Positions 1-64,000 of a DNA stretch of 64,000 bases are shown one piece after another. The notes under the pieces were generated by a model, which saw nothing but the letters and a program-made list of their open reading frames with translations, searched no databases and was not told the origin of the DNA. Positions within the stretch are counted from its first letter, which is position 1, and each line of letters begins with the position of its first letter. The stretch is from NCBI GenBank assembly GCA_945897885.1, contig CAMDGU010000004.1, forward strand, positions 1-64,000, in the 5' to 3' direction. This DNA comes from Chitinophaga pinensis (GTDB taxonomy: Bacteria > Bacteroidota > Bacteroidia > NS11-12g > UBA9320). Position numbers and translations under genes: made by a program.

Positions 1-62
1 CAATGATGAAGATGAGCAGTGATTTCTCAAGATTAAATTACTTTACAAAAAACCTGAGAACA

Positions 63-569
63 TTAAAATGAACAGCCATCAATTATATCATACAAACCCA
101 AATTAAAACCTAATTCTGACATTTGGTCGTCTTTTGCAGTTTGATTCAAATATTGTACTTCAGATATCTTTAATTTTTTCTCGCCACACTTTGTGTGAAA
201 TGTAACTGATTCTACACCTGGCCAATCCTTCAAAAATTTTCTACTCTCTCTAATAACCTCTTCGGTAAACACAGTAGCAGGAGGGTATGCTTTTTGGCTG
301 TAAAGGTTGACTACACAATTTTTCCCGTCTTCGTCAATCGAAAATTCAGCCCTAAAATCGTGGTATGAATTTTTATAAGTTTTCGAATGCGAATTTGGGA
401 CAAAGAAATAGAACAATGCAAAACAAATTACAAATACATATAACATTCTATTATTTGCCATTGAATAATCCATACGGCCAAGCTTGGAATCCCATCCTGA
501 TTTTATGTACAACAGCATACTTGCCAAAATACCTAATACCAAAAGGACTAAAATAATTTTCATTAACAT
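63..569 (-). CDS. hypothetical membrane-anchored protein
   Basis: 168-aa ORF with N-terminal hydrophobic segments; no family recognised. Confidence 0.6.
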   Translation of the reverse strand: MLMKIILVLLVLGILASMLLYIKSGWDSKLGRMDYSMANNRMLYVFVICFALFYFFVPNSHSKTYKNSYHDFRAEFSIDEDGKNCVVNLYSQKAYPPATVFTEEVIRESRKFLKDWPGVESVTFHTKCGEKKLKISEVQYLNQTAKDDQMSELGFNLGLYDIIDGCSF

Positions 570-768
570 GTCATTACGATTTTATATATGAAATATGATT
601 AGAAGTAAACTAAGTTCAAATATTATCAATAATTACTTCAAATTCAAGTTAAACTTTGTAAGTGTGCAGTGATATGAGCAGTGAGTAGTGATTTTACCCA
701 TTTAACTACTCAGTTTTCAATACTTAAACCGTTGATTTACAATACATTTAAATAAAGTGATAAGAATA

Positions 769-815
769 GAAGTTTCCTAAACTTTAGATATGGGTTCGAT
801 TCCCGTCGGGGCTAC
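769..815 (+). pseudogene. 3'-half tRNA-Arg(CCU) fragment
   Basis: Anticodon arm GAAGT-TTCCTAA-ACTTT (769-785), T arm ATGGG-TTCGATT-CCCGT (790-806), 3' acceptor strand CGGGGCT plus A; no D arm or 5' acceptor AGCCCCG upstream. Confidence 0.75.
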
Positions 816-822
816 AAAATAA

Positions 823-851
823 AAAACCAACCTGAGATTCAGGTTGGTTTT
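823..851. terminator. intrinsic terminator hairpin
   Basis: AAAACCAACCTGA-GAT-TCAGGTTGGTTTT perfect 13-bp stem followed by T-rich tract. Confidence 0.85.
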
Positions 852-886
852 TTATTTTGAGTGACTATTTAAAAATTTTTGAACTA

Positions 887-2866
887 CTATTCCTGAACGT
901 ATATCCAGGGGTAATTGGGCGTATTTAACTTTGATTCCGTAATCTTTGTATGTGCCTCCCACGCCATTTTTTTCTTATCAAATGTTTTTTGATAAACAAA
1001 ATACCAACCATCAAGGTCTGCAGGTTTCAAAATTTTACAATTTGGAAATTCAAAGGTTTGAGCAGCTAACTTTTGATATTGTTGCGCTTCCTTAACCGTT
1101 TTAAATCCAGCCAAAACAAGAACAAATTTAGATGGTTCAACTGTAGTTTCGGTAGATTTTTTTGCAGGTGCATCTTTAGCCTCTTCAAGCACTGCTTTAT
1201 TGGTTGCTTTAAATGCTTTTAGTTCAATATCGTTTTGATGAACAATTCTGTTAATATCTCTCAATTGTTCGTTTTCTACACGGTCACTTTCAGGAAAGTT
1301 TTTTATTTGCTTTTCAAGATCTGCTATTTTCTTTTGATTTTCCATGTTTTGCATTTTTAATGAATCTAACATGGACTTGTCTTTTGCAGTCATTTTATAC
1401 TCCTTAGGCATTTTAAGCGCTTCTTCCCTGGCCTTTTGAGCTTCCTTGTCCATTCTTTCCTGCACAGCTTGATTAATCTTGTCTGTAAGCTCTTTTCTAA
1501 GTTTTTCTTCTACCTCTTTTCTAATTTTTTCCTCGCTTTCTTTTCTCGCCTTCTCTGTGTCTTCCTTACTCTGTTGTGCTTGAGCTTCAGGTGCAGCAGG
1601 TTTGCTTTCCGTAGCCTTTTTAATCTTTTCATCCACAAGCTTGGAATAGCTTTCATCCATTTGTTTACGGATTTTTTCCTCGATTTCCTTCTTAATTTTT
1701 TCTAGTTCTTCTTTACTTATACTGGCGGCAGTGGCTGGAGTGATTTTCCCGTCGGTTGGAGTTGTGGTAGGTGGCTTGCTTTCGATGGCTTTGGCTATTT
1801 TCTCTTCCACAGCCTTGTTTACCCTAAGCTCTAATTCTTGTTTTAGTTTATTCTCAAATTCAATAGAGAGCTTCTCTTGAATTTGCTTTTCCATCGCTGC
1901 TCTCATTTTCAATTCATCTTCTTTAGAAATACTACCTTTACCTGGCTCAGGTTTTTCTTCTGATGATCCTCCTCCAAGTGTAATTCCTACAACTATTTCA
2001 TGACTACCTGAAGAATAGGTACTTATGGTATTTAGGGGTCTATCATAGGTATAACCAAATGTAATACCTTTCGCTAATCGTAATCCTCCTCCAATAGATG
2101 CTGCATATCCTGTGCGGTATCCTGCCGTAAAATACGCTTTGCTTTTCCAATCCAATAATCCCACAATATCTATTTGAGGATTTATATCCTTAGCACCTCT
2201 TACCACTACCATTGGTTTGATGTTTATATCATTTTTTAAGGCAAGTAAATAGCCTAAATTAACAATATAATGAGGAATTGATGCGTATTTTCCCTTTGAA
2301 TTATTAAGATAATCACTATAATTAACCTTGCTTGAAACCAACTGTGGTATGGCTATTCCTAATTCAAATTTCTCCGAACTTAACCTCAAACCAAAATCTG
2401 AACGAAACGTTGTTGCATTTGTTTTGTAATTTGAAAGAACTGTCTCAGAAGGGTCGTCTACTTTTAATTGATCTAAATTCAAGGTCCATTGAACAGCCCC
2501 TGCATTGAGTCCCATGCCTAAATTTAGTTTATCACTCAATTTGATAGTATAAGCATAGGATAATTGAAATCCATTTTGAGCAATCAGGTTATTTCTATCC
2601 GAATAAAGAAGCCCCCCTATTCCAAATTTTTTATCTTTAAATCCAGCATCAGCAGTAAACATATATGTAACCGGGGCTCCATCAAATCCGGAATACTGAA
2701 TTCTGTTTATACCATAAATATTAGTTTTGCCACTAGCACCGGCAAAGGAAGGATTAATTAAAAACTTATTTAATGTGTAAGAATTAAACATTGGGATTTG
2801 CTGACCAACCGCAGTTCCTGCAGCTACCAATATTACCATTAAGGTTGATATAAAACTTTTTTTCAT
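887..2866 (-). CDS. PorP/SprF-like outer-membrane protein with long charged coiled coil and C-terminal SPOR-like region
   Basis: N-terminal region after signal peptide (QQIPMFNSYTLNKFLINPSFAGASG) resembles PorP/SprF; K/E-rich middle; C-term KFVLVLAGFKTVKEAQQYQK...GWYFVYQ. Start moved to MKKSF. Confidence 0.8.
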   Translation of the reverse strand: MKKSFISTLMVILVAAGTAVGQQIPMFNSYTLNKFLINPSFAGASGKTNIYGINRIQYSGFDGAPVTYMFTADAGFKDKKFGIGGLLYSDRNNLIAQNGFQLSYAYTIKLSDKLNLGMGLNAGAVQWTLNLDQLKVDDPSETVLSNYKTNATTFRSDFGLRLSSEKFELGIAIPQLVSSKVNYSDYLNNSKGKYASIPHYIVNLGYLLALKNDINIKPMVVVRGAKDINPQIDIVGLLDWKSKAYFTAGYRTGYAASIGGGLRLAKGITFGYTYDRPLNTISTYSSGSHEIVVGITLGGGSSEEKPEPGKGSISKEDELKMRAAMEKQIQEKLSIEFENKLKQELELRVNKAVEEKIAKAIESKPPTTTPTDGKITPATAASISKEELEKIKKEIEEKIRKQMDESYSKLVDEKIKKATESKPAAPEAQAQQSKEDTEKARKESEEKIRKEVEEKLRKELTDKINQAVQERMDKEAQKAREEALKMPKEYKMTAKDKSMLDSLKMQNMENQKKIADLEKQIKNFPESDRVENEQLRDINRIVHQNDIELKAFKATNKAVLEEAKDAPAKKSTETTVEPSKFVLVLAGFKTVKEAQQYQKLAAQTFEFPNCKILKPADLDGWYFVYQKTFDKKKMAWEAHTKITESKLNTPNYPWIYVQE

Positions 2867-2923
2867 GTTGAATAGATTTGAATAAAATGTTGTTTGATTT
2901 AGCATCATGTGTGTTAATGAACC

Positions 2924-5900
2924 TTAATTTCTTAAAATATTAACAATACCTTTATAAAGTCTATCCGTTTCGGGTAGGCTTATAACATAATAGTAGGTTC
3001 CATCCGGCAATGGTTTGCCTTTCAATGTCCCGTCCCAAGTGTTTTTATAATTTTCCTCACTGAGTATTATTCTTCCCCATTGATCAAAAACCAATACAGT
3101 TGCCTTAGGATAAAATTCTATACCTTTAATTTTCCAAACATCATTTTGGCCGTTGGCGTTTGGCGTAATTAAATTTTGTGGCTCAATGGCAAAATCTGAT
3201 TTGAGAGTAACATTAACGGATGCTGTATCAAAACAACCAAAAGCATTCATTACTTTAACTGTGTAGCGGGTGTCTTGATCAGGTGTTGCTTTAGGATTTG
3301 CACTGTTAGGATTGTCGAGGGTTCCTGCCGTAGACCAAAGGTAATCTGTGCCACCACTTGCAATCAAATTAGCACTGTAACCTTTGCTAATCTCTATATT
3401 TTCACTAATTTTAATTATTGGCTTTGTATAAATCAGAATGGTTTTTGAGGTTGAATCCATGCATCCTAAACCTGATGTAAGCTTTAGTTGAATTTTAAAA
3501 ATACCCGGGTTAATGTAACTATGTGAAGGTGATTTTGAGGTATCATTATAACCATCACCAAAACTCCATTTTTGCGATGTATATGATCCCAAAGAAGCAT
3601 TAGTTGGTTTAACATCCACACCTGAACACGCATCTTGAACCAAAAATATAGGAACCGGTAATGAGGCAACTGTAATAGTTTTAGCCAAATCTTCCTTGCA
3701 ATTATCAGAAGATGTTGCCGTAAGTATCACTTTGTAATTTCCAGCGTTAAAATATTGATAAGATGGATTGCTTTGTGTACTGCTTCCACTTCCATCTGCA
3801 AAATTCCATGTATAGCTAACCGCTCCGGAGGAAGCATTGGTAAACTGCGTAGTAAGCCCATAACAAACTGTAGGTGCGCTAAATGAAGGAGTAGGTCTTG
3901 GAAAAACCTTGATTGACTTTGTCTGTTCTACAGAACAACCCTTGGCAGATACGCCGATTAGTTTAATGCTGTAAGTTCCTGAATTAAGGTAGGTATGGGT
4001 CGCCTGTGTTGATTTTGATGAATCACCATCACCAAATCTCCAGGTAAATGAAGCCGCACCGGAACTGAAATTAGTAAACGTTGCTTCCGAGCCAAGACAA
4101 TGATTACTGGCAGAAAATACCAGTTCAGGGTTGGTCTTAACAGTTACATTTCCTTCGAATACATTAGTGCAATTATTTGCATTTTTTGATGTAAGAATTA
4201 CCTTGTAAGTACCTGGGGCGGTGTAAGTGCGTGAAGGACTAAATGCACTTCCATTAGAACCGTCACCAAAATTCCAAGTTTGACTTACAGTTCCAGATGA
4301 AGTATTAATAAATTGCAAAGCTTTACCATCACAAACATCAGCCGCCGTAAAACTCGGATTAGGTTTGTCAAAAACATTAAGTCCTATAATGGCTGAGTCT
4401 TTGCAACCAGCACTAGAAATAGCTACCAAATGAACATCATACACTCCGGATGATCCATATTTATAGGAGGGATTAGCTAAAGTACTTGTTTTTCCATCTC
4501 CAAACCTCCAAATATAATCTCCTCCGCCACTTGGCATAGCAGTCTGATTTGAAAAATCGGTTTGAGTTCCAATACAAACATCGTTAGCTGAAAAATAAGC
4601 TGTGGGAATAGTAAAAATATTAATAGGTTTAGTTACGGATTGTGTGCAGCCGTTAGCAGACGTTACGGTTAGTTTAATATCAAATGTTCCCGTCTTATTG
4701 TATGTTTTTGCTGGGGAAATTGACGTAGATGTAGAGGTTGCATCGCCAAAATTCCACAAATAACTAACAGCTCCGGTCGAAGTGTTGGAAAAAGAAGTAG
4801 GAACACCCTTGCAATTATCTTTAACTGTGAAACTTGACACTGGCAAGCTAAAAATAGTTACCGATTTAGATATTTTATCAGTACAACCCTGAGCTGAGGC
4901 AACATTTAAAATAATTCCATAACTGCCTGCCACACTATAAATTTTTGCCGGATTAAAGAAACTTGAGGAAGTTCCATCACCTAAATCCCAATTGTAAGTA
5001 GCTCCTCCTGAAGATGTATTATTAAAAAAAGAATTGGAACCTTCACAAGCGTTAGAAACGCTAAAATTGGCAACTGGTTTAGCAAAAACGGTTACTGATT
5101 TGGTAATCGAATCCCTACAGCCATTTCCATTTGTTGCAACAAGTTTAACTGAATAAGCACCTGAAGCAGCATAAGTACGACTTGGATTTGCAACAGTACT
5201 TGTACCTGCATCTCCAAAAGACCATCTGAAAGTATTTGTCCCATAGGAAAAATTGCTAAAATCAATGGCTACTCCTAAGCACTGATTGTTGGCATTAAAA
5301 TTTGCTTGGGGTTTAGCAAAAACTATAACTTGCCTTGTAATTGAATCTTTGAATCCTGAAGAATAGAAAACTAATAATTTTACGTTATAGGTTCCGGGAG
5401 AACTATATGAATGTCTAGGTGAAAATGTTGTAGAACTCTTTCCATTATCAAAATCCCATCGGTAACTAATTACAGCATTGCAAGCATCCTTAGTAGAATT
5501 TGTAAACTTAACAGTATCGCACACCGTAGTAAAACTAAAACCAAGGACAACTTTGGTAGAACCTAAAAAACTTCTTACTGTTACATTCGTATCATTTGCT
5601 GTAACAGAATCTAGCGGAACATAAGAGGTTGACGATTTTAAAGTGAGGTTTCCTGTATACGATGCCGTGTTAAGGTTACCCATATGAATTGTATCTGTGC
5701 TTCCTGCCTTCAACGCTTTATTAAACAATTTGCTAAAAGTCACACTTCCAGCTCCAGAAACTTCAGTTCTTACCGGAATATTTTTCCCGGAAGCAATATC
5801 AACAACGCCAGTATTTTTAATCTGAACAAATATTGGATCGGAGGTAACTCCACACGTGTTTGTTAAACCATTTGTTATGCCTATAGTCGACAAATCATTT

Positions 5901-6547
5901 TGAGAGGCCTTAGTAATATCAAAACCGAAATCCACTAATCCTGTGGCTAAAGTTCCTGCACCTGCGGCAAATCCACCGTAATTTCTTTGGTTTCCACCAA
6001 TAGTAGTTTGTGCAAGCTGATTACCTATTCCAGCCGAAGATTTTATTTCAAAAATAAGCGATTGGGCAGGATCGTAGTAAAACGGCGTATTTAATGTAAT
6101 ACTATACCAAGATGTGGCAGTTGCTCCTGACATAGTAAAACTTGACTTTGAATAAACAGTAGTCAATCCGGTTACAAAAGTTGTGGAACTCCAAGTTGTT
6201 GAAGTACCTTGATTTTGCCCTAGAGAGATTGTGAAGTTTGAGTAAGTATTACTACTATTAACTGTAGTCCCAAGGCGAAAATAAATTTTTGTAATTGTGC
6301 CTTTAGGAGAAACATTTCCTGAAGTTCCAGCAGTTTTAAACAAGGAGGGACCGTAAATCCATTGTGCTTTGTTATTGGTATTGTCGTTTAACGGTATAGT
6401 ATTATAACTGGTTCCGCTGGCATTATTATAAAAAGCCTGAGCCTTGACCAATCCTGAAACATTTAATAGAACTGCAGCCAACAAACTACATTTAACGAGG
6501 TGGCGAATACTGAATTGAATTACTTGCATTAACGTTTTTTTTGACAT
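2924..6547 (-). CDS. PKD-repeat secreted protein with gliding-motility-type (T9SS) C-terminal domain
   Basis: Repeated (W/Y)xFGDG...P.(H/K)xY..G.Y.V.L units; C-term ITPNANGQNDVWKIKGIEFYPKATVLVFDQWGRII...DGTYYYVI. Confidence 0.9.
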   Translation of the reverse strand: MSKKTLMQVIQFSIRHLVKCSLLAAVLLNVSGLVKAQAFYNNASGTSYNTIPLNDNTNNKAQWIYGPSLFKTAGTSGNVSPKGTITKIYFRLGTTVNSSNTYSNFTISLGQNQGTSTTWSSTTFVTGLTTVYSKSSFTMSGATATSWYSITLNTPFYYDPAQSLIFEIKSSAGIGNQLAQTTIGGNQRNYGGFAAGAGTLATGLVDFGFDITKASQNDLSTIGITNGLTNTCGVTSDPIFVQIKNTGVVDIASGKNIPVRTEVSGAGSVTFSKLFNKALKAGSTDTIHMGNLNTASYTGNLTLKSSTSYVPLDSVTANDTNVTVRSFLGSTKVVLGFSFTTVCDTVKFTNSTKDACNAVISYRWDFDNGKSSTTFSPRHSYSSPGTYNVKLLVFYSSGFKDSITRQVIVFAKPQANFNANNQCLGVAIDFSNFSYGTNTFRWSFGDAGTSTVANPSRTYAASGAYSVKLVATNGNGCRDSITKSVTVFAKPVANFSVSNACEGSNSFFNNTSSGGATYNWDLGDGTSSSFFNPAKIYSVAGSYGIILNVASAQGCTDKISKSVTIFSLPVSSFTVKDNCKGVPTSFSNTSTGAVSYLWNFGDATSTSTSISPAKTYNKTGTFDIKLTVTSANGCTQSVTKPINIFTIPTAYFSANDVCIGTQTDFSNQTAMPSGGGDYIWRFGDGKTSTLANPSYKYGSSGVYDVHLVAISSAGCKDSAIIGLNVFDKPNPSFTAADVCDGKALQFINTSSGTVSQTWNFGDGSNGSAFSPSRTYTAPGTYKVILTSKNANNCTNVFEGNVTVKTNPELVFSASNHCLGSEATFTNFSSGAASFTWRFGDGDSSKSTQATHTYLNSGTYSIKLIGVSAKGCSVEQTKSIKVFPRPTPSFSAPTVCYGLTTQFTNASSGAVSYTWNFADGSGSSTQSNPSYQYFNAGNYKVILTATSSDNCKEDLAKTITVASLPVPIFLVQDACSGVDVKPTNASLGSYTSQKWSFGDGYNDTSKSPSHSYINPGIFKIQLKLTSGLGCMDSTSKTILIYTKPIIKISENIEISKGYSANLIASGGTDYLWSTAGTLDNPNSANPKATPDQDTRYTVKVMNAFGCFDTASVNVTLKSDFAIEPQNLITPNANGQNDVWKIKGIEFYPKATVLVFDQWGRIILSEENYKNTWDGTLKGKPLPDGTYYYVISLPETDRLYKGIVNILRN

Positions 6548-6725
6548 TTGGGTTAAATTATGTTTAATTGTAAATTTTTAAATCAAATTTTAAGGAGGCC
6601 CAATAGAACTAAAGCTTTCACAATTAATTGGATGAAAAATACGCAATAATACAAATACTTTAGTATAGTAATTCTTTTCTATAGGCTCGCTTAACTTATA
6701 ACGACAAAAGTATTAATTATTCCCA

Positions 6726-6781
6726 TTTTTCAAATAAAAATAAATCGTTTCTCACTTATTTATTTATTTTTATTTGAAAAA
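6726..6781. repeat. perfect 20-bp AT-only-loop inverted repeat
   Basis: TTTTTCAAATAAAAATAAAT (6726-6745) and its exact reverse complement (6762-6781), 16-nt spacer. Confidence 0.85.
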
Positions 6782-6896
6782 CCTTTAAGATTTTACCTCA
6801 GACTTATATTTCATGCAATTGTTTTAAATTGTATAAAATTATTTAAAAGAATATCATTAAATTTTTTTGCTATTTATTTTGCTGATTAACTACTTT

Positions 6897-7928
6897 CTAA
6901 TTAACCATTTCATTTTTGAAGGTTTTTAACCTTTTATGAACCAATTTGCGCCACAAAAAAGGAACTGCAGCAATAAAAAACAATCCTGCATAGCCGGATG
7001 GCAGTTTAGGCGATTTTTCAAAATTATCGAGTGTATGATAGGGTTTGGCTGCAAAATAGTGATGGTCAGCATGACGAGATAAATCTACCAAAATAAAGCG
7101 ACTGGCAAATTGATTGCTCTCCCAGCTGTGCTCTTCCGTGGCTCTCTGTTTCTCATCCCTAGTTAACCCATAATGTTGGATATAGTTGACATATTCTAAT
7201 AAAAAATTGGCAAAAAAACATTGAATTAGCCAAGCCAAAATCCCCCAACCTCCGAACAACTGATATAGAAAAACTATTAAAACTAAATGCAACACTAACT
7301 GCCTTATCACATAATTATGGGCTGTAAAAGCATTTTGGGTTCTTTCTTTTAGCCTTTTTGCTTCTTGCCTATATGCTCCTTTAACTTGCCCTATTACAGA
7401 ACGACCAAAAAAATGGTATAAACTTTCTCCATATTTGGCAGTGGCATTATCTTTATTTGTGCCCACCCACATATGATGAACTACCAAATGCTCAATATAA
7501 AAATAAAAATTTCCGGCTGTAAATAATAATAGTTTTCCCATCCATTTCTCCCATGGTTTTCTGCAATGAATAAATTCATGAGCAACAACAATAGCCGAAG
7601 TGCCTGAATTAAGACCGGTACTAAGGGCCGCCATGATTATCCAACCACCAACTATAGCATGAGTATATAATCCATAAAATAAACTTATCAGCGAAAACAA
7701 TTGGAAAGGAATATGCAGCAATAGTATTAACTTGGGAATAAGGTCGTCCTTATTTGTATGTTTATTAGATGTAAGGGCAGGAGTTAACCATTCTAACAAC
7801 CCTAAAATAATAAGGGAGTAGAAAAAATTAGCAGAAGTATATATGCCGCCCTTTAAATTTCCTGCAATAACTAAAATAGCTGGAGATAAACTAAAAAGGT
7901 ATAGGCTATTTCTAAATGATTTCTTCAT
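6897..7928 (-). CDS. AlkB-like alkane 1-monooxygenase / membrane fatty acid hydroxylase family
   Basis: Histidine boxes HEFIHC, EHLVVHH, RHADHH plus hydrophobic helices. Confidence 0.8.
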   Translation of the reverse strand: MKKSFRNSLYLFSLSPAILVIAGNLKGGIYTSANFFYSLIILGLLEWLTPALTSNKHTNKDDLIPKLILLLHIPFQLFSLISLFYGLYTHAIVGGWIIMAALSTGLNSGTSAIVVAHEFIHCRKPWEKWMGKLLLFTAGNFYFYIEHLVVHHMWVGTNKDNATAKYGESLYHFFGRSVIGQVKGAYRQEAKRLKERTQNAFTAHNYVIRQLVLHLVLIVFLYQLFGGWGILAWLIQCFFANFLLEYVNYIQHYGLTRDEKQRATEEHSWESNQFASRFILVDLSRHADHHYFAAKPYHTLDNFEKSPKLPSGYAGLFFIAAVPFLWRKLVHKRLKTFKNEMVN

Positions 7929-7946
7929 TTTAAACTAATTTGAATA

Positions 7947-8150
7947 TTATTCTTCCCCAACCTTAGATTGTTCCATCTTTTTCTGCCATTTAGTCAAAAC
8001 AGAATCTTCCTTTTGTTTATCAGTTTTTTCGAAGGTTTCTACCTTTTCCAATTCTGATTTTTCTTCTTTGGTTACTTCTACTGCCTTTGGGTGATTATCA
8101 CACCCTAATAAAAAGATAATAAGAACTATAAGAAAACTGTACTTTTTCAT
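7947..8150 (-). CDS. small lipoprotein
   Basis: Signal peptide with lipobox LLGC, K/E-rich tail. Confidence 0.65.
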   Translation of the reverse strand: MKKYSFLIVLIIFLLGCDNHPKAVEVTKEEKSELEKVETFEKTDKQKEDSVLTKWQKKMEQSKVGEE

Positions 8151-8162
8151 ACCTTCAAAAAT

Positions 8163-8196
8163 AAAAAAGGTCGCCCAAATGGACGACCTTTTTTTT
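8163..8196 (-). terminator. intrinsic terminator downstream of 8220..8411
   Basis: AAAAAAGGTCG...CGACCTTTTTTTT hairpin. Confidence 0.8.
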
Positions 8197-8219
8197 AAAG
8201 ATTTTTTAGGCTACTAAGA

Positions 8220-8411
8220 TTACTTAGCTGGAGCAGCAGCAGTTGAATCAGCAGGAGCAGCAGTTGAATCAGCAGCAGGAGCTTCTTCTACTTCAGTTGT
8301 AGCTTCTACTTGAGTTGAATCTGTAGCTTCTTCAGTTGTTTCAGCAGCATTGTTACAAGCTACGAATCCGAAAGTAGCGATGATAGCGAAAATTGCAATA
8401 AATTTTTTCAT
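8220..8411 (-). CDS. small Ala/Thr/Glu-rich lipoprotein
   Basis: Lipobox FVAC; low-complexity TTEEATDST..APADSTAA; upstream promoter. Confidence 0.75.
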   Translation of the reverse strand: MKKFIAIFAIIATFGFVACNNAAETTEEATDSTQVEATTEVEEAPAADSTAAPADSTAAAPAK

Positions 8412-8441
8412 TTTTGTGTGTTATTTTTCAGTTAAACAGTG

Positions 8442-8472
8442 CAAAAGTAATGTTAACTTTTACACTTGTCAA
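8442..8472 (-). promoter_or_regulatory. Bacteroidota-type promoter for 8220..8411
   Basis: Minus strand TTG-N20-TACTTTTG matches the TAnnTTTG -7 element. Confidence 0.6.
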
Positions 8473-8480
8473 GATGTTTT

Positions 8481-9788
8481 TTATTTTTTTCTAAAAAAGA
8501 TAAAAATGGGTGTTCCTTTAAAGTCAAAATGCTCACGTAATCTATTCTCTAAAAACCGTTTATAGCTTTCAGAAACATATTGTGGTAAGTTACAAAAAAA
8601 TGCAAAGCATACTTTTTTGGTAGGTAGCTGTGTAATATATTTTATCTTCACATATTTGCCTTTGGTGGCAGGTGGTGGTGTTTTGTCTATTATAGGTAAT
8701 AGCAAATCGTTTAGCTTCGAAGTAGATATTCGTTTCGACATGTTTTCATAAACCTCCAAAGCCATTTCCATTGCTTTAAAAATCCGTTGCTTTGTTAAAG
8801 CAGAAGTGAAAATAATTGGAACATCTGTAAATGGTGCTATTTTCCGAAGTATCTGTTCTGTGTAGGTTTTAGTAGTGTTGGTTTCTTTATTTTCAACTAA
8901 GTCCCATTTATTCACCACAATTACTATTCCCTTGCCATTTTTTTGAGCCAAATGAAACAAATTCACATCTTGACTTTCGAGCCCATCTTTGGCATCAATC
9001 AATATCATCACCACATCGGTATCTTCTATAGCCTTTATGCTTCGCATTACGCTATAAAATTCAATGTCTTCGTTTACCTTACCTTTTTTGCGAATACCGG
9101 CGGTGTCAATCAACACAAACTCTTTACCAAAATAGTTGTAATGGGTGTTAATGCTGTCTCTTGTGGTTCCGGGTATATCTGTTACAATGTTTCTTTCTAC
9201 CCCTAACAACGCATTGCATAGCGAACTTTTACCAACATTTGGTCGCCCTACCAAAGCTATTTTAGGCAACGCTGTGGCATCACCTGTTTCCTCTTCTACC
9301 GGCAGCACTTTTACCACTTCATCCAGCAACTCTCCTGTACCAAACCCGGAAATAGAGGCTATTGGGAAAATATTTTCAAAACCCATAGAAAAAAACTCCA
9401 GCTGGTTATCCATGCGTAAGTTACTATCGGTTTTGTTTACACCAACAAACACAGGCTTATTGGATTTTCTTATAATTAATGCAAATTCTTTGTCGACGTC
9501 TGTAACACCTGCTGTTCCATCTACAATAAATATTAAAGCATCTGCTTCTTTTATAGCTATCAAAACCTGATTGGCTATTTCTTTTTCAAAAATATCTTTT
9601 GTGTCTGACACGAATCCTCCTGTATCTACAATGGTAAATTCATGACCTGTCCATTCGCATTTACCATAATGTCGGTCGCGGGTTACTCCGCTCATATCAT
9701 CAACGATGGCTTTTCTATCTCCAACCAATCGGTTAAAGAGTGTTGATTTGCCAACATTTGGCCTGCCTATTATTGCTACTATACTCAT
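8481..9788 (-). CDS. der: ribosome biogenesis GTPase Der (EngA)
   Basis: Two tandem GTPase domains: GRPNVGKSTLFNRL and GRPNVGKSSLCNALL, DTAGIRKK. Confidence 0.97.
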   Translation of the reverse strand: MSIVAIIGRPNVGKSTLFNRLVGDRKAIVDDMSGVTRDRHYGKCEWTGHEFTIVDTGGFVSDTKDIFEKEIANQVLIAIKEADALIFIVDGTAGVTDVDKEFALIIRKSNKPVFVGVNKTDSNLRMDNQLEFFSMGFENIFPIASISGFGTGELLDEVVKVLPVEEETGDATALPKIALVGRPNVGKSSLCNALLGVERNIVTDIPGTTRDSINTHYNYFGKEFVLIDTAGIRKKGKVNEDIEFYSVMRSIKAIEDTDVVMILIDAKDGLESQDVNLFHLAQKNGKGIVIVVNKWDLVENKETNTTKTYTEQILRKIAPFTDVPIIFTSALTKQRIFKAMEMALEVYENMSKRISTSKLNDLLLPIIDKTPPPATKGKYVKIKYITQLPTKKVCFAFFCNLPQYVSESYKRFLENRLREHFDFKGTPIFIFFRKK

Positions 9789-9791
9789 CTT

Positions 9792-10667
9792 TTATTCTTT
9801 GTACCCAAAACGTTTTAGTTCCAAGTCATTGTTTCGCCAATTATCTTTTACTTTAACAAACACATCAAGAAAAACAGGTTTATCCAAAAATTTCTCCATG
9901 TCTTTGCGGGCTTCGGAAGCTACTTTCTTTAAAGCCAAACCTCCTTTTCCTATTAATATCGCTTTTTGTGAATCTCTTTCCACATATATCAAAGCGCTAA
10001 TTCTAATTAAGTTTTCTTCTTCTTTGAAATTATCAATTTTCACTTCTACGGAGTAAGGAATTTCTTTTTCATAAAAGAATAATATTTTTTCACGAATAAA
10101 TTCAGCTAAGAAAAAGCGAGTGCTCCTATCGCTTATTTCATCATCAGGATAATATGCCGGGTGCTCTGGCGAAAGTTCAACCAGAAAATTTACCAGCATA
10201 CTTTTATTAAAGGGATGAACCGATGAAAATGGAACCACTCCGTAAAAATGACCTGAAGCTTTCCAGTGTTCCGTTTTTTCAACAATTTGTTGTTCGGTTA
10301 GTTTGTCAACCTTATTCAGTATTAAAATTTTTTGCCCTTTATAATTAGTTAAGACATCCAATACCTCTTCACTTAATTCACTGTCGGCTTCATCATGAAT
10401 TAAAAGCAACAAATCCGCATCTTCCAAACTTTCTTTCATAGCCTCCATCATGGCTTCCTGCATCTTGTATTTAGGAACAATTATTCCCGGAGTATCTGAA
10501 AAAACCAATTGATACTCATCGGTAGTTATAAAACCTTTAATACGATGGCGTGTGGTTTGGGCTTTGGGAGATACAATGCAAAAATGCTGCCCCATCAATG
10601 CGTTGATAAAGGTTGATTTTCCTGCGTTTGGTTTTCCTATGATGGATATAAAGGCGGCTTTATGCAT
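9792..10667 (-). CDS. era: GTPase Era
   Basis: GKPNAGKSTFINAL, SDTPGI, C-terminal KH region KAILIGKGGLALKKV. Confidence 0.97.
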   Translation of the reverse strand: MHKAAFISIIGKPNAGKSTFINALMGQHFCIVSPKAQTTRHRIKGFITTDEYQLVFSDTPGIIVPKYKMQEAMMEAMKESLEDADLLLLIHDEADSELSEEVLDVLTNYKGQKILILNKVDKLTEQQIVEKTEHWKASGHFYGVVPFSSVHPFNKSMLVNFLVELSPEHPAYYPDDEISDRSTRFFLAEFIREKILFFYEKEIPYSVEVKIDNFKEEENLIRISALIYVERDSQKAILIGKGGLALKKVASEARKDMEKFLDKPVFLDVFVKVKDNWRNNDLELKRFGYKE

Positions 10668-10719
10668 TTAGATATAAAACTAAAAGATACAAATAGATGT
10701 AAGACCTGTTTTTTATAAA

Positions 10720-10754
10720 AAAATCCCAACCCGGGTTTATCGAATTGGGATTTT
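10720..10754 (-). terminator. terminator downstream of tRNA-fMet
   Basis: AAAATCCCAA...TTGGGATTTT. Confidence 0.75.
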
Positions 10755-10763
10755 ATTGCTTAG

Positions 10764-10835
<72 letters not shown>

Positions 10836-10848
10836 ATTTTTCGTAGTG

Positions 10849-10879
10849 CAAAGGTAACTATTTTTTTCACTTTGGCAAA
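10849..10879 (-). promoter_or_regulatory. promoter of tRNA-fMet
   Basis: Minus strand TTTG-N19-TACCTTTG. Confidence 0.75.
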
Positions 10880-10970
10880 TGTTAGTTTTTACTTCTTAAA
10901 ATTGCGTTTTCCACTTGCTAATGCCGCCAACTAATATCAACTGCAACGCCACAAAATTATAAGCGTAACA

Positions 10971-12968
10971 CTATTTTAAAACGGTAATTTTCTGCAATAC
11001 ATTATACCCTTCTATATGGAATGATAAGTAATAAATTCCGTTGCTTACTGCCTCAACATCCAACTCATAATGAGTATTATCTATTTTAACAAACGGGCAA
11101 ATAAGGTTTTTACCACATAAATCAAACAGAGTCAAGTGCATATTTTTTGAATTTAATTCACTTTCTAACTGCACGATGATTTTGGAACTAGCCGGATTGG
11201 GATAAATGCTTACGTTTGATTTTCCTGTCTTAGAAACTGATGAAAGGGCAATTGTTACACCTATTGAAAATGTATCATTGCCAGAACTATTGGATGCAAT
11301 AAGCTTAGGTTAAAAAACACCGCCTGATTTAGGGTAATTATACACAGCATCTTTGGTTGTGGCTTTTTCGTTGTTTTGGCCAAATAACCATGTGTAATTG
11401 ATTAGCCCTGTAGAAAGGTTTTTAAACGTAACTTTATTATCGGTTTGGGTATATGAAAAATAAGCGGTTGGTTTGCAGTTGTATTTTAGTAATGTGAGGG
11501 AACGAGCACCTCCGCCAGCATAACTAAATTCATGTTTTCCAAGGCCAAGTTCTGAATGATACTAGATTGTTCCTGCAATATAAATATTGCCACTATTTGC
11601 CAATATTGATTTCCCTTCATAAAAGAAAACAGAACTATTAAGGCTAGGGTGTGTATTCAAATACCACAAGTCTTTTAACCTATTGGTAGTAGTATAACTG
11701 GCGTAAAAATCAGATGGAAAAGAAAAACTAACCGGCCTGGTTTTTATATGGTCTTTGGTAAATGCATTTTGACCATTAAATCCAAAATTTTGATTACCAC
11801 CAGTATTACCAATTATAGAATACAAACTGTCGTTATAAATATCCGTAATGTTTAGCTTAAAAACACTACTATCAAAAAAATTAATGAACTTATGCCTTAA
11901 GTTTGAAGCATCAAAACCTATAATAAAATTATTACTATAGAGTGAACTAAGCATATAAGAAAACGAATCGCTACCAATTTTAAGTTTGATTAACCCACTT
12001 GAAGTTGTATATCTGTTAAGAAGAAGTGTTTTATCATCTCCTTTTAATTCACTATTTGAAAATCCCTTTCCTTCCCCATCATATAAAGTTGTGTATTGCT
12101 TTAAGTGGCCTGTTGTAGCAGCAAATTCGGCTATTATAGTCCGATAACTGGGATTGGAATAAAAAACTAAACTATCTGTTTTATTGTATTTAATAACAGC
12201 AGCCATATTTTTTTCAACTCCCCCAAGTATGTAAAAAGAATTTCGGGTTTCATTCAAATAAAAGAGATTCCCATTCTCATTAATCCATTGCAAATTGTTG
12301 TTATTATCCAATTTCATAATAAAACTTGTACTGTAAATAGACTGGGACTTTGATAATAATTTGCCGTTAAACATAAGGCTATCTTTGTAAGTGCCACCTA
12401 AGTATATATTGCCTGCTTTATCTATAGCTTTGATTCCAACCTGACAACCATTGTAAGAAACACAAGGAATATAAGAAACATAATTGAACGAATTATCATA
12501 GATTATAATATATGAATTATAAGTATTAGCATTTTTTCTGGTTACTTTTATCCATGGCATAGTGGCAGTAAACCTAATGCTATCGCTAGTGGTAGAAAAA
12601 CTTGCATAGATAAAATTATCAGATTTATTATGATAAAGACTAGCTAGACCGTCATTTCCATTAGGGGTATATATGATTTGAGAAGTTTCAAGTTGCCCTT
12701 TATCATCAAAACTAAGAAAGTAAGCATCAGGAATAATATTACTGGCCGTTAATACCGTAGAACTAGAACCATATAAACTTATACTTTTAGATAATGTGAG
12801 GCCTGATAAAATAATTTTATTATTAATGTTGGTTAAAGTACTAGGCGTAATAATTGAATTAGACGGTTGTCCTTTTGGTAATACGGTATTATACCATTCC
12901 AATTGCTGGGCTTTTGAAATGCCAGTAATCATGAAACAAAAAACAGTCATTAATACTAATTTTTTCAT
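10971..12968 (-). pseudogene. T9SS cargo protein (PKD-like plus Por_Secre_tail sorting domain) with two in-frame stops
   Basis: ORFs 11562..12968 and 10971..11174 are in the same frame; the intervening frame is open except TAG at 11562-11564 and TAA at 11310-11312 and reads YHSELGLGKHEFSYAGGG..., ...NVSIYPNPASSKIIVQLE. Confidence 0.85.
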
Positions 12969-13073
12969 GTTCTATAATTTTTAGAAAACGAATATACCTT
13001 TATTTAATAAACAACCTTAATTTTAGCTAAGATATTAAACTTCGTTTGATATGAAAGCGAAAGATTTAATGGT

Positions 13074-14540
13074 CTAAACCATTCCTTCAAACATGCTTCC
13101 CACCAAATCTTTAAACTGAACACCTGTGTTTATTGAGTTTCGACTAAGTTTGGAATGTTCTGCCAAGCCAAAAAGTATAAATTCCATCCAAAGATATTTT
13201 TCAGATTGTGGCGCATCGCGCAAATGGTCATCAAAAAAAGCAGCTAAACTATCTACGTTATTTAATGCTTGCATATAATTCTTGTCACTGCTCAGGCTAT
13301 TAATTTCTAAATCATTTCCTTTTTCAAACCAATTGGTAATGTGTTTATATAAGTTGGTGGTTTCGTGTCCTTTCTTTTTTGATTTTTCAATAGGTGGACA
13401 GTATTTATCAAAAAGCGTTCTTATAGCTTTACCTATTAATGTTTGAGCTACATTATACGGGCCTTCCTGCTCTCCTTCATACACCATTTCCACTTTTCCT
13501 GTAATGGCAGGTATCACTCCTTCAAAATCTGAAATTCGGACCATCGTGGTTTTGTCGCCAGATAAAATAGCTCGTCTTTCGGCCGTGCTTATTAAGTTTT
13601 CAAAAGCCGAAATACTCAATCGCGCTGAAACGCCGCTTTTAGCATCCACATATTCGCTTTTGCGGGCTTCTACTACTATTTGTTCTACTAAATCAATAAC
13701 CAAATCAGGGACTCCTATCATTTTCTTTTGGTTGTCGCTAAGTTTGGCCTCTTGTTTTGTTATTGTTCTGGCTATGGCAATTGATTTGGGATAATGGGTT
13801 AAAATTTGGCTACCTATTCTATCTTTAAGTGGGGTGATAATACTTCCGCGATTGGTATAATCCTCCGGATTTGCGGTAAATACAAATTGTATATCTAGAG
13901 GTAATCTTAGTTTAAAGCCTCTAATTTGTATATCCCCTTCCTGCAAAATATTAAATAAGGAAACTTGTATTCTTGGTTGCAAATCGGGCAATTCATTGAT
14001 AACAAAAATACAGCGGTTACTTCGTGGTACTATTCCAAAATGAATCACCTGCTCGTCGGAATAGGAAAGCTTTAAATTAAATGCTTTTACTGGGTCAATA
14101 TCCCCTATCAAATCAGCTACCGACACATCGGGTGTAGCTAGTTTTTCAACAAATCGATCCTTTCTATGAACCCAATCAATCGGCGTTTCGTCGCCCAGTT
14201 CTTTTATTTTTTGCTTTGCAAAATGGCTGATTGGATTAAATGGGTCGTCATTAATTTCAGAACCCGCAATTATGGGCAACCATTCATCCAGCAGATTAAC
14301 CATACTGCGGGCTATGCGGGTTTTAGCCTGCCCCCGTAAACCTAAAAGATTAATATTATGACCTGATAAAATAGCCCTTTCGATATCCGGAATTACTGAA
14401 TCTTCATAACCATGAATATTTTCAAAAACAGATTTTCCGCTTTTTAACGCTTCAATCAAATTGTCTCTTAATTCGTGTTTAATCGTTTTGGATTTATATC
14501 CACTTTGTTTGAGTTCTGCTATAGTTTTTGGTTGTGGCAT
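13074..14540 (-). CDS. MoxR/Mg-chelatase-I-like AAA ATPase
   Basis: GLRGQAKTRIARS (Walker A-like), FVINELPDL, ANPEDYTNRG. Confidence 0.8.
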   Translation of the reverse strand: MPQPKTIAELKQSGYKSKTIKHELRDNLIEALKSGKSVFENIHGYEDSVIPDIERAILSGHNINLLGLRGQAKTRIARSMVNLLDEWLPIIAGSEINDDPFNPISHFAKQKIKELGDETPIDWVHRKDRFVEKLATPDVSVADLIGDIDPVKAFNLKLSYSDEQVIHFGIVPRSNRCIFVINELPDLQPRIQVSLFNILQEGDIQIRGFKLRLPLDIQFVFTANPEDYTNRGSIITPLKDRIGSQILTHYPKSIAIARTITKQEAKLSDNQKKMIGVPDLVIDLVEQIVVEARKSEYVDAKSGVSARLSISAFENLISTAERRAILSGDKTTMVRISDFEGVIPAITGKVEMVYEGEQEGPYNVAQTLIGKAIRTLFDKYCPPIEKSKKKGHETTNLYKHITNWFEKGNDLEINSLSSDKNYMQALNNVDSLAAFFDDHLRDAPQSEKYLWMEFILFGLAEHSKLSRNSINTGVQFKDLVGSMFEGMV

Positions 14541-14574
14541 TTATATTTTGTTATTAGTTTAAAAAATCCCCCTG

Positions 14575-14592
14575 CCCCCTTTATAAAGGGGG
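14575..14592. repeat. perfect 18-bp palindrome CCCCCTTTATAAAGGGGG
   Basis: Read directly; related C-rich/G-rich motif near 40845. Confidence 0.8.
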
Positions 14593-14660
14593 AATTGCTT
14601 TCGATGTAGTTTTGTTAAAGTTACAAGTTCCTTGTTTTAAAATTTATCTTCTGAAAGCCA

Positions 14661-14697
14661 TTTTCAAATTTTCAAATTGTCAAATCTTCAAATTTTC
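14661..14697. repeat. 8-bp-period repeat TTTTCAAA x4
   Basis: TTTTCAAA TTTTCAAA TTGTCAAA TCTTCAAA TTTTC; overlaps the stop of the VWA gene. Confidence 0.8.
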
Positions 14698-15788
14698 TTA
14701 CTCCTATTCAATTCAAAATCCTTGAAAATAATATCTCCCAATCCCTTTAAGCCGGTATAAAATGCCCGACCGTTATTGGTTTGGGTAAATTCATCTACAA
14801 AGCTTTGTAAATAAGGGTCCCGGGCAATCATAAATGTAGTAATCGGGATTTTTAACCTCCTACAAATAGCAGCTTCATTCAGGCATTTATTTACAATCTT
14901 TCTGTCCAAACCAAAACTGTTCATATAATAACCGCCCGGTTCTTTCAGGCAAGATGGCTTTCCGTCGGTTATCATAAAAATTTGCTTGTTTTGATTTTTT
15001 CTTCGTCTTAATAAATCCTGAGCAAGTTTTAATCCCGCCACTGTATTGGTATGATAAGGACCTACTTTTAAATACGGCAAATCTTTTATTTCTATTTGCC
15101 AAGCATCATTTCCAAATACAATAATGTCCAAAGTGTCCTTAGGATATTTGGTTTTTATAAGTTCTGCCAAAGCCATAGCTACTTTTTTGGCCGGTGTTAT
15201 TCGGTCTTCGCCATAAAGTATCATAGAATGGGAAATATCTATCATCAGCACGGTGCTGGTTTGCGAGGTATGTTCCCTTTCCACCACCATAAAATCATCT
15301 TCCGTAATATGGTCGTTGCCACCCATTATTTGGGTATAAGCATTTTTCATGGTTTCGGTAATGGCCATTTGGCTAATACTATCCCCAAACTGAAATGGTC
15401 TTATCTCTCCGGTAGTTTCATCGCCTTTGCCTGTATAAACAGTTCGGTGATTTCCATTTTGAGATTTTTTAAGCTTTCCAAAAATTTCTTCTAATGCTTT
15501 TTGCCTAATGGATTGCTCGGTTTTACTTGTAATTACTATCTCACCATTTTCAGGATTTTCTTTAATAAATCCCTTTTCTTTCAGGTCTTTAATAAAATCA
15601 CCCATACCATAATTGCTGTCGGTAATTTTATGCTCCCTATCCAGTTGGTTCATCCAATCCATGGCCTCGGCCAAGTCGCCGGCTGTGTAGTTCAATAATT
15701 CTCTTAACAAGTCAAAAAGCCTGTCGAATGGCTCTTGATTATTATTTTTAACAAATTTAGAAAATCGGAAACCTGACATCGTATGCAA
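14688..15788 (-). CDS. VWA-domain protein (partner of the MoxR-like ATPase)
   Basis: MIDISHSMILYGEDRITPAKKVAMAL (MIDAS DxSxS), MITDGKPS. Confidence 0.8.
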   Translation of the reverse strand: MHTMSGFRFSKFVKNNNQEPFDRLFDLLRELLNYTAGDLAEAMDWMNQLDREHKITDSNYGMGDFIKDLKEKGFIKENPENGEIVITSKTEQSIRQKALEEIFGKLKKSQNGNHRTVYTGKGDETTGEIRPFQFGDSISQMAITETMKNAYTQIMGGNDHITEDDFMVVEREHTSQTSTVLMIDISHSMILYGEDRITPAKKVAMALAELIKTKYPKDTLDIIVFGNDAWQIEIKDLPYLKVGPYHTNTVAGLKLAQDLLRRRKNQNKQIFMITDGKPSCLKEPGGYYMNSFGLDRKIVNKCLNEAAICRRLKIPITTFMIARDPYLQSFVDEFTQTNNGRAFYTGLKGLGDIIFKDFELNRSKKI

Positions 15789-15907
15789 AAGTAAACACAG
15801 AGAAGGGCTATTTGTTTAGAAAATATATTAAATCCCTTTACTTTTTTTATTGCAATACGGTGGTAATCATGAATATTTGTGGCTGGCATTAATCATACTA
15901 CTATTCC

Positions 15908-16924
15908 ATGCGCATAATACGTATCATTTTTACTTTCATCCTCATAATAGTTGGCCTTTATTTAGTCGCTTCTTTCTTTATTCCCTCTAATTACAAGGTT
16001 GAAAGGACTTTAACCCTGAATGCCCCAACTGATATTGTTTTTGAACAAATAGCTTCTTTTAAAAACTGGGAAAAATGGAGTTCAGGAAGAAATAATGACC
16101 CTGAAATGAAAACACTGTTTGGTCCAAATAGTGGAAAAGTAGGCTCATACTGGCTGTGGAGAGGCGATAAAGCCGGTGAAGGCAGAATGACTTGCACCGC
16201 TATTGAAGATCAAAAAAAAATATCATTCCACTTAAACCTATCCAAACCTTATGAATCAGAATCGGATGGTTATATTATGCTAGAACCTAATGGAAATGAA
16301 ACCTCTGTCATTTTGGTTTCGGAAGGAACAAACCCTTTTCATTTGAGAGTTTTGAATCTTATGATGGATAAGTGGATAGGCCCCGATTTTGAAAAAAGTT
16401 TGGAATTATTAAAAACTTTGGCTGAAAAAGAGTCCGAAATTTTTCAGAAAGAATATTTTGGATACCGTATTAAAGAAACCCGCTATGACGGAAATAAAAT
16501 AGGTTATGTAAAAAAGACCGTTGCGTTTGATGAAATGGACGAATTTTTTACAAAAAACTATGCTAAAATAGAGGAAGAAGCTAAAAATTGCGGTTTCAGC
16601 ATTGAAGGCAAGCCGATGAGATTATATTACCGGTGGGATTATACCAATGCAGTAGCCACAGTAGCTGCCGCCATTCCCGTGATGGGTGATAGCACTTTGG
16701 GAGAAGATTATAGTTTAATGCAACTTCAACCTCAAAAAGCCTTGTTGTTAAATTATTACGGTGGCTATAAAAGCAGCAGCAATGCCTACAAAGCCTTGGA
16801 CAATTATGTGAGGAACAAAAAACTGCGACAAGCAAAACCCGTTATTGAAGAATACGTTATTGGCCCAAAAGAACAACGCGATTCAGCTAAATGGTATACT
16901 AAGATTTGGTATTTGTTGGAGTAA
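15908..16924 (+). CDS. SRPBCC domain plus GyrI-like effector-binding domain protein
   Basis: N-term IVFEQIASFKNWEKWS polyketide-cyclase-like; C-term GyrI-like with LNYYGGYKSSSNAYKALDNYV. Confidence 0.75.
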   Translation: MRIIRIIFTFILIIVGLYLVASFFIPSNYKVERTLTLNAPTDIVFEQIASFKNWEKWSSGRNNDPEMKTLFGPNSGKVGSYWLWRGDKAGEGRMTCTAIEDQKKISFHLNLSKPYESESDGYIMLEPNGNETSVILVSEGTNPFHLRVLNLMMDKWIGPDFEKSLELLKTLAEKESEIFQKEYFGYRIKETRYDGNKIGYVKKTVAFDEMDEFFTKNYAKIEEEAKNCGFSIEGKPMRLYYRWDYTNAVATVAAAIPVMGDSTLGEDYSLMQLQPQKALLLNYYGGYKSSSNAYKALDNYVRNKKLRQAKPVIEEYVIGPKEQRDSAKWYTKIWYLLE

Positions 16925-17020
16925 TATTTTTTCAATCTATTCTTTTGTTTCTATTGGTACTATTAGTTTTAAAGAAAGATAAAGACTAAACGGTTAGTTA
17001 TTCAGGGCAATGTTCTACTT

Positions 17021-17686
17021 TTATTTTATAGGATAAATAATTCCAATACCTATGTGCTGTCTGATTGAATTTACTCCTAGAAAATACTCTTTAAATTCCT
17101 CCGATACTCCCAAATAATATAAATATTGGGGTTTAATAGTTAATTTTTTGTCAATCTTTATTTCATAGGCAATACATCCTGATAATCCGAAGTTTATATT
17201 CCTATTCTCCTTAATTTCTACATCATTAATTAATTCAAATTTACCATTTGGCCATTCCTCATAAAATCCAACAGTTTTGTCAAAAATATAAAACCCCATT
17301 TCACACCCGAGTCGAATGTTAAGATTCTTTACTATCTTTATATTAAATGGATAGAAACCCAATTCAAATAGGTTTTTATTAATTTCAGCTTCCGCATCGA
17401 ATCCTGCAGTTTTAGCGGTACCTCTATTTATAATATGACCTTTATAATTTGTAATTTTTGCACTAAATTTTACGTTAAAGGAATCTAAATAAATATTATC
17501 AATATTTACGCCAAAAGAGTATCCAGACCCCTCCTTAAACTTTGGAAAAGATTGTGTATGGTTCAAATCGTAAATAGAATAAAAACGATTTTTTAACACC
17601 CCACTATACACTTCTATCCTTTGACTATAAAGCTTTGCCCCAGAAAGAATTAACAAAGCTATAGAAAAAATTATTTTTTTCTTCAT
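17021..17686 (-). CDS. hypothetical outer-membrane beta-barrel-like protein
   Basis: Signal peptide, alternating beta-strand pattern. Confidence 0.6.
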   Translation of the reverse strand: MKKKIIFSIALLILSGAKLYSQRIEVYSGVLKNRFYSIYDLNHTQSFPKFKEGSGYSFGVNIDNIYLDSFNVKFSAKITNYKGHIINRGTAKTAGFDAEAEINKNLFELGFYPFNIKIVKNLNIRLGCEMGFYIFDKTVGFYEEWPNGKFELINDVEIKENRNINFGLSGCIAYEIKIDKKLTIKPQYLYYLGVSEEFKEYFLGVNSIRQHIGIGIIYPIK

Positions 17687-17704
17687 TTAATGCCTAAAAT
17701 AATA

Positions 17705-19249
17705 CTACCCAGCCCAATTTTCCCTATCCAAACTCCGGTATTGAATAGCTTCGGCCAAATGCTCTACTTTTATTTCTTCGCTTTGTGCCAGATCGGCAAT
17801 GGTTCGGCTTACTTTCAAAATCCTATCATAGGCTCTGGCACTCAAATTAAGGCGCTGCATTGCGGTTTTTAAAAGCGTTTGACCAATGCTGTTAATTACA
17901 CACAATTCCATTACCATATTGCTTGGCATCATAGCATTGCTATATATCCCCTCGGTATTTTCAAACCGGCTTTTTTGAAAATCTCGGGCTTTTAATACTC
18001 TTTCCCGAACCACTTTGCTATTTTCATTGCTTTGTTTGCGGTTTGATAGTTCATCGAAACTAACCGGTGTAACTTCAATATGAATATCTATCCTGTCCAA
18101 CAACGGACCCGAAATTTTACTTAAATATTTTTGAACCACACCCGGCCCGCAAACACATTCTTTTTCAGGATGATTATAATATCCACACGGACAAGGATTC
18201 ATACTGGCCACCAACATAAAACTGGCAGGATATTCCACGGCAAACCGAGCTCGGGAAATAGTTACTTTCCGCTCTTCCAATGGCTGACGCATTACCTCTA
18301 AAACGGTGCGTTTAAACTCGGGTAATTCATCCAAGAACAAAACCCCATTATGAGCCATTGATATTTCACCGGGTTGCGGAACACCGCCCCCTCCAACCAA
18401 TGCAACATCGCTTATGGTATGATGCGGGCTTCGAAAAGGACGAGTCCCAACCAAGGAAGCATTATCCCCCAACTTTCCGGCTACCGAATGTATTTTTGTA
18501 GTTTCTAAGGCTTCATGAAGTGTCATAGGAGGAAGAATAGTTGGCAATCGCTTGGCCAGCATTGTTTTTCCGGCACCCGGCGGGCCTATCAAAATAATAT
18601 TATGACCACCAGCTGCGGCTATTTCCATAGCCCGCTTTATATTTTCCTGACCTTGCACATCGGCAAAATCAACAGCAAAAACACCGTTCTGTTCATCATA
18701 GTCTTTTCTAGGGTCAGCAAAGGTTCTTGCTACTGATTCATCCCCGTTTAAAAAACCAACTAATTGTGCCAAATTTTCAACCCCGTATACCTCCAAATCT
18801 TTTACAATGGCAGCTTCCCGGGCATTTTGTGCCGGAAGTATTATTCCTTTAAAACCATCTTTTATGGCCTGAACGGCGATTGGTAAAGCTCCTTTAATGG
18901 GCAAAACACCACCATCTAAAGACAACTCACCCATGATAATAAACTGTTCCAGTTTATCGGCATTCACTTGTCCTGATGCTGCTAAAATTCCTGTGGCAAT
19001 AGACAAATCGTAGGCAGAGCCTTCTTTACGGATATCAGCCGGAGCCATATTTACGACTACCCGTTCGCGGGGCATTTTAAACCCATTGTTTTTAACCGCT
19101 GTTTCTATTCTTAGCTGGCTTTCTTTCACAGCATTGTCGGGTAATCCCACCATAAAGTAATTCAATTGGCCTTGGCCAATATTTACTTCAATGGTTATTT
19201 TATGGGCATTTACCCCAAATACGGCACTACCGTAAGTTTTTACCAGCAT
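17705..19249 (-). CDS. YifB/ComM-family Mg-chelatase-like AAA ATPase
   Basis: GPPGAGKTMLAKRLPTILPPM, MNPCPCGYYNHPEKECVCGPG, SGPLLDRIDIHIEV. Start moved to MLVKTYG. Confidence 0.95.
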   Translation of the reverse strand: MLVKTYGSAVFGVNAHKITIEVNIGQGQLNYFMVGLPDNAVKESQLRIETAVKNNGFKMPRERVVVNMAPADIRKEGSAYDLSIATGILAASGQVNADKLEQFIIMGELSLDGGVLPIKGALPIAVQAIKDGFKGIILPAQNAREAAIVKDLEVYGVENLAQLVGFLNGDESVARTFADPRKDYDEQNGVFAVDFADVQGQENIKRAMEIAAAGGHNIILIGPPGAGKTMLAKRLPTILPPMTLHEALETTKIHSVAGKLGDNASLVGTRPFRSPHHTISDVALVGGGGVPQPGEISMAHNGVLFLDELPEFKRTVLEVMRQPLEERKVTISRARFAVEYPASFMLVASMNPCPCGYYNHPEKECVCGPGVVQKYLSKISGPLLDRIDIHIEVTPVSFDELSNRKQSNENSKVVRERVLKARDFQKSRFENTEGIYSNAMMPSNMVMELCVINSIGQTLLKTAMQRLNLSARAYDRILKVSRTIADLAQSEEIKVEHLAEAIQYRSLDRENWAG

Positions 19250-19331
19250 AGCACAAAAATAAAGGATAAGCCGATAAATCACCAACTCTCAAACTGAGCC
19301 AAATAAAATTGAACTATTTTTAGCACAGAAC

Positions 19332-19785
19332 ATGAATAATTATATAGCCTTACTTGGGGGGCATTAATGTTAGCGGACAAAAGCCCGTAAAAATGGCTGA
19401 TTTGAAAAGTCTTTTTGAGGATTTGAATTATAAAAATGTATCTACTTATATCCAAAGCGGAAATGTTCTTTTTGAATCTGAAAATTCAAACACTGACTTA
19501 TTGTCTAATGAAATTGCTGATAAAATTAAACAACAATACGGATGGGAGGTGCCGGTGATTGTAATTAGCAGCGATTACCTTAAACTTGTGTCCGAAAATA
19601 ATCCGTTCATAAACGAACGAAATGAAAGTTTAGATAGGTTATACCTTACTTTCTTAAAAAATGAACCAAATGCTGAACTCGCTGAAAAATTTAAAGCTTT
19701 TGATTAACTGCGAAACTCTAATATAAAATTTTCCTTCTGCATTTAACAAAATAAAAGATGATGAACTTTGCTATATAGGGTTCTT
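19332..19785 (+). pseudogene. DUF1697-family protein, frameshifted and 3'-decayed
   Basis: ATG at 19332 reads MNNYIALL then shifts frame at a 6-G run (19356-19361); remainder GINVSGQKPVKMADLKSLFEDL...TYIQSGNVLFES; frame closes at 19707 with KIKDDELCYIG in another frame beyond. Confidence 0.75.
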
Positions 19786-19791
19786 ATAATA

Positions 19792-19933
19792 ACCCGTTGG
19801 GTGAAATTAAATAATTTCTTTTTATATTTGACATGGATATTGTTTGTTTGATCGCTATCTAGATACTGAATTTCAGTATCTAGAGAAATATCCAATAGCA
19901 TTTTTATTCACATTGTAATTTCACCCAACGGGT
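19792..19933. repeat. 142-bp nested inverted-repeat element
   Basis: Terminal 17-bp perfect arms ACCCGTTGGGTGAAATT / AATTTCACCCAACGGGT; internal GGATATT/AATATCC; central TCTAGATACTGA-ATT-TCAGTATCTAGA (19858-19884). Confidence 0.9.
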
Positions 19934-19989
19934 GTTTTTAAATTTATATGAAGTAATCATAACAGTCCCATATCTTTTTATTTAACAAA

Positions 19990-20379
19990 ATGATCAAGGA
20001 AATAGATCATGCCACCATGCTAACCTTGGCATCTAATGTTCCTAACATGCTGATGCAGGATGCCAGCTGGCAAAATCAGGTGGTGTTGCAATGGCTCAGC
20101 AATTCGCCAACCGCTACTAATATGGATATGGAAATGGGGAATTTAAAAGGCGATTTTATAGCAGGAAAGCCACAGTTATGCTATCTCCGCTATAATTGTG
20201 CCTTAACTCAGGATTCATTAAACGCCATGCAACTCGGCAAAACCTTTAATCAAAAGGATGTGGATGATGTGGTGGAAATGAGCAATGCCGGCAATCGTGA
20301 GCTATTGTATACCATAGGTGCCAAAGCTTCTGTTGAAATTAAGGAAGAGCATTTTTCGGATACTTTTAAGTTGGGATAA
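19990..20379 (+). pseudogene. C-terminal remnant of patatin-like phospholipase family protein
   Basis: LQWLSNSPTATNMDMEMGNLKGDFIAGKPQLCYLRYNC...IKEEHFSDTF resembles patatin-family C-terminus; no catalytic GxSxG/DGG part in window. Confidence 0.6.
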
Positions 20380-20460
20380 TCTTAGCTACCTATTTTATCA
20401 AGTGCCTGATTGATATCGAAAATAATGTCTTCATTATTTTCTAATCTTAAGTTTGGTATT

Positions 20461-21165
20461 CTATTGCTTTACAAGCTTTATCCTGCTCACCTTTTCGCCG
20501 TTAGAAAAGCTTATATAATAAAGCCCTTTTGGGTAATCAAAGGCAAGGGATTCGGAATTAAAAACAGAAGTAGAAATAGGCTGACCTTGATAATTATAAA
20601 TTGAAATAACACTTCCCGGTTTTACCAAATTGGTATTAATGGATAGTTTATCGGTGGTTAAAGGGTTGGGATATATCAAATTTGTTTGGTTTGCAAGTTC
20701 CGGTATATCAGCAGTTTCTTTTACCACAATCACAAAATTATCAATGGTATCTGCTTGTGTTGTTCCAAAGCTACCTATTTTAGCATAAACTTTTAAGATA
20801 ATTTGAAGTTTAAACGTTCCTCCTTTGGTTGGTATTCCTGATATTGAAGCACAACCGGTTTCAGCAGGTGTGTAGGTTTTTCGAGGTTTGTTTAATTGAA
20901 AAGTAAGTCCGTCAGGCATCCCGTTCACTTTTACAATAGTGGCTGAATCAATAGTTACGGCTGCAGGGTTTCCAAAAACAATAATTGTCGTATCTTTTAT
21001 TATCTTAAAATTAATTACTTCGCTGTAAGCTACCCCCACATTAGCTTCGGGCAGTGAGGATGGATAAAATCCCGGCTTGGTAATGCTGCCATCGGGTGTG
21101 CATTGTGCATTAAGTTTTAGTACCGATAAAATAAATAGTGAAAGTATAAGAAGATTTTTGCTCAT
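20461..21165 (-). CDS. secreted protein with T9SS C-terminal sorting domain
   Basis: Signal peptide; C-term NLIYPNPLTTDKLSINTN...GLYYISFSNGEKVSRIKLVKQ. Confidence 0.85.
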   Translation of the reverse strand: MSKNLLILSLFILSVLKLNAQCTPDGSITKPGFYPSSLPEANVGVAYSEVINFKIIKDTTIIVFGNPAAVTIDSATIVKVNGMPDGLTFQLNKPRKTYTPAETGCASISGIPTKGGTFKLQIILKVYAKIGSFGTTQADTIDNFVIVVKETADIPELANQTNLIYPNPLTTDKLSINTNLVKPGSVISIYNYQGQPISTSVFNSESLAFDYPKGLYYISFSNGEKVSRIKLVKQ

Positions 21166-23517
21166 TTGAATAATATTTTTATGTGGTACAATTTTAAGGT
21201 ATTTAGCCGTTGGGTCAAAATTATTTTGCTATTCATATTTATTGGAGTTGGAACTGCCTCTGCTCAGATATTGGTAAGAGGGGTTATTACTAACACCGAT
21301 TCGATAAATAGAATAGGCAATGTGTCGGTTAAAAATTTAACTACCCAACAGGGAACCGTAACCAATGATTCCGGTTTCTATAAGCTTTTGGCTTCATCAG
21401 GCAATCAGTTGGAGTATAGCAAAACGGGTTTTGATACCAAAAAAATAGTGTTTGGGGGCGAAACGGTTCTCAATATTTCACTTAGTGTTTCTGAAAACAT
21501 GCTGGATGAACTAGTGGTTTCAGCTTCCAAAAGCGATCAATCTTTAAAAAACACTTCCGTATCTATGGAGGTTATAAAACCCTATTTGATTGATAATAAA
21601 AACCCGGCTACAGCTGAAAATACAGTGGACCAAATACCCGGAGTGCAAGCCTTAAACGGACAAGTGGTGATACGAAGTGGCAGCGGCTGGAGTTATGGAA
21701 CCGGAAGCCGGGTGATGGTAATGCTGGATGGAATGCCCATGCTATCAGGCGATGCCGGTCAGGTGCAATGGTCGTTTTTGCCGGTTGAAAATATAGAAAA
21801 TATAGAGGTGATAAAAGGAGCTTCTTCCGTTTTGTTTGGTTCTTCGGCTTTAAACGGAGTTATAAATATTAAAACAATCCAACCCAAGCGAAAGCCAGAA
21901 ACAAAAATTTCAACCTTTTATGGGTTTTATGGAAAAGCAAAAGACGATGGCTTAAATTGGAACAATGGGAAAATTCAATCCGTATATGGCATACGGGCGT
22001 TTCATTCACAAAAAATAGGGGGCTTAAATGCGCTAACCATTTCTTTAAATGGATTTAAGGATGACGGCTACCGAATGAGCGATGGCGACCAAAGAATAAG
22101 ACTAGGAACCCAATACCGCTGCCTAATTCCAAAAATTAATGGTCACCCTGTAATAGCTCATGCAGGAATTAACGGAAATATTCAATCCGGTAAAAGCAGT
22201 TCGTTTTTACTTTGGGAAAATGATAAACTGGCTTATACGGCATTGGATAGCAATGTTACCAAAAGCAATACCTTTCGAATGAATATTGACCCCTATCTTG
22301 AAATAAAAAGGCCGGGAGCCAAGCGCTGGAAACATTTATTGCAAGGCCGCTATTTTCGATTATCCAACAAGGTAGAAGACAATGCGGCCGGTAGCAGTAA
22401 TCAAAGCAATTTTTCGGATGCGTGGTATGGTGAATACCAGATTTCAAGGGCCATAACAAAAAATTTAAAACTTATTGGTGGCCTCACTGCAAATTATGCG
22501 GTGTCGCAATCTCCCCTTTATCAGGGAAACCAAACAGCTGCAAACAAAGCTGTATATGCACAAGTTAATCAAAAGTTAGGAAAGTGGAATTTGGATGGGG
22601 GAGTAAGGGTTGAAAATTACCGCCTGAATGATTATAAAGAATCCAAACCGGTAGTAAGAGCCGGAATGAGCCGCGAATTAACCAAAGCAACATTTTTAAG
22701 AGCATCGTTTGGGCAGGGGTATAGGTTTCCTACCATTGCCGAATCGTATGTGCTGACATCCGTAGGACCAATAAAAATTTACCCCAACCAGGATTTAAAA
22801 TCAGAAAAGGGATGGAATGCAGAAATAGGAGTGAAGCAAGGATTGAAAATAGGGAAACTAAACGCTTTGCTAGATGTGGCAGCTTTTTGGATGGAATATG
22901 AACGGATGATGGAATTTACTTTTGCCCAATGGGAAATGCCCAGTTTGCAAAATCCTTTACCTGTAGGTTTTAAATCGGTGAACGTATCGGATGCTAGAAT
23001 TCGAGGCATAGATATTTCATTGGCCGGAAACCGAAGATGGAAGCAAGCTGAATTGAAATGGCTTGGAGGTTACACGTTTTCAAAAGCCATAGCTACGCGA
23101 CCGGATGAAGTATTTTACATAGACTCCCTTGGAAATGAATTAACCTTTAAAAATACCAGCAGCAATCCCGAAGGAAATTATTTGAAATACCGCCCAAAGC
23201 ATTTAATAAGATTGGATTTACAATTTGAATACAAAACGTGGGAGGCAGGAGTAAGTTTGAGATACAATAGTTATTTGCAAAATATTGATAAAGCCTTTGT
23301 ATCCTTTCCAATAGCCAACGCCGTTCCCGGGGTGCAAACATGGCGTGATAAAGGAAAACAAGGCGATAATATTATTGATTTAAGAGTAGGGAAAACCTCC
23401 AAAACCTTTAAAATTTTGTTGCTTGTTAATAATCTTTTAAATCGTCAATACATGACCCGCCCCTGCGATATGAGACCTCCAAGAAGTATTATGCTTCAGG
23501 TAAACCATCAATTTTAA
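21166..23517 (+). CDS. TonB-dependent receptor with carboxypeptidase-like N-terminal domain
   Basis: GVITNTDSINRIGNVSVKN..., plug IPGVQALNGQVVIRSGSGWSYGTGSRVMVMLDGMPM, beta-barrel C-term. Confidence 0.92.
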   Translation: MNNIFMWYNFKVFSRWVKIILLFIFIGVGTASAQILVRGVITNTDSINRIGNVSVKNLTTQQGTVTNDSGFYKLLASSGNQLEYSKTGFDTKKIVFGGETVLNISLSVSENMLDELVVSASKSDQSLKNTSVSMEVIKPYLIDNKNPATAENTVDQIPGVQALNGQVVIRSGSGWSYGTGSRVMVMLDGMPMLSGDAGQVQWSFLPVENIENIEVIKGASSVLFGSSALNGVINIKTIQPKRKPETKISTFYGFYGKAKDDGLNWNNGKIQSVYGIRAFHSQKIGGLNALTISLNGFKDDGYRMSDGDQRIRLGTQYRCLIPKINGHPVIAHAGINGNIQSGKSSSFLLWENDKLAYTALDSNVTKSNTFRMNIDPYLEIKRPGAKRWKHLLQGRYFRLSNKVEDNAAGSSNQSNFSDAWYGEYQISRAITKNLKLIGGLTANYAVSQSPLYQGNQTAANKAVYAQVNQKLGKWNLDGGVRVENYRLNDYKESKPVVRAGMSRELTKATFLRASFGQGYRFPTIAESYVLTSVGPIKIYPNQDLKSEKGWNAEIGVKQGLKIGKLNALLDVAAFWMEYERMMEFTFAQWEMPSLQNPLPVGFKSVNVSDARIRGIDISLAGNRRWKQAELKWLGGYTFSKAIATRPDEVFYIDSLGNELTFKNTSSNPEGNYLKYRPKHLIRLDLQFEYKTWEAGVSLRYNSYLQNIDKAFVSFPIANAVPGVQTWRDKGKQGDNIIDLRVGKTSKTFKILLLVNNLLNRQYMTRPCDMRPPRSIMLQVNHQF

Positions 23518-23624
23518 GCTTTTTTCGCTATTGTAACTTGTTATTCATGATTTTAAAAAGCTTTAATAATTTAACTTTACATATTCAAAAAAAAAACACG
23601 TGCTTTGATTAATTTTTAAAACCT

Positions 23625-25139
23625 GTGAAACATTTAAAACAATTCCTAACCATTTTCTTTTTTGTATTTCTTTCTTTTGGGTTTACTTATAATCCGGATA
23701 ACAAAGAAAAGTCCCCTTTACCTAATGATAGCAAAGAAAAGGTAGATGCCCTTTGCGATAGAGTAGATAAATTTATTGCCAATCCTTCAGAACCGAGTTG
23801 TAAAACTGCTAAACTCATAGCTTTGGAAGCTGCAGCCATGGCTGAGCGATTGGATTACCGAATGGGTATGCAGCGCTGCTATAAGCAATTGGAAATTATT
23901 TATAATGGAATGGATATTAAAGTACAAGCCATTAAATATAAGGGGAAAGCTGCTATGGTGGATGTGAGTAAGGAAGTAAAAGAAAAGGAAGCCCAATTGG
24001 CTAAGCAAAATGCTGAAATAGAAAAGCAGAACCGAGAAATTGTAAAGCAGGAAGCGGAGATGAAGCTTAAAAATGAAAAAATTGAAAAACAAAAAGCAGA
24101 TGAAGCTAGGATAAAACAAGAACTTGCTTTATTGGATAAGGATAATTCATCAAATAAACAGTTAATACAACAAAAGCAGGCCGAGTTATTGGCAACATCC
24201 GGGCAATTAACCGTTATGACGGAGGAGGCTGAAAAGCTGGCTACGGCAAATAAACTATTAGAACAAGACAAGCAGATTAAGCAACTTTTAGTAGAGCAAA
24301 GTAAAATGGAAGTTGAAAGCCAGAAAGCTCAAAAAAATTATTTATTACTTTTTGTAGGTGTATTATTATTGTTGGCCGGGGTATTGTTTAATTTATACAA
24401 AACCAAACAACGCACTGCCAAAGAATTGGCTTTGAAAACCGAAATTATTATTGCTGAGAAAAAACGCTCTGATGAATTGCTTTTAAATATATTGCCGCTT
24501 CAAACGGCCAATGAACTTAAGGCAAATGGCAAAGCCATAGCACGAGATTATGAGATGGTAACGGTACTTTTTACCGATTTTAAAGACTTTACGCTGGTAA
24601 GCGAGAAATTATCACCTAAAGACTTGGTGGATGTGATAGACATGTGTTATAGTGAGTTTGATAACATTATAGAAAAATACGAAATCGAAAAAATTAAAAC
24701 AATTGGAGATGCATACCTATGTGCATCAGGTATTGCTCATGAAACAATTCCAACGATTAAAAATCATAACCCTTCGAACGTAATAAATGCTGCTCTTGAA
24801 ATTATTGATTATATGAATAGTATGTATCTACAAAGAACTGCAGAAGGAAAACCATTTTTTAGAATACGAATTGGGATTCACAGTGGTCCTTTAGTAGCAG
24901 GAGTGGTTGGTCGTAAGAAATTTGCCTATGATATTTGGGGCGATACCGTGAACACAGCCGCCCGTATGGAGCAAAACAGCGAGCCAGGCAAGGTCAATGT
25001 GTCATCAAGCACTTACAACATGGTAAAAGATGATTATCATTTTACTCACCGCGGTAAAATAGAAGCCAAAAATAAAGGGCAAATTGATATGTTCTTTGTT
25101 GAAAAGAAAGAAATGGCCGGTAAAAATGCTACATCTTAA
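23625..25139 (+). CDS. class III adenylate/guanylate cyclase with signal peptide, coiled coil and TM helix
   Basis: VTVLFTDFKDFTLVSEKLSP, GVVGRKKFAYDIWGDTVNTAARMEQ; GTG start. Confidence 0.92.
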   Translation: MKHLKQFLTIFFFVFLSFGFTYNPDNKEKSPLPNDSKEKVDALCDRVDKFIANPSEPSCKTAKLIALEAAAMAERLDYRMGMQRCYKQLEIIYNGMDIKVQAIKYKGKAAMVDVSKEVKEKEAQLAKQNAEIEKQNREIVKQEAEMKLKNEKIEKQKADEARIKQELALLDKDNSSNKQLIQQKQAELLATSGQLTVMTEEAEKLATANKLLEQDKQIKQLLVEQSKMEVESQKAQKNYLLLFVGVLLLLAGVLFNLYKTKQRTAKELALKTEIIIAEKKRSDELLLNILPLQTANELKANGKAIARDYEMVTVLFTDFKDFTLVSEKLSPKDLVDVIDMCYSEFDNIIEKYEIEKIKTIGDAYLCASGIAHETIPTIKNHNPSNVINAALEIIDYMNSMYLQRTAEGKPFFRIRIGIHSGPLVAGVVGRKKFAYDIWGDTVNTAARMEQNSEPGKVNVSSSTYNMVKDDYHFTHRGKIEAKNKGQIDMFFVEKKEMAGKNATS

Positions 25140-25142
25140 CTT

Positions 25143-25763
25143 TTAAAATTCATAGCCAAATAAGAATTTGGATCTAAGGTTATATTCATCGGAATATGGC
25201 GTAATAACAGGCCCATGGATGAATGTTTCGCCATAGCTTTTTTGCAAGCTGATACCGGCAGCCATTTCAAAAATTAATCCTCGGTTGGTTTTATAATCAA
25301 AGCCAAAATAAAATGGTACGGCATATTTTGCATTTGCTTCCATATTACTGCCATTGTCAAAAGGTTGAAAAATTTTATCTTGCCTAAATCCAAAATTAAA
25401 TTTTTGGTCATAAACAATATTTCTAAACCCTAAACATGGACTAATAAAAGGTCTAAATTTTTTATTAGTTGAATTGGATGCATAAATTTTAAAAGAAATC
25501 TCGGCTAAATTTTCATCCACTTTAGTAAAATAATAAAGTGAGTTATTAGATTTACGTTTAAATGCATAAACATTTACGGAAAATCGATTGTTAAATCTAT
25601 ACTCAATTGCCGCCGAAGCTCCATCCAATATAGGAGCAGCATAAATTACTAAAGGAAAATGTTTTGGTTTTTTATAAGACAAAGAATCCTTTGCAATCTG
25701 ACCGTTGACTTGGCCAAAAATCATAAAACATAGAGCTATAACTAATTTTTTATTCGTCCTCAT
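25143..25763 (-). CDS. hypothetical outer-membrane protein
   Basis: Signal peptide, beta-rich, C-terminal aromatic FGYEF. Confidence 0.6.
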   Translation of the reverse strand: MRTNKKLVIALCFMIFGQVNGQIAKDSLSYKKPKHFPLVIYAAPILDGASAAIEYRFNNRFSVNVYAFKRKSNNSLYYFTKVDENLAEISFKIYASNSTNKKFRPFISPCLGFRNIVYDQKFNFGFRQDKIFQPFDNGSNMEANAKYAVPFYFGFDYKTNRGLIFEMAAGISLQKSYGETFIHGPVITPYSDEYNLRSKFLFGYEF

Positions 25764-26431
25764 ATTTTTCTGCGGTTAATAGGCATTCCAATTGTGAAAC
25801 CAAAAGTACCACCAAATTTTTGATTATAGCCCGGCCCGCTAATATCAAAGTTTCCTTTGTTTGTAATTTTATACTGATACTTAATGGCTGCAAAACAATC
25901 AAAAATAATACGTTTTGAGAATAATTTGGTAGTGCCAATGGCAAATACTAAAGATTCTCGCTTGGAGCTGAAACTGAAATCAGCTTTTTCAAAGTTTGGT
26001 ATTTGCACGCCCATTTTAATATTTGTTCGTCGGGCTTCCAAGCCAAATCCTAAGTAGGAACCAAAATATACCCGTGAATTATTTTTGCATTTATATCGCT
26101 TTACCATAGCCGAGAGGCATTGTTCATTAAACCGTTCCAGAAATGAAAAATCGGTTACTTCAAGATTTTGAACAGTAATAAAATTAGGATCAATGGTATT
26201 CATCATGCTTGGAGTAAGCTTTAAGGTGTAATTTTTATTCAGTCGCATTTCCATAGCTAAGCTGAATCGTAAACTCACTATTTTAAACGGAGGAATGCTT
26301 AAAATGACATCGAAACTATCTACTTTTGTCGGGTGGGGTTTGTACTTTAAAAAAGGTTGCTGAGCCTTAGCAGCCGATAAAATATCAAGCAAGATTATGA
26401 TATAAAGATATTTTAAGTATAAAGGTTTCAA
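25760..26431 (-). CDS. hypothetical outer-membrane protein, overlaps previous by 4 nt
   Basis: Signal peptide, beta-rich. Confidence 0.6.
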   Translation of the reverse strand: MKPLYLKYLYIIILLDILSAAKAQQPFLKYKPHPTKVDSFDVILSIPPFKIVSLRFSLAMEMRLNKNYTLKLTPSMMNTIDPNFITVQNLEVTDFSFLERFNEQCLSAMVKRYKCKNNSRVYFGSYLGFGLEARRTNIKMGVQIPNFEKADFSFSSKRESLVFAIGTTKLFSKRIIFDCFAAIKYQYKITNKGNFDISGPGYNQKFGGTFGFTIGMPINRRKI

Positions 26432-26445
26432 ATGTTCTGAAAGGT

Positions 26446-28248
26446 TTATTCTTTCAATTTTTTAGCCACCGCTTTATTTTTTCGGTAAATATCTTTAACA
26501 AATCGGATATTGCCGTCATTCTCAAAAACAATGGTTTTGTAATCAAGGTAAACGGGAATTCTATTTTTTAATTTAATTATCTCTGTAGTTTTTATTGGCT
26601 TTAGAAGTGAATCTTTGATTTGCCGCAATGAATCATAAGGCTGTAAACCCATTTTAAGTCTAAAATTATCCACCAAACTACTATCGCCTTGCATGCTTAA
26701 TAAAAATTCAGCCATTTGCAAAGGATACTGAAGCCTAACGCAACCATGGCTTACAGCGCGGTTGGTTTGACTGAATTTTCCCTTTTCAGGTGTGTCGTGC
26801 ATGTAAATATTATGCCCATTAGGAAAATTGAATTTCAAAATGCCTAATGAATTGGTAGGGCCGGCTTTTTGTCTGATTTTAACAGGCACGCCATAGGGTT
26901 TGTATTTTTTCCAACTGATGCTGTTGGGAGAAACTACCTTGCCATCCAACACTACTTCAAATCCTTTGCGAGTGAGGTAATTTGGGTTGCTCACAATTTG
27001 GTGGTACATTTCTTTTCCAATTATACTGTTGGGTACAGTCCATGTGGGGTTCAAAATAACTTCACGAATGAGAGATCCAATTAATGGAGTTTCTGTATTT
27101 ATTGGTTTGGCTCTTGCATTTTTGGTTTTTAGATATTCTTTATATTTTTCATCATAATTAGCCACTTTGCTTTTTCCGACACATACTCTCATCGTTTTTG
27201 TGCTGTCGTTTTGCATGGTTAATAAAGATTCGGTGAGATTAACGTATACATACCTTCCTGTATCTGGCCTTGAAAACCAACGTTCACGTTCCATACTTAC
27301 TAAAAAATTATCTACAATATCCGATATGGCGCCACAAACGGTTTGAATAAAAACAGAATCTACCTTTCCAAGGGGTAAACTAAATAAAAGTCTGGTTTTG
27401 TTTATGTATTCATCACGGTTGGCAATAAGTTTACGTTTTACTTCTTTTATTGAATCGCTTTGGGATAACCAAATTATTTCAAGACGCTGAGTAATTACTT
27501 TTTGATTAAACTCGGATAAAATACTTTCGGAAGTATCAATCTCAAGAATCTTAATTTTTTTTAGGTACTCAGAATAGTTTTTATATAAAATTTGAAGTTT
27601 GTGATATCGGATAGTATTTGGCGATTTGAACGAAATAGAATCATGAAAAGAGCGGGGATGTCTTAAAACTGAAAACAAATCAAATCCGTTTGCTTTAGTT
27701 AGGGGCATTTCAAAAAATGGCTTATAAAATTTATGCGGGTCAATTCTTCCTAAAGCTAAATCCTTGTAAACACTGATAACAGACATTGAAATAAGAAAAT
27801 CAAGATCTGAAAGAAACTGATACTCTTTATCAGAATTCACGATTTTTATTCGGTCAAATTTTCTAAGAGATTTTAGAATTAATTCACTATTATAAAATTT
27901 ACTTTGGAGTCCATGAAGTTCGGTTGAAAAAAGAACTTCTTTCAAATGCACCCTTACCATTGAATCCTTTAAGAAACTGAGCCAAACCGGTCTGCCATCT
28001 CGTTCTATGTAAAATTTTTTAAGCGTATCATTAAATCTTACATCATAAATACCTTCGGGTTTATACAATGTATCTTTGGATTTTAAGAGAATCAAATCTG
28101 AAAGTTTGTTGGGGTCTAAGCCTTTTATTAGTTCTTCTACCGGAATTCCAACATCTTCAGCTGGAATTTTTCTACAAGCATTAAACGTGGCCAGTATAAT
28201 AACTGACACTAATAGAAGGAAAGATTTAAAATTAATAGTAACGCCCAA
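26446..28248 (-). CDS. L,D-transpeptidase (YcbB-like, large)
   Basis: YMHDTPEKGKFSQTNRAVSHGCVRLQYP matches YkuD HxxxxxxxxxxSHGCVR motif; lipobox-like NACR. Confidence 0.9.
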   Translation of the reverse strand: MGVTINFKSFLLLVSVIILATFNACRKIPAEDVGIPVEELIKGLDPNKLSDLILLKSKDTLYKPEGIYDVRFNDTLKKFYIERDGRPVWLSFLKDSMVRVHLKEVLFSTELHGLQSKFYNSELILKSLRKFDRIKIVNSDKEYQFLSDLDFLISMSVISVYKDLALGRIDPHKFYKPFFEMPLTKANGFDLFSVLRHPRSFHDSISFKSPNTIRYHKLQILYKNYSEYLKKIKILEIDTSESILSEFNQKVITQRLEIIWLSQSDSIKEVKRKLIANRDEYINKTRLLFSLPLGKVDSVFIQTVCGAISDIVDNFLVSMERERWFSRPDTGRYVYVNLTESLLTMQNDSTKTMRVCVGKSKVANYDEKYKEYLKTKNARAKPINTETPLIGSLIREVILNPTWTVPNSIIGKEMYHQIVSNPNYLTRKGFEVVLDGKVVSPNSISWKKYKPYGVPVKIRQKAGPTNSLGILKFNFPNGHNIYMHDTPEKGKFSQTNRAVSHGCVRLQYPLQMAEFLLSMQGDSSLVDNFRLKMGLQPYDSLRQIKDSLLKPIKTTEIIKLKNRIPVYLDYKTIVFENDGNIRFVKDIYRKNKAVAKKLKE

Positions 28249-28343
28249 TTATGTGAGGCAAATTTAATCTATCTTATATATTTTTAAAGACCCCAATAAA
28301 GTTTATTTAAGATGGATATTTAAAATTAAGAATTGACTATAAA

Positions 28344-29174
28344 TTACATACGTACAAAATAATTTGTCGGTATGTCAGCATTTATTAGCTCCGATTTTGC
28401 AAGGTATTTTTTATCGGGGTAGTAAATGAATAAACAAGATCCACCTTCAATAGTATTTATTAGCCATTTATTTATTTTCTCGGGCACTGCCGGGCAACCT
28501 TGACTGCGGCCAAGTCGCTTGTGGTATTTGATATAGCGGCTTGAAACATATTCGGCAGCATGCATTACAATTCCTCTTTCAAAGGCATTATCATTAAATC
28601 CTTCTTCGGCTCCGTGCAATCGCAATGAATAATCATTTTTACCCATGTAGTTGGTTCCGGTTACATAAAAACCAAGACTGCTTTTAAAACTTTCTGGCTG
28701 ATTGGAAAACGAACGTGCGTATTCTTCTCCACTATTTCGGCCATGTGACACCAAATCGTGAACAACTATTTTGTGCTTTTGTAAATCAAGCACCCACATT
28801 CTACGTTGATTGGCCGATAATTCAAAATCCATAACGGTAAGATAGCGACTGTTTGAAATCATACCTTCACTCTTCATTACCACATACCCTTTATATGCCT
28901 TTGCAAACACATCATAACGCAAAGCATTCCATTTATAAAAACCAAATTGAGAATATAGGTCATTGGCTGATGCTTCAAAAAAGTTTAATAAAGAATCAAT
29001 ATCTCCCTTAACATTGGCAGAGGCTTTGTAAACAATTTCTTTCTCTGAAGTATTTTTATTGGTAGGCTGGTCATTTAAAGAAAATCCTTCAGTACCACTT
29101 GATTGAAAAGAAAGAAATATGAGCGATACAAGAACCACTGATACAGCTTTATTTACCAACCATTTTTTACTCAT
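28344..29174 (-). CDS. murein L,D-transpeptidase catalytic-domain family protein
   Basis: MHAAEYVSSRYIKYHKRLGRSQGCPAVP; start moved to MSKKWLV. Confidence 0.85.
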   Translation of the reverse strand: MSKKWLVNKAVSVVLVSLIFLSFQSSGTEGFSLNDQPTNKNTSEKEIVYKASANVKGDIDSLLNFFEASANDLYSQFGFYKWNALRYDVFAKAYKGYVVMKSEGMISNSRYLTVMDFELSANQRRMWVLDLQKHKIVVHDLVSHGRNSGEEYARSFSNQPESFKSSLGFYVTGTNYMGKNDYSLRLHGAEEGFNDNAFERGIVMHAAEYVSSRYIKYHKRLGRSQGCPAVPEKINKWLINTIEGGSCLFIYYPDKKYLAKSELINADIPTNYFVRM

Positions 29175-29356
29175 TATTTTCAAGGTATGCGAATAAAAGG
29201 TTTTAATATGTAAATTAAAAATTTTAAGCATTCCGTTTTTAAGGCAATATGTGTGCCATTCATTGTTAATAAGTTGAAATAATATTTTAACCGACATATT
29301 TTCAGGTGTTTAAAAAAATAATAAAAATTATTAAAAAAAAGTGTTTGGTTTGAAGT

Positions 29357-30667
29357 ATGACTACCGAAAAGAATAATCCCCGTGTGATGCAAGGCTGGGC
29401 AATGTATGATTGGGCCAATTCCGTTTACAATCTTGTAATAACTACAGCCATATTCCCCATTTTTTATGCTGCTCAAACTAGTCATATTGATTCACTATCC
29501 GGCGAAGTAATTAAAACCGTTTCGTTTTTGGGGTATCAATTCTCTAACACTGAGTTGTATAATTATGTCTTCGCATTAGCTTATTTGATAGTGGTTTTTA
29601 CAGCACCTTTATTGAGCGGAGTAGCTGATTTTACAGGGAATAAGAAGTTTTTTTTAAAGATATTTTGTTATTTGGGTGCATTGAGTTGTATGTGTCTTTA
29701 CTTTTTTGATAAAAACCATTTGGAGTGGAGCATGCTTCCTGTATTGCTGGCATGTGTTGGTTTTTGGGGAAGTTTGGTTTTTTATAATGCCTATTTACCA
29801 GAGATTGCTGATCCTCACCTGCATGATAAACTGAGTGCCAAGGGGTTTACCTTAGGTTATATTGGCAGCACACTTGTTTTAGTTTTGAGTTTAATCGCTA
29901 TTAAGATTTTTGAGGTACCGGCCAAATATATTTTTGTAATTGTTGGGATATGGTGGATTGGTTTTGCTCAAATTACTTACCGCCGACTTCCTAAATCACT
30001 GGCACGAAAATCAGCTTCTAATCCCCTTTTTAGTGGGTTTAAAGAAATTTTAAAGGTTAATAAAGAAATTATGAAATTAACGGTGCTTAAAAAGTTTCTC
30101 GCATCCTATTTCGTATACAACTGTGCGGTTCAAACGGTTTTAATTGTAGCCGTTCCATTTGCAAACAGTGAAATTTTTAAAGGAGAAGATAAATCAGGAT
30201 TAATAATAGCTGTCATTATAATACAACTGGTAGCTGCGGTTGGAGCAATGGTAATGAGCCGACTTTCCTCACGAATAGGAAACATCAGTGTTATAAAAAG
30301 CACTGTTTTTATTTGGATGTTAGGATGTATAATAGGTTACTTAATAAAAACCCCAACGGAGTTTTACTTTTTAGCAGCCTTGATTGGTTTTTTGATGGGG
30401 GGTATTCAGAGCATGAGTCGCAGTACTTTTGCCAAGCTATTGCCTGAAACAAACGACCACGCTTCGTTCTTTAGCTTTTATGATGTTTCAGAAAAAATAG
30501 GTTTGGTAATAGGAGTTTTCCTTTTTGGCTTTATTGAAGGTATAACTCACGATATGCGCCAAAGTATTTTACTCCTTATTGTCTTATTTGCTCTAGGATT
30601 TTTGTTGTTACTAAGAATAAATAAACATGATGCTTTAACCTTGAAGAAAGAGGAATTGGTGGCGTAA
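29357..30667 (+). CDS. MFS transporter (UMF1/Atg22-like)
   Basis: MYDWANSVYNLVITTAIFPIFY, 12-TM-like pattern, GGIQSMSRSTFAKLLPE. Confidence 0.88.
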   Translation: MTTEKNNPRVMQGWAMYDWANSVYNLVITTAIFPIFYAAQTSHIDSLSGEVIKTVSFLGYQFSNTELYNYVFALAYLIVVFTAPLLSGVADFTGNKKFFLKIFCYLGALSCMCLYFFDKNHLEWSMLPVLLACVGFWGSLVFYNAYLPEIADPHLHDKLSAKGFTLGYIGSTLVLVLSLIAIKIFEVPAKYIFVIVGIWWIGFAQITYRRLPKSLARKSASNPLFSGFKEILKVNKEIMKLTVLKKFLASYFVYNCAVQTVLIVAVPFANSEIFKGEDKSGLIIAVIIIQLVAAVGAMVMSRLSSRIGNISVIKSTVFIWMLGCIIGYLIKTPTEFYFLAALIGFLMGGIQSMSRSTFAKLLPETNDHASFFSFYDVSEKIGLVIGVFLFGFIEGITHDMRQSILLLIVLFALGFLLLLRINKHDALTLKKEELVA

Positions 30668-30683
30668 TTGTCTGAACCGCTGA

Positions 30684-30965
30684 TTAAACTGATTGTTGTG
30701 ATTTAGTTGATTTTCTTTTTTGATTAACACTATGTATAATCCCCACAATTAATCCTGTCAATCCACCTAGGTAACTAAAATTATGCATGGAACCTACAGA
30801 AATAAAGTTTTTGTAATCTTTTAAATTTTCAGGCAGAAACCAATTATCAAAATATTCTTTTGGTTTATATCCAAGAAAAAATTCACCATAAGCAAGTCCA
30901 ATAAGCCCTGTAATGAAAGCAATGATAACAGTTAAGAGGATAGACTTAAGAGCTATTATAAACAT
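30684..30965 (-). CDS. hypothetical small membrane protein
   Basis: Two hydrophobic helices. Confidence 0.55.
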   Translation of the reverse strand: MFIIALKSILLTVIIAFITGLIGLAYGEFFLGYKPKEYFDNWFLPENLKDYKNFISVGSMHNFSYLGGLTGLIVGIIHSVNQKRKSTKSQQSV

Positions 30966-30967
30966 TG

Positions 30968-31246
30968 TTATTCCATCTTTATGTTAAGTCCAACCAAACC
31001 TAATATAATTCCAATAGGTAGTCCCATCCACCATGTTGCTAAAAATCCAATTTGGGAAACAACCAGTCTTGGTCTTGCTAATATTGGGTGGTCTTCTTCA
31101 TGGATAAAACCAAATTGGATAAACTTAAATTTGGTGTAATACTCTGGAGAGATGGTATAAGTAATTTGGTCATGAATAATTCCGTAAACTCCAGCTATTA
31201 TTGGTGATATCAGAATTAAAATAAGGAGAGCAACTGTTTTTTTCAT
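30968..31246 (-). CDS. hypothetical small membrane protein
   Basis: Hydrophobic N- and C-termini, adjacent same-strand pair. Confidence 0.55.
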   Translation of the reverse strand: MKKTVALLILILISPIIAGVYGIIHDQITYTISPEYYTKFKFIQFGFIHEEDHPILARPRLVVSQIGFLATWWMGLPIGIILGLVGLNIKME

Positions 31247-31276
31247 TTAATCATACTAATCAACATAATCAGCGGT

Positions 31277-34096
31277 TCAGACAGTTATTTTATCCTTCAA
31301 ATATTTCCCCGTATAACTCTCCCCACATTTTACCAATCCTTCTGGAGTTCCTTCATATAATAGGTTTCCTCCATTTTGTCCGCCATCAGGGCCTATGTCA
31401 ATAACCCAATCGGCACATTTTATAACTTCCACATTGTGCTCAATAATAAGAATGGTATGCCCTTGAGCTATTAGCGCATTAAAGGAGGCTAATAGTTTTT
31501 TAATATCATTAAAATGCAGTCCGGTGGTAGGTTCATCAAAAATGAACAGAACGGGCTCGGGATTTTTACCCATGGAAAGGAAGGATGCCAATTTAACCCT
31601 TTGGGCTTCGCCGCCGCTTAATGTGGCACTGCTTTGGCCAAGGGTTACATAGCCCAAACCTACATCAAATAATGGTTTTAGTTTATTTATAATATTTGGT
31701 TTGCCATCAAAAAATGAAATGGCTTCTTCCACGGTCATGCACAATATATCGTATATGGATTTTGATTTATAGGTTACCTCCAACACTTCGTCTTTAAAAC
31801 GATGGCCTTTGCACGATTCGCAAGTAAGGTGTAAATCAGCCATAAACTGCATTTCTACCAGTTCTTCTCCTTCGCCTTTGCATTGCTCGCATCGGCCACC
31901 TTCCACGTTAAAGGAATAATGTTGTGGCTTAAATCCTTTTTGCTTGCTGTGCGGTTGGTCTGCAAATAAATCACGAATATGGTCCCAAGCTTTTACATAG
32001 GTAACCGGGTTGCTTCGGGTGGATTTTCCAATAGGATTTTGGTCTATCAGTTCCACCAGCTTTATTTGTTTAATATCGCCTGAAATACCATCAATATCGC
32101 CAGTTCTCAAGGCTGTAAAATTTCCAATAGCTTTTTGCAAAGCGGGGTAGAGGATACCTTTAACCAAGGACGTTTTGCCGCTGCCACTTACTCCGGTAAC
32201 ACACGTAATTATGTTAAGCGGAAACTTAACATCAATATTTTTAAGGTTATTTAATCGGGCCCCTTTTATTTCAATAAAATTGCTCCATTGTCTGCGTTGT
32301 GTCGGTACTTCTATTTTAACTTTACCGGTTAGGTATTGCCCTGTAAGGCTTTCACTTGTATAAATGTCTTTAAAATCGCCCTGAAAAACAACGTGCCCTC
32401 CGTGAGTTCCGGCCAAAGGACCAATATCAATTAGCTGGTCGCTTGCAGCCATCATTTCTTCATCGTGTTCTACTACAACTACCGAATTGCCCATGTTTCT
32501 TAAATTTTGAAGTACACCAATTAATCGTTCGGTATCGCGGGGATGCAAGCCAATACTAGGTTCATCTAAAATATAAGTGCTACCAACCAAACTGCTTCCA
32601 AGCGAAGTAGCCAGATTTATACGTTGCGATTCGCCACCACTTAAGGAATTGCTCAATCGGTTAAGCGATAAATAGCCAAGGCCAACATCTTTGAGGTAAA
32701 GGAGTCGGTTTTTAATTTCTGTTAAAAGACGAACCGATATTTTTTCGTCGTTGTCTTCTAATTTTAAAGTATCAAAATAATTAAAAGCATTTTCAACCGG
32801 TAGTAATAAAATATCACTGATGGAGGCAAATTTATCCCTAAACTTAAATTCAGCACTTAATTTGTTGGTATGTAAAAGTTTGATGTATTCAGCATCTTTT
32901 CGCAATCTAACCCCACGGCATTCGGGGCATAGCGTTTTCCCACGATACTTGCTAAGCATCACTCTGTACTGAATTTTATAGGATTGTTCTTCAATAAATT
33001 TAAAGAATTGGTTGATACCTAAAATATGGTTTTTGCCTTGCCACAATAAGTCTTTTTCTTCATCGGATAATAAATAATAGGAGCGGTGAATTGGGAAATC
33101 AAGTTTGGCGGTGGTTGCAATAAAGGTTGCTTTCCATTCACTCATACCTTCGCTTCGCCACGGAGCTACAGCTCCTTCAAACACCGACATATTTTTATCA
33201 GGAATAACCAAATCCTCGTCCACACCTATCACCGTTCCAAAACCTTCGCAGCGTTTGCAAGCTCCGTAAGGATTATTAAAACTCAAAAGATTTACGGAAG
33301 GTTTTTCAAATTTTATTCCGTCTTGTTCAAATTTGTTAGAGAAATTGTGCCAGGTATCTTTACCTTCTTTCCTCACCAAAATACTTATTTCGCCCATGCC
33401 TTCATAAAAAGCAGTTTGCACAGAATCAGCCATGCGGCTATCCTGACAAGTATCTGTATTGTCTTTTACAAGACGGTCAATGATTAAATACGAATTTTTT
33501 AAGGTTATTTTATTTTCTTGTAAAATGTCTTCAATTTTTACTAAGCCGCCGTTTTGCCAAAGCCGTGTAAAGCCATTCAGCATCAAAACCTTTATTTTTT
33601 CTTCGGCTTTTTTATCGTCTTGCAGTTTTACACAGATATAAAGTTGGATGCCTTCGGGTTGTTCAATCAAAAAATTAACCACATCTTTTACTTCAAAACA
33701 TTTTACCTCCTTGCCACTCACCGGGCTAATGGTGTGGCCTGCCCGAGCAAATAAAAGCTTTAAATATTCATAAATTTCGGTACTGGTGGCTACGGTGCTT
33801 CGCGGATTTCGGGTATTTACTTTTTGCTCAATAGCAATAGATGGCGACAACCCTTTGATATAATCCACTTCGGGTTTTTCCAATTTACCCAAAAACTGCC
33901 GGGCATAAGAAGAAAGACTTTCCACATAACGGCGTTGGCCTTCGGCAAAAAGTGTATCAAAAACCAGTGATGATTTGCCTGAACCTGAAACCCCGGTAAC
34001 TACTACCAGTTTGTTTCGCGGAATATTAATATCAATATTTTTAAGATTATGAAGCCGGGCTCCTTTTATTTCTATAAATTTTTCTTTTGGGGTCAC
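31277..34096 (-). CDS. uvrA: excinuclease ABC subunit A
   Basis: [35 protein letters not shown], Zn-fingers [10 protein letters not shown] / [21 protein letters not shown]. Confidence 0.98.
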
Positions 34097-34179
34097 TAGG
34101 ATGCAAAGGTAATATATGGTTAATGGTTAATTGTTACTTATTAATCATTAATTCTTAATAAAGGAGTTTGGATTTATTA

Positions 34180-34290
34180 AGATGCTAAAGCCTATTGCCT
34201 TTTCTTTTAAGGGAACTGCAATGGATGGTTTGCAGTTGTATCCATTTCAGAGGCGCTTTAGCCAACGGAATTTTGATATGAGGGAACTTT
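34180..34290. repeat. intergenic palindrome-rich segment
   Basis: GCTAAAGC...GCTTTAGC arms enclose AACTGCAATGGATGG...ATCCAT; no ORF. Confidence 0.5.
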
Positions 34291-34348
34291 TTGACTGTTA
34301 AATATGCCTCGTTCCTCGGCATGAAAAAGGAAATCTGCAACAAACTGT

Positions 34349-34411
34349 CATCCCGACGTTAGGAGGGATCTCATTTAAACAATTAGAGATGCCTCGTACC
34401 TCGGCATGACA
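34349..34411. repeat. REP-like imperfect palindrome
   Basis: GTCATCCCGACGTTAGGAGGGATCTC ... GAGATGCCTCGTACCTCGGCATGAC; related copy at 42855-42921. Confidence 0.75.
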
Positions 34412-34421
34412 ACTATTATAT

Positions 34422-34457
34422 AAAAAAAGCCCCCGAAAATACTTCCGGAGGCTTTGT
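34422..34457 (-). terminator. terminator downstream of 34546..35292
   Basis: AAAGCCcCCGaaaatacttCCGGaGGCTTT. Confidence 0.75.
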
Positions 34458-34545
34458 ATTATTTTTTAAATCTTTTTGCTAAGGCGATATTATTCAATAC
34501 CTCTTCTCAGTATAACGGTTGCTTTTTATAATAGTATTTGTTTAT

Positions 34546-35292
34546 TTAAAATCTGAAACCTACGCCAATACTAATATTGATTGCCCTAAATTTTTGTTGT
34601 TGATCAAATTCATTTATTTCAATTGTATCACTAATATGGCCTATCCTAATGCTTTGCACATTTTTCCAATAAGCTTTAGCTGCATTAAAATCAATATTTG
34701 ACAATAAACATATTTTATCTGATAGATCGAATTTTGCCCCAGCGCCTAACATATATGAAATGTTAAGAGCAGAAGCTTGTTCATCAATGAATGTTGTAAG
34801 CTTTGTACCTCCATCATATGTTTCAATAGTGATTTTTGGCCTTGTTGCCGTTGAAAAACCAATAAGAAAACGAGGTTCAAAATTTAGTTTCTTTACAATA
34901 TTAAATGACCCGAATAGTCCTGCCATCATTCCGCTCAGAGAATAGACGGAAGATTCCACGGCAACAGATGTATTTCCCGAGGGATTGCTTGCACCATAAT
35001 AATTGGCCAAATCTTGTGCAAAATCTCCAACATTTACTGCATTTGCCTGTCCCTGCGATATTCCTAAAATTCCAATATTAGGATGAAACTTGTAACCGAA
35101 TGTGATTTGAGAAACAAGCCCTGTAGTTGCATAGCCAGCATTGTTATCAGTAAAATCTTTACTGCCAAAGCTTCCGGTAGGAATGCTAAAGCCTAAGTTA
35201 ATAGATGCAAAACCTTTTCGGCCATTATTCTGTGAAAAGCAGTTTGTTAGTGCTACTAAATAAACTATTAATAATAAACCTATTTTTTTCAT
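34546..35292 (-). CDS. outer-membrane beta-barrel protein
   Basis: Signal peptide, beta-rich, C-terminal ISIGVGFRF. Confidence 0.75.
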   Translation of the reverse strand: MKKIGLLLIVYLVALTNCFSQNNGRKGFASINLGFSIPTGSFGSKDFTDNNAGYATTGLVSQITFGYKFHPNIGILGISQGQANAVNVGDFAQDLANYYGASNPSGNTSVAVESSVYSLSGMMAGLFGSFNIVKKLNFEPRFLIGFSTATRPKITIETYDGGTKLTTFIDEQASALNISYMLGAGAKFDLSDKICLLSNIDFNAAKAYWKNVQSIRIGHISDTIEINEFDQQQKFRAINISIGVGFRF

Positions 35293-35413
35293 AATGTATA
35301 TTTTTTATTTGGTAATCATTTTATTAGTCAATTTTATTTATTAAGAGATTTTTCGGCACAATGCACAAAAGTGAGAAAATTTTTTGTAATTTAATACTCG
35401 GAGGTTTCGGCAC

Positions 35414-35449
35414 AAAAAAAGCCCCCGAAAATACTTTCGGAGGCTTTGT
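35414..35449 (-). terminator. terminator downstream of the Deg-type protease
   Basis: 36 nt identical but for one base to 34422-34457. Confidence 0.75.
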
Positions 35450-35466
35450 CATGTTTTTGCTTTATT

Positions 35467-35537
35467 GCCACCAAGGCACAAAAACACAAAGGCTCACAAA
35501 AACTTAGTGAAATTTAGTGCCTTTGTGTTTTAGTGGC
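35467..35537. repeat. imperfect inverted repeat GCCACCAAGGCACAAAAACACAAAGGC...GCCTTTGTGTTTTAGTGGC
   Basis: Read directly from sequence. Confidence 0.7.
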
Positions 35538-35543
35538 TAGTTT

Positions 35544-36968
35544 TTAATAAAAATAAAACTGGGTCACCGTCTTTTCACCGCCGGGCGAAACGGTTTCGAT
35601 AATAACCCGGCCTTTGGAGTTTTCTAAAATGCTTATAATTTCCTCAGCAGTTTTATCTTTCTTTTGGTTTACTGAAACAATAATATACCCTTCGCTCAGT
35701 CCCATTTGGGCTATTCGTCCCGCTTTTACGGCCACTACTTTTATACCTGTGGTAATTTTATATAAGTCTTTTTCAACTTTGGTTATAGGTTCAAAATCGG
35801 CTCCTAAATCTTCTGACTTTAATAATTGACGTTTATAAACGGATGTTCCGCCATCTTCATTCACCAGTTCAATGGTACGTTCCAGTTGTTTTCCATCACG
35901 CAATAGAGTAAAGGTGATTTTATCACCCGGGCGGTAGTAAGCCATTTGTTCATCAAACACCGATTTATTTTCAATTTCATGGCCTTCAATTTTTAAAACA
36001 ATATCACTAGCTTCAATAAACTTTTGCGCATCAGGACAGCTTTCTGATACAGAATTTACATACACACCGGTTTCCTGATCTTTGTACTTATCAGCGAGTT
36101 TTCCTTCAATATCTTCTACTGTAAGTCCGCAAAAAGCACGCTGCACAGTTCCATATTCTTTTAGGTCTTTGATAATTTTAGCTACAATTTTTGAAGGAAT
36201 GGCAAACCCATAGCCAATGTAGGAACCTGTTTTGGAAGCAATGGCCGTATTTATTCCTACCAAATTTCCATCCAAATCCACCAAGGCTCCACCACTGTTT
36301 CCGGGGTTAATGGCGGCATCGGTTTGTATAAATGATTCAATAGGAAACTGGTCGCTAACAATGCTAATGTTTCTCCCTTTGGCACTGACAATACCAGCAG
36401 TTACGGTTGAAGTAAGGTTGAACGGGTTTCCAACAGCTACCACCCATTCTCCTATTTTCAGTTGGTCGGAATTGGCAAACTGAATAAAAGGCAAATTTTC
36501 AGCATCAATTTTTAGCAAAGCCAAATCAGAAGAGGCGTGTGAGCCAATCAATGTTGCTTTGAAACTGCGTTTATTTTTATTTAAAACCACTTCAATGGTT
36601 TTGGCACCTTTGATCACGTGATTATTGGTAACAATATACCCATCCTTGGAAATGATAACGCCACTGCCGGTGCTGGCTACTTCACCTATACTGCCAAATG
36701 GATCAAAATCAAAAAACCAGCCCCAGCCACTTTGGCGCTGCACTTCGGAGGTCGTTTTAATAAATACCACACAAGGGGTGACTGTTTCACTGGCTTTCAC
36801 AAAATCCAGACTTGCACCATTGGCCGCCATATAGTTGGCACTTCGGGCTACATTTTGAAATGAATTACTTTCAATAACGCCGTTGTTGGTATTAAATTTT
36901 TGAAAAACCCAGGCTCCGCCAATTCCGCTAAAACCTGCCACAAGTGTTACTAAAAACCATTTTTTCAT
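35544..36968 (-). CDS. S1C (DegP/DegQ/HtrA-type) serine protease with PDZ domains
   Basis: GSGVIISKDGYIVTNNHVIKGA, SDLALLKID, TDAAINPGNSGGALVDLDGNLVGIN. Confidence 0.95.
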   Translation of the reverse strand: MKKWFLVTLVAGFSGIGGAWVFQKFNTNNGVIESNSFQNVARSANYMAANGASLDFVKASETVTPCVVFIKTTSEVQRQSGWGWFFDFDPFGSIGEVASTGSGVIISKDGYIVTNNHVIKGAKTIEVVLNKNKRSFKATLIGSHASSDLALLKIDAENLPFIQFANSDQLKIGEWVVAVGNPFNLTSTVTAGIVSAKGRNISIVSDQFPIESFIQTDAAINPGNSGGALVDLDGNLVGINTAIASKTGSYIGYGFAIPSKIVAKIIKDLKEYGTVQRAFCGLTVEDIEGKLADKYKDQETGVYVNSVSESCPDAQKFIEASDIVLKIEGHEIENKSVFDEQMAYYRPGDKITFTLLRDGKQLERTIELVNEDGGTSVYKRQLLKSEDLGADFEPITKVEKDLYKITTGIKVVAVKAGRIAQMGLSEGYIIVSVNQKKDKTAEEIISILENSKGRVIIETVSPGGEKTVTQFYFY

Positions 36969-37083
36969 TCGTCGTATTTTTTATAAATTTTACTTTGCAA
37001 AGTTAATGCCAATGTGATTTTAAAGGAATTAATTCCGATAAGAAATATTAATATATTGGTCAAAAAATATACCTTCGTTTGAT

Positions 37084-37452
37084 ATGAATTACACGATGAA
37101 CAAAATAATGATTGTTGTATCTTTCTGCCTGTTTTTACTGGTATCATGCGGTGGAAAGACAGAAACAAGTCTTAAAAAAGTTTCGCCAAACGGCAAAGTA
37201 AATATAACTATCGAAGCCAAAAGGTCTTCAGCCATTGAGTCGTGGAAAGTAGATTTGAAAGTAAAAGCGTATAGTTTTAAAGAAGGAAAATTGTCATTTG
37301 AAATTTATGCCAAAGACCTAACCGATGAGAATGTATCGTTTGACTGGAATGATGATACCCATTGCACCATTATTTTTAAACAACAAGATAATACCGAACG
37401 CAAATTTGAACTGATAGCATCCTCTGAACAATTGCAGTTGGCAGAAATGTAA
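37084..37452 (+). CDS. small hypothetical lipoprotein
   Basis: Lipobox LVSCGG. Confidence 0.65.
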   Translation: MNYTMNKIMIVVSFCLFLLVSCGGKTETSLKKVSPNGKVNITIEAKRSSAIESWKVDLKVKAYSFKEGKLSFEIYAKDLTDENVSFDWNDDTHCTIIFKQQDNTERKFELIASSEQLQLAEM

Positions 37453-37454
37453 CA

Positions 37455-38186
37455 ATGGCCTCCATCTCCATTACCACCACCCAAAACGTCACCATCGATC
37501 ATACTTTGGCTAATTTTAAGCGAAGAATGGCTGCCTATTTTATTGATGCGCTAATAATAGCTGCCTGGATTATTATTCATTCGGTTATTAATACCGCTAT
37601 TTTTAAAGGCACATCTATGAGTACGATTTATTTTTATGTGATGGTTATTCCTTTTTTTTCGTTTTACACCTTATTAATGGAATATTTTATGAACGGTCAA
37701 ACTCCGGGCAAACGGAGCATGAATATTCGTGTGGTGATGCTTAATGGAAAAGAACCTGCGTTTATTGACTACTTTATCAGGTGGAGTTTAAGGTTTGTTG
37801 AAATTTACCTTTCGAGTGGTGTATTAGCTGCCATTATGATTAATACTACAAATCTTAAGCAACGCATTGCCGATATTATAGCAGGCACTGTGGTGGTTAA
37901 AATTAATGAACAATACGCCGTAACCACGGATGATTTACTTAAAATAAGTTCTCAAAATAATTATGAACCCACTTATCCGGAGGTTGTAATGTTTAAGGAA
38001 TCGGATATGCTAAATATTAAAAAACTGGTAGACCGTTATTCTACTTTTAATAACGAAGCACACAGGCATTTGGTAATTGATGCATGTAATAAATTGTCGT
38101 CAAAAATGGGAGTAACAGTAAAGGAAAAGAAACCTGAATTATTTTTAAAAACCCTAATTAAAGATTATGTAGTGCTTACTCGGTAG
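37455..38186 (+). CDS. RDD family membrane protein
   Basis: FKRRMAAYFIDALIIAAW, GQTPGKRSMNIRVV, RWSLRFVEIY. Confidence 0.88.
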   Translation: MASISITTTQNVTIDHTLANFKRRMAAYFIDALIIAAWIIIHSVINTAIFKGTSMSTIYFYVMVIPFFSFYTLLMEYFMNGQTPGKRSMNIRVVMLNGKEPAFIDYFIRWSLRFVEIYLSSGVLAAIMINTTNLKQRIADIIAGTVVVKINEQYAVTTDDLLKISSQNNYEPTYPEVVMFKESDMLNIKKLVDRYSTFNNEAHRHLVIDACNKLSSKMGVTVKEKKPELFLKTLIKDYVVLTR

Positions 38187-38193
38187 GGTTTTA

Positions 38194-38394
38194 CTATAAC
38201 ACTTTTCGTGCAAAATAAATTCCAAAAAGAAGACCTAGATGAGAAAGTAATAATAGTACAACGGTATTGGTAGGAGAGGATAATTTCAAAAAAAATAAAT
38301 ACCCTATTGCCGTAAATACTAAAAACACCAAAAAGAAAACACCAATTACAGCCAATAAATTCTTCACGCTGTTTTTATTATAATTATTGTGCAA
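38194..38394 (-). CDS. hypothetical two-TM protein
   Basis: Two hydrophobic helices. Confidence 0.5.
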   Translation of the reverse strand: MHNNYNKNSVKNLLAVIGVFFLVFLVFTAIGYLFFLKLSSPTNTVVLLLLSHLGLLFGIYFARKVL

Positions 38395-39199
38395 TCACTG
38401 TGCGTTTTGCAAAATGAATTCCGGCTTCATCAAATCTCTTTTTAATTGAATAATTTAGGTCACAATGCATTTCGTAAGCTTTATCGGGGTCCTCCGAACC
38501 AACCATAGCGCGTAATGTTATTGCTCCGTTATCAATTTTTATAACTCTAATTATTAATTCATCAGATTCTGAATTTTCGCGTTTTAATTCAAGATAATCG
38601 CGATGGTTAATAATTTCTTCCTTCATAATTTTACACGCTTTATCCAAATCACTGTCAATGTCAACAACAAACTCAATTTTCTCTTTTTTTCGCTCGTCGT
38701 TCAAGTGGTAATTAACAATAGTTTCAGAGTTTATTTTTGAGTTTGGTACAATAATGCGATTGTTTTGAATATCTCTAATAACGGTATGTCTGAGTGTTAT
38801 ATCTTCCACGGTTCCTCTGTGCAATACACTTAATTCAATATAATCTCCCACGCGAAAAGGTTTGGAAATAACTATAAAAATTCCGCTAATGATATTAGAA
38901 AATGCCTGTTGCGAAGCCAAAGCTATAATAGCCGCAAAAATACCTGCACCAGCAAATAAAGTAGCTCCCAAGGCCTTTAAACTAGGGATAGAGTAAAAAA
39001 CCAAAGCAAATGCAACACTATAAATAACAAAGGAAATGGTGTTTTTTAAAAAAGTATAATTTGTAGGGTCAACTTTTATTTTTGAACTATTAACCTTTGC
39101 TGCCCTTTTGATAATCCAACGTAAAACTTCGGAAGTAACAAAAGCACCAATTAGAATAATAATGATGGAAATAACCAATTCAATATTTTTATTTCCCAT
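38384..39199 (-). CDS. MscS-family mechanosensitive channel
   Basis: AIIALASQQAFSNIISGIFIVISKPFRVGDYIEL...GTVEDITLRHTVIRD. Confidence 0.92.
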   Translation of the reverse strand: MGNKNIELVISIIIILIGAFVTSEVLRWIIKRAAKVNSSKIKVDPTNYTFLKNTISFVIYSVAFALVFYSIPSLKALGATLFAGAGIFAAIIALASQQAFSNIISGIFIVISKPFRVGDYIELSVLHRGTVEDITLRHTVIRDIQNNRIIVPNSKINSETIVNYHLNDERKKEKIEFVVDIDSDLDKACKIMKEEIINHRDYLELKRENSESDELIIRVIKIDNGAITLRAMVGSEDPDKAYEMHCDLNYSIKKRFDEAGIHFAKRTVIAQ

Positions 39200-39204
39200 G
39201 GTAT

Positions 39205-39750
39205 TTAATTAAAAGGTGAGTTAAAATCTTTAAATTTTGGCAACAACAAATCTTTTTCAGAAACTATAGGATTACTTACCTGCCAATTTAACCCAAGTAG
39301 AGGGTCGTTGTAAAGTAAGCCTCCTTCAGAAGATTTATTGTAATAATTGGTACATTTATATTGAAAAATTGTATTGTTTTCCAATACAGAAAAACCATGA
39401 GCAAACCCAGGTGGAACCCACAATTGTTTGAAATTTGAATCTGATAATTCAACCGTGATATTTTGTCCATAAGTAGTGGAGGATTTTCTAATATCAATGA
39501 TAATATCAATTACTTTTCCTCTTGTAACTCTCACTAATTTTCCCTGATCGAATGGTGGAGCCTGAAAATGTAAACCTCTTAAAGTTCGCATTTGTGAAAG
39601 GCTTTGATTATCCTGAACAAATTCAAAATCTATACCATGTTGCTTGAAAAGTTCTTTTGAAAAGCTTTCAAAAAAATGGCCTCGATCATCAATAAATACT
39701 CTAGGGGTAATTAATAATGGGCCTTGTATATTGAATGTTTCTACCTGCAT
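39205..39750 (-). CDS. rfbC: dTDP-4-dehydrorhamnose 3,5-epimerase
   Basis: LLITPRVFIDDRGHFFESF, LRGLHFQ, FAHGFSVLE. Confidence 0.93.
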   Translation of the reverse strand: MQVETFNIQGPLLITPRVFIDDRGHFFESFSKELFKQHGIDFEFVQDNQSLSQMRTLRGLHFQAPPFDQGKLVRVTRGKVIDIIIDIRKSSTTYGQNITVELSDSNFKQLWVPPGFAHGFSVLENNTIFQYKCTNYYNKSSEGGLLYNDPLLGLNWQVSNPIVSEKDLLLPKFKDFNSPFN

Positions 39751-40051
39751 TATTTTAATGTTGCAAATTTAATAGATGCAATCTAGACTATATAAATAAG
39801 ATTGTGTGATTTTTATGCTATATAAAACTGATGTGATAACTCCAAACCACATAAAAAGTTGCAGTTGATTTTTTCTTGAAGGAATTCAATTCCTTCTGAT
39901 AAAGAAAATATACTTTAGTATATGTTTTCTTAGTTATTTTATATTTAAAATAATTATGTTGCATGAACTGCAAAATTTTAAAACTATTTTTATCGTTTAC
40001 GAGCAATTTTAAATAAAATTTTGAAGTTGGTTTTGTTGGTGCCCTTTTTTG

Positions 40052-40079
40052 CTCCTTTTTTGGGCATGCAAAAAAGGAG
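40052..40079. repeat. 11-bp inverted repeat CTCCTTTTTTG-GGCATG-CAAAAAAGGAG
   Basis: Read directly; no ORF. Confidence 0.65.
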
Positions 40080-40337
40080 AGAAAAAAATAAGGAATACAT
40101 TATCAGTTGAGTAAGTTCTATCTATAATTAATTTAACGTTCTTTTTATTCACGTTTTTATTTTCAATCATAGGCGTTCATGAATCTTCGATTTCCTTAGA
40201 TGAAAAAGAACCAAAAAATCAAGGCAAAACGATGCTTCCAAGCTTAATCCATCGCACCCCCGCCGTTTTGCCAAGCCCACCGCACCTTAAACCGAAACAT
40301 GTTTAGCAATACATAGACTTTTTAATATTGTTAAACC

Positions 40338-40811
40338 TTAATACCCTTTCTCCATATCATACCTATCAAGCCCCGGGGCATAAGCATCCTTTAAAATTTT
40401 GGTAACCTTAAAGCCCAATTTTTCAAAAAAGCGATAGGAATGTTGGGTAGTATCTAAGGCTATTCCAATTTCAGGGTTTATCAATCGTATTTGATTAATT
40501 CTAAATTCTAAAAATTGGCGGCCAATTCCTTTTTTATGTAAACTGTTTTCAACCATTCCCCATGCCATTCGGGCTTCACCACAATTTTGCGGAATATAAA
40601 AGCCTCCGCAAGCTACCACCAAATTGTCTTGTTCCACCACATAATAATATTCTGATTCGTTGCTTTTATAAGCAATTTCTACATGGTCTTTGGCTGTTAA
40701 CCAATTCTCAAAATCACCCAATTCATGAGGCGCAAAAAAAACAGGCATATTGCTTTTAAAAATTTCAATGCAAGCCTGTCGGTCGGCGGGAGTGTAAGGT
40801 CTGATGAGCAT
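40338..40811 (-). CDS. GNAT N-acetyltransferase
   Basis: MLIRPYTPADRQACIEIF, HKKGIGRQFLEFRINQI, RFFEKLGFKV. Confidence 0.88.
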   Translation of the reverse strand: MLIRPYTPADRQACIEIFKSNMPVFFAPHELGDFENWLTAKDHVEIAYKSNESEYYYVVEQDNLVVACGGFYIPQNCGEARMAWGMVENSLHKKGIGRQFLEFRINQIRLINPEIGIALDTTQHSYRFFEKLGFKVTKILKDAYAPGLDRYDMEKGY

Positions 40812-40961
40812 AATAACAATTGCCAAAATTACAAATTTAAAAACATCCCCCAACCCCCTTCGCTACTTCACCTGCCGCCGCACAGGGGGGAATGTGGCTT
40901 TGACAAAATTTTATCTTAAGTTAAAAGTATTCTGCACCATTTGGTTTATTTGTTAACTCAT

Positions 40962-41033
40962 CTTCAAATCTCCAAATTTCCAAATCAACAAATCTCCAAA
41001 TCTTCAAATTTCCCCATCTCCAAATTTCCAAAT
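40962..41033. repeat. 8-bp tandem repeat array (consensus YTYCAAAT), 9 units
   Basis: CTTCAAAT CTCCAAAT TTCCAAAT CAACAAAT CTCCAAAT CTTCAAAT TTCCCCAT CTCCAAAT TTCCAAAT. Confidence 0.9.
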
Positions 41034-41056
41034 CAAAGTACTATTTTCGCCCTGCC

Positions 41057-42820
41057 ATGAAAAGGCTTACACTTTTAATACTAGTATTAATCACCGCCAC
41101 AGTTATGCAGGGAGAAGTTATTTACAAGGTTTCGTTTCCAAAACCCGAAACCCACTATGTTCATGTTGAAATGGAAATTGAAAAACCCGCCGGAACCTAC
41201 ACCGATTTTATTATGCCGGTATGGACTCCTGGTTCCTATAAGGTAAGGGAGTTTTCGAGAAACGTAGACCATGTGACCGCCAATTCCGATGGGAAAGACC
41301 TTAACGTAGAAAAATTAAATAAAAGTACCTGGCGGGTAAGTTTTAAAAAAGGAATCTCAAAAATTACGTTTAGCTATAAAGTGTATGCATTTGAAATGGG
41401 CGTGAGAACCAGTTACGTAGACCAGTTTCAAGGGTTTTTGCACGGGGTTTCCGTATTTATGTATGCCGATGGATATCAAAAGCAAGCCTGTAAAATTAGC
41501 TTTGCAAAACCTGATAGCTGGAAAAATATTACTGTGGCTTTGCCGGAGGCGGGTAACAATACCTTTGTGGCTGAAAACTATGATTTATTGGCCGATAGCC
41601 CTTTTGCCTTAGGCAACCATGACCTAATACATTTTGAAGTAAAAGGTTTGAAACACCGAGTAGCCATGTTAGGAGAAGGGAATTATGACGCTGAAAAAAT
41701 TAAAACTGATTTTACCAAAATTATAGAAAAGGAAATTTCGATGTTTGGAGAACATCCATCACCTGAGTATGTAGTATTTATACAAAATGTAGAATCGGGC
41801 GGGGGAGGATTAGAACACCTAAACAGCCAAACTTCTGTAATACAGCGCTGGGCTTATAGCAACGAAGCAAAATATAAAAGCTTTTTAGGCTTAATAGCTC
41901 ACGAGTATTTTCACCTTTGGAATGTGAAACGAATTCGACCCATTGAGTTAGGTCCATTTGACTATACACAGGAAAACTATACCAAAATGCTTTGGGTGGC
42001 CGAGGGAATTACCTCGTATTATGATGATTTATTTTTAAAGCGTTGTGATATTTACAAAGAGGAAGAATACTTGGGCATAATAGCCACCGCTATTAATAAA
42101 AATGAAAATTTACCCGGTGCTAAAGTTCAGTCCTTGGACATGAGCAGTTTTGACGCTTGGATTAAGTTTTATAACCCGGATGAAAACAGTGATAATATCA
42201 GTATAAGCTACTATCAGAAGGGTATGTTGGCTAGTTTTATTCTTGATTTGGAAATTATAAAACGTACCAATGGCAAAAAGAAACTTGACGATGTAATGAA
42301 GTATTTGTATACCGAATATTACAAAACAAAAAAGCGTGGTTTTACGGAAGAAGAATTTGCTAAAGCTTTGGAAACCGTTGCCGGTTCATCGTTTGAAACT
42401 TTGTTAAAGGACATGATTTATACCACCAAGCCGCTGTTGTATGATACCTATTTAGGGTATGTAGGTTTGACTTTAAAAAATCAAGCCTCTGCAAAAATGC
42501 CATTAGGAATAAATACCAAATTGGAGAATGGCAAAACCTTGGTAAAGTTTGTGGAAGTAAATCGCCCGGGTTCAAAAGCTGGACTTAGCGTAAACGATGA
42601 AATTATTGCCATAAACGGTTATAGAGTAAATGGTGATATTGATGAATTTACGGCCCGTTTTAAAGAAGGAGTGGAAGCTGAAATGACTGTAAGCCGCATG
42701 GGCAAATTAATTACCATAAAAATTACTCCTGAAAAAGACCCAACATTAAATTACAAGTTGGTAAAAATGGAAAATCTTACCGATGAGCAAAAGGCGTTGT
42801 TTGATTTTTGGAGTAAATAA
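41057..42820 (+). CDS. M61-family metallopeptidase with PDZ domain
   Basis: LIAHEYFHLWNVKRIRP, WVAEGITSYYDDL, PDZ NRPGSKAGLSVNDEIIAINGY. Confidence 0.94.
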   Translation: MKRLTLLILVLITATVMQGEVIYKVSFPKPETHYVHVEMEIEKPAGTYTDFIMPVWTPGSYKVREFSRNVDHVTANSDGKDLNVEKLNKSTWRVSFKKGISKITFSYKVYAFEMGVRTSYVDQFQGFLHGVSVFMYADGYQKQACKISFAKPDSWKNITVALPEAGNNTFVAENYDLLADSPFALGNHDLIHFEVKGLKHRVAMLGEGNYDAEKIKTDFTKIIEKEISMFGEHPSPEYVVFIQNVESGGGGLEHLNSQTSVIQRWAYSNEAKYKSFLGLIAHEYFHLWNVKRIRPIELGPFDYTQENYTKMLWVAEGITSYYDDLFLKRCDIYKEEEYLGIIATAINKNENLPGAKVQSLDMSSFDAWIKFYNPDENSDNISISYYQKGMLASFILDLEIIKRTNGKKKLDDVMKYLYTEYYKTKKRGFTEEEFAKALETVAGSSFETLLKDMIYTTKPLLYDTYLGYVGLTLKNQASAKMPLGINTKLENGKTLVKFVEVNRPGSKAGLSVNDEIIAINGYRVNGDIDEFTARFKEGVEAEMTVSRMGKLITIKITPEKDPTLNYKLVKMENLTDEQKALFDFWSK

Positions 42821-42824
42821 ATAA

Positions 42825-42840
42825 TTTGAAAATTTGAAAA
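42825..42840. repeat. two units of the octamer in inverted orientation (TTTGAAAA x2)
   Basis: Directly after the M61 stop. Confidence 0.6.
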
Positions 42841-42854
42841 TGATAAAGGCTGCG

Positions 42855-42921
42855 AATTGTAATTCCGACGATAGGAGGAATCTGGTCAATCTCGGAAATG
42901 TCTCGTTCCTCGACAGGACAA
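42855..42921. repeat. REP-like imperfect palindrome, diverged second copy
   Basis: GTAATTCCGACGATAGGAGGAATCT...ATGTCTCGTTCCTCGACAGGAC compared with 34349-34411. Confidence 0.65.
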
Positions 42922-42952
42922 ACAAAAAATAATAAAACAATTATTACCCTAA

Positions 42953-43765
42953 ATGAAACTCACAGGAAATATTAGAAAAATGAAATCAGCATTGACAGAT
43001 TTGGTGCAATACCAGTTGCCTTTGTATGATATATTAGAACCAAACCTTTATATCCCGCTTAATGAATTAATAGGACAAAATATTCGGTTAACTTTTGAAA
43101 ATGCCATCCATTGTGTGGTAACCGGAAAAAAAATAAACAAAGTGTTTGGGGAGGGGATGAGTTACGATGCGTTTATGAATTCACCTGAGGCATCGCCCAG
43201 TATTATAAGGCCTGAATTAAGCCGTATTCATGAAGGAATAGCCTTGCGCGATTATGATTGGGAAATGGCTCATCACATGCAACCACATTATGCCTATATA
43301 AGCAATACCAGTGGTTTAAAAGTGGGGGTAACCCGAACCACACAAGTTCCTACCCGATGGATTGATCAAGGGGCAAGTCAGGCTATAGTAATAGCTGAAA
43401 CACCTTATAGGCAAGCGGCAGGATTAATAGAAATAGCCTTAAAAAATCATTTGGCAGATAAAACCAATTGGCAAAAAATGCTGAAAGGCGAAGGGGAGCA
43501 ATTGGATTTAAGAGAACAAAAAAATCATTTTACAGAGTTTTTGCCTGAGGAATTAAAACAATGGATAAAAGCGGACTCAGAAGAAATGCTAATAAAATAC
43601 CCGGTTCTTAGTTACCCTGAAAAGGTTAAAAGCTTAAAATTAGACACCATGCCCGAAATAGAAGGCATACTTACCGGAATAAAAGGGCAATATTGGATGA
43701 TTGACAATGGTTCGGTTATCAATATTCGCAGCCATGCAGGCTATCGGGTCTCGCTGGAGTTTTAA
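42953..43765 (+). CDS. DUF2797-like protein
   Basis: HCVVTGKKINKVFGEGMSYDAF, SNTSGLKVGVTRTTQVPTRWIDQGASQA. Confidence 0.75.
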   Translation: MKLTGNIRKMKSALTDLVQYQLPLYDILEPNLYIPLNELIGQNIRLTFENAIHCVVTGKKINKVFGEGMSYDAFMNSPEASPSIIRPELSRIHEGIALRDYDWEMAHHMQPHYAYISNTSGLKVGVTRTTQVPTRWIDQGASQAIVIAETPYRQAAGLIEIALKNHLADKTNWQKMLKGEGEQLDLREQKNHFTEFLPEELKQWIKADSEEMLIKYPVLSYPEKVKSLKLDTMPEIEGILTGIKGQYWMIDNGSVINIRSHAGYRVSLEF

Positions 43766-43769
43766 AAAT

Positions 43770-44942
43770 TTATCCTAAAAGCAATTTTGGTCTGTATTTC
43801 CATGTGCTTAAAAGTATAACCACTGCTGAAAAGGAAAGAATAGCTGCCATATAAAAGGCCAAAGGGATATTTGAAAATTTATTATTATAAATTTCGGCAG
43901 AGATAAAGGAGCCAATCCCAACGCCAATTTCGAGTGAAATAAACAGAGTAGAAATTGCTCTTCCTTTATTTTTAGGGTTTCCCCAATCGGCCACCCAGGC
44001 AAATATTGTAGGATTATTCATACCGTTGCCCATTCCTACAATGCAAGTTCCTATGTAAAGGTGAGTTAAATCTTTGGCATTTGCCATAATAATTAAACCT
44101 GTTGTTAAGGTTAACAATCCAAACAACATGGCGGTTCTGCGACCAAACCTATCTGAAAATTTTCCGGCAATTACCCTTATAAAAATAGAAGAAAGAGTCA
44201 TTATCATTAATATGGTTCCCTTGTTTGGAGCCTTTAATTTATCTGCCAAATCAAATCCAACAGTAAGAACAGTTCCGAAAGCAAAAACCATCAGAAACAT
44301 TATAATAGCAGGTAACCAAACACGTTTTTCAGCTAAATCTTCTTTATCAAGGTTTAATAATTTTAATTTAAACGGTTGCTTATTTTTTAGCGTTTCATCT
44401 ACTTTCCAAAAAACAAAAGCAGAACCTGATGCCAATACCGAAGCAGTAAGAAACATGGAATTAATGCCAAAGGTTTTAGTCATGAAACTGCCTAATAAGG
44501 GAGCTAACCCGGCACCAACATTATTCATTAGCCCAAAAAATCCCATGGCTTCACCACGTTTTTCGCTTGGTACTATATCGCTAATATAAGCAGTAGCTCC
44601 GGTTGAATTAAAACCTACTGTTAGCCCGTGTATTAAGCGTAAAATTAAAAACCCTAGCACGCTGGGAACAACAATGTAAAGTGTATTGGTAATTACGGCT
44701 ATTAGTGTTCCGATTAAAATTACAGGTATTCGACCAATTGTATCTGCCAAGCGGCCACTGTATGGGCGAGAGATACAAGCTGTGAGAGTAAATAATCCAA
44801 TGATAGCACCTTTGTATTCTTTTCCCCCCATTGAATCCAAATAGGCAGGAAGTTCGGGAAGTACCATATTCATACTTCCAAAGAACAAGAGAGAACCGAA
44901 TGTTAACTTAAAAAATAAGGGCGTGTATAATGAATTATTCAA
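43770..44942 (-). CDS. MFS transporter
   Basis: 12-TM pattern, RPYSGRLADTIGRIPV, GKFSDRFGRRTAML. Confidence 0.9.
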   Translation of the reverse strand: MNNSLYTPLFFKLTFGSLLFFGSMNMVLPELPAYLDSMGGKEYKGAIIGLFTLTACISRPYSGRLADTIGRIPVILIGTLIAVITNTLYIVVPSVLGFLILRLIHGLTVGFNSTGATAYISDIVPSEKRGEAMGFFGLMNNVGAGLAPLLGSFMTKTFGINSMFLTASVLASGSAFVFWKVDETLKNKQPFKLKLLNLDKEDLAEKRVWLPAIIMFLMVFAFGTVLTVGFDLADKLKAPNKGTILMIMTLSSIFIRVIAGKFSDRFGRRTAMLFGLLTLTTGLIIMANAKDLTHLYIGTCIVGMGNGMNNPTIFAWVADWGNPKNKGRAISTLFISLEIGVGIGSFISAEIYNNKFSNIPLAFYMAAILSFSAVVILLSTWKYRPKLLLG

Positions 44943-44951
44943 TATATAAAA

Positions 44952-44971
44952 AAAGCACCCGAAGGTGCTTT
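44952..44971 (-). terminator. terminator downstream of 44979..45221
   Basis: AAAGCACC-CGAA-GGTGCTTT. Confidence 0.8.
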
Positions 44972-44978
44972 ATGATTT

Positions 44979-45221
44979 TTAATTCAGATTTTCCTTAACG
45001 TATGTTTTGCCATTCCAATATCCAAGGTAGTCGCTGCCCTGTGAACTTCTCCTGAGTAAGAATAGAGCTTCATTCTTCGAATCTCTGCTTACCAATACAT
45101 TACTTACCGTTCCTAAATGAGGGTTTTTAACAACTACATTAACGTAATATGCTTTTTTCTTTTCAACCGGCTTTGTTGAAGGCCTCCCTACTTTTCCTTT
45201 TTCATCAATAACTTTTGCCAT
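44979..45221 (-). CDS. small basic hypothetical protein with GRP motif
   Basis: MAKVIDEKGKVGRPSTKPVEKKK...; own terminator. Confidence 0.65.
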   Translation of the reverse strand: MAKVIDEKGKVGRPSTKPVEKKKAYYVNVVVKNPHLGTVSNVLVSRDSKNEALFLLRRSSQGSDYLGYWNGKTYVKENLN

Positions 45222-45346
45222 AATATTTTATTTCTTGTGTTAATTTATTCTAATTCTAAACGTGGTCAAACATAAATTTATAACGTCCCGTATGCAAAAT
45301 TGTTACCAACTAGTTATTCATAACTTATTCACACCTTCTTTTTTAC

Positions 45347-45820
45347 TTATTTATGATGATATTTCTCGTTTTTAATAATGCTAAAGGCTCTGTAAAGTTG
45401 TTCCACAAAAATTAATCTCACCATTTGATGAGAAAACGTCATGAGGGACAGTGCTATTTTGTCATTGCTTTTTTTTAATAATTGCTCTGAGATACCAAAA
45501 GCTCCGCCGACCACGAAAGTCAATTGTTTTGTTCCTGCAACCATTTTTTTTTCGATAAAGGTTGAAAAATCCTCTGATGAATATTCTTTACCATTTTCAT
45601 CAAGGCAAATTAAACAGGTATCTTTATCTAAATACTTTTCTATCTCTAATTGTTCTAATTCTTTTAATTTTTCGAAAGGAATATTAGCCCTGTTTTTTAC
45701 GTCAGGAATTTCTATCATTTCAAAATTTGTATAATGGGCTAATCGATTTTTGTATTCCGAAATTCCCTTTAAAAGCCAGTCTCCGTTTGTTTTTCCTATA
45801 GTTATTAACTTTATCTTCAA
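45347..45820 (-). CDS. rlmH: 23S rRNA (pseudouridine1915-N3)-methyltransferase RlmH
   Basis: LTFVVGGAFGISEQLLKKSND...LSLMTFSHQMVRLIFVEQLYRAFSIIKNEKYHHK. Confidence 0.96.
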   Translation of the reverse strand: MKIKLITIGKTNGDWLLKGISEYKNRLAHYTNFEMIEIPDVKNRANIPFEKLKELEQLEIEKYLDKDTCLICLDENGKEYSSEDFSTFIEKKMVAGTKQLTFVVGGAFGISEQLLKKSNDKIALSLMTFSHQMVRLIFVEQLYRAFSIIKNEKYHHK

Positions 45821-45825
45821 TAGGA

Positions 45826-46827
45826 TTATTTGTTTAAAATACTCATAATTTCCTTTAAACTAGGGCTAAGTATTATTTCTATTCGTCTGTTTTTTGCTCT
45901 GGCTTCCTTTGTATCTGCAGCATCTACAGGGAAATATTCACCTCTTCCGGCAGGTATTATTTTTTTAGAGTCTATTTTCCCCTCTTTGGTCATTATTCGT
46001 GTGATGGCGGTTGCTCTTAAAACACTCAAATCCCAGTTGTCTTCAAATCGGGCAGTTTTAATCGGCACATTATCCGTATGTCCTTCAATCATAATGTCAA
46101 AGTCATCATTATTTTTAAGGGTTTCACACAATTTTAATAAAGCTTTTTTACCGTTAGGATCTACATCTACTTTGCCCGATTGAAATAATAGCTTCTCATC
46201 AACAGACACATAAACTTTACCGTCTTTCGATGTTACATTTAATCCACTTTCCTTATATCCAAGTAGCGCATTTGTAAGTGTTTCTTTGAGTTTTATAACA
46301 CTTTCGTCTTTCTGTTTTATTAACGCTTCAAGTTCTTTTACTTTCTCTTCACGCTCCTTTAAGCTTTTTTCTATTTCAGAAACATTTGCACTTAGCTTTT
46401 TTGTTTCTTCCTCCTTTTTTATTAAATTGGCTTCTTTTTCATTTAACTCCAATTCTTTTTTTACCAATTTGCTCTCTAAATCACGTAAACTCTTTTTTAA
46501 CTCGTCTTTTGTCAACGATTCGCTTTCCAATCGCTTTTCATAAGTAAGAGTTAGCTCGTTGTATGATTTTTTGATTTTTTCATACATCGCTTCCATTTCA
46601 ATGTAGTTGATATTGAGTTTCGTAAAATCCTCTTTTGCCAAATCCAAGTCTTTTCTCAAACTTTTAAGATTAATTTCATATAGACTAGAAATTGAATCAC
46701 AAGCATGTTTGTCTGTTTTTAACGTATTGTATTTGCTTTCCAATTCAGCAAATTTGCGCTGCGGAACACAACTTACCAGAAGGATTAATGATATAAATAC
46801 GAATGAAAGTTTTACTATTTTGTTCAT
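45826..46827 (-). CDS. OmpA-domain lipoprotein with coiled coil
   Basis: LVSC lipobox, long coiled coil, DIMIEGHTDNVPI...LSVLRATAITR...NRRIEI. Confidence 0.93.
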   Translation of the reverse strand: MNKIVKLSFVFISLILLVSCVPQRKFAELESKYNTLKTDKHACDSISSLYEINLKSLRKDLDLAKEDFTKLNINYIEMEAMYEKIKKSYNELTLTYEKRLESESLTKDELKKSLRDLESKLVKKELELNEKEANLIKKEEETKKLSANVSEIEKSLKEREEKVKELEALIKQKDESVIKLKETLTNALLGYKESGLNVTSKDGKVYVSVDEKLLFQSGKVDVDPNGKKALLKLCETLKNNDDFDIMIEGHTDNVPIKTARFEDNWDLSVLRATAITRIMTKEGKIDSKKIIPAGRGEYFPVDAADTKEARAKNRRIEIILSPSLKEIMSILNK

Positions 46828-46842
46828 AATTCAAGAATTAAT

Positions 46843-48393
46843 TTAAAGTTTTATTTCCTCGTCTTGCTCATCAAAGATATGAAATTCGCCATAATGTAGA
46901 GCGGGGTCGGGTACAAGATTAACATTTATTTTATAATCGAGTCTCCATTTAAAACGTTTTGAAATAAGTCCCTTTTTGAAATATGCGGCTATAAATGGGT
47001 GGGTTACCAATTTTACATGTTTAAAATTTAAACTGTGAGCCAAATATTTAATACTTGCCTCAATATCGTCTTCAATATTTTGTGACGAAGTCACATAACC
47101 TGTTCCCTTGCACATCGGGCATTTTTCTTCTGTTACAATATTTGTTTCAGGTCTTACTCTCTCGCGGGTAAGTTGAACCAAGCAAAATTTGCTCATTGGC
47201 AAAACATTGTGGCTCGCTTTATCCAATTTCATGGCATCCACCAATTCATTCATTATTTTCTTTTTATTGTTACTATCTTTAGTATCAATAAAATCAATAA
47301 CGATGATACCACCCATATCGCGCAGTTTTACTTGACGGGCAATTTCTTTGGCTGCTTCCAGATTTATATTGAGCGCATTTTCTTCTTGAGAGTTTTCCCT
47401 GTTGTGATTGGAACCGCTGTTTACATCGATAACATGTAAGGCTTCCGTGTGCTCAATAACCAGATAAGCTCCACCGGAAAAAGAAACAACCTTTCCAAAA
47501 CTAGTTTTTAGTTGTTTATTAATCCCAAAATGCTCGAATAAGGAGACTTGTCCTTTTTGCAGTTTTAAAGCATTGCGGGAAACCGATTCTGAATTTTCGA
47601 GATATTTTTCAAGCTGATTATAGTTTTCAGGGTCATTAGTATAAATACCGGAAAGGTCATACGATAAAAAATCTCTTACTATAGAAATAGCAAAAGAGGG
47701 CTCTCCCAAAACTTTATCACCCTGTTTCGCATTTTTCAGAAGCTTTACCATCCCATTCCATCGGATGAGTAATTCTTCTAAATCTTTACGCAAAATATCT
47801 TCCCCTACATTTTGAGCTGCGGTACGTATTACCACACCAAAATTATCAGGTTTTAAATCGTTAACAATAGCTTTCAAGCGGTTTCTTTCCGCTCTTTCTA
47901 TTATTTTTTTGGAGATATTAACATGATGATAGAAAGGAATTAAAATGCAATAGGAACCCGCAACCGTTATTTCGGCTGTAACACGAGGGCCCTTGGATGA
48001 AATAGGTTCCTTTAATACCTGTACAAGAATCTGTTGGTTTTTCTTAAGAACTTCCGATACGTTACCTGTTTTTAAAGTTTCAGGTTCAAATTGAAAATTT
48101 TGTAAACCGTTGCCGGTTAAACCGCCCTGTAGACCTGTTCGAGAAAACTTTGCAAAAGACTTGATATTTGGACCCAAATCTGAATAATGAACAAAAGCAT
48201 CCTTGTCCAGGCCTATGTTAACAAATGCAGCATTGTTTCCCGGAAGAATTTTTCTTACGGTGCCAACAAAAATATCACCGACTACAACGTTTTTACCTTT
48301 TTTTTCCTGGTAAAATTCTGTTAGTCGTTTGTCTTGTAAAAAAGCTATTTTTTCATCCTGCGGCGTTACTTCGATATAAAGTTCGTTAGCCAC
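46843..48393 (-). CDS. Rne/Rng family ribonuclease (RNase E/G)
   Basis: GDIFVGTVRKILPGNNAAFVNIGLDKDAFVH, DVNSG, DMGGIIVIDFIDTKD, CPMCKGTGYV. Confidence 0.96.
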   Translation of the reverse strand: MANELYIEVTPQDEKIAFLQDKRLTEFYQEKKGKNVVVGDIFVGTVRKILPGNNAAFVNIGLDKDAFVHYSDLGPNIKSFAKFSRTGLQGGLTGNGLQNFQFEPETLKTGNVSEVLKKNQQILVQVLKEPISSKGPRVTAEITVAGSYCILIPFYHHVNISKKIIERAERNRLKAIVNDLKPDNFGVVIRTAAQNVGEDILRKDLEELLIRWNGMVKLLKNAKQGDKVLGEPSFAISIVRDFLSYDLSGIYTNDPENYNQLEKYLENSESVSRNALKLQKGQVSLFEHFGINKQLKTSFGKVVSFSGGAYLVIEHTEALHVIDVNSGSNHNRENSQEENALNINLEAAKEIARQVKLRDMGGIIVIDFIDTKDSNNKKKIMNELVDAMKLDKASHNVLPMSKFCLVQLTRERVRPETNIVTEEKCPMCKGTGYVTSSQNIEDDIEASIKYLAHSLNFKHVKLVTHPFIAAYFKKGLISKRFKWRLDYKINVNLVPDPALHYGEFHIFDEQDEEIKL

Positions 48394-48409
48394 TATATTG
48401 GATTACAAA

Positions 48410-48499
48410 TTACTTTTTCTTATGTCTGTTTTTTCTTAGACGTTTCTTACGTTTGTGGGTTGCAATCTTGTGACGTTTTCTTTTCTTTCCGCTTGGCAT
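48410..48499 (-). CDS. 29-aa AURKAIP1/COX24 (mS38-like) domain basic protein
   Basis: Minus strand translation MPSGKKRKRHKIATHKRKKRLRKNRHKKK*; below ORF-track length cut-off. Confidence 0.85.
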   Translation of the reverse strand: MPSGKKRKRHKIATHKRKKRLRKNRHKKK

Positions 48500-48508
48500 A
48501 TGATATTT

Positions 48509-49240
48509 TTACTTAATTTGTTGAGTTTCTAACTTTAATAATAAATCAGCATATTGCTGATTTTCGGGCTGCAAATGTAATAATTTTTTTAAACGTTTTT
48601 CAGCTTTTTTGTATTGTCCGCTTTGAATATCCAAAATCATTAAATGATGCTGTGCATCAATATAATTTGAATCTATGCTTTCAACCTGTTTTAAAAGCCC
48701 TACACCGGTCATTATAGCTCCTCCAAAGTATACTATGGAAGTGGCCTTGCAGGTTAGTGCATCTAAATTTTTAGGTTCAGTTTTTAAAATAATATCACAG
48801 GCTCTAATGGCATAAAAACTGTAGGTTGTTTTATCAGCAGTGCTATCTTGGTCCTGGGTACCTGCTTCATAAAATAATTTAGCAGATGCTAAAAGAGTTT
48901 TAGTGTCTTTTTCCAAAATTCCTTTTAAATAAAAACCATAGGCATTAAATACATCAATTTTATTTTGAGTTCCTAAAGTTATAAGAGCGTCAATGTTTTT
49001 TGCATTTGATGTATCTTCCAAAACATTTTCAATCAATGAATTTATTTCATCATTTGAACCGCTAAACCGATGAAGCAAGTCATGGATATTTGCTTCCTTA
49101 CTAGGTTCATTAGCTTCCTTGATAGGGTTGTCAAACCTAGCTGTGTTCGAATTTATTCCAAACCAGGTGAGTACAAAAAGCAAAACGGCAATTACCCCTA
49201 AGAGAGATAATTGCCATTTAAAATTTTTATTTAAAAACAA
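48509..49240 (-). CDS. TPR-containing membrane-anchored protein
   Basis: N-terminal TM, TPR-like AEKRLKKLLHLQPENQQYADLLLKLE. Confidence 0.8.
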   Translation of the reverse strand: MFLNKNFKWQLSLLGVIAVLLFVLTWFGINSNTARFDNPIKEANEPSKEANIHDLLHRFSGSNDEINSLIENVLEDTSNAKNIDALITLGTQNKIDVFNAYGFYLKGILEKDTKTLLASAKLFYEAGTQDQDSTADKTTYSFYAIRACDIILKTEPKNLDALTCKATSIVYFGGAIMTGVGLLKQVESIDSNYIDAQHHLMILDIQSGQYKKAEKRLKKLLHLQPENQQYADLLLKLETQQIK

Positions 49241-49253
49241 GGTTTGTTAAAAA

Positions 49254-49562
49254 TTATGCTGTGGCAGCTTTACTTTTAACCTTTTCGCTTTTTTTGATTT
49301 TCTCAACAAAAACTTTTGCAGGTTTAAATTTTGGAATAAAATGCTCAGGAATGGTAAGTTGCGTGTTTTTTGAAATATTACGAGCCACTTTAGTAGCACG
49401 TTTTTTCAATATGAAACTTCCAAAACCTCTGAAATATACATTTTCGCCATCGTTCATTGCATTTTTAACAACTTTAAAAAAACTTTCAACAGTTTCCTGA
49501 ACCGCTATTTTTTCGATTCCGGTTTTTTCTGCTATCTCATTGATTACGTCTGCTTTGGTCAT
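49254..49562 (-). CDS. HU/IHF-family DNA-binding protein
   Basis: MTKADVINEIAEKTGI...VYFRGFGSFILKKRATKVARNISKN; start trimmed from the track ORF. Confidence 0.94.
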   Translation of the reverse strand: MTKADVINEIAEKTGIEKIAVQETVESFFKVVKNAMNDGENVYFRGFGSFILKKRATKVARNISKNTQLTIPEHFIPKFKPAKVFVEKIKKSEKVKSKAATA

Positions 49563-49692
49563 ATCGTTTTTGGTTTTTAATAGGGGTGCAAACAAACTCA
49601 AAATATTATTAAGAAACAAGCATAGTTCTGACTCTTTGTAGTTTTTTTTTAAATTTTTTTGCAGCCTGAATAATAAGCAGTTAAATATTAGA

Positions 49693-50775
49693 ATGGGCAA
49701 AATAGGCATTGATGAGGGTATAAGTGAAAAACTTAGAGCGTGGTATGAAATAAATAAGCGCTCAATGCCTTGGCGATTGACTCAAGAACCTTATAAAATT
49801 TGGCTTTCGGAAGTCATACTGCAGCAAACCCAGGTTGTGCAAGGAACACCTTATTTTGAAAAGTTTATTTCTGAGTTTCCAACTTTAAAAGATTTGGCGG
49901 AAGCATCAGAGGATAAAGTTTTAAAACTTTGGCAAGGATTGGGTTATTATTCAAGGGCACGAAATTTATTGTACACCGCACGTTTTATTCATTTTGAGCT
50001 GATGGGTGTTTTCCCAAAAACGTATTTTGAACTTCTAAAATTAAAAGGGGTTGGAGAATACACTGCCGCCGCCATTGCCTCCATTTCATATAACGAACCT
50101 GTGGCTGTTGTAGATGGCAATGTAATCCGGGTTATTTCACGTTTATTTAAAATTGATGAACCTTTTAATTCGGGCAAAGGAAAAAAGTTATTTAATGAAG
50201 CTGCCTATCAAATTCTTGATAAAAACCAACCGGCTCAGCATAATCAAGCGATGATGGAACTTGGGTCATTGGTTTGTCGACCTCAAAATCCGGATTGCAA
50301 TAATTGCCCTTTAGCTGAGCATTGTTTGGCATTAAAGGATAAAGTTGTTCTTAATTATCCTGTAAAATTGAAAAAGACAAGTTCAAAAAAATTGTATTTT
50401 AATTTTGTAGTCCCAGTATTGGATGATCGGAAAACTTTGATTACCAAACGAACAGGAAATGATATTTGGAAAAATATGTACACGTTTCCGCTTTACGCTT
50501 CAGAAGAAGAAATTAAAGAAATGAAATTTATACCGACGATAAGGGAGGATTTTGGCGATTTTGAAGTTATGAAGGTATCAAAAATTAAGCATATCCTAAG
50601 CCATAGGGTTATTCATGCCACTTTTTATATTATAGCTTTAAAAGAAAGTGGACAATCTAAAAAAAATAATATCTTTGAAGTTGAAATTAATAGATTAGTT
50701 GAGTTTTATTCGCTACCCCGACTCATCACAAAGTTTATGGAAAGCAAAGATGTAAGTATTTATTTTATTAAATAA
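49693..50775 (+). CDS. mutY: A/G-specific adenine glycosylase
   Basis: MPWRLTQEPYKIWLSEVILQQTQV, LKGVGEYTAAAIASI, Cx6Cx2Cx5C cluster CRPQNPDCNNCPLAEHC. Confidence 0.96.
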   Translation: MGKIGIDEGISEKLRAWYEINKRSMPWRLTQEPYKIWLSEVILQQTQVVQGTPYFEKFISEFPTLKDLAEASEDKVLKLWQGLGYYSRARNLLYTARFIHFELMGVFPKTYFELLKLKGVGEYTAAAIASISYNEPVAVVDGNVIRVISRLFKIDEPFNSGKGKKLFNEAAYQILDKNQPAQHNQAMMELGSLVCRPQNPDCNNCPLAEHCLALKDKVVLNYPVKLKKTSSKKLYFNFVVPVLDDRKTLITKRTGNDIWKNMYTFPLYASEEEIKEMKFIPTIREDFGDFEVMKVSKIKHILSHRVIHATFYIIALKESGQSKKNNIFEVEINRLVEFYSLPRLITKFMESKDVSIYFIK

Positions 50776-51215
50776 TGTCAGTTAACAAAGTTATTTTATT
50801 AGGTAATTTAGGCAGAGATCCTGATGTACGTTATTTAGACAACAATCGCATTGTTGCTACTTTCCCATTGGCTACCAATGAAGTTTACACCGATAGAAAG
50901 AACAACAGGATACGACAAACCGAGTGGCATAACATAGAACTTTGGGATAGCCTTGCAAAAATTGCAGAAAAGTACCTTAAAAAAGGATATACCATTTATT
51001 TGGAAGGTAAAATAAGGACCGATAACTGGATTGATAAAGAAGGTGTAAACAGAAGCCAGAAAAAAATCAGGGGAATAAATATTACAATCGTTAATAAAGA
51101 AAAAAACAGGTTTGAGAATGAAAATCAGCCATCAGATATTAAAGATGACGAAATACAGGAAGGCCTTAATGAGTCCTTTGCTGATGAAGATTATAATGAA
51201 GGGGATTTATCTTAA
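50775..51215 (+). CDS. ssb: single-stranded DNA-binding protein
   Basis: MSVNKVILLGNLGRDPDVRYLDNNRIVATFPLATNE, EWHNIELWDSLAKIAEKYLKKG. Confidence 0.95.
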   Translation: MSVNKVILLGNLGRDPDVRYLDNNRIVATFPLATNEVYTDRKNNRIRQTEWHNIELWDSLAKIAEKYLKKGYTIYLEGKIRTDNWIDKEGVNRSQKKIRGINITIVNKEKNRFENENQPSDIKDDEIQEGLNESFADEDYNEGDLS

Positions 51216-51239
51216 ACTATCAAACAAAACAAATTAAAC

Positions 51240-52589
51240 TTGGACCCGGAGCCGAAAAACTATTTACAAATTCTATTTATTAATCCTGATTGGTCAACGA
51301 ATATAGGATTAGTTATCATTTTATTTTTAGTAATCCTGATTATGCTAGGTATTTCAACAATTACCTCAGCTGCTGAAAATGCTTACTTTTCATTAACACC
51401 TTCTGATATTGCCGACCTTAAGGATGATGAAAAAAAATCGGCACAATTTGCCATTAAGCTTTTGAAGGAACCCGATGAAGAAGCTGCCGGTAAAACCCTT
51501 TTGGCAAGTATTTTACTCATCAATAATTTTACAAATATTTTCGTGGTAATAAGTTCATCCTTGCTACTTAGCATGGTGTTTCAGCTGGAATTATACCCTG
51601 TAGCGGGATTCTTGTTTGAAGTGGTGCTTATCACGTTTATAATTGTTTTAATTAGTGAAGTAACTCCCAAAATATATGCCACACAAAATGCCCTAAGTGT
51701 GGTGCACCGTATGTCGGTTCCCCTTTATTATTCTCAAAAATTATTAAAACCTTTTATTTGGGTATTAACCAAAAGCTCCAATTTTTTGGATAAATATTTT
51801 GAAACGAAACAACAAACCGTTTCGCTAGAAGAATTAAATCATGCTATTGAAATAACTTCGGATGAAGACCTTACGGATGAAAAAAACATATTAAAAAGCC
51901 TTGTCAATTTTGGCAACATCAGTGTAAAGCAAATAATGAAATCGCGGTTGGATGTGATGGCTGTGGAGCAAAGTACACCATTTGAAGAATTGATGGTGAA
52001 AGTGAATGAATGGGGCTATTCGCGAATTCCGGTGTACGAGGAAAATTTTGATAGTATAACAGGCGTACTTTACATAAAAGACTTGCTTCCTTATGTTAAT
52101 TACTCGGATGGGTTAAATTGGAACACCTTACTTCGCCCGGCCTTTTTTGTCCCCGAATTTAAAAAAATAGATGATTTGCTGAATGAGTTTAAGGAAAAGC
52201 AAATTCATATGGCGGTAGTTATTGATGAATACGGAGGTACCTTAGGTATTGTTACCCTGGAAGATATTTTGGAAGAAATATTTGGGGAAATAAAAGATGA
52301 GTTTGATGAGGATGAAGTAACGTATTCAAAACTTGATGATTATAATTATGTGTTTGAAGGTAAAATATCCATCAACGATTTTTTAAAGGTTACTGAAACC
52401 GAATCGGGTTATTTTGATGATGTAAAAGGGGAATCAGATTCGCTTGCAGGATTGGTAATGGAAATTACCCAAAACATACCATCCATTGGTGATAAAATAG
52501 AATATGGCAGCTTTACATTTATTATTGAAAGTGCCAACAAGCGAAAAATCAATCGAATAAAAACCATTATTAACCCTGAAATAGAATAA
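51240..52589 (+). CDS. gldE: gliding motility-associated CNNM/CBS protein GldE
   Basis: CNNM + CBS (VMAVEQSTPFEELMVKVNEWGYSRIPVYEE) + CorC_HlyC, in mutY-ssb-gldE-gldD order; apparent TTG start. Confidence 0.9.
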   Translation: MDPEPKNYLQILFINPDWSTNIGLVIILFLVILIMLGISTITSAAENAYFSLTPSDIADLKDDEKKSAQFAIKLLKEPDEEAAGKTLLASILLINNFTNIFVVISSSLLLSMVFQLELYPVAGFLFEVVLITFIIVLISEVTPKIYATQNALSVVHRMSVPLYYSQKLLKPFIWVLTKSSNFLDKYFETKQQTVSLEELNHAIEITSDEDLTDEKNILKSLVNFGNISVKQIMKSRLDVMAVEQSTPFEELMVKVNEWGYSRIPVYEENFDSITGVLYIKDLLPYVNYSDGLNWNTLLRPAFFVPEFKKIDDLLNEFKEKQIHMAVVIDEYGGTLGIVTLEDILEEIFGEIKDEFDEDEVTYSKLDDYNYVFEGKISINDFLKVTETESGYFDDVKGESDSLAGLVMEITQNIPSIGDKIEYGSFTFIIESANKRKINRIKTIINPEIE

Positions 52590-52591
52590 GA

Positions 52592-53161
52592 ATGAAATTA
52601 TTTAAACCAGGGCTATTACTTCTTTTTTCTTTAAGCATTTTTTCATGTATGGAGCCCTCCTTGCCCAAACAACATGCCTATCCACGAATTGATTTTCCAA
52701 TACATACCTATGAAAACTGGCATGTAAGTGGCACACCTTATAGTTTTGAAAAGCCTGTTTACAGCATAATGCAGCTCGATTCAGCGGATGCTCATTGGTA
52801 TAATCTTACGTATTTGCCATTTAACGCTACTTTGCATTTGAGCTACCATACATTTAGCAACCAGATGCAATTGGATACACTTATTCATGATACCCGAAAT
52901 TTGGTTTATAAGCACACGGTGAAGGCCAGCGATATCATTGATAACGAATTAAAGGACAGTAATGGACGAAGTGGCATGTTTTACGCCCTTGAAGGTGAAA
53001 CAGCTACACCGTGTAATTTTTACCTAACCGATAATAAATCTAAATTTTTTAGGGGAGCATTGTATTTCAATAGCTATACCACCATTGATTCTGTAGGCCC
53101 TGTGGTTGATTTTATAAAACAGGACATTGGTCAAATGATTAAGAGTTTTAAGTTTGAATAG
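52592..53161 (+). CDS. gldD: gliding motility lipoprotein GldD
   Basis: Lipobox IFSC, PRIDFPIHTYENW, GldE-adjacent. Confidence 0.88.
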   Translation: MKLFKPGLLLLFSLSIFSCMEPSLPKQHAYPRIDFPIHTYENWHVSGTPYSFEKPVYSIMQLDSADAHWYNLTYLPFNATLHLSYHTFSNQMQLDTLIHDTRNLVYKHTVKASDIIDNELKDSNGRSGMFYALEGETATPCNFYLTDNKSKFFRGALYFNSYTTIDSVGPVVDFIKQDIGQMIKSFKFE

Positions 53162-53542
53162 AATACATTTGTTCAATTCAAATTTAAAAAGTCATTTTCT
53201 TTTAAAAATAAATACAGGCCATACTTTGCTATTGATATAGCCGGTGTTCAATCATATTCTGATTATACGCAAGATATTCATGGAATAGTCATCGCAATGA
53301 ATCATCGGTACATTACTAAAACTAAAAGTATAGGGCTAATGCCAACAATAGGATCTGAATATAAATTTACAAAAGCTATTTCATTATCAATAGAAACCAG
53401 AGAAAGATGTTTTTATTCCTGGCAGACTAAGGATATTAAAGATTTATACGACAGTTCAGAACCTAACACCCAAAAGAATCAATTTTTTGATTTCTACTTA
53501 AATGTTCTTGGTGGATTAACCTTGAATGTAAATTTCTAAAGA
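53162..53542 (+). pseudogene. 5'-truncated C-terminal remnant of an outer-membrane protein
   Basis: Open frame immediately after gldD TAG reads NTFVQFKFKKSFSFKNKYRPYFAIDIAGVQSYS...FYLNVLGGLTLNVNF with no signal peptide. Confidence 0.55.
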
Positions 53543-53547
53543 TTCTT

Positions 53548-56500
53548 CTACTCGTCATCTTCTTTTACCCCTTCACTGCTCACTTTTTCCAATGCATTAA
53601 GTTCTTCTAATTTGATTTTGGCTATGGCAAGTAAGTCAGCTATTTCTGTATTATCAATAATACTTTGTAAGGTGGCTCTGGCTTGAAAAAAATCTCTTTC
53701 ATCACGGTATACATCACTTAGTAAAATAAAGCCTTTTACTACCCAGTTTTCGTAGGAAGCAAAATCGTCGTTTAATTTAAATACCAAACTTTTGCATGAA
53801 TCACGCTTTACAGTGTTATAAGCTATTTCAGCTTTGCTATAAAGCGCTTCGGCACCCAAGGTAGCCTTGTTTTCTTTTTGAACGTAATTGAAATGGAATT
53901 GAGCGGTTCGCCAGTTTTTATCCATCATGGCTATGCGGCCAAGGTTCATATTGGTTTCTACCAAAACATCTTTTGGTACATTGGTTTGTGGCAATATTTC
54001 AATAGCATACCGTTTGGCTTCGGCATAATTGGCTGTTTGGTAATTACAACGCATTAACCCCAATAAGGACTCTATGGTATTATCTTTGGTAGAGGCGTTT
54101 TTGTTTAAAATTTCATAATAGGGCAGGGCTGCTTTATAGTCCTTTTTTATATAATAAATTCGGGCTACACGCAAGGCTGCCTTTTCGGTATACTCATTTC
54201 GTCCGGCTTCGGCCACAATCTTAAGATTGGGCAAGGCATCATCGTATTTTTTGTCTTTATATTCGCATTCAGCCTTCATGTAGTTGGCCGGAATATAGAA
54301 AAAAGCATTAAGTCCAAATTTGGTTAAATAGGTTTTAAAACCTGAAATAGCCTTGGCGCAATTTCCTTCACGGTAATTGGTAATAGCCGATTCATAAAGC
54401 AACGAATCCTGATACGACAAACGAACTTTGGCTCCGGGAATGGTGCTAAGCATATCCAAATATTCTTCGCCTTTTCCACTTTGAACATAGATAATTTCCA
54501 AGGCATCTAAGGCCACTTCCGATTCGGTAGTTTTAGGAAATTTTTTGATAACCTCTTTGTAATAGCTTATCGCCTGACTTTCTTTCTTTTGGTTGTAACT
54601 TAGCAATCCTAATTTTAGGTAGGCATTTGCTATATGAGGGCTTAAAGGGTGTTCGGTAAGTAATTTTTTAAAGAAACCTTCAGAAGTTGAATAGTTTTCT
54701 TGTTCCAAATATTCAGCCCCTAATTCATATAAAGCATCATCAATATAAATGCTCTTGGTATAGTTTTGCGGGATATTTCTAAGGGTAGCAATTTTCAAAT
54801 CACGCTTATCAAGCAGGCCATAAATTATCCCTTGTTGGAAAGTGGCGTAATCGCTGGAGTTAACTTTTTTACTGCTCACAAAACCATAAGTTTCAGCAGC
54901 TTTTTCATATTGTCCTGTTATAAAATAACTATCGGCCAAACGAAGCATATTATCAATATACCGCTCGGCATTGGATGGAACAAAACTGCTTTCGTCTTTA
55001 TATTTTTTAAAGTAATTAAGCGCTTGAGTGTAGTTTTTATCCATGTAATAACTGTAGCCAATATTATAGAAGGTATTGTTGTATAGATTACTGGCGCTTC
55101 CATCGCCAATATTTATAAAACGGTTAAAATTGCTAATGGCATCCGTGTATTTTTCATTTTTATAAGCCAGTTCACCCAACCAATACCAGGCTTCACCTTC
55201 CATTTTTTTATCCGAAACGTACTTTAGTGACTTTTTAAAATAGCTTTCGGCTTCGGTATATTCTTTATTGTCATAAAGCATTTCGGCATAATGAAAATGT
55301 ACCAATTGATAGGCCATTTTGCTTTGAGCATTGTAGGATTTAAGATCCGAAAGAATTTCGCAAGCTTGTTTGTAATTTTTGGTTTGTAAAAGCAGTTCGG
55401 CCAAAAGACCTTTGGCATCATCATTAAACTCCGACTTTGGAAAATCTGTAATAAAATCTTGGATGGCTTTTAGTGCCACGCTGGAGTAACCCAATTCAAC
55501 CGCCAGTTTTGCATAATTAAAATGGGCTGATTCTTTTACTTCTTTATTATGATTCATTCGCTTGCCTTCGCCAAAGGCGTTGTAGGCATTTTGCTTTTTG
55601 TTAAGTTTTAAAAATGATTGACCTAAATAAAAATTTGAGATTTGTCCTAATGGTGAATCTAAAGCGGTAAGTTTTATAAACTGCGAATTGGCTTCTTCAT
55701 ATTTTTTTTGAGTATAAGCAGTATAGCCTATTTCATAGCGTTCTTCATCGGTAGGTTTCAGATTGGTAAGATCACATTTGCTAAAATATTTGTATGCTTC
55801 ATCGTATTTACCCAATTGAAAATTTGATTTACCCTTAATTAAATTCAGGTCGTTGGTGTAGTTCTCTTTTGTTATTTTATTACTGTAATCAATGGCCTTT
55901 CGGTATTCGGCTTTGGCATAATACATTTGGGCTATAAAAATGGGGATAGACTCAAACCCCTCATCTTTAATTTTTTCAAAGCTTTTTAGCGCACAATCGT
56001 ATTGTTTATCGTTGTAACACATATAGCCATAATAATAATTGGCTTTTGCAAAATATTCCCCTTGCTTATTTCTTAGGCTTTCAAAATGTTTTTTAGCTAA
56101 ATCATACTTTTTGGCCTTGTAAAAGGAATAACCCATTTTAAAATTCATTTCATCGGTTCGTTCCTCACTCATTCCCGAAATATCCGTTTTGGCATAGTAG
56201 GCAGCGGCTCGTTTAAATTTATTATTATCAAAATAGTAATTACCAAGTTCAAAATAGACCAAATTATTCAGGGCGTTTTCAGGGTGTTTTTCAACCATTC
56301 GTTCTAGAGTTATTTCCGCATTTTCGTGCCCCGATTTTAGGTGGCAAATGGCACTATAAATTTCAGCATCCGATTTTTTTAAAGCATCGGTTGATTGCGA
56401 AATATAGGTCTTAAATTGCTGAATGGACGGGCCATACAGCTCTTTTTGAAATAATTCTAAAGCATAATTATAATAGTAATCGGGATTGGCGTAAATCTGG

Positions 56501-56571
56501 GTTTTTTGTGCCTGAACAATTCCTGCAATTCCAATGGATACCAACAATATTAATTTGCGCATAATATTCAT
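53548..56571 (-). CDS. large TPR-repeat periplasmic/secreted protein
   Basis: Signal peptide, many TPR units (YAKAEYRKAIDYSNKI, YYFDNNKFKRAAAYYAK). Confidence 0.93.
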   Translation of the reverse strand: MNIMRKLILLVSIGIAGIVQAQKTQIYANPDYYYNYALELFQKELYGPSIQQFKTYISQSTDALKKSDAEIYSAICHLKSGHENAEITLERMVEKHPENALNNLVYFELGNYYFDNNKFKRAAAYYAKTDISGMSEERTDEMNFKMGYSFYKAKKYDLAKKHFESLRNKQGEYFAKANYYYGYMCYNDKQYDCALKSFEKIKDEGFESIPIFIAQMYYAKAEYRKAIDYSNKITKENYTNDLNLIKGKSNFQLGKYDEAYKYFSKCDLTNLKPTDEERYEIGYTAYTQKKYEEANSQFIKLTALDSPLGQISNFYLGQSFLKLNKKQNAYNAFGEGKRMNHNKEVKESAHFNYAKLAVELGYSSVALKAIQDFITDFPKSEFNDDAKGLLAELLLQTKNYKQACEILSDLKSYNAQSKMAYQLVHFHYAEMLYDNKEYTEAESYFKKSLKYVSDKKMEGEAWYWLGELAYKNEKYTDAISNFNRFINIGDGSASNLYNNTFYNIGYSYYMDKNYTQALNYFKKYKDESSFVPSNAERYIDNMLRLADSYFITGQYEKAAETYGFVSSKKVNSSDYATFQQGIIYGLLDKRDLKIATLRNIPQNYTKSIYIDDALYELGAEYLEQENYSTSEGFFKKLLTEHPLSPHIANAYLKLGLLSYNQKKESQAISYYKEVIKKFPKTTESEVALDALEIIYVQSGKGEEYLDMLSTIPGAKVRLSYQDSLLYESAITNYREGNCAKAISGFKTYLTKFGLNAFFYIPANYMKAECEYKDKKYDDALPNLKIVAEAGRNEYTEKAALRVARIYYIKKDYKAALPYYEILNKNASTKDNTIESLLGLMRCNYQTANYAEAKRYAIEILPQTNVPKDVLVETNMNLGRIAMMDKNWRTAQFHFNYVQKENKATLGAEALYSKAEIAYNTVKRDSCKSLVFKLNDDFASYENWVVKGFILLSDVYRDERDFFQARATLQSIIDNTEIADLLAIAKIKLEELNALEKVSSEGVKEDDE

Positions 56572-56713
56572 AAAACGGCAAAGTTAGCCGTTAAGTGTAC
56601 GGCACTTGTTTTTAATTCTAAACAGGAGTGGGGGAGATTCTAATTATTTGTACAATTAGAGAATGGTTTTGGTTATTGAGTTATTCAGTCAATTGAAACT
56701 GAAAATCTTTTAT

Positions 56714-57568
56714 TTACTGTTTCAAAACTTTTATTACTTCAGAACCCTTGTCATTACTAAGTTTTAAATAATAAATTCCTTTTGATAAGTTTTCAATATC
56801 CAGAGTTTGAGAATGATTAATACTTTTATAAAATATAAAAGAACCGGCTATATCAAAAAGTTCAATCTTCCCTGAAAAATTGTTAATTGTGAGTTGTTCT
56901 TTTGCTGGATTTGGATAAATAATCGCTTTCGATTTTTCGATTGGTTCTATCGGCACTTTATGTTGGTATACTGAATCCATGCAAGGAGTTGATTGAAATA
57001 CTGGAACATTGCTTTTTAATCTAGGTAAATAGGCTGTATCGTTTATACAGATTCGTTCACAATCATAAATATGACCTGCCCAGCTACCGCCATTTGTGAA
57101 ATCATCAAAATATACAAAACCTTTTGACAGGCAGCCAAATCCTTCAATAAAAATTATACCACCAAGCAGATATTGAACAATTAATTCTCTACCATTAATT
57201 GAAAGTTTTGAAACAGAATCAATTTTATAACCGCCAATAAAATCTCCTTTTATAAGATTAAAATCATACACCGGATTTTTGGCATCTCTGTAAATTTTAG
57301 TGTCAACAAATACTTTTTTGTTGATTATTGTGTAATTTTCCCTTGTATAATTTTTACCGACATAGTTTTTTAAATGACAGTACTCGATTCCTTTAATAGC
57401 GGAATCAAAATTATTTTCAAAGATTTTATAATGACTCGGATCTCCATTGATAGCAGAACCAGTATACCAAACAACCCACTTAGTATTTTCTTGAAAAACA
57501 CTTTGCGAAAAAAGATTGATAGGGAAATATACTAATATGAAAAATAGAGTACAAACAACTTTCTTCAT
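56714..57568 (-). CDS. secreted protein with T9SS C-terminal sorting domain
   Basis: C-term AIIYPNPAKEQLTINNFSGKIELFDIAG...KGIYYLKLSNDKGSEVIKVLKQ; start MKKVVCTLFF. Confidence 0.88.
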   Translation of the reverse strand: MKKVVCTLFFILVYFPINLFSQSVFQENTKWVVWYTGSAINGDPSHYKIFENNFDSAIKGIEYCHLKNYVGKNYTRENYTIINKKVFVDTKIYRDAKNPVYDFNLIKGDFIGGYKIDSVSKLSINGRELIVQYLLGGIIFIEGFGCLSKGFVYFDDFTNGGSWAGHIYDCERICINDTAYLPRLKSNVPVFQSTPCMDSVYQHKVPIEPIEKSKAIIYPNPAKEQLTINNFSGKIELFDIAGSFIFYKSINHSQTLDIENLSKGIYYLKLSNDKGSEVIKVLKQ

Positions 57569-57600
57569 ACTAATTAAACTGTAGAAACAAAATAATATTG

Positions 57601-58410
57601 TTAATACCCCGCCGCTCCAGTCAAGTTTAAATCTCGGCTGTGGATAGACATTACCGGAACCGGAGAATGATTTACCAATTGCTGGGCAGCAGTTCCCATA
57701 AACCAACTGTTGCTTTCAGTTTCAGTCATCATCATTATTAGTCCGGCCTTTTTTTCTACGGCATAATCAATACAAGACTGAGCTATGCTTTTGCCTTCTC
57801 TGTGATGGTAGGTGCAAGCAATTTCTCTATCCTCCAAATATTTGATGGTTTGTTTGCCATATATTTCAAGGCGGTTGTGGGTTTCTTCGCTTTTATCTCG
57901 GCTCACAGCCAATATATGAATGGTAGCTCCAAAGGCTTTTGCAAACAGGGATGCATAAGGTACTTTTTGGCGTGTTTCCGCGCTATTATCTAAGGGTAAA
58001 ACAATATTGGTGAAATCATTTTTACCTGAATCGGCCTGCACGGTAATAACCGGGCAGTTTGAGGCAGAAATAACCCGTAAAGCATTACTTCCAATCCAAT
58101 AAGGTTGAAACCCATTTAATCCATGAGCACCCATAAATATCAAATCAGCTTTTATTTCTTTTTCGGTGGCATGAATTTCACGACTTACGTTACCACGTTT
58201 TTCCATGTAGCGTATTTCAACCCCATATTTATTGGCTTCTTGCTGAATATTAATGCCATGATTGGTTTCAATCGTTTTTGGGTCTCTAACATTAATTACA
58301 TATAAACCTGTGTTAAAAATTTTGCATGTTTCAAGTGCTTTTTGCAAAGCAATAACAGAGGCTGCTGAATTGTCAAAACCGAGAAGGATTTTTGTGAATT
58401 TATAGTCCAT
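57601..58410 (-). CDS. universal stress protein, two UspA domains
   Basis: KILLGFDNSAASVIALQKAL, DLIFMGAHGLNGFQPYWIGSNALRVISASNCPVITVQ. Confidence 0.92.
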   Translation of the reverse strand: MDYKFTKILLGFDNSAASVIALQKALETCKIFNTGLYVINVRDPKTIETNHGINIQQEANKYGVEIRYMEKRGNVSREIHATEKEIKADLIFMGAHGLNGFQPYWIGSNALRVISASNCPVITVQADSGKNDFTNIVLPLDNSAETRQKVPYASLFAKAFGATIHILAVSRDKSEETHNRLEIYGKQTIKYLEDREIACTYHHREGKSIAQSCIDYAVEKKAGLIMMMTETESNSWFMGTAAQQLVNHSPVPVMSIHSRDLNLTGAAGY

Positions 58411-58542
58411 ATGATTCGTTATTTAAGTTCGAAGGTATTAAATAAATAAGCGAATATGAAAGAAGCAGTGGTGAAAAGCAGGCTGATTTTTGTCATTGTT
58501 TATTATGGGTTTACCATAGGAAGGATAATTGAGTAAATCTTA

Positions 58543-58990
58543 TTAGGCCAAAGTCCAAATAGCTGTTCGCCCAATCATGCTTACTCCAACATATCCCCTC
58601 AGTTCCAAGGTATTCCCTTTCTTCTTAATGGTGCAACTGTAGGTTTTACCATTTTTAGTATCATAAATGGTTCCATCGTTCCATTCTTTATCGCTTTAGT
58701 CGTAAACAAAAAGCTTAAGAATTAACATGTCCATCATTAGGTCTTTTCGTTTTTTAGGATCAGGAGTATTCTTATCTCATCTTGGTCCGCCATCATCCTT
58801 TTTGTCTTTTTTTAACCAAACTATTTTTCCGCAATATTTTTTCCCACCATCAACACATTTATAAATTCTAATTTTTTGAGCTTTTTTGAGCATTATACCA
58901 AGTCCCAACAATATCGTCGGCATTACTTTGCGAATAGGCAAACCACGATACAAATAAGCTAAGAAGTACAAGAAGTTTAAATTTTTTCAT
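58543..58990 (-). pseudogene. DUF2147 family protein, multiply disrupted
   Basis: MKKFKLLVLLSLFVSWFAYSQSNADDIVGTWYNAQK / IYKCVDGGKKYCGKIVWLKK / WNDGTIYDTKNGKTYSCTIKKKGNTLELRGYVGVSMIGRTAIWTLA spread over frames with a frameshift and internal TGA and TAA. Confidence 0.9.
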
Positions 58991-59126
58991 AAAGTTTTTT
59001 GTTTCGATTTAAGTTTATTTATCCTACATAAACCAAATAAATTATGGTAGAAAAGTTAAAGTATCTTTTTTAAGATGAATTTTAAAAAAATGAGAATGAA
59101 CTTGCTGCTTTCGGATTACGATTAAT

Positions 59127-60446
59127 TTAGGAAGGCAAACTATAATAAAAGCTTAAAATTAGCAGGACCGAATATAAGGCCAGCCATTTAAAATTTATGC
59201 TTTGATGAAAAGCTATATTCTGCCTGTAACAAAAAACAATCAATAAAAATTTTTCGGAAAAAAAGGCTAAAACTAAACCATATGCCGCTCCTCGAATACC
59301 ATACAACGGCGTTAAAACAACAACCAATATTACACCAATAAAAAATTCAAATACTGAGGAGTAAAAAGCAAAACGGGTTTTACTCTGCCCCATAAGCAAG
59401 GATTGCGGAAACAATACTCTGGCAATCAAGGTTAGTAAAAGGATGTTAAAAACAGGATAAGATAAAATAAACTCAAGGGAAAATACCAGTTCAAAAATAT
59501 ACTTTGAACTAAGCATCAAAACACACGCCATGGGAAACAATTGATGCAACAATCGTAAATGGTTTTTTTTCAAATCAGTCCAAAATCCCGGAGTGTTAAA
59601 TTTTTCAACCGTGAGGCCTCCCAAAACAATGCTGAATGAATTTGCCATTACGATAAATAAGGGAAACTCTCGGCTACCATACCTGAACAAATTGAATTCG
59701 GTAAGCAATACATTTGCCTTTATTATAAAGGTAGAAAAATAGATGTAACCTGTGCCAAATATTAAGGAAACAATAATTGGCCAGTTAAATTTCAACAAGG
59801 GTTTTATATAATTGAGGTTTTTCCAATAAAAGGGTTTATTAATCAAGCTAAGTGTAAAAATAAACTTCACAATTCCAATACAAGCCAAAGCATATAATGC
59901 ATAAATAAATTGAAAACCATATAGCAATGGTAGAGTGGGCAAAGCGATAAAAAGGAGGAAATTGAACAAGCCCCAGCCAAGTAACTTATTATAGGACCGA
60001 TTTAAAAAGTAAATATATTCATTAACCGTGCTGCAAACAGTTCCTATTGTGTAAACAGAAAATAAAACAAGATAATTAAGTGGCATGGCTATTGAATTTG
60101 TATACCTTCCGGTTATTATTATTGCAGCAGCAGATACGCTGCCGAAAAAGAATAGCAGAAAAAAAGTATTTCTAAAAACTTCAGGCCAATTGGTTTTTTG
60201 ATATCCTTTTACAAAACTAACCAATGTATAACCCATGCCCGAAACATAAAAAAAAGTATAGCCTGTACCCATCAACATTAGGGTTTCCCAATTATTAATA
60301 AGGAGAGGGGTTTTAATAAATTTGGCAAAAATGATAGAAATAACAACAATACTTGTAGCTTTCAAAAGGTTATAAACCTGTAAATATCCCAACCCTTCAC
60401 CTTGGGTTAATTTGTTTTTTAAGCTATCTGAAATTCTTTTTATCAA
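59127..60446 (-). CDS. polysaccharide flippase (MATE/Wzx-like)
   Basis: 12-14 hydrophobic helices, LLMGQSKTRFAFYSSVFEFFIGVILVVVLTPLYGIRGAAYGLVLAF. Confidence 0.85.
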   Translation of the reverse strand: MIKRISDSLKNKLTQGEGLGYLQVYNLLKATSIVVISIIFAKFIKTPLLINNWETLMLMGTGYTFFYVSGMGYTLVSFVKGYQKTNWPEVFRNTFFLLFFFGSVSAAAIIITGRYTNSIAMPLNYLVLFSVYTIGTVCSTVNEYIYFLNRSYNKLLGWGLFNFLLFIALPTLPLLYGFQFIYALYALACIGIVKFIFTLSLINKPFYWKNLNYIKPLLKFNWPIIVSLIFGTGYIYFSTFIIKANVLLTEFNLFRYGSREFPLFIVMANSFSIVLGGLTVEKFNTPGFWTDLKKNHLRLLHQLFPMACVLMLSSKYIFELVFSLEFILSYPVFNILLLTLIARVLFPQSLLMGQSKTRFAFYSSVFEFFIGVILVVVLTPLYGIRGAAYGLVLAFFSEKFLLIVFCYRQNIAFHQSINFKWLALYSVLLILSFYYSLPS

Positions 60447-60472
60447 TTCTGTGACAAAACTATAAAAAAGAA

Positions 60473-60503
60473 TTTGAGTTAAAGGGTAATATTGCTATTT
60501 TTG
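60473..60503 (+). promoter_or_regulatory. promoter of tRNA-His / DUF4399 unit
   Basis: TTTG (60473-60476)-N19-TATTTTTG (60496-60503). Confidence 0.75.
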
Positions 60504-60553
60504 CAACCCTAAACAAATAAAAGGTTTAATAACCCAACAATTTGTTAAAAAAT

Positions 60554-60631
60554 GGTGATTGTAGCTCAGTTGGTTAGAGTGCCTGATTGTGGTTCAGGAG
60601 GTCGCGGGTTCGAGCCCCGTCTTTCACCCCA
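60554..60631 (+). tRNA. tRNA-His (GUG), CCA encoded
   Basis: G-1 plus GTGATTG acceptor, anticodon loop TTGTGGT, T arm GCGGG-TTCGAGC-CCCGT, CTTTCAC-C-CCA. Confidence 0.93.
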
Positions 60632-60632
60632 A

Positions 60633-61100
60633 ATGAAAAATCTTCTTTTAGTTCTTGTTATTGCCGGTTTATTTTCATGTTCTCTGTCAAGTGATAACAG
60701 TGCGTCCCAAGCAGATTCAACTGCCACTCTTAATGCAGCTCCTGTTGATGTTTTGGATACCACAGGTGGTAAAGGCGTATTTTTTGTTGAACTAAAAGAT
60801 AGCCAAGAAGTAAAAAGCCCGGTTATGGTTAAGATGGGTGTAAACGGCATGGAAATAGAACCTGCCGGAGCCATAAATGAACTAAAAGGTCATCACCATA
60901 TTATTATTGATGGTGAAGCTACCCCTGAAGGTCAGCCAGTATTATTAGATGAAACCCATTTCCACTTTGGACAAGGGCAAACGGAATCAGAAATGAAACT
61001 TTCTTCAGGTTTTCATACAATTACATTGCAGTTTGCCAATGGTGTGCATGCTTCCTACGGTTCACGTTGGAGCAAAACCATTACAGTGAAAGTTAAATAA
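60633..61100 (+). CDS. DUF4399-like lipoprotein
   Basis: MKNLLLVLVIAGLFSCSLS lipobox; ELKGHHHIIIDGE...HFHFGQGQTESEMKLSSGFHTITLQFANGVHASYG; track ORF start lies inside the tRNA. Confidence 0.85.
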   Translation: MKNLLLVLVIAGLFSCSLSSDNSASQADSTATLNAAPVDVLDTTGGKGVFFVELKDSQEVKSPVMVKMGVNGMEIEPAGAINELKGHHHIIIDGEATPEGQPVLLDETHFHFGQGQTESEMKLSSGFHTITLQFANGVHASYGSRWSKTITVKVK

Positions 61101-61258
61101 AGGTTTTTTCCTTTTTAGCTTCATTCTGTTTAATTTATTACTTATTTCATTTTCTATATCCATAGGCGAGGAATAGCTAACCAATAATAATAGGTTTTTA
61201 TCGAAAGCTTTTTGAAGTTTTTGAATCTTTAGGATTTAATTTGCGCAAAATTATAACT

Positions 61259-64000
61259 ATGATAAAGAAAATTAAACCCATTTTAATTCTTGCGTTGTTT
61301 GCTGTTACCTCCACAGCCTACGGGCAGTATGAATTATTGGAAAAAGTTGAGCCACAACCCGGCAAACCCGTTATTGCATTTGAAAAGTATAAGTTGCTAA
61401 GCAATGACCTTACTTTAATTATTCACGAAGACCATTCAGATCCAATTGTACACGTTGAAGTTGCCTACCATGTAGGTTCGGCTCGAGAAAGTGTTAGAAA
61501 CAGTGGATTTGCTCATTTCTTTGAACATATGATGTTTCAAGGCTCCAAGAATATAGCTGACGAAGAACATTTTAAGTTGATTTCAAAAGCCGGGGGAACA
61601 AACAATGCCTTTACTGCGTTTGATGAAACCGTTTATATAAACACAGCACCAAGCAATTTTACCGAAACCATGCTTTGGATGGAAGCGGATAGAATGTCTA
61701 CCCTTTTAGATGGTTTTACCCAAGCCAAATTTGAAAGCCAGCGTAATGCTGTAAAAAACGAAAAGAAACAAAGTTATGATAACCAGCCATATGGTATGTT
61801 GAGCGAAGTAATGTTTAAAACCATGTTTTCCAACCAGCCATCATATGAGTGGACTCCAATCGGGTTTACAGATGATTTGGATATTGCTACTTATAATGAT
61901 TTGCGTAAATTCTTTTTGAGATGGTACAAACCAAATAATGCTACTATCGTGGTTTCTGGTGATGTTAATCCTGAAGAAGTAAAAGAATGGGTTAATAAAT
62001 ATTACGGAACTTTTAAAAAAGGTAAGCCTGTACCAAAATCAAGACGTATTAATCCAATTTTAGCCTACGACCAATATGTTGAAATTCCGGATAATATTTA
62101 TTTGCCGCTTACTTTAATGGCTTGGCCAACAGTTCCCGAATTTCATAAAGACCAAAACGCATTGGATATTTTGGGTTATGTACTTGCAGGAAATAATAGC
62201 TCACCATTATACCAACGCTTTGTAAAAACTGAAGACGCTGTTCAGGTTTCAGCGGGTAATAGTGCTTTGGAACTTGCCGGATTAATGGAAATAGATGTTG
62301 TAGCTGCTTATGGCGGTATGACTTTAAAGGAAGTTGAAACGAGGATTCGTGAAGTATTGGCTGACTTTGATAAAAAGGGCCTTACCATGGAAGAACTTAA
62401 CAAAGCTAAAACTGTATTTAAAACCGGTGCCATCAATGTAATGGATGGTGTACAGTCCAAAGCTTTAAAATTAAGTCACTGGAGCATGATGCTTAACAAG
62501 CCTTACAATTTAAATAATGAAATAGCCGATATTGAAGCGGTAACTATTGATGATGTAATGCGTGTGTTTAGAACTTACATTAAAGACAAAAAATGCCTTA
62601 TCGTAAATGTAGTTCCTCAAGGTAAAGAAACTGAAGATACAGCTAAAGGGAAAAGTGTTAACCCGCATGCATTTGAGCAAAAAGTTAATGATCCTCAATA
62701 TGATGGATTGACTTATGAAGAACCTGTTGATAATTTTGACCGTTCACAAAAACCGAATCAGAAACCGGTTACTGCTGTAACTTTACCTGAATTTTATCAA
62801 GCTTCTTTTGATAATGGTTTAAAATTAATAGGTACCCAAACAAGTGAAAGCCCCAAAGTTATTCTTTCGTTTAATATGGAAGGTGGGCAATTGGTTGAGG
62901 TTGGAAAATATCCAATTGGTACAGCCTCTATCACCGCCGGTTTGATGACTGAAGGTACATCCGCCCTAACTTCAGAGCAATTTCAATCAGAACTTGATAA
63001 ACTGGGTAGTAACATTAGTTTTGGTAGTTCTGAAAACGGAACCAATTGCTATGTTAGTTGCCTAAAAGAAAATTTGGATGCTACACTTCGTTTACTGGAA
63101 GGAGCCTTAATGACTCCTCGTTTTGATGCAGCAGATTTTAAACGTATGAAAAAACAAATGTTAGAATCTGTTCAAAGCAACAAGAAAAACCCATCGGTTA
63201 TGTCTGACCTGGCTTTTAACAAAATTTTATACAAAGGAACTTTAATTGAAGAGTCAAGCTCAGGTTCATTTAAATCCATAAATAAAATCAAGTTGGATGA
63301 TGTGAAAGATTATTACAACAAGTTTTATTCACCATCGGTTACTTCATTAGTAATTTCAGGAGATATTTCTAAAGACGAAGCGTTAGAAAAATTAAGTTTT
63401 TTGAAAAAATGGCAAGCCAAAGCTGTTGTTATTCCCTCTATTGGCACATTGCCCAAAATGGATAAAGTTCAGATTTATTTAATTGATAAACCGTATGCTC
63501 CTCAATCCGTTGTTACGGTATGTCAAAATCACATTCCTTACGATTATAATGGTGATTATTTTAAAACTAACGTTATGTATTTTCCATTAGGAGGAAACTT
63601 TAACAGCCGATTAACCATGAACATTCGTGAAGAGCATGGTTTTGCTTATAGCCCTCAATCAGCATTTTATGGTAATAAGCAGTATGGTTCATTCTTTTGG
63701 CAAGCCGATGTACGAACCAATGCTACCGATAGCGCCATCCGCGAGGTAATGAAAGAAATAGTAAATTACAAAGCCAATGGTGTTACTGAAGAAGAATTAA
63801 AGTTTGCCAAAAGCTCTTTATTATTAGCTGATGCCTTAAAATATGAATCACCTAATCAAAAGGCCGGTTTCTTAAATAGAATTATTACCTACAATTTGCC
63901 AAAAACATACGTTAACGAGCAATTGCAAATAATTGAAGGCATGACAAAAGCCGATGTAGATGCCATAGCTAAAAAAACGCTTCAACCTGAAACTATGACT
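61259..64000 (+). CDS. M16 (insulinase/pitrilysin) family metallopeptidase, truncated by window end
   Basis: MIKKIKPILILALFAVTSTAYGQ signal peptide, FAHFFEHMMFQGSKN (HxxEH), VVSGDVNPEEVKEW, second M16 domain; not in ORF track because it has no stop in the window. Confidence 0.95.
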   Translation, partial: MIKKIKPILILALFAVTSTAYGQYELLEKVEPQPGKPVIAFEKYKLLSNDLTLIIHEDHSDPIVHVEVAYHVGSARESVRNSGFAHFFEHMMFQGSKNIADEEHFKLISKAGGTNNAFTAFDETVYINTAPSNFTETMLWMEADRMSTLLDGFTQAKFESQRNAVKNEKKQSYDNQPYGMLSEVMFKTMFSNQPSYEWTPIGFTDDLDIATYNDLRKFFLRWYKPNNATIVVSGDVNPEEVKEWVNKYYGTFKKGKPVPKSRRINPILAYDQYVEIPDNIYLPLTLMAWPTVPEFHKDQNALDILGYVLAGNNSSPLYQRFVKTEDAVQVSAGNSALELAGLMEIDVVAAYGGMTLKEVETRIREVLADFDKKGLTMEELNKAKTVFKTGAINVMDGVQSKALKLSHWSMMLNKPYNLNNEIADIEAVTIDDVMRVFRTYIKDKKCLIVNVVPQGKETEDTAKGKSVNPHAFEQKVNDPQYDGLTYEEPVDNFDRSQKPNQKPVTAVTLPEFYQASFDNGLKLIGTQTSESPKVILSFNMEGGQLVEVGKYPIGTASITAGLMTEGTSALTSEQFQSELDKLGSNISFGSSENGTNCYVSCLKENLDATLRLLEGALMTPRFDAADFKRMKKQMLESVQSNKKNPSVMSDLAFNKILYKGTLIEESSSGSFKSINKIKLDDVKDYYNKFYSPSVTSLVISGDISKDEALEKLSFLKKWQAKAVVIPSIGTLPKMDKVQIYLIDKPYAPQSVVTVCQNHIPYDYNGDYFKTNVMYFPLGGNFNSRLTMNIREEHGFAYSPQSAFYGNKQYGSFFWQADVRTNATDSAIREVMKEIVNYKANGVTEEELKFAKSSLLLADALKYESPNQKAGFLNRIITYNLPKTYVNEQLQIIEGMTKADVDAIAKKTLQPETMT

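Follow-up and report, generated by a model that had tools for sequence, protein, structure and literature searches.

The tRNA-His/DUF4399 locus

The window, by which we mean the whole 64,000-nucleotide stretch of DNA analysed (from the genome labelled G000), carries a tRNA-His gene that is separated by a single base from the start codon of a gene for a DUF4399 lipoprotein. The features relevant to this arrangement, and the gene of one processing enzyme elsewhere in the window, are:

60473..60503, + strand: sigma-A promoter of the Bacteroidota type, recognised from the sequence (-33 element TTTG at 60473-60476, N19, -7 element TATTTTTG at 60496-60503)
60509..60553, + strand: predicted 5' leader of pre-tRNA-His, an RNase P substrate, as deduced from the promoter position and the tRNA start
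60554..60631, + strand: tRNA-His(GUG), with G-1 at 60554, the body at 60555-60628 and an encoded CCA at 60629-60631
60632..60632, + strand: spacer of one base (A), from the sequence
60633..61100, + strand: DUF4399 lipoprotein ORF (PF14347), 155 aa, beginning MKNLLLVLVIAGLFSC with a lipobox, aligned with relatives and predicted to be leaderless
61099..61116, + strand: weak candidate terminator (AAAGG-TTTTTT-CCTTT-TT), found by eye and overlapping the stop codon
47062..48351, - strand: RNase E/G, which might carry out the 3' processing instead (TIGR00757, 414 bits; PF10150, E 7e-88)

A sequence-only reading of this DNA had reported a TTTG-N19-TATTTTTG promoter before tRNA-His, an encoded CCA ending at 60631 and an ATG at 60633. 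The promoter is present, ARAGORN calls tRNA-His(GTG) at 60555-60631, and the sequence has the CCA and the ATG at the positions given. The predicted transcription start from this promoter is at about 60508-60509, and sequence comparison showed the same promoter in front of tRNA-His in the related genomes G003, G004 and G006. The tRNA-His gene is single-copy in its genome (RF00005 search of the own genome and DNA search), where just 5 of about 31 tRNA genes encode their CCA (the tRNA survey of the own genome comprised 30 loci). Its acceptor stem has two U-U mismatches in a row, 5-68 and 6-67 (GTGRTTG / CTTYCAC), a trait of the genus and most of the family that is absent from the tRNA-His of G010; these mismatches could affect recognition by RNase P or RNase Z.

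The coding part of the ORF extends from 60633 to 61097 and is followed by the stop codon. The encoded protein matches the PF14347 (DUF4399) profile with 104.3 bits (E 4e-30), above the gathering cut-off of 28, and a signal peptide with a lipobox Cys was recognised by eye in MKNLLLVLVIAGLFSC and in the aligned relatives. In an alignment, the N-termini of the homologues from G006, G004 and G003 begin at the corresponding Met and include the lipobox Cys, so that the ATG at 60633 is sound as the start, in line with the earlier proposal that the lipobox fixes it. Downstream of the ORF, the weak candidate terminator in the window was not flagged by terminator scans; strong terminators occur 3' of the ORF in G004 and G006. 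DUF4399 is also common in Proteobacteria, and in Burkholderiales (L102-L169) the DUF4399 gene of Paraburkholderia and relatives is repeatedly located about 0.7-1.2 kb from tRNA-Arg(CCT).

Conservation and rarity of the abutment

The close abutment of tRNA-His and DUF4399, for which a comparison with related genomes had been suggested, is kept in the genus: a single nucleotide separates tRNA and ATG in G000 and in G006, and two do so in G004. The DUF4399 proteins of G004 and G006 are 70-77% identical to that of the window. At the nucleotide level the ORFs of these two genomes differ from that of G000 with a dS of 1.6-1.9 and a dN of 0.15-0.21, while dS between G004 and G006 is 0.8; across the abutting species dN is 0.08-0.21 against a dS of 0.8-1.9. 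The spacer remained short while synonymous sites neared saturation and, on this comparison, the abutment is not an isolated accident.

Two overlapping sets of genomes, 110 from the order and 393 from the class, were searched for the pattern GTTCRANNC-N12-CCA-N0-3-ATGAAA, which detects tRNAs with an encoded CCA followed by ORFs starting with ATGAAA and is blind to others. Only in G000, G004 and G006 does a real tRNA precede an ORF that reaches 100 aa; the remaining matches were ORFs of 2-99 aa after tRNAs (tiny ORFs within A-rich trailers) or did not involve tRNAs. A 224 aa lipoprotein (L188) was considered as a further case and rejected, as ARAGORN finds no tRNA there.

The three abutting species of this MAG-based lineage form a clade (support 0.96) when ParC is analysed together with outgroups, and G003 is their sister. 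The RNase E/G tree alone and a partly filled concatenation gave a weak or conflicting placement of G000 versus G003; a concatenated tree whose gyrA row for G000 is in a wrong frame was left out of account. In the two most distant members of the genus (G002 at L212, G001 at L213), an ORF of about 390 aa, OmpA/SPOR-like by eye, replaces DUF4399 between tRNA-His and an M16 peptidase gene.

A second tRNA-mRNA pair with a short spacer consists of tRNA-Ser(GGA) and, after about 22 nt without a terminator, a 483-aa ORF that appears phosphotransferase-like by eye (L089:1501-3059 in G000:C42; L247, L248). Short spacers are found for this pair in G001 and G002 as well, while the counterpart of the 483-aa ORF in G006 has no tRNA upstream and is preceded instead by a TAACTTTG box.

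Loss of terminator, spacer and promoter

The gene order tRNA-His to DUF4399 is old in the family and is also found outside it. In most family relatives, tRNA-His is followed by a terminator (a hairpin and T-run) and then by a separate promoter for DUF4399. The -7 box of this promoter, TANNTTTG, retains 5-6 of its 6 fixed bases, and 4-5 nt separate its end from the ATG. In the same DNA, just 0.5% of random ATGs have a 6/6 box at that distance. G010 is an exception with no box at 4-5 nt; its TACCTTCG is located 15 nt upstream of the ATG. Since transcription in F. johnsoniae starts 4-5 nt after the -7 box (PMC6847099), the spacer-bearing relatives are expected to begin theirs close to the ATG and so to produce a leaderless DUF4399 mRNA.

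A variable spacer with an independent promoter in relatives had been named in the sequence-only reading as evidence against its proposal. More distant relatives do show this arrangement, with roughly 55-300 nt between tRNA and ORF and a promoter for the latter, but the abutting clade does not. The distant cases speak for the proposal, since transcription from their promoter would begin close to the ATG. On these comparisons, leaderlessness of the DUF4399 mRNA looks like the older state.

G003 is intermediate: its tRNA encodes the CCA, no terminator follows, the spacer measures 55 nt, and DUF4399 has an own -7 box located 7 nt upstream of the ATG. G000, G004 and G006 have lost the spacer, the terminator and the DUF4399 promoter alike. 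The view that a separate DUF4399 promoter has neither room nor trace here is upheld, the best -7 match being 3/6 compared with 5-6/6 in nearly all spacer-bearing relatives. Outside the genus, G029, G056, L109 and L119 have read-through spacers of 15-20 nt, counted from N73, without a terminator or an own promoter.

Transcription unit and proposed processing

A promoter is present upstream of tRNA-His and none between tRNA and ORF; the 1-2 nt gap contains no terminator, and the ORF is followed by one, which is strong in G004 and G006 but only a weak candidate in the case of the window. Read from this anatomy, it is well supported that tRNA-His and the DUF4399 lipoprotein gene form one transcription unit, with the tRNA promoter as its only recognisable source. 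The abutment is also such that excision of the tRNA would leave a leader within the range of 0-3 nt (1, 1 and 2 nt in the three species).

We favour the following explanation and consider it probable, though with considerable reservation. The tRNA-His promoter alone would drive a two-gene transcript of tRNA-His and the lipoprotein ORF, and RNase P would trim the 5' end of the tRNA. We infer that an endonuclease, most likely RNase Z, then cuts at the encoded CCA or one base later and so frees the tRNA, and that the remaining mRNA, beginning AAUG or AUG (or CCAAAUG), is translated as a leaderless message. Formerly, a leaderless DUF4399 mRNA would have come from the gene's own promoter 4-5 nt before the ATG, as in the family relatives; the ancestor of the three species would have lost terminator, spacer and promoter, with tRNA 3' processing taking over the definition of the 5' end. 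A stronger version would be a bacterial counterpart of mitochondrial tRNA punctuation: in the genus, the 5' end of the conserved leaderless lipoprotein mRNA would come from nothing but the excision of the essential single-copy tRNA-His, in place of an ancestral promoter that started at the same base. This version seems to us about evenly poised between right and wrong. Regulation of lipoprotein output through tRNA-His maturation we regard only as a possibility.

With respect to the enzymes, the RNase Z gene in G000 scores 289.5, just below the curated cut-off of 292.95; those in G001, G002, G004 and G006 score above it, and a profile search found no full-length RNase Z in G003. RNase E/G acts in trans, and its presence inside the window is by chance. 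RNase PH, one of the usual trimming exonucleases, was looked for in the genome and is absent.

In vitro, RNase Zs place their cut in CCA-encoding pre-tRNAs directly behind the CCA in 70-90% of cases and one nucleotide later in 10-30%, and this includes the enzyme of B. subtilis when supplied with Co2+ (PMC7479834); at this tRNA-His, such cuts would give AAUG or AUG ends. From RNase Z biochemistry, the predicted 5' end of the processed mRNA is 60632 or 60633, or 60629 if the cut is made after N73. In P. acnes, cuts occur between the Cs of the encoded CCA (PMC3848588); by analogy, such a cut at this tRNA-His would give CAAAUG. If tRNA-His were instead matured by an exonuclease after a more downstream cut, this would destroy the start of the ORF. 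Leaderless messages are a minority in flavobacteria, with 5.5% of F. psychrophilum mRNAs (PMC9723704), and leaders of 10 nt or less account for about 13% in F. johnsoniae (PMC6847099).

Alternative explanations

The two genes might be co-transcribed with translation initiating internally, on a precursor that is uncut or cut only at the 5' side, so that tRNA 3' maturation destroys the message. Bacteroidota can do without Shine-Dalgarno sequences (PMC6847099), and RNase Z can be blocked by the CCA, which inhibits the B. subtilis enzyme about 1500-fold with Mg2+; in E. coli, CCA tRNAs are known to mature exonucleolytically (PMC7479834). However, positions -20 to -1 are here the acceptor and T arm of the tRNA, and folding predicts the initiation region to be paired (0.68) before the cut and largely open (paired 0.03-0.13) after a cut at 60629-60632, values that are approximate as the nearest-neighbour-energy fold did not return the cloverleaf. 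In F. johnsoniae, initiation is favoured by open structure near the start (PMC6847099). The absence of RNase PH also speaks against this reading, and we consider internal initiation unlikely.

Still less likely, in our view, is a promoter hidden within the tRNA gene, from which transcription would begin at the ATG or close to it and give a leaderless primary mRNA. The relatives appear to make just such an mRNA from a promoter immediately 5' of the ATG, and our scan covered only promoters of the sigma-A type, not those of alternative sigma factors. Yet at a suitable distance no -7 match is better than CGTCTTTC, and with 3/6 bases a hidden sigma-A promoter was rejected. Moreover, G003 has the same tRNA 3' sequence and nonetheless keeps a separate -7 box, and there is little freedom in a tRNA sequence.

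Neutral drift, that is, loss of terminator and spacer followed by read-through with poor or incidental expression and without special use of tRNA processing, would be compatible with a MAG-based lineage in which only three species show the abutment, and with the short tRNA-ORF spacers at other loci (L089). We nevertheless think it very improbable. With dN well below dS, selection acts on the DUF4399 protein, which must therefore be expressed; furthermore, the spacer stayed at 1-2 nt, and in G004 and G006 the unit is closed by terminators 3' of the ORF.

Finally, the idea that the true ORF is a frame of 182 aa running from 60552 through the tRNA, with the abutment as a mere in-frame overlap, can be dismissed: the frame is open in G000, but it is shifted in G004 by the 2 nt spacer, it buries the signal peptide and the lipobox, and the homologues begin at the lipoprotein Met.

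Comparison with known systems

If processing of tRNA-His indeed generates the lipoprotein message, the locus is a natural case of a leaderless mRNA made by tRNA processing taking over from one made by a promoter, with the evolutionary series preserved in living relatives. It would open three questions to experiment: do bacterial ribosomes accept leaderless mRNAs that tRNA maturation releases with a 5'-monophosphate, how are CCA-encoding tRNAs matured in Bacteroidota when RNase PH is missing, and by what steps could tRNA punctuation originate? In the full-text literature, a coverage that most subscription papers lie outside, we found no report of bacterial tRNA excision producing a leaderless mRNA, and nothing on the function of DUF4399.

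In mitochondrial tRNA punctuation, RNase P and RNase Z (ELAC2) excise tRNAs and leave leaderless mRNAs. As there, a tRNA here abuts an ORF (at 1-2 nt), and its excision would set a leaderless mRNA 5' end; the mitochondrial process, however, applies to a whole polycistronic genome, whereas we propose cleavage in a single two-gene unit on a bacterial chromosome.

Bacterial tRNA-mRNA operons are exemplified by thrU-tyrU-glyT-thrT-tufB (PMC6134099), in which a tRNA promoter likewise drives a downstream protein gene. Such operons have an ordinary spacer that permits a normal leader, while tRNA-His/DUF4399 has no room for one. In the own genome, tRNA-Thr-Tyr-Gly-Thr is positioned 98 nt upstream of an EF-Tu gene, with tRNA-Trp beyond (L065, G000:C1 about 30550-32342).

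Leaderless mRNAs made directly by promoters occur, for example, in actinobacteria. Like the proposed message, they carry their AUG at the very 5' end or directly beside it, and the DUF4399 mRNA of the relatives appears to belong to them; for the abutting species we expect a processed monophosphate 5' end rather than a primary triphosphate. The leaderless mRNAs made by MazF in E. coli (mentioned in PMC3848588) are also generated by an endonuclease; MazF, however, is a stress toxin, while a housekeeping step of tRNA processing is proposed here. As read from the DNA, the anatomy of the locus is that of bacterial tRNA-mRNA operons like the one of tufB, minus the leader.
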